Of a DNA stretch of 17,531 nt, positions 1 to 17,531 are shown in pieces. The notes below the pieces were generated by a model, which searched no databases, had not been told where the DNA came from, and saw nothing but the letters and a program-made list of their open reading frames with translations. Within the stretch, counting starts at the first letter, position 1. Every line of letters begins with the position of its first letter. The position numbers and the translations under genes were made by a program. The stretch covers positions 1 to 17,531 of the forward strand of contig JAGLYR010000004.1 in assembly GCA_023132135.1 (NCBI GenBank), in the 5' to 3' direction. The DNA is from Candidatus Eiseniibacteriota bacterium. Lineage in GTDB: Bacteria > Arandabacterota > Arandabacteria > JAGLYR01.

Positions 1-48
1 AGCCACGGCTACGCCTTCGGGAGCGGCTTACAATGTGCTTGAATGTAC

Positions 49-78
49 TTGACGGAGCTGTGAAAGGCGTGATAGCTT
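49..78 (+). promoter_or_regulatory. candidate sigma70-type promoter upstream of the heptose kinase gene
   Basis: A TTGACG hexamer at 49-54 is followed after 18 bases by TAGCTT at 73-78. This fits a -35/-10 pair with a slightly long spacer. Transcription would begin near 85 and leave a leader of about 100 bases before the ATG at 185. The prediction rests on pattern only. Confidence 0.35.
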
Positions 79-137
79 CCGTGGTTGCTTTTCTGTACCG
101 AAGGCGCGTCTGGAAGGAGACCTCCAGCGCGTCGCTT

Positions 138-162
138 TGTGGATAACCCGGCTTGTGGATGA
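138..162 (-). promoter_or_regulatory. two DnaA-box-like 9-mers in the leader of the heptose kinase gene
   Basis: TGTGGATAA at 138-146 is the exact reverse complement of the consensus DnaA box TTATCCACA. TGTGGATGA at 154-162 differs from it by one base and has the same orientation. The two are 16 bases apart, start to start. They could be DnaA regulatory sites, or could arise by chance. No AT-rich unwinding region is seen nearby, so this is not called an origin. Confidence 0.35.
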
Positions 163-184
163 AGCAGGATGCGGAGGCAGGGCT

Positions 185-1171
185 ATGCTCCTCTTGGATG
201 CGGAGAGACTACGATCTATCGTTGAAGGTTTTTCGGACCAGAGAGTTCTCGTTCTCGGCGATTGCATGCTGGATGAGTACTTGTGGGGATCTGTGGTTCG
301 CATCTCGCCAGAGGCCCCGGTCCCCGTGGTGGATGTCAAGGAGGAGACCATTACCCTCGGGGGCGCGGCGAATGTGGCCAGCAATGTTTTCACTCTTGGG
401 GGGAAGCCGAAGCTGGTCGGGGTGATTGGGGACGACAAGGAAGGCGGCTCTTTTCTCGAGAGAATGGAGCACCGGGGATTGGACCTGGACGGGATCGTTC
501 AGACCAGGGATCGGCCTACCACCGTCAAGACGCGCATTGTGGCTCACAACCAGCATGTGGTGCGGGCCGATCGCGAGGCGCGGCGGCCGCTCGAGGAATC
601 CGAGGCCCGGTGGGTTCACGATCGCACCTTCGAGATCCTCGAACAATGCGGAGCCATCATCGTGTCCGACTACGGGAAGGGCGTTATCTCGCCGACTCTT
701 CTGGAAGAGCTCATTACCCGGGCCCGGAGCGCCGGGAAGATGGTCGCCGTGGACCCAAAGATGGCCCATTTCCATTACTACAGCGGCGCCAGCGTGATCA
801 CACCGAACAAGTACGAGGCGAGCCAGGCCGCGGGGCGACCCATAGAGGATGAGACATCCCTCCGTGAGGTGGGCTGGACTCTTCTGGCGAGTTTGAAACT
901 GGATGCGCTGCTCATCACGCGGGGCGAGGAAGGCATGTCGCTTTTCGAAAAAGGGGATCGCTACGTTCATTTGCCTACCCGGGCGCGGGAGGTCTATGAT
1001 GTGACGGGGGCGGGCGACACGGTTATCTCCACCCTGACCCTTGCTGTGGCTGCCGGAGCATCCATGGCAGAGGGGGCCGAGATTGCCAATCAGGCAGCGA
1101 GGATCGCCGTTGGGCAGGTTGGAACTACCAGCGTGACCCGGCAGGCGCTCCTGGAGGCATTTGGTTCGTAA
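185..1171 (+). CDS. rfaE1: D-glycero-beta-D-manno-heptose-7-phosphate kinase (HldE N-terminal type, RfaE1)
   Basis: This PfkB-family sugar kinase (328 aa) phosphorylates D-glycero-D-manno-heptose 7-phosphate at C1, a cytosolic step towards ADP-heptose for lipopolysaccharide core or other surface glycans. The N-terminal PfkB signature GGAANVASN is at residues 59-67. The C-terminal signature DVTGAGDT is at 272-279, where D278 is the expected catalytic base. SDYGKG near 161-166 and TPNKYE near 206-211 also fit this family. The ATG at 185 is chosen because GGAGG lies at 173-177. An upstream in-frame TTG at 137 would add 16 unconserved residues. In many bacteria this domain is fused to the adenylyltransferase (HldE). 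Here the partner is a separate gene 42 bases downstream, which supports the assignment over a generic PfkB kinase. Confidence 0.9.
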   Translation: MLLLDAERLRSIVEGFSDQRVLVLGDCMLDEYLWGSVVRISPEAPVPVVDVKEETITLGGAANVASNVFTLGGKPKLVGVIGDDKEGGSFLERMEHRGLDLDGIVQTRDRPTTVKTRIVAHNQHVVRADREARRPLEESEARWVHDRTFEILEQCGAIIVSDYGKGVISPTLLEELITRARSAGKMVAVDPKMAHFHYYSGASVITPNKYEASQAAGRPIEDETSLREVGWTLLASLKLDALLITRGEEGMSLFEKGDRYVHLPTRAREVYDVTGAGDTVISTLTLAVAAGASMAEGAEIANQAARIAVGQVGTTSVTRQALLEAFGS

Positions 1172-1213
1172 GGGCGGCAGCTCGAAAAAGAATCCGCAGC
1201 ATGGGAGAATGTC

Positions 1214-1705
1214 TTGGGACAAGTGGTCAGTTTGGACGAGCTCCTTGAAATCCGCGAACGCGCGCGACGCGAGAATAGGCGCTTCGTGTTCACCAATGGT
1301 TGCTTCGATCTTCTGCACCGGGGACACGTGGCGTGTCTCGGGGCAGCGCGGGACGTCGGCGATGTGCTGGCCGTGGGACTCAACAGCGACGCATCCGTGC
1401 GTCTCATCAAGGGTGAGAACCGGCCTCTTGTGAAAGAGGAAGATCGGGCGTACGTGGTCGCGGCTCTGGAGGCGGTGGACTACGTGTGTCTCTTTGACGA
1501 ACCGACGCCAAAGGAACTGATCGACAGGCTGGTACCCGATGTTCTGGTCAAGGGCGGGGACTACCGGATCGAGGAAATCGTGGGTCGGGATGCCGTGGAA
1601 AAGGCGGGCGGGAAAGTTGTTGTCGTGCGGCAGGTGCCGGGTCATGGAACCCGGGATCTGGTGGCGCTCATTCTGGACAGATACAGTTGCACCGGGCCGG
1701 AGTGA
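1214..1705 (+). CDS. rfaE2: D-glycero-beta-D-manno-heptose 1-phosphate adenylyltransferase (HldE C-terminal type, RfaE2)
   Basis: This cytidylyltransferase-fold nucleotidyltransferase (163 aa) would join heptose 1-phosphate to AMP from ATP, giving ADP-heptose. The N-terminal TNGCFDLLHRGHV at residues 27-39 carries the HxGH nucleotide-binding motif (H35, H38). GLNSDASVRLIKGENRP follows and KGGDY lies further on, both typical of the family. No ATG is available. The TTG at 1214 follows GGGAGA (1203-1208) and gives the expected N-terminus. The late motif, usually a Ser/Thr-rich STT or STS before a hydrophobic helix, reads GHGTRDLVALIL here, so it is diverged. The gene sits directly after the heptose kinase, so the two are probably co-transcribed and act in consecutive steps (a phosphatase acts between them and is not in this window). 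Confidence 0.88.
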   Translation: MGQVVSLDELLEIRERARRENRRFVFTNGCFDLLHRGHVACLGAARDVGDVLAVGLNSDASVRLIKGENRPLVKEEDRAYVVAALEAVDYVCLFDEPTPKELIDRLVPDVLVKGGDYRIEEIVGRDAVEKAGGKVVVVRQVPGHGTRDLVALILDRYSCTGPE

Positions 1706-1794
1706 AAACGCGGGCCCTCTGAGCTCCGACGGGCAGATCCAGGCGTTGGAGTGGTGGTGGGCAAGGGCAGGTGGACATGAACGGAGGGCGTTCC

Positions 1795-3117
1795 TTGGGA
1801 CGAAAACGTGTGATCATCATGGGGGCAGCCGGGAGGGATTTCCACAACTTCAATGTGTGCTACAGGGACGATGAATCCAGGGACGTAGTCGCGTTCACCG
1901 CGACCCAGATTCCCGGTATTGACGGACGGCGGTATCCGGCGGAACTGGCGGGAAAGCTGTACCCGGATGGCATTCCCATCGTTCTGGAAAAGGATCTTGC
2001 CGAACTCATCGCCACGCATGGTGTCGAGGAAGTAATCTTCTCCTACAGTGACGTTGCCCATGTGGATGTGATGCACCATGCCTCGTTGGTCAACGCCTGC
2101 GGTGCGGATTTCGTTCTTCTGAGCGCGGAGAAGACCATGATCAGGTCCAAGGCCCCGGTGGTGTCCATCTGCGCGGTCCGGACGGGTGCGGGCAAGAGCC
2201 AGACAACGCGGCGAGTGTGTGCGATCCTGTCCAACATGGGGAAGAAGGTCGTCGTGGTACGTCACCCGATGCCATATGGCGATCTTGTCAAGCAGCGGGT
2301 GCAGCGCTTTGAGACCGTGAAGGACATGGACAGGCATGAATGCACTGTGGAGGAACGGGAGGAGTACGAACCGCACATTGTTGAGGGGCGCGTCGTATAT
2401 GCGGGAGTGGACTATGGAGAAATCCTGAGAGCCGCTGAGAAGGAGGCGGACGTTGTGATCTGGGATGGCGGCAACAACGACACGTCTTTCTACCGCCCCG
2501 ATCTCCTGATTGTTGTTGCCGATCCTCACCGCGCGGGGCACGAGACCCTCTACTATCCGGGGGAAACGAATTTTCGAATGGCCCAAGTGGTTGTGATCAA
2601 CAAGGAAGATACCGCGAGCCAGGAAGGCATCGAAACCGTGACGGCCAACGTGGCTCGCCTGAACCCGCGCGCGACAGTGATTCACGCGACCTCTCCCTTC
2701 ACGGTGGAGCATCCGGAAATCATCCATGGCAAGCGGGTGATTGTCGTCGAGGACGGTCCGACCCTGACGCATGGAGGGATGCGCTACGGTGTGGGGATCA
2801 AGGCCGCGGAGGCACTGGGAGTGTCCGGCATCATCGACCCGAGGCCCTTCGCGGAAGGCGAGATCCGGGAGGTGTTCGAGCGATACCGTCACCTGGACCG
2901 GGTGCTTCCGGCCATGGGGTACAGCTCCGGGCAGTTGGAGGACCTCCGGAGGACGCTGGACAATGCCGGGCCTGAGGCGGTGGTTGTGGCCACTCCCATT
3001 GATCTGGGGCGCTTGATTGATATCAATTACCCGTCGGTTCGGGTGCGCTACGAACTCAAGGAATCAAGTTCGCCGGATCTGCAGGAGATTCTGAAGAAAC
3101 TGGTTGCCAACCTGTGA
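1795..3117 (+). CDS. P-loop NTPase of the cyclic 2,3-diphosphoglycerate synthetase-like family, function unknown in bacteria
   Basis: About 440 aa. From the TTG at 1795 the N-terminus reads MGRKRVIIMGAAGRDFHNFN, a Rossmann-like start typical of this family (COG2403, as I recall it). Next come ATQIPGIDGRRYP near residues 36-48, a P-loop-like AVRTGAGKSQTTRRV near 127-141, an acidic WDGGNNDTSF near 223-232 and a G4-like NKED near 269-272, suggesting ATP or GTP use. In thermophilic methanogens a relative makes cyclic 2,3-diphosphoglycerate. Bacterial members have no established role that I know of, so that reaction should not be assumed. TTG 1795 is preferred because GGAGGG lies at 1783-1788. ATG 1777 and GTG 1771 are in-frame alternatives adding 6 or 8 residues. 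The stop overlaps the sucC ribosome-binding site region, so it is probably co-transcribed with sucCD. Confidence 0.75.
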   Translation: MGRKRVIIMGAAGRDFHNFNVCYRDDESRDVVAFTATQIPGIDGRRYPAELAGKLYPDGIPIVLEKDLAELIATHGVEEVIFSYSDVAHVDVMHHASLVNACGADFVLLSAEKTMIRSKAPVVSICAVRTGAGKSQTTRRVCAILSNMGKKVVVVRHPMPYGDLVKQRVQRFETVKDMDRHECTVEEREEYEPHIVEGRVVYAGVDYGEILRAAEKEADVVIWDGGNNDTSFYRPDLLIVVADPHRAGHETLYYPGETNFRMAQVVVINKEDTASQEGIETVTANVARLNPRATVIHATSPFTVEHPEIIHGKRVIVVEDGPTLTHGGMRYGVGIKAAEALGVSGIIDPRPFAEGEIREVFERYRHLDRVLPAMGYSSGQLEDLRRTLDNAGPEAVVVATPIDLGRLIDINYPSVRVRYELKESSSPDLQEILKKLVANL

Positions 3118-3127
3118 GGAGGCTGTC

Positions 3128-4276
3128 TTGAACATTCACGAGTATCAGGCGAAGGAGATCTTCCGCAAGCATGGGATTCCCGTGCCTTGGGGGGAGGTTG
3201 CCGAGACGCCGGAACAGGCGAAGAAGCTGGCGGCCGATTTCGGTAAGCCTGTCGTGGTGAAGGCACAGGTTCATGCCGGTGGTCGCGGGAAAGCAGGAGG
3301 GGTCAAACTGGCGGCTGGCGCAGAGGAGGCAGAGACCGCGGCCGGGAAGATCCTGGGGATGGAGATCAAAGGCCTGACGGTTAGGAAGGTGTTGGTCACC
3401 GAGGCCATGGACATCGCCGCGGAGATCTACGTCGGTGTTCTGATGGACCGCAAGTTGGGTGGACCGCTCTTCATGGTGAGTGCAGCGGGCGGCATCGACA
3501 TCGAGCAGGTTGCGAGGGAGACGCCTGAGAAAATACACAAGTTCGCGGTGGATCCACTGCGGGGCCTGCGCTCCTTCGAGGCTAGGAACCTGGCATTCCG
3601 GGTGATGCCCGATGCCGATTCCGCCAAGGCCGCAGCGAAGATCTTCCCATGTTTGTACCAAGCTTTCGCGGACAGCGATGCGTCCCTGGCCGAGATCAAC
3701 CCGCTGATTGTCACCAAGGATGGAGAGGTGTGGGCCATCGATGCGAAGATGAACATTGATGACAACGGACTGGATCGGCGTCCCGAAATCGCTGCCTTGC
3801 GCGACGCGGATGCGGAAGCGCCGGAGGAAGGCGAGGCGAGGAACAGTGAGCTCAGCTACGTGAAGCTCGACGGAAACGTGGGTTGCGTAGTCAACGGCGC
3901 CGGTCTGGCCATGGCCACCATGGATCTCATCAAACACCACGGAGGCGACCCGGCGAACTTCCTCGATATTGGCGGGAGCTCATCGCCCGAAAAAGTCACC
4001 ACAGCGATGCGCATTATATACGCGGACAAGAATGTGAAGTCGATCCTCTTCAACATCTTCGGTGGGATCACGCGCTGTGACGATGTGGCCCGCGGGATCG
4101 TTGAGGCAGTGAAGGGGTCACCGCCTCCGATTCCCATCGTAGTTCGCCTGACGGGGACCAACGAGGAAGAGGGACGAAAGATCCTTGGCAAGACGGACCT
4201 GATTCCTGCGGCTACCATGGACGAAGCGGTGCAGAAAGCCGTGGAGCTGGCCGAGACTCCCGGGGGGACGGCATGA
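3128..4276 (+). CDS. sucC: succinyl-CoA ligase (ADP-forming) subunit beta
   Basis: The beta subunit (382 aa, close to the usual 385-390) pairs with SucD to convert succinyl-CoA, ADP or GDP and phosphate into succinate, CoA and ATP or GTP in the TCA cycle. It opens with NIHEYQAKEIF. The ATP-grasp domain contains VVVKAQVHAGGRGK at residues 42-55. INPL at 190-193 and AIDAKMN near 203-209 supply the metal ligands (N191, D205). The CoA-ligase domain holds NGAGLAMATMD near 256-266 and FNIFGGITRCDD near 308-319. The TTG start at 3128 follows GAGGAGG just upstream and gives the standard N-terminus. The gene is 10 bases after the preceding NTPase gene and 15 bases before sucD. Confidence 0.96.
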   Translation: MNIHEYQAKEIFRKHGIPVPWGEVAETPEQAKKLAADFGKPVVVKAQVHAGGRGKAGGVKLAAGAEEAETAAGKILGMEIKGLTVRKVLVTEAMDIAAEIYVGVLMDRKLGGPLFMVSAAGGIDIEQVARETPEKIHKFAVDPLRGLRSFEARNLAFRVMPDADSAKAAAKIFPCLYQAFADSDASLAEINPLIVTKDGEVWAIDAKMNIDDNGLDRRPEIAALRDADAEAPEEGEARNSELSYVKLDGNVGCVVNGAGLAMATMDLIKHHGGDPANFLDIGGSSSPEKVTTAMRIIYADKNVKSILFNIFGGITRCDDVARGIVEAVKGSPPPIPIVVRLTGTNEEEGRKILGKTDLIPAATMDEAVQKAVELAETPGGTA

Positions 4277-4291
4277 GAAAGGAGATCGGCT

Positions 4292-5164
4292 TTGAGTATC
4301 CTGATTGACGGCAAAACGAAAGTTGTGGTGCAGGGGGCAACCGGGCGTGACGGGTCGTTTCACACGAAGCAGATGCTGGACTACGGGACGGATGTGGTGG
4401 CCGGTGTGACCCCAGGGAAGGCGGGGGAGAGGATCCATGGAGTTCCAGTATTTAACTCCGTGGAGGATGCCGTGAACGAAACCGGCGCCGATACCTCCAT
4501 TCTCTTTGTTCCCCACCGCTTTGCTGTCGACGCGGTCAACGAAGCAGCAGCGGCGGGGATTTCCCTCGTGGTTTGCGTGAGCGAGGGCATTCCCATCCTG
4601 GATATGGCCCGGGTGATGAAGGACCTGAAGAACAACAGTGCGACTCGAATGATCGGTCCGAATTCACCGGGTCTCATCAGTCCCGGGAAGAGCAAGGTGG
4701 GAATCATCCCGGGACAGATCATGGACCAGGGGAATGTCGGGGTTGTGTCCCGCTCCGGTACACTGACCTACGAAGTGGCTCACCATCTCAGCCACGCGGG
4801 GTTCGGACAGTCAACCGTCATCGGGATTGGCGGCGATCCGATCATCGGGACGGGTTTCATTGATGTACTGCGTCTGTTCGAAGCAGATCCGGAAACCGAA
4901 CTGGTGGTTCTCATCGGAGAGATCGGTGGTACCGATGAGGAAGAAGCAGCGCGGTTCATCAAGGAAAAGATGTCGAAGCCGGTGGTGGCTTTCATCGCGG
5001 GACAGACCGCTCCTCCGGGAAGACGCATGGGTCACGCCGGCGCGATCGTGTCCGGCGGCAAAGGAACTGCTAAAGAAAAGATCGAAGCGTTCCGAGATGT
5101 AAACGTGGAAGTTGCGGACATTCCATCGCGCATCGTCGATCTGGTGAAGGCGAAACTGAGTTGA
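4292..5164 (+). CDS. sucD: succinyl-CoA ligase subunit alpha
   Basis: The alpha subunit (290 aa) binds CoA and carries the phosphohistidine that relays phosphate to the nucleotide in SucC. The N-terminal CoA-binding Rossmann domain shows [18 protein letters not shown] at residues 11-28. [18 protein letters not shown] lies at 121-138. The catalytic histidine is H248 in [18 protein letters not shown], with the expected flanking sequence. E211 near [13 protein letters not shown] fits the partner glutamate region. The start is TTG at 4292, behind AAAGGAGA at 4278-4285. The pair sucCD is adjacent as in most bacteria. No clear intrinsic terminator follows the stop. Confidence 0.96.
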
Positions 5165-5218
5165 GGAATTCACGCGACAGATGGTAGCCGCAGAACGTGC
5201 GACCCAGCGAAAAAGAAC

Positions 5219-5247
5219 TTGACAGCTAGCTGGGGTTCGGATAGGTT
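5219..5247 (+). promoter_or_regulatory. candidate distal promoter for the lysine-rich protein gene
   Basis: A perfect -35 TTGACA at 5219-5224 and TAGGTT at 5242-5247 are separated by 17 bases, the ideal spacing. Transcription from here would give a leader of about 140 bases before the ATG at 5394. Confidence 0.5.
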
Positions 5248-5326
5248 GTCGACCGTGAACTGTGAAGCGCACCGACTTGAGATTGGGTGCCAACTGCGGG
5301 TTGTCCGTTGTTGCGGTTCAGGTTTG

Positions 5327-5355
5327 TTGTCGGGTTTCCCCGGAGTGAGTAGAGT
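5327..5355 (+). promoter_or_regulatory. candidate proximal promoter for the lysine-rich protein gene
   Basis: TTGTCG at 5327-5332 and TAGAGT at 5350-5355 are 17 bases apart. Transcription would start near 5362, leaving a leader of about 32 bases containing the GGGGGG ribosome-binding region at 5381-5386. Confidence 0.4.
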
Positions 5356-5393
5356 GTCGGGGGGGCATGCTTCAACAGAAGGGGGGCAGTTAG

Positions 5394-5624
5394 ATGAGCG
5401 CTGCGAAGGTGAAGGCTAAAGCCAAGAAGAAGACGAAGGTCAAAGCCAAGAAGAAGACCAAGGCTAAAGCCAAGAAGAAGACTGTGAAGAAGAAAACCAA
5501 GGCTAAAGCCAAGAAGAAAACCAAGGCTAAAGCCAAGAAGAAAACCGTGAAGAAGAAAACTAAGGCTAAAGCCAAGAAGAAAACCGTGAAGAAGAAAGCC
5601 AAGGCGAAGGCCAGAAAGAGGTAG
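5394..5624 (+). CDS. small lysine-rich histone H1-like repeat protein
   Basis: The product (76 aa) is built from only seven residue types (M, S, A, K, V, T, R), with 43 lysines, 2 arginines, no acidic residue and no proline. It consists of two repeated blocks, TKAKAKKK (8 aa) and TVKKK (5 aa), alternating after a short MSAAKVKAKAKKK start. This resembles the lysine/alanine-rich tails of bacterial histone H1-like proteins, so binding to DNA or RNA through charge is the likely role. That is inference from composition. The ATG at 5394 is preceded by a G-rich ribosome-binding region. It is a single-gene unit: candidate promoters lie upstream and an intrinsic terminator downstream. Codons are mainly AAG for Lys, making the + strand almost all purine and its GC lower than its neighbours. 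It is probably a real gene despite low complexity, but the repeat number may vary between strains or assemblies. Confidence 0.8.
   Translation: MSAAKVKAKAKKKTKVKAKKKTKAKAKKKTVKKKTKAKAKKKTKAKAKKKTVKKKTKAKAKKKTVKKKAKAKARKR
5400..5617 (+). repeat. tandem coding repeats of 24 and 15 bases
   Basis: Units of 24 bases encoding TKAKAKKK and 15 bases encoding TVKKK recur in near-identical DNA form, producing a composite 39-base period in the second half. The near-identity at the DNA level, including the same GCTAAAGCC core, suggests recent expansion by slippage or recombination rather than protein-level constraint alone. Confidence 0.8.
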
Positions 5625-5659
5625 GCATTCGGTTCGCTTCACGGGTTAGTAGATCAGAG

Positions 5660-5690
5660 GGCAGGCGGGTTCACCGCCTGCCTTTTGATT
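5660..5690 (+). terminator. intrinsic terminator after the lysine-rich gene
   Basis: GGCAGGCGG at 5660-5668 pairs perfectly with CCGCCTGCC at 5674-5682 across a five-base loop, followed by TTTTGATT at 5683-5690. This is a 9-bp GC-rich stem with a short U tract, 35 bases after the stop codon. Confidence 0.85.
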
Positions 5691-5756
5691 GTTCCGCGGA
5701 TGACAAGGGTTATCGATGGTATTGAGGGCCCCGCGGGATGAACACGGTGTCGGGTG

Positions 5757-5803
5757 GAAGGGTAAAGATTCTGACTCCGGCAACTGGCCAGGTGGCACCC
5801 TTC
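5757..5803. other. possible structured element upstream of the fab promoter
   Basis: GAAGGGT (5757-5763) can pair with ACCCTTC (5797-5803). The 33 bases between them include the self-complementary CTGGCCAG. It matches no riboswitch or small RNA that I recognise and lies upstream of the fab promoter, so it would not be in that transcript. The remainder of the 266-base gap 5625-5890 shows no gene. Confidence 0.2.
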
Positions 5804-5850
5804 GGACAGTGAGAAGCGCAGGCTATGGTGGCCCGCCGCCGAACTTTCGC

Positions 5851-5879
5851 TTGACAGCACCGTTTTCGTCACATAGCAT
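5851..5879 (+). promoter_or_regulatory. strong sigma70-type promoter of the fatty-acid operon
   Basis: A perfect TTGACA at 5851-5856 and TAGCAT at 5874-5879 are spaced by 17 bases. The expected start of transcription is about 5885-5887, only 4-6 bases before the yceD ATG at 5891, so the mRNA would be almost leaderless. Confidence 0.65.
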
Positions 5880-5890
5880 ACCAAAGCTGT

Positions 5891-6424
5891 ATGGGTAAGT
5901 TTGTACTGGATCTAAGAGATCTGAAGGACGGCAAGAGCACCCGGAGTCTGGTGGGGGACGTGGAGTCTCTGGATCTCTCCAGAGATGAGTATGTCTTCCA
6001 TTCGCCGGTGCGGGTTGAGCTTGAAGTGACCAGGAGTGAGTACGAGATCTCGGTTGTTGGAGAGATCTTGGTCACCGCTCAGGTAGAATGCGCCCGCTGC
6101 GCGTGTGTGTCTACGCGTGAGATAGTGGCCGACTTGAGGGCTCGCTATATCCGAGTCCGCGGCAAGAGCGACTGGAACGGCAGGTCGGAGCACGCTGGGG
6201 TATTTCGGATTCAGTACGATGAGGGCGTGGTGGATCTGAGTGAGGAGATTTGCCAGAGCGTTCTGGTTTCTCTTCCAATGCGGGCCCTCTGCACGTCGGA
6301 CTGCAAGGGATTGTGCCCCTCCTGCGGTGCGAATCTGAACGAGGGGCAGTGCTCATGCAGACGTACACAGAGTCATCCTGCGTGGGCGGCCCTCGAAAAG
6401 CTGAAAGACATCGAGGGGCAATAG
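5891..6424 (+). CDS. yceD: YceD/DUF177 family protein, linked to 23S rRNA and L32
   Basis: The protein (177 aa) matches the DUF177 family, encoded almost universally just before rpmF. Family members have been linked to 23S rRNA accumulation, but the biochemical role is not settled. The conserved central motif VECARC with C67 and C70 is present. A C-terminal cysteine set, C138-x3-C142-x2-C145-x8-C154, is a likely zinc site found in many non-enterobacterial members. The N-terminus MGKFVLDLRDLKDG suits the family, so ATG 5891 is kept although no Shine-Dalgarno sequence precedes it. A promoter ends 11 bases upstream. An internal GTG at 5951 would remove the conserved start. It is the first gene of the fab operon. 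Confidence 0.85.
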   Translation: MGKFVLDLRDLKDGKSTRSLVGDVESLDLSRDEYVFHSPVRVELEVTRSEYEISVVGEILVTAQVECARCACVSTREIVADLRARYIRVRGKSDWNGRSEHAGVFRIQYDEGVVDLSEEICQSVLVSLPMRALCTSDCKGLCPSCGANLNEGQCSCRRTQSHPAWAALEKLKDIEGQ

Positions 6425-6460
6425 TAGAGCCTGCCCACCGCAGAGTCATGGAGGATTGAG

Positions 6461-6640
6461 TTGGCTGTTCCAAAGAGAAAGGTTTCGAAGTCCCGCAGGG
6501 ACAAGCGGCGGACCCACTGGAAGCTGGAGGCTCCGCCGAAATCCATCTGCTCACACTGTCATCAGCCCAAACTGCCTCATCGCGTTTGCCCGCACTGTGG
6601 CTACTATGACGGCAAGAAGGTGCTAGAGGTTGGGTCGTAG
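6461..6640 (+). CDS. rpmF: 50S ribosomal protein L32
   Basis: This 59-residue ribosomal protein begins MAVPKRKVSKSRRDKRRTHW, the characteristic L32 start. It carries a zinc-ribbon pattern CSHC (C30, C33) and CPHC (C43, C46) separated by nine residues, so it is the zinc-binding form. The initiation codon is TTG at 6461, six bases after GGAGG (6450-6454), and the mature protein would begin with Ala. It lies between yceD and plsX, the usual arrangement, 36 bases after yceD and 39 before plsX. Confidence 0.95.
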   Translation: MAVPKRKVSKSRRDKRRTHWKLEAPPKSICSHCHQPKLPHRVCPHCGYYDGKKVLEVGS

Positions 6641-6679
6641 GGGTTCTTGTCTCCCTCCAGAGGGTTTGCTGGGCGCAGA

Positions 6680-7723
6680 ATGGAGAAGATGCGGATAGCG
6701 GTTGACGCGATGGGTGGGGATCGCGCGCCCGGTGTGATTGTTGAAGGCGCTGCACTCGCCGCCAGGGAACTACGCGGTGTTGCCGAGATCGTGCTGGTCG
6801 GTCCTGAACGCATCCTGCGGGAGGAAGTGGCGCGCCAGAATCTCCCCGATGACGCGTTTGAGCTGATCCACGCCCCTCAGGTGGTCGAAATGACCGAGTC
6901 GCCGGCTGCCGCAGTGCGGAAGAAGCCGGACTCGTCCATCGCTGTCTGTGCAAGGGCCCAGCGCGAGGGCCGCGTGGATGCAATGGTGAGCGCCGGGAAC
7001 ACCGGGGCTGTGGTGGTCTCGTCGCTGCTGACGCTTGGGCGCCTGCGTCACGTGAATCGTCCCGGGATTGCGACCTTTATGCCTACCGAAAGCGGCGGAT
7101 GTGTGCTCATCGACGTGGGCGCGAATGCCGAGTGCAAGCCTTTCAACCTCCTCCAGTTCGGAGCTATGGGTAGCGTGTACGCGCGGATGCTGTTGGATCG
7201 TGAGACTCCGCGGGTGGCGCTTCTTAATATAGGTTCGGAGAGATCCAAGGGCAGCGGATTGGTCCAGACGGCTCACGATCTGATGGCCGCATCCCCGTTG
7301 AACTTCACCGGGAACGTGGAAGGGTACGGTGTGTTCCGGGGAGAGGCGGATGTGGTTGTGTGCGACGGGTTCGTGGGCAACGTGATTCTGAAATTCACGG
7401 AAAGTGTCGTTGGGCTGATGACGAGCACGATTCGTTCCCATGTGGATGCCAATTGGAGGTCTCGTTTGGGAGGAGTGTTGCTCAAACCTGCGTTGTCGGC
7501 ATTCCGCTCGCAGTTGGACTACTCAGAGTATGGGGGTGCTCCTCTTCTGGGCGTGGCTGGGGTTTCGATTATAGGTCACGGCGGTTCGTCGGCAAAGGCA
7601 GTCAAAAACGCTATCAAGGTTGCAGGACGGTTTGTCCAGCAGAATGTGAATGCGGAGATTTGCAGGCAACTTGAGGCGAAGGGCTATGTCAGAGCAAGGA
7701 AACAGGCTAAGAGCGTACATTAG
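6680..7723 (+). CDS. plsX: phosphate acyltransferase PlsX
   Basis: PlsX (347 aa) converts acyl-ACP and phosphate into acyl-phosphate, the donor for PlsY in the first step of phospholipid synthesis. It acts as a peripheral membrane protein. The N-terminal MRIAVDAMGGDRAPG is the family signature. VSAGNTGAVV, the GANAECKPFNLLQFGAMG region, the SKGSG segment and VCDGFVGNVILKFTE follow in order, all typical. ATG 6680 gives MEKMRIAVDAMGG. ATG 6689 is an alternative start but has only two bases between GGAGA and the codon, and TTG 6647 would add 11 unconserved residues. The 3' end overlaps fabH by 38 bases. Confidence 0.95.
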   Translation: MEKMRIAVDAMGGDRAPGVIVEGAALAARELRGVAEIVLVGPERILREEVARQNLPDDAFELIHAPQVVEMTESPAAAVRKKPDSSIAVCARAQREGRVDAMVSAGNTGAVVVSSLLTLGRLRHVNRPGIATFMPTESGGCVLIDVGANAECKPFNLLQFGAMGSVYARMLLDRETPRVALLNIGSERSKGSGLVQTAHDLMAASPLNFTGNVEGYGVFRGEADVVVCDGFVGNVILKFTESVVGLMTSTIRSHVDANWRSRLGGVLLKPALSAFRSQLDYSEYGGAPLLGVAGVSIIGHGGSSAKAVKNAIKVAGRFVQQNVNAEICRQLEAKGYVRARKQAKSVH

Positions 7724-8684
7724 TGGAACGGGGTCGGCTGTTCCGGAGCGCGTGCTCACCAATTCGGAGCTGGAACGGATTGTGGACACGTCGGACGAGT
7801 GGATCATGGAACGGAGCGGGATCAAGACGCGATACATTGGCGGGTCCGAAATGGCCACGTCTGACCTTTGTGTCAAGGCGGCGGCAAGGGCCCTGGAAAG
7901 CGCGCGCGTGGCCCCCGAGGATGTAGACATGCTGATTGTGGGGACGGTGACGCCGGATCAGCCTCTTCCCTCGACGGGCTGCATCATCCAGGAGAGGATG
8001 GGCCTCAAGAACGCCTTTGCCTTCGATATCGCAGCTGCTTGTACGGCATTCATTTACGGCATTACTATCGCTGATAGCTTCATACGAACAGGGATGTGCC
8101 GCAAGATCCTTGTCATTGGCGCCGAGATGCTCTCGAGAATCACCAATTGGGAGGATCGGACGACGTGTGTGCTCTTCGGAGACGGTGCGGGCGCGGCACT
8201 GCTGGAGCCGTGTGAAGGCCCCCGGGGGATTGTCTCGACGTTTCTCCGCAGCGACGGCAGTTTGCAGGACTACCTGTACATTCCTGCGGGAGGTTCCCGC
8301 CGCCCGCACAACGCGGAGACGTTGCGGAAGCACATGCACGCTATCAGGATGAGCGGGAACAGTGTGTTCAAACACGCCGTCAGGGCTATGGGAGATGCGG
8401 CGCAGCGGGTGCTGGATGACGCGGGCATAGCAAGCAGCGATCTGGATCTGTTCATTCCCCATCAGGCGAACCTCCGGATTATCAAGGCCACGGCTGCCAG
8501 GATCAAAGTGCCAATGGACAAGGTTTACGTGAACCTGGATCGATATGGGAACACGTCCGCCGCCTCGGTGCCCATAGCGCTGGACGAGGCGAGCCGCACC
8601 GGGCGACTGAAGGAAGGCAACCTTGTGGAGATGGTGGCTTTCGGCGGCGGGTTCACCTGGGGTGCGGTCTTGGTGCGGTGGTAG
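7686..8684 (+). CDS. fabH: beta-ketoacyl-ACP synthase III
   Basis: FabH (332 aa) starts fatty-acid chains by condensing an acyl-CoA (usually acetyl-CoA) with malonyl-ACP. The thiolase-fold Cys-His-Asn triad is present: C119 in DIAAACTAFIYG, H259 in IPHQANLRI and N289 in RYGNTSAASVP. The DTSDEWI...RSGIKTRY region near residues 34-50 is also characteristic. ATG 7686 is selected because upstream starts add only a basic stretch from the plsX frame. This start lies inside plsX, giving a 38-base overlap and probable translational coupling. The ribosome-binding region GAGG at 7673-7676 is modest. Substrate preference (straight or branched primers) cannot be read from the sequence. Confidence 0.96.
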   Translation: MSEQGNRLRAYISGTGSAVPERVLTNSELERIVDTSDEWIMERSGIKTRYIGGSEMATSDLCVKAAARALESARVAPEDVDMLIVGTVTPDQPLPSTGCIIQERMGLKNAFAFDIAAACTAFIYGITIADSFIRTGMCRKILVIGAEMLSRITNWEDRTTCVLFGDGAGAALLEPCEGPRGIVSTFLRSDGSLQDYLYIPAGGSRRPHNAETLRKHMHAIRMSGNSVFKHAVRAMGDAAQRVLDDAGIASSDLDLFIPHQANLRIIKATAARIKVPMDKVYVNLDRYGNTSAASVPIALDEASRTGRLKEGNLVEMVAFGGGFTWGAVLVRW

Positions 8685-8695
8685 GGAGAAGACGG

Positions 8696-9640
8696 ATGAC
8701 GTACGCGTTTCTCTTCCCGGGCCAGGGAGCCCAGCACGTGGGGATGGGCAGGGACCTGTATGAAGGGTTCGAGGTTTGCCGGTCGGTTTTCGATCGGGCA
8801 AACGAGGTACTGGGAACAGATCTGGCCAGGCTGTGTTTCGAGGGGCCCGGGGATGAGCTGCGGAAGACCGTGAATGCCCAGCCCGCCATTGTGACTCACA
8901 GCGTTGCGGCCTGGACCCTGGTAACCGAAGAAGGAATCCGGGCCGGCCTGATTGCCGGGCATTCGGTTGGAGAGTACTCCGCACTTGTTGCGGCGGGCGT
9001 CCTGCGCTTCGAGGATGCGGTCCGGTTGGTGCGACGCCGGGGGGAGCTGATGTACGAGGCGGGGATCGACCACCCGGGAACGATGTCTGCTGTGGTCGGT
9101 TTGGACGAAGAAACCGTTTCCAGGATCTGTGAGAAGGCGAGCGCGAGCGGCGTGGTTCAGGTGGCCAACCTGAACTCGCCGGAGCAGATTGTGGTGTCGG
9201 GTTCAGTCCGGGGGGTAGAGGAGGCGGAGCGGTTGGCCCGGGAGGCAGGTGCCAAGCGCGTCGTTCGTCTCGAGGTCAGCGGCGCATTTCATTCACCATT
9301 GATGGAGGATGCCGGCAAGGGTTTGAGGGAGGCTCTCGGCCGGGTGGTTTTCTCTAACCCGCGGGTCCCCGTGGTGACGAATGTCGATGGCAGGGCGGTG
9401 GATGATGCGGAGTCGCTTCGGCGTGCCCTGGATCTCCAGCTCACGTCACCCGTTCGTTGGGTGAGTTGCATGAGAACCTTGATCGCGGATGGGTGCGAGA
9501 GCTTCGTGGAGCTTGGGCCGGGACGTGTACTGAGCGGCCTCCTTCGGCGAATCGATCGGCGCAAGACAGCGCACGCGATTGGGGATGCGGCATCCCTGGA
9601 AAAATTCCGGGCCAGCGCGGGAAGAGAGGCGGACAGATGA
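8696..9640 (+). CDS. fabD: malonyl-CoA:ACP malonyltransferase
   Basis: FabD (314 aa) transfers malonyl from CoA to the ACP phosphopantetheine arm. It begins MTYAFLFPGQGAQHVGMG, with the oxyanion-hole glutamine at Q10. The nucleophile is S90 in the GHSVGEY motif. R115 in RRRGELM binds the malonyl carboxylate in homologues. H199 in GAFHSPLM is the catalytic histidine. ATG 8696 follows AGGGAGA (8683-8689), which begins within the fabH stop codon. The stop overlaps the fabG start (ATGA at 9637-9640). Confidence 0.95.
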   Translation: MTYAFLFPGQGAQHVGMGRDLYEGFEVCRSVFDRANEVLGTDLARLCFEGPGDELRKTVNAQPAIVTHSVAAWTLVTEEGIRAGLIAGHSVGEYSALVAAGVLRFEDAVRLVRRRGELMYEAGIDHPGTMSAVVGLDEETVSRICEKASASGVVQVANLNSPEQIVVSGSVRGVEEAERLAREAGAKRVVRLEVSGAFHSPLMEDAGKGLREALGRVVFSNPRVPVVTNVDGRAVDDAESLRRALDLQLTSPVRWVSCMRTLIADGCESFVELGPGRVLSGLLRRIDRRKTAHAIGDAASLEKFRASAGREADR

Positions 9641-10377
9641 TACTCGAAGGGCGGGTTGCCGCGGTGACAGGGGCCGCGCAGAACATCGGCAAGGCCATCG
9701 CGATGAGCTTGGCCGGCGAAGGCGCTCAGATTTGTGTTCTGGACATTAACCTTCGAGAAGCGGAAGCCACGGCGGAGGAAATCAACGAGCGGGGCGGCCG
9801 GGCTGTGGCTCACAAGGTGAACATTGCGGACTTCGATGAGGTCATGGCGCTGGTCCCGAAGGTGCTGGACAGTTTTGATGCGGTGGACATTCTGGTGAAC
9901 AATGCGGGGATCACGCGCGATAATCTCCTGGCGCGGATGAGCGAGGACGAATGGGACTCGGTCATGGCGGTGAATCTGAAGGGCGCGTTCAACTGCTGCC
10001 GGGCTTTCTGCCGGCCCATGATCAGGCAACGCGGGGGACGCATCGTTAACATCGCTTCGGTGATTGGTCTGACGGGGAACACGGGGCAGAGCAATTATGC
10101 GGCCTCGAAGGCGGGCATGATTGGCTTGACCAAGTCGATCGCGCGGGAACTGGCGCCCCGGGGAATCACAGTCAACGCGGTGGCGCCCGGGTTCATTGAT
10201 ACCGCGATGACCCAGGCCCTGGGGGATACTATTCGGGAGAATCTGCTGAGCCGGGTCCCGATTCGCAGGCTCGGGCATCCCGAGGATGTGGCGGCGGCTG
10301 TGACATTCCTGGCGTCGGATCGGGCGGCCTACATCACGGGGCAGGTGCTGAATGTAGACGGTGGAATGGTGATGTAG
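9637..10377 (+). CDS. fabG: 3-oxoacyl-ACP reductase
   Basis: This short-chain dehydrogenase (246 aa) reduces 3-oxoacyl-ACP to 3-hydroxyacyl-ACP in chain elongation. The catalytic set is visible: N113 (VNLKGA), S141, Y154 and K158 (YAASKAG). NNAG lies at residues 88-91. The cofactor loop reads TGAAQNIG rather than the usual TGxxxGIG, and D36 at the end of the second strand (VLDIN) is a feature often tied to NAD(H) over NADP(H). The usual arginine in the glycine loop is absent. Start ATG 9637 overlaps the fabD stop by four bases, indicating coupling. Its place between fabD and acpP makes the FabG role more likely than another SDR activity. Confidence 0.92.
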   Translation: MILEGRVAAVTGAAQNIGKAIAMSLAGEGAQICVLDINLREAEATAEEINERGGRAVAHKVNIADFDEVMALVPKVLDSFDAVDILVNNAGITRDNLLARMSEDEWDSVMAVNLKGAFNCCRAFCRPMIRQRGGRIVNIASVIGLTGNTGQSNYAASKAGMIGLTKSIARELAPRGITVNAVAPGFIDTAMTQALGDTIRENLLSRVPIRRLGHPEDVAAAVTFLASDRAAYITGQVLNVDGGMVM

Positions 10378-10430
10378 CATGCGTTGGAGCATGAACCATA
10401 CGATGGATTCGAAGAGAGGAGTCTGGAGGC

Positions 10431-10679
10431 ATGGATTCGGCACAATTGGAGCAGAAGATCAAGGAAATCGTGGTGGAGCGTTTGGGTGTGGAGGAAGCCA
10501 AGGTGACGACGGATGCTTCTTTCATCGATGATCTTGGCGCGGATTCTCTGGATACGGTCGAACTGGTGATGGCGCTTGAAGAAGCCTTCGGGATCGAGAT
10601 CCCGGACGAAGACGCAGAGAAACTGGTCACCGTGAAGGACGCTATCGAGTACCTGAATCAGCATGTTGCGAAGTCGTAG
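10431..10679 (+). CDS. acpP: acyl carrier protein
   Basis: This acidic four-helix carrier (82 aa) holds growing acyl chains on a phosphopantetheine arm attached to S39 in the conserved [17 protein letters not shown] motif. [23 protein letters not shown] follows, as in standard ACPs. The ATG at 10431 has GGAGG at 10425-10429. The holo-ACP synthase gene is not in this window. It sits between fabG and fabF as in many bacteria. Confidence 0.97.
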
Positions 10680-10768
10680 CGTCTTGTCCCGGGAGTAGCT
10701 TGTCAAGTTCTGTGCAGCGGAAAGACTGGAGCCAGGGCCTGCGATAGGCATCCGGTGGAGAGGATTGG

Positions 10769-12019
10769 ATGACGGAGAACGGGAGAAGAGTCGTTGTCAC
10801 TGGACTGGGGGCAGTGACTCCCCTCGGGAAGGATGTCGCAGCTCTGTGGGAGGGCGCGTGCGCCGGACGGAGTGGGATTGGGCGTATCACACGTTTTGAT
10901 CCGTCATGCTTTGCATCACAGATAGCGGGTGAGGCCCGGGAGTTCGATCCAGAGGAATATTTCGACCGCAAGGAACTCCGGAAGACCGACAGATTTGCAC
11001 AATTTGGGGTTGCCGCTTCGCTCCAGGCAGTACAGGATGCGCGGCTGGATCCGAAGAGTGTCGATTCGGAGAGAGTGGGCGTCGTTATAGGCTCCGGTAT
11101 TGGTGGGATGGAGACCTTGGAGCAGCAGCACACTATCTCGATGGAGCGCGGACCCGCGCGGATTTCCCCGTATTTCATCACAATGATGATTATCAACATG
11201 GCTTCCGGATTGGTTGCGATCCGGTTGGGATTCAAGGGCCCCAACGCCGCTACTGTGAGTGCATGCTCATCCGGTGCGCAAGCTCTGGGCGAGTGTTTCA
11301 ACATTGTCCGGCGTGGCGATGCCGATGTGATGATTGGGGGTGGATCCGAGGCCTGCATTACGCATATGGGGGTTGGCGGCTTCTGCTCCATGAGAGCCCT
11401 TTCCACCCGGAACGATGATCCCGAGCGCGCGTCCCGTCCTTTCGACCGCGACCGAGATGGGTTTGTGGTCGCGGAGGGGGCGGGAATTGCTGTTCTTGAG
11501 TCGTTGGATCATGCCTTGGCCCGCGGGGCCAGGATCTATGCCGAGTTCGCGGGGTACGGCCTGACGGGCGATGCGTTCCATCAAACGGCTCCGGCTCCGG
11601 GAGGCGATGGAGCAGCTCGGGCCATGCAGATGGCCATGGGGCACGGGAATCTCAAAGCGCAGGACATCGACTACATCAACGCCCACGGTACCTCAACGGA
11701 GTTGAACGACAAAGTGGAAACAGCAGCCATCAAGACGGTGTTGGGAGACCGGGCGTACGAGGTTCCCATTAGCTCAACGAAGTCTGTGACCGGGCATCTG
11801 TTGGGAGCGGCAGGGGGAGTCGAGTTAGCGGTTACGGCTTTAGCAATTCACCACGGCCGTGTCCCTCCGACGGCGAACCTGGAGAATCCGGATCCGGAGT
11901 GTGATCTTGACTACGTACCGGGCAATTCGGCGAGGGAATTGCCGGTAAGAGCGGCGCTGACGAATTCGCTCGGTTTCGGCGGTCACAATATTAGCCTGGC
12001 ACTCAAGGCCTACAAGTAG
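10769..12019 (+). CDS. fabF: beta-ketoacyl-ACP synthase II
   Basis: FabF (416 aa) condenses malonyl-ACP with acyl-ACP during elongation. The nucleophile is C166 in [13 protein letters not shown]306 in [11 protein letters not shown] and H343 in [13 protein letters not shown] (with K338) complete the active site. [13 protein letters not shown] near the start and [10 protein letters not shown] near the end are typical of KAS II. The gate region [16 protein letters not shown] resembles the usual G-F-G/A-A loop, with a few substitutions. ATG 10769 lies behind GGAGAGG (10756-10762). It is followed by rnc after a short gap. Confidence 0.96.
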
Positions 12020-12033
12020 GGGAGCGGTTACCT

Positions 12034-12804
12034 ATCACATCACTGAAGCACTGGCTTTCGCGGCTGGGGAAATCGCGCGGGCGCGGGATTGCTCCGGATC
12101 GCACGAAGGTCCTTAAGAGATTTGAGAAGCGTGCCCGCGCCCGGTTCCGGGACCTGCGGATTCTGGATGAGGCCCTGACGCACCGCTCGTACTCTTCGAG
12201 GGCATTGGGAGGGAATCTCCATTCCAACCAGCGCCTCGAGTTTCTGGGCGATTCCGTTCTGGGGTTGATTGTGAGTGATGACCTCTACGAGGAGAAGCCC
12301 TCCTGGAGGGAGGGCGATCTCACGAAACGGAAATCTGTCCTGGTCTCCAAGAACATGCTGGCCGAGAGCGCGCGCTCCCTTGAATTGGGGGAGTACCTCC
12401 GGTTCAGCGAAGAGGAGCTGGAGGCGGGTGGAAACGATCGGGACTCGGCGCTGGCGGACGCCCTGGAGGCGGTCATCGGCGCGCTGTACATTGACGGGGG
12501 TTTGATCGCTGCCGCCGGTTTCGTCAAGCGGGAGTTGCTTGGACCCGTCCGATCGGTCGACGTGACGGACGAGCATCCCAACTACAAGAGTGAGTTGCAG
12601 GAGAGAATACAGGCGGAGTACAGGATTCATCCTCGCTACAAGGTGACGAGAACCGAAGGGCCCGACCACGAGAAGATTTTCACGGTGGAGGTGTCTGTGG
12701 CGAAGACCGTCCTGGGGGTGGGTTCGGGTCTGAGCAAGAAGGAGGCGGAGCAGAGCGCCGCCCGGGAAGCCCTCAAGAACGCGCACCGGGACTCAGGATC
12801 CTGA
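12034..12804 (+). CDS. rnc: ribonuclease III, apparent AUC start codon
   Basis: RNase III (about 256 aa) cleaves double-stranded RNA in rRNA and mRNA processing. The catalytic domain shows ALTHRSY at residues 47-53, NQRLEFLGDSVL at 65-76 (E69, D73) and DALEAVIGALYIDGG at 142-156 (D142, E145), with the same D-to-D spacing of 69 as in E. coli. A double-stranded RNA-binding domain follows from about NYKSELQERIQ to AAREALKN. Between the upstream in-frame stop at 11992-11994 and the TTG at 12205 this frame holds no ATG, GTG or TTG, and TTG 12205 would delete ALTHRSY. The best start is ATC at 12034, nine bases after AGGGGAG (12018-12024). CTG 12043 and ATT 12088 are alternatives. A sequencing error cannot be ruled out. 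fabF-rnc is a common pair. Confidence 0.85.
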   Translation: MTSLKHWLSRLGKSRGRGIAPDRTKVLKRFEKRARARFRDLRILDEALTHRSYSSRALGGNLHSNQRLEFLGDSVLGLIVSDDLYEEKPSWREGDLTKRKSVLVSKNMLAESARSLELGEYLRFSEEELEAGGNDRDSALADALEAVIGALYIDGGLIAAAGFVKRELLGPVRSVDVTDEHPNYKSELQERIQAEYRIHPRYKVTRTEGPDHEKIFTVEVSVAKTVLGVGSGLSKKEAEQSAAREALKNAHRDSGS

Positions 12805-12835
12805 ACCGAGAACAATACAAAGGGGGAGGCACGCC

Positions 12836-14813
<1,978 letters not shown>

Positions 14814-14824
14814 ATGAAAAGGGT

Positions 14825-14848
14825 CGACGCGGGGACGCGGAGACGAGT
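14825..14848 (+). repeat. three-unit 8-mer tandem repeat at the gap-pgk junction
   Basis: GACGCGGG (14825-14832), GACGCGGA (14833-14840) and GACGAGTC (14841-14848) form an 8-base period, the third unit imperfect. It lies in the 41 bases between gap and pgk and includes the GGAGA that may serve as the pgk ribosome-binding site. Confidence 0.5.
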
Positions 14849-14854
14849 CTCACA

Positions 14855-16090
14855 ATGGACAAGCTGACCATTCGGGATGTGGCTCTGCAGAACAAACGCG
14901 TGCTCATACGTGTGGACTTCAACGTGCCGTTGGACGGAAACGGCTGCATCACGGACGATACCCGCATCCGGCGCTCTCTGCCTACAATCCGTTACGTTCT
15001 GGAGCACGGCGGAAAAGCCATTCTCATGTCCCATCTCGGGCGGCCCAGGGGCAAACGGGTTCCGGAGATGAGTCTGAGACCTGTGGCCGATCGCTTGGCG
15101 GAACTCCTGGAACGGGAGGTTTCGTTGGCCGAGGACTGTGTGGGTGAGGTGGTCGAGGGCCGGGTTTCCGCAATGAAGGGGGGAAGCGTTCTCCTGTTGG
15201 AGAATCTCCGTTTCCACAGGGAGGAGACGGACAACGATCCTGGGTTTGCCGGGAAGCTCGCTTCCCTGGGAGACGTCTACGTCAATGATGCCTTTGGAAC
15301 CGCGCATCGGGCACATGCCTCCACGGCCGGGATCACAGAACACGTTGCTGTGGCGGCGGCCGGATTCCTGATGGAGAAGGAAATTGAGTACCTGGGCCTG
15401 GCTGTGGGTGATCCCAGGAGGCCCTTCTTGGCGGTTCTGGGGGGGGCAAAGGTCTCGGGCAAACTTGAGGTGGTTCAGAATCTTTTGGGCCGCGTCGATG
15501 GATTGCTGATTGGAGGAGGAATGGCCTGCACCTTCCTCAAGGCCCGGGGCCTGGAAATCGGCGAGTCTCTGGTTGAGGACGACCTGCTGGATGTCGCGCG
15601 TGAGGCCATGGCTGAAGCTGAGAAAAGGGACATCCCATTTCTGCTCCCGGTGGACGGCGTCGTCGCCGAGAGGATCGAGGCAGGCGCTCCCACGAGAGTT
15701 GTCCCGGTGGAGGGGATTCCTCCGGGATGGCGCATGTTGGACATTGGGCCCGAGACGGCGAAGGTGTTTGGCGGGAAGTTGGCCGGAGCCGGGACTGTGA
15801 TCTGGAATGGTCCCATGGGGGTCTTTGAAATTCCCGATTTTGCGGCGGGGACGGAAGCCGTGGCCAGAGCGCTGGCAGAGATCGAGAGCGCAACGACCAT
15901 TGTGGGGGGCGGCGATTCCGTCGCGGCTGTCAACCGGTTGGGGCTGGTAGAGAAACTCAGCCACGTGTCCACCGGTGGCGGAGCTTCTCTGGAATTCCTG
16001 GAGGGTAAGGTGTTGCCCGGGATCGCCGCGCTGGATGAGGGGCTAGGGACTACGGACCAGGGACTGGCTTCTACGGAGATTGAAAAATGA
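14855..16090 (+). CDS. pgk: phosphoglycerate kinase
   Basis: PGK (411 aa) transfers phosphate from 1,3-bisphosphoglycerate to ADP. Signatures in order: RVDFNVPLDG at residues 19-28, SHLGRPRG at 59-66, LLLENLRFHREE, DAFGTAHRAHAST, GGAKVSGKL, IWNGPMGVFE, GGGDSVAAV and STGGGASLEFLEGK. Most bacterial enzymes end soon after VLPGIAAL. This one continues for about 18 residues (DEGLGTTDQGLASTEIEK), largely encoded by a heptamer repeat. ATG 14855 gives a normal N-terminus (MDKLTIRDVALQNKRVLIRV) and has a rather distant GGAGA (14839-14843). Upstream in-frame starts add a tail encoded by the 8-mer repeat. The stop overlaps the tpiA start (ATGA at 16087-16090). Confidence 0.95.
   Translation: MDKLTIRDVALQNKRVLIRVDFNVPLDGNGCITDDTRIRRSLPTIRYVLEHGGKAILMSHLGRPRGKRVPEMSLRPVADRLAELLEREVSLAEDCVGEVVEGRVSAMKGGSVLLLENLRFHREETDNDPGFAGKLASLGDVYVNDAFGTAHRAHASTAGITEHVAVAAAGFLMEKEIEYLGLAVGDPRRPFLAVLGGAKVSGKLEVVQNLLGRVDGLLIGGGMACTFLKARGLEIGESLVEDDLLDVAREAMAEAEKRDIPFLLPVDGVVAERIEAGAPTRVVPVEGIPPGWRMLDIGPETAKVFGGKLAGAGTVIWNGPMGVFEIPDFAAGTEAVARALAEIESATTIVGGGDSVAAVNRLGLVEKLSHVSTGGGASLEFLEGKVLPGIAALDEGLGTTDQGLASTEIEK
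16039..16073 (+). repeat. imperfect heptamer repeat inside the pgk 3' end
   Basis: GGGGCTA, GGGACTA, CGGACCA, GGGACTG and GCTTCTA follow one another at a 7-base period with consensus near GGGACTA. They encode the non-conserved C-terminal tail of PGK, which suggests that the repeat entered the gene end and was tolerated. Confidence 0.5.
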
Positions 16091-16854
16091 CCGAACATCG
16101 AAGGCCGATCATCGCGGGCAACTGGAAAATGCACAAGACCGTAGCAGAAGCGAAAGCTCTGGCCGAGGCGGTCCGTCGCGGGATGGAAGCGATCGGTGGA
16201 GTCGACGTGGTTCTCTGCCCGCCCTTCACGTCGTTGGCTGCTGTTTCCAGTGCGATCTCGGGATCCAAAGTTGCTCTCGGAGCCCAGGACATGTACTGGG
16301 AGGCGGAGGGGGCTTTCACGGGTGAGGTTTCGACCGGGATGCTCATGGACGCGGGCTGCAAGTACGTGATCGTGGGACACTCGGAACGTCGCTCCTCCTT
16401 CGGGGAGACCAATGAGGGGGTCCGGCGGAAATCGGCGGCGGCCCTGTCCGCTGGACTCTGCCCGATTGTGTGTGTGGGGGAGACGCTGGAGGAGCGCGAG
16501 AAGGGCATTGCCCACGATGTGGTGAGAGAACACTTCGTAGGCGCGGTAGAAGGGAAATCGGCGGAAGACGTGCGCAAGATCGTTTTCGCCTACGAGCCCG
16601 TGTGGGCCATCGGGACGGGAAAGACAGCGACGGACGAGCAGGCACAGGAGATGCACGCGTTCCTCCGCGGGCTCATGGAGGAGTCGTACGATCTCGATAC
16701 GGCTCTCGGGACCCGCATCCAGTATGGGGGCAGCGTGAAACCCGACAATGTCGCGGGGCTCATGACCCGGGAAGACATCGACGGTGCCCTTATAGGCGGA
16801 GCGAGTCTCAAGGCCGACGTGTTCCTGGAGATTCTGACACGCGTTGCAGGTTAG
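16087..16854 (+). CDS. tpiA: triosephosphate isomerase
   Basis: TIM (255 aa) interconverts dihydroxyacetone phosphate and glyceraldehyde 3-phosphate, joining the two aldolase products. N12 and K14 in AGNWKMHK, the electrophile H98 in IVGHSERR and the catalytic base E170 in AYEPVWAIGTGK are all present. QYGGSVKPDN and DGALIGGASL hold the phosphate. ATG 16087 overlaps the pgk stop, so translation is probably coupled. The stop codon TAG is joined to a 23-bp perfect hairpin. Confidence 0.97.
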   Translation: MTEHRRPIIAGNWKMHKTVAEAKALAEAVRRGMEAIGGVDVVLCPPFTSLAAVSSAISGSKVALGAQDMYWEAEGAFTGEVSTGMLMDAGCKYVIVGHSERRSSFGETNEGVRRKSAAALSAGLCPIVCVGETLEEREKGIAHDVVREHFVGAVEGKSAEDVRKIVFAYEPVWAIGTGKTATDEQAQEMHAFLRGLMEESYDLDTALGTRIQYGGSVKPDNVAGLMTREDIDGALIGGASLKADVFLEILTRVAG

Positions 16855-16902
16855 CCTGGATTGTGCATGAACCCCAGCTTGGGGTTCATGCACAATCCAG
16901 GC
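16854..16902. repeat. 23-bp perfect inverted repeat with three-base loop after tpiA
   Basis: The arm at 16854-16876 (GCCTGGATTGTGCATGAACC and the next three bases) is the exact reverse complement of 16880-16902, around the loop GCT at 16877-16879. The first base of the stem is the last base of the tpiA stop. No run of T follows on either side, so it is not a standard intrinsic terminator. It could block 3' decay of the tpiA message, or be a fossil or miniature mobile element with long terminal inverted repeats. No flanking direct repeat is seen. Its outer part matches the motif after fba. Confidence 0.9.
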
Positions 16903-16916
16903 CGCGCGAATTGCAG

Positions 16917-16945
16917 TTGATGGGGCACGGGGAATCTGGTAGGAT
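16917..16945 (+). promoter_or_regulatory. candidate promoter of secG and the tRNA-Leu
   Basis: TTGATG at 16917-16922 and TAGGAT at 16940-16945 have a 17-base spacer. Transcription would begin near 16952, giving a leader of about 45 bases that contains AGAGGAGA. The pair lies after the hairpin that closes the glycolysis block. Confidence 0.5.
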
Positions 16946-16996
16946 CAGCGCTGGAGTAGTTTCGGTAGTTTGCAAACAAACAGAGGAGAATTCCGG

Positions 16997-17425
16997 ATGA
17001 TCGCAGTACTGACGACCCTGCATGCACTGAACTGCGTGGCGCTGATCTTCGTGGTTCTTCTGCAGGCCGGCCGCGGGGCCGGTCTGGCGGGAGTGTTCGG
17101 AGCCACCGGGGGTGGCGGAGGAGCGATTTTCGGCGGTTCGGGAGCTGAGGAGTTTCTCAAGAAAGCCACGGCGGTTCTGGCCGTTCTGTTCATGACAACG
17201 TCAATCACGCTTTCGTTCATGTCGGGACAGCGGTTCACGCCCAAGAGTCTGCTGATGGAAGAGGCACAGAGGGCCGTGCAGCAGATGCCCATGATCCCGC
17301 CGATGGGCGCGGAGGGTGTGACCGAAACCGGCTTGCCGCCGTTGGTGCTTCCTGGCGCGACGCAGGAACAGGCGGGTGGCGAGGCACCTCCGCCTCCGCC
17401 GGAAACGCCGACCGAGACCGATTAG
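16997..17425 (+). CDS. secG: preprotein translocase subunit SecG
   Basis: SecG (142 aa) is a non-essential partner of SecYE in the inner-membrane translocon. Two membrane segments are visible, at about residues 2-24 and 56-75. The glycine-rich cytosolic link contains LLQAGRGAGLAGVFGATGGGG and FGGSGAEEFLKKAT, the family motif. The protein then continues in a tail of about 65 residues rich in Pro, Gln and Glu, ending PPPPPETPTETD. This tail makes it longer than E. coli SecG (110 aa). ATG 16997 lies seven bases after AGAGGAGA (16982-16989). An upstream in-frame TTG (16970) is less likely. Confidence 0.93.
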   Translation: MIAVLTTLHALNCVALIFVVLLQAGRGAGLAGVFGATGGGGGAIFGGSGAEEFLKKATAVLAVLFMTTSITLSFMSGQRFTPKSLLMEEAQRAVQQMPMIPPMGAEGVTETGLPPLVLPGATQEQAGGEAPPPPPETPTETD

Positions 17426-17429
17426 CAGC

Positions 17430-17515
17430 GCCCGGGTGGTGAAATTTGGTAGACACGCACGCTTGAGGGGCGTGTGGGTAACTCCGTGGGGGTTCAAATC
17501 CCCCCCCGGGCACCA
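17430..17515 (+). tRNA. tRNA-Leu (anticodon GAG)
   Basis: The acceptor stem pairs GCCCGGG (17430-17436) with CCCGGGC (17505-17511), followed by A and an encoded CCA (17513-17515). The anticodon stem CACGC/GCGTG (17458-17462 and 17470-17474) encloses the loop TTGAGGG, with anticodon GAG at 17465-17467, reading CUC and CUU. The long variable arm (from about 17475) and the GGTTCAAATCC T-loop region fit a class II leucine tRNA. It begins four bases after the secG stop, so it is probably cut from the secG transcript. Confidence 0.95.
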
Positions 17516-17531
17516 GCCGTACGCAGAAGGC

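Follow-up and report, generated by a model that had tools for sequence, protein, structure and literature searches.

The gene for RNase III (rnc) analysed here lies directly behind fabF and lacks all three of the usual start codons at its 5′ end; with moderate confidence, we place the start of its translation at an AUC codon at position 12034. The gene is otherwise intact, homology defines where its N terminus lies, and a good Shine–Dalgarno (SD) sequence precedes the ATC at normal spacing. The window, meaning the whole stretch of DNA that was analysed, is the whole of contig C280 (17.5 kb), part of a 3.40-Mb draft genome that is 96% complete. A series of fatty-acid synthesis genes on it has acpP–fabF–rnc at its 3′ end and is followed by fba, gap, pgk and tpiA (all names but rnc come from reading the translations). 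The following features, all on the plus strand, define the junction.

10769–12019, +, fabF, the upstream gene (ORF list); its stop TAG at 12017–12019 overlaps the rnc SD
11992–11994, +, in-frame stop TAG, the upstream bound of the rnc frame
12018–12024, +, SD sequence AGGGGAG (GGAG core), 9 nt ahead of the ATC and overlapping the fabF stop
12034–12036, +, ATC, the most likely rnc start on position, SD and homology boundary; protein fMet-TSLKHWLSRL...
12034–12804, +, rnc, RNase III (TIGR02191, Pfam); 256 amino acids plus stop when read from the ATC
12043–12045, +, CTG, the second candidate start, 18 nt from the SD; duplex −2.4 kcal/mol
12205–12207, +, TTG, the first in-frame canonical start, within the domain and past ALTHRSY

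An RNase III gene with no usual start codon

The rnc frame is open from 11995 to a stop ending at 12804 and contains no ATG, GTG or TTG from 11995 to 12204. The first-pass annotation had described this gap between the stop at 11992 and the TTG at 12205, as well as an ATC nine bases past AGGGGAG, and both descriptions are exact. ATG, GTG and TTG account for 5.8% of the codons in this genome's coding sequence, so that any one gene would show about 70 start-free codons in a row with a probability of about 1.4%; the run in rnc is notable because it spans the true 5′ end of the gene.

The identity of the product is clear. It scores 232 bits against TIGR02191 (cut-off 166) over residues 30–249 of the ATC-initiated protein and matches PF14622, PF00636 (RNase III domain) and PF00035 (dsrm), thus combining an RNase III domain and a double-stranded-RNA-binding domain above the curated cut-off. 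It is also the sole TIGR02191 match in the draft genome. The RNase III domain begins at residue 30, corresponding to 12121, and alignment with the best solved RNase III chain starts at residue 23. The TTG at 12205 is the first canonical start and would be a gene caller's choice, but it lies 28 residues inside the domain, beyond the ALTHRSY encoded at 12172–12192, and starting there would remove 28 domain residues that are matched by both the RNase III model and solved RNase III chains. We regard such a start, a frameshift from fabF or a decaying gene as together very improbable, since the rnc frame matches its relatives from an N-terminal Trp onwards, stops close both alternative frames, and the remainder of the only rnc copy is intact. 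The same homology and closed frames exclude a sequencing frameshift that would restore a normal start, which the first-pass annotation had named as a refuting outcome. A FabF–RNase III fusion made by frameshifting was also considered and rejected: rnc is read in the −1 frame with respect to fabF, and the junction showed no slippery heptamer.

Placement of the N terminus and choice of codon

The fabF–rnc junction is common to relatives in the same class, and their rnc genes start 4 codons ahead of a conserved Trp. Their N termini read (TTG)DFDWLRRF in G001, (TTG)TFDWLRRL in G004 and (TTG)xPTWLQ in G002 and G007; G005 has an ATG start, and G006 is ambiguous between a late TTG and an ATA closer to an SD-like motif. 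At this place the window has ATC-ACA-TCA-CTG-AAG-CAC-TGG, which reads as ITSLKHWLSRL. The reciprocal-best alignment to the G001 protein starts at the Trp codon TGG at 12052 and stays in a single frame almost to the C terminus, at 42% identity. Together with the position of the relatives' starts, this alignment places the rnc start between the fabF stop (12017–12019) and 12052, and because the homology runs in a single frame from the Trp, no frameshift is needed. Conservation of the ATC itself, a check proposed at the outset, was not seen in the class relatives, which at about 44% protein identity carry TTG or ATG at this point. Searches for the junction elsewhere yielded no match in an exact-pattern scan of viral contigs and only distant fabF matches among plasmids, and a genome-contig search for the same species returned relatives at ≤52% only.

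About five near-cognate codons in the rnc 5′ region were candidates for the start. SD usage was inferred from 630 predicted genes, as a 16S gene, sought for its anti-SD, was not found in the draft. An SD motif precedes about 530 of the 630 genes, mostly at 4–9 nt, with 9 nt a common spacing. The duplex ahead of ATC 12034 (−7.9 kcal/mol with the anti-SD) is stronger than that of 54% of 626 genes and is equalled at only 5.3% of random coding positions; because there were about five candidates, an SD this good would stand before one of them by chance in about 1 in 4 cases. ATC 12034 is a near-cognate codon at a normal distance (9 nt) from a GGAG-containing SD of median strength. By the same duplex computation, CTG 12064 and ATT 12088 have no SD to speak of.

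CTG 12043 deserves closer consideration. A start there, giving fMet-KHWLSRL three codons before the Trp, would depend on coupling to fabF and have no SD of its own. It lies near the start used by the class relatives (4 codons ahead of the Trp). Codon usage switches near 12034–12043, scoring −7.8 bits (non-coding) over 13 codons and then +7.6 bits (coding) over 57; this switch agrees with a start at the ATC, but the best segment begins at 12043, the CTG. Against it, the SD is 18 nt away, a spacing of ≥18 nt being found in 4 of about 530 SD-bearing genes, and its local duplex is weaker than in 90% of genes. We therefore consider this start improbable. The SD and the homology boundary together make ATC the clear first choice among the candidates, and we think it somewhat probable that ATC 12034 is the real start.

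The account we favour, again with only moderate confidence in the whole, is that rnc follows fabF in an operon for fatty-acid synthesis and would be translated from AUC 12034. The GGGGAG motif overlapping the fabF stop would place the 30S subunit, probably with help from ribosomes that terminate on fabF 14 nt upstream. The initiator fMet-tRNA would then read AUC as a near-cognate codon, and the inefficiency of such a start would presumably keep RNase III synthesis low. Both the 14-nt gap and the weak folding of the junction described below would fit this arrangement, the former through translational coupling and the latter through the need of a weak start for an open binding site.

Odd starts and lesions elsewhere in the genome

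The first-pass annotation had proposed the AUC start together with its main competitor, a base-call error. ATC 12034 stands as the best candidate by SD strength, spacing and N-terminal position, but an assembly error or a strain variant would give the same picture, and this explanation remains a serious, if less probable, alternative. In it, the true codon would be ATG at 12034 (or TTG, ATG or GTG at 12043), with one contig base wrong or drawn from a minority variant. A single substitution such as ATG to ATC suffices, the genome is a draft in 345 contigs, and the class relatives have canonical starts.

To set the case in its genomic context, we took a census of about 0.99 Mb of the genome as stretches containing 630 predicted genes, with 434 ATG, 132 GTG and 60 TTG starts. 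Ranked by coding signal ahead of the first canonical start, rnc is seventh of the 630, and the other top-ranked cases read as antisense shadow frames, prfB, two probable selenocysteine TGAs and an in-frame TGA on stretch L062. We also compared 97 reciprocal-best ORF pairs with G001. Only one real gene, rnc, has homology that extends upstream of its first canonical start, by 51 codons; the remaining flagged rows resemble antisense shadow frames, apart from a six-codon case that has a start nearby. As read from these comparisons, rnc is the only real gene with a missing start besides infC, prfB, the probable selenocysteine TGAs and one TGA.

Several of these genes are of interest in their own right. 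prfB has the site of a programmed +1 frameshift, CTT-TGA-C (L117, plus strand, near 3477). Of the two probable selenoproteins, one is a hydrogenase subunit resembling MvhD that reads CNW-TGA-A (L074, minus strand, near 5910 of the reverse complement); the other is a phosphoesterase that reads CG-TGA-H (L068, plus strand, 18344). The genome also has selB. On L062 (3155 of the reverse complement), a TGA takes the place of an expected Trp in a secreted protein (TYN*IEI), either as a nonsense mutation or as a base error.

This TGA bears on the error explanation as an apparent one-base lesion in the sampled 0.99 Mb, which thus contains at least one other; it is the sole such lesion observed in about 1 Mb. 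The very rough density that follows from this single nonsense codon predicts <1 broken start per genome, a figure that is not small beside the rarity of near-cognate starts. On the other side, frames are intact in all genes inspected on the 17.5-kb contig (ORF list), such lesions look rare, and a lesion at the start of one given gene is improbable a priori, though true near-cognate starts are also rare. Because the predicted error density is not small relative to that rarity, we put no more than moderate confidence in a real AUC start and keep an error or variant as a substantial though less likely explanation.

Near-cognate initiation very probably operates in this organism, as the same genome contains an infC with an ATT start (L057, 1489, contig C31). 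A strong SD, GGGAGGTGA, lies 5 nt upstream of this ATT, an in-frame TGA stands at 1480, three codons before it, and the first canonical codon falls inside the protein. This genome, from an uncultured phylum, thus appears to have the classical IF3-type ATT arrangement.

rnc starts in other genomes and possible regulation

We collected 164 distinct rnc loci from many phyla, 103 of them with fabF upstream; 157 had enough of the N terminus to test. A canonical start is missing in 2 of the 157, the window gene and L019, compared with 1 of 96 fabF and 0 of 58 acpP genes used as controls from the same stretches. With no enrichment over these controls, the idea that rnc is a gene prone to odd starts was rejected.

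L019 belongs to the G013 group, in another phylum. Both L019 and L159, from the same genus and 80% identical, have no canonical start before a conserved KLDPRRLFRR, and a third genome, L160 (74% identical), has KLNPRRLWRR at the equivalent N terminus. L159 and L160, read as reverse complement, have a GTG or ATG lower down, at the domain edge. L019 and L159 differ by eight bases over 22 codons, six of them at third positions. In this group, an in-frame ACG with GAGG 6–8 nt upstream, overlapping the end of fabF, is a candidate start. A single assembly error is unlikely to account for L019 and L159, and their lack of a canonical rnc start appears to have arisen independently of the window and to be partly conserved. 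That two related species of a second phylum share this lack weighs against error as the explanation for the window gene.

Initiation at near-cognate codons is itself an established mechanism, whether the AUC is real or an assembly error. The infC start is reported to be AUC in Streptomyces and is AUU in E. coli, both near-cognate and IF3-repressed (PMC5472188). The window rnc resembles these genes in starting outside ATG, GTG and TTG behind an SD, and its candidate AUC is the codon of Streptomyces infC; it differs in being rnc, in having an SD of only median strength and in the lack of conservation among class relatives. Streptomyces sigR has an IF3-repressed GTC start, proven by mutation and Western blot (PMC5472188). 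sigR likewise has a non-canonical start outside the initiation machinery that gene callers missed, but its start has experimental proof, whereas the start proposed for the window rnc is read from sequence. If the AUC start is real, a conserved housekeeping ribonuclease would join the short bacterial list (infC, pcnB, sigR and a few others) with starts outside ATG, GTG and TTG, and a gene caller confined to canonical codons would predict too short a protein for such a gene. Should an assembly error be responsible, the case advises caution over single bases in draft genomes.

RNase III is known to regulate itself by cleaving its own mRNA, at rncO in E. coli and at a coding-region site in S. aureus (PMC3386247). 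These systems offer a context in which having little RNase III is an advantage, but the window junction differs from them in having no leader and in folding less well than shuffled sequence (fold z-scores +0.7 to +1.7). No rncO-like cleavage hairpin was seen at the fabF–rnc junction, where the ATC follows the fabF stop by 14 nt and leaves no leader for an E. coli-type stem-loop, and the window has no Rfam match. The earlier suggestion that a poor start is a second way of keeping RNase III low thus gains no support: the ATC is not conserved in the class relatives, rnc is no odder than fabF, and an rncO-like hairpin is missing. Low output from a poor start, under IF3 control, is possible by analogy with infC and sigR. 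A broader reading, which we consider quite unlikely, is that several fabF–rnc lineages deliberately make RNase III from near-cognate codons (AUC here, perhaps ACG in the other phylum), so that output would follow fabF translation and IF3 fidelity, not mRNA cleavage.

Among the fabF genes, that of G097 (L221) has an apparent CTG start (TTTTTTCTGAAGCG) behind AAAGGGGTGA, which may be either a near-cognate start or a homopolymer error.
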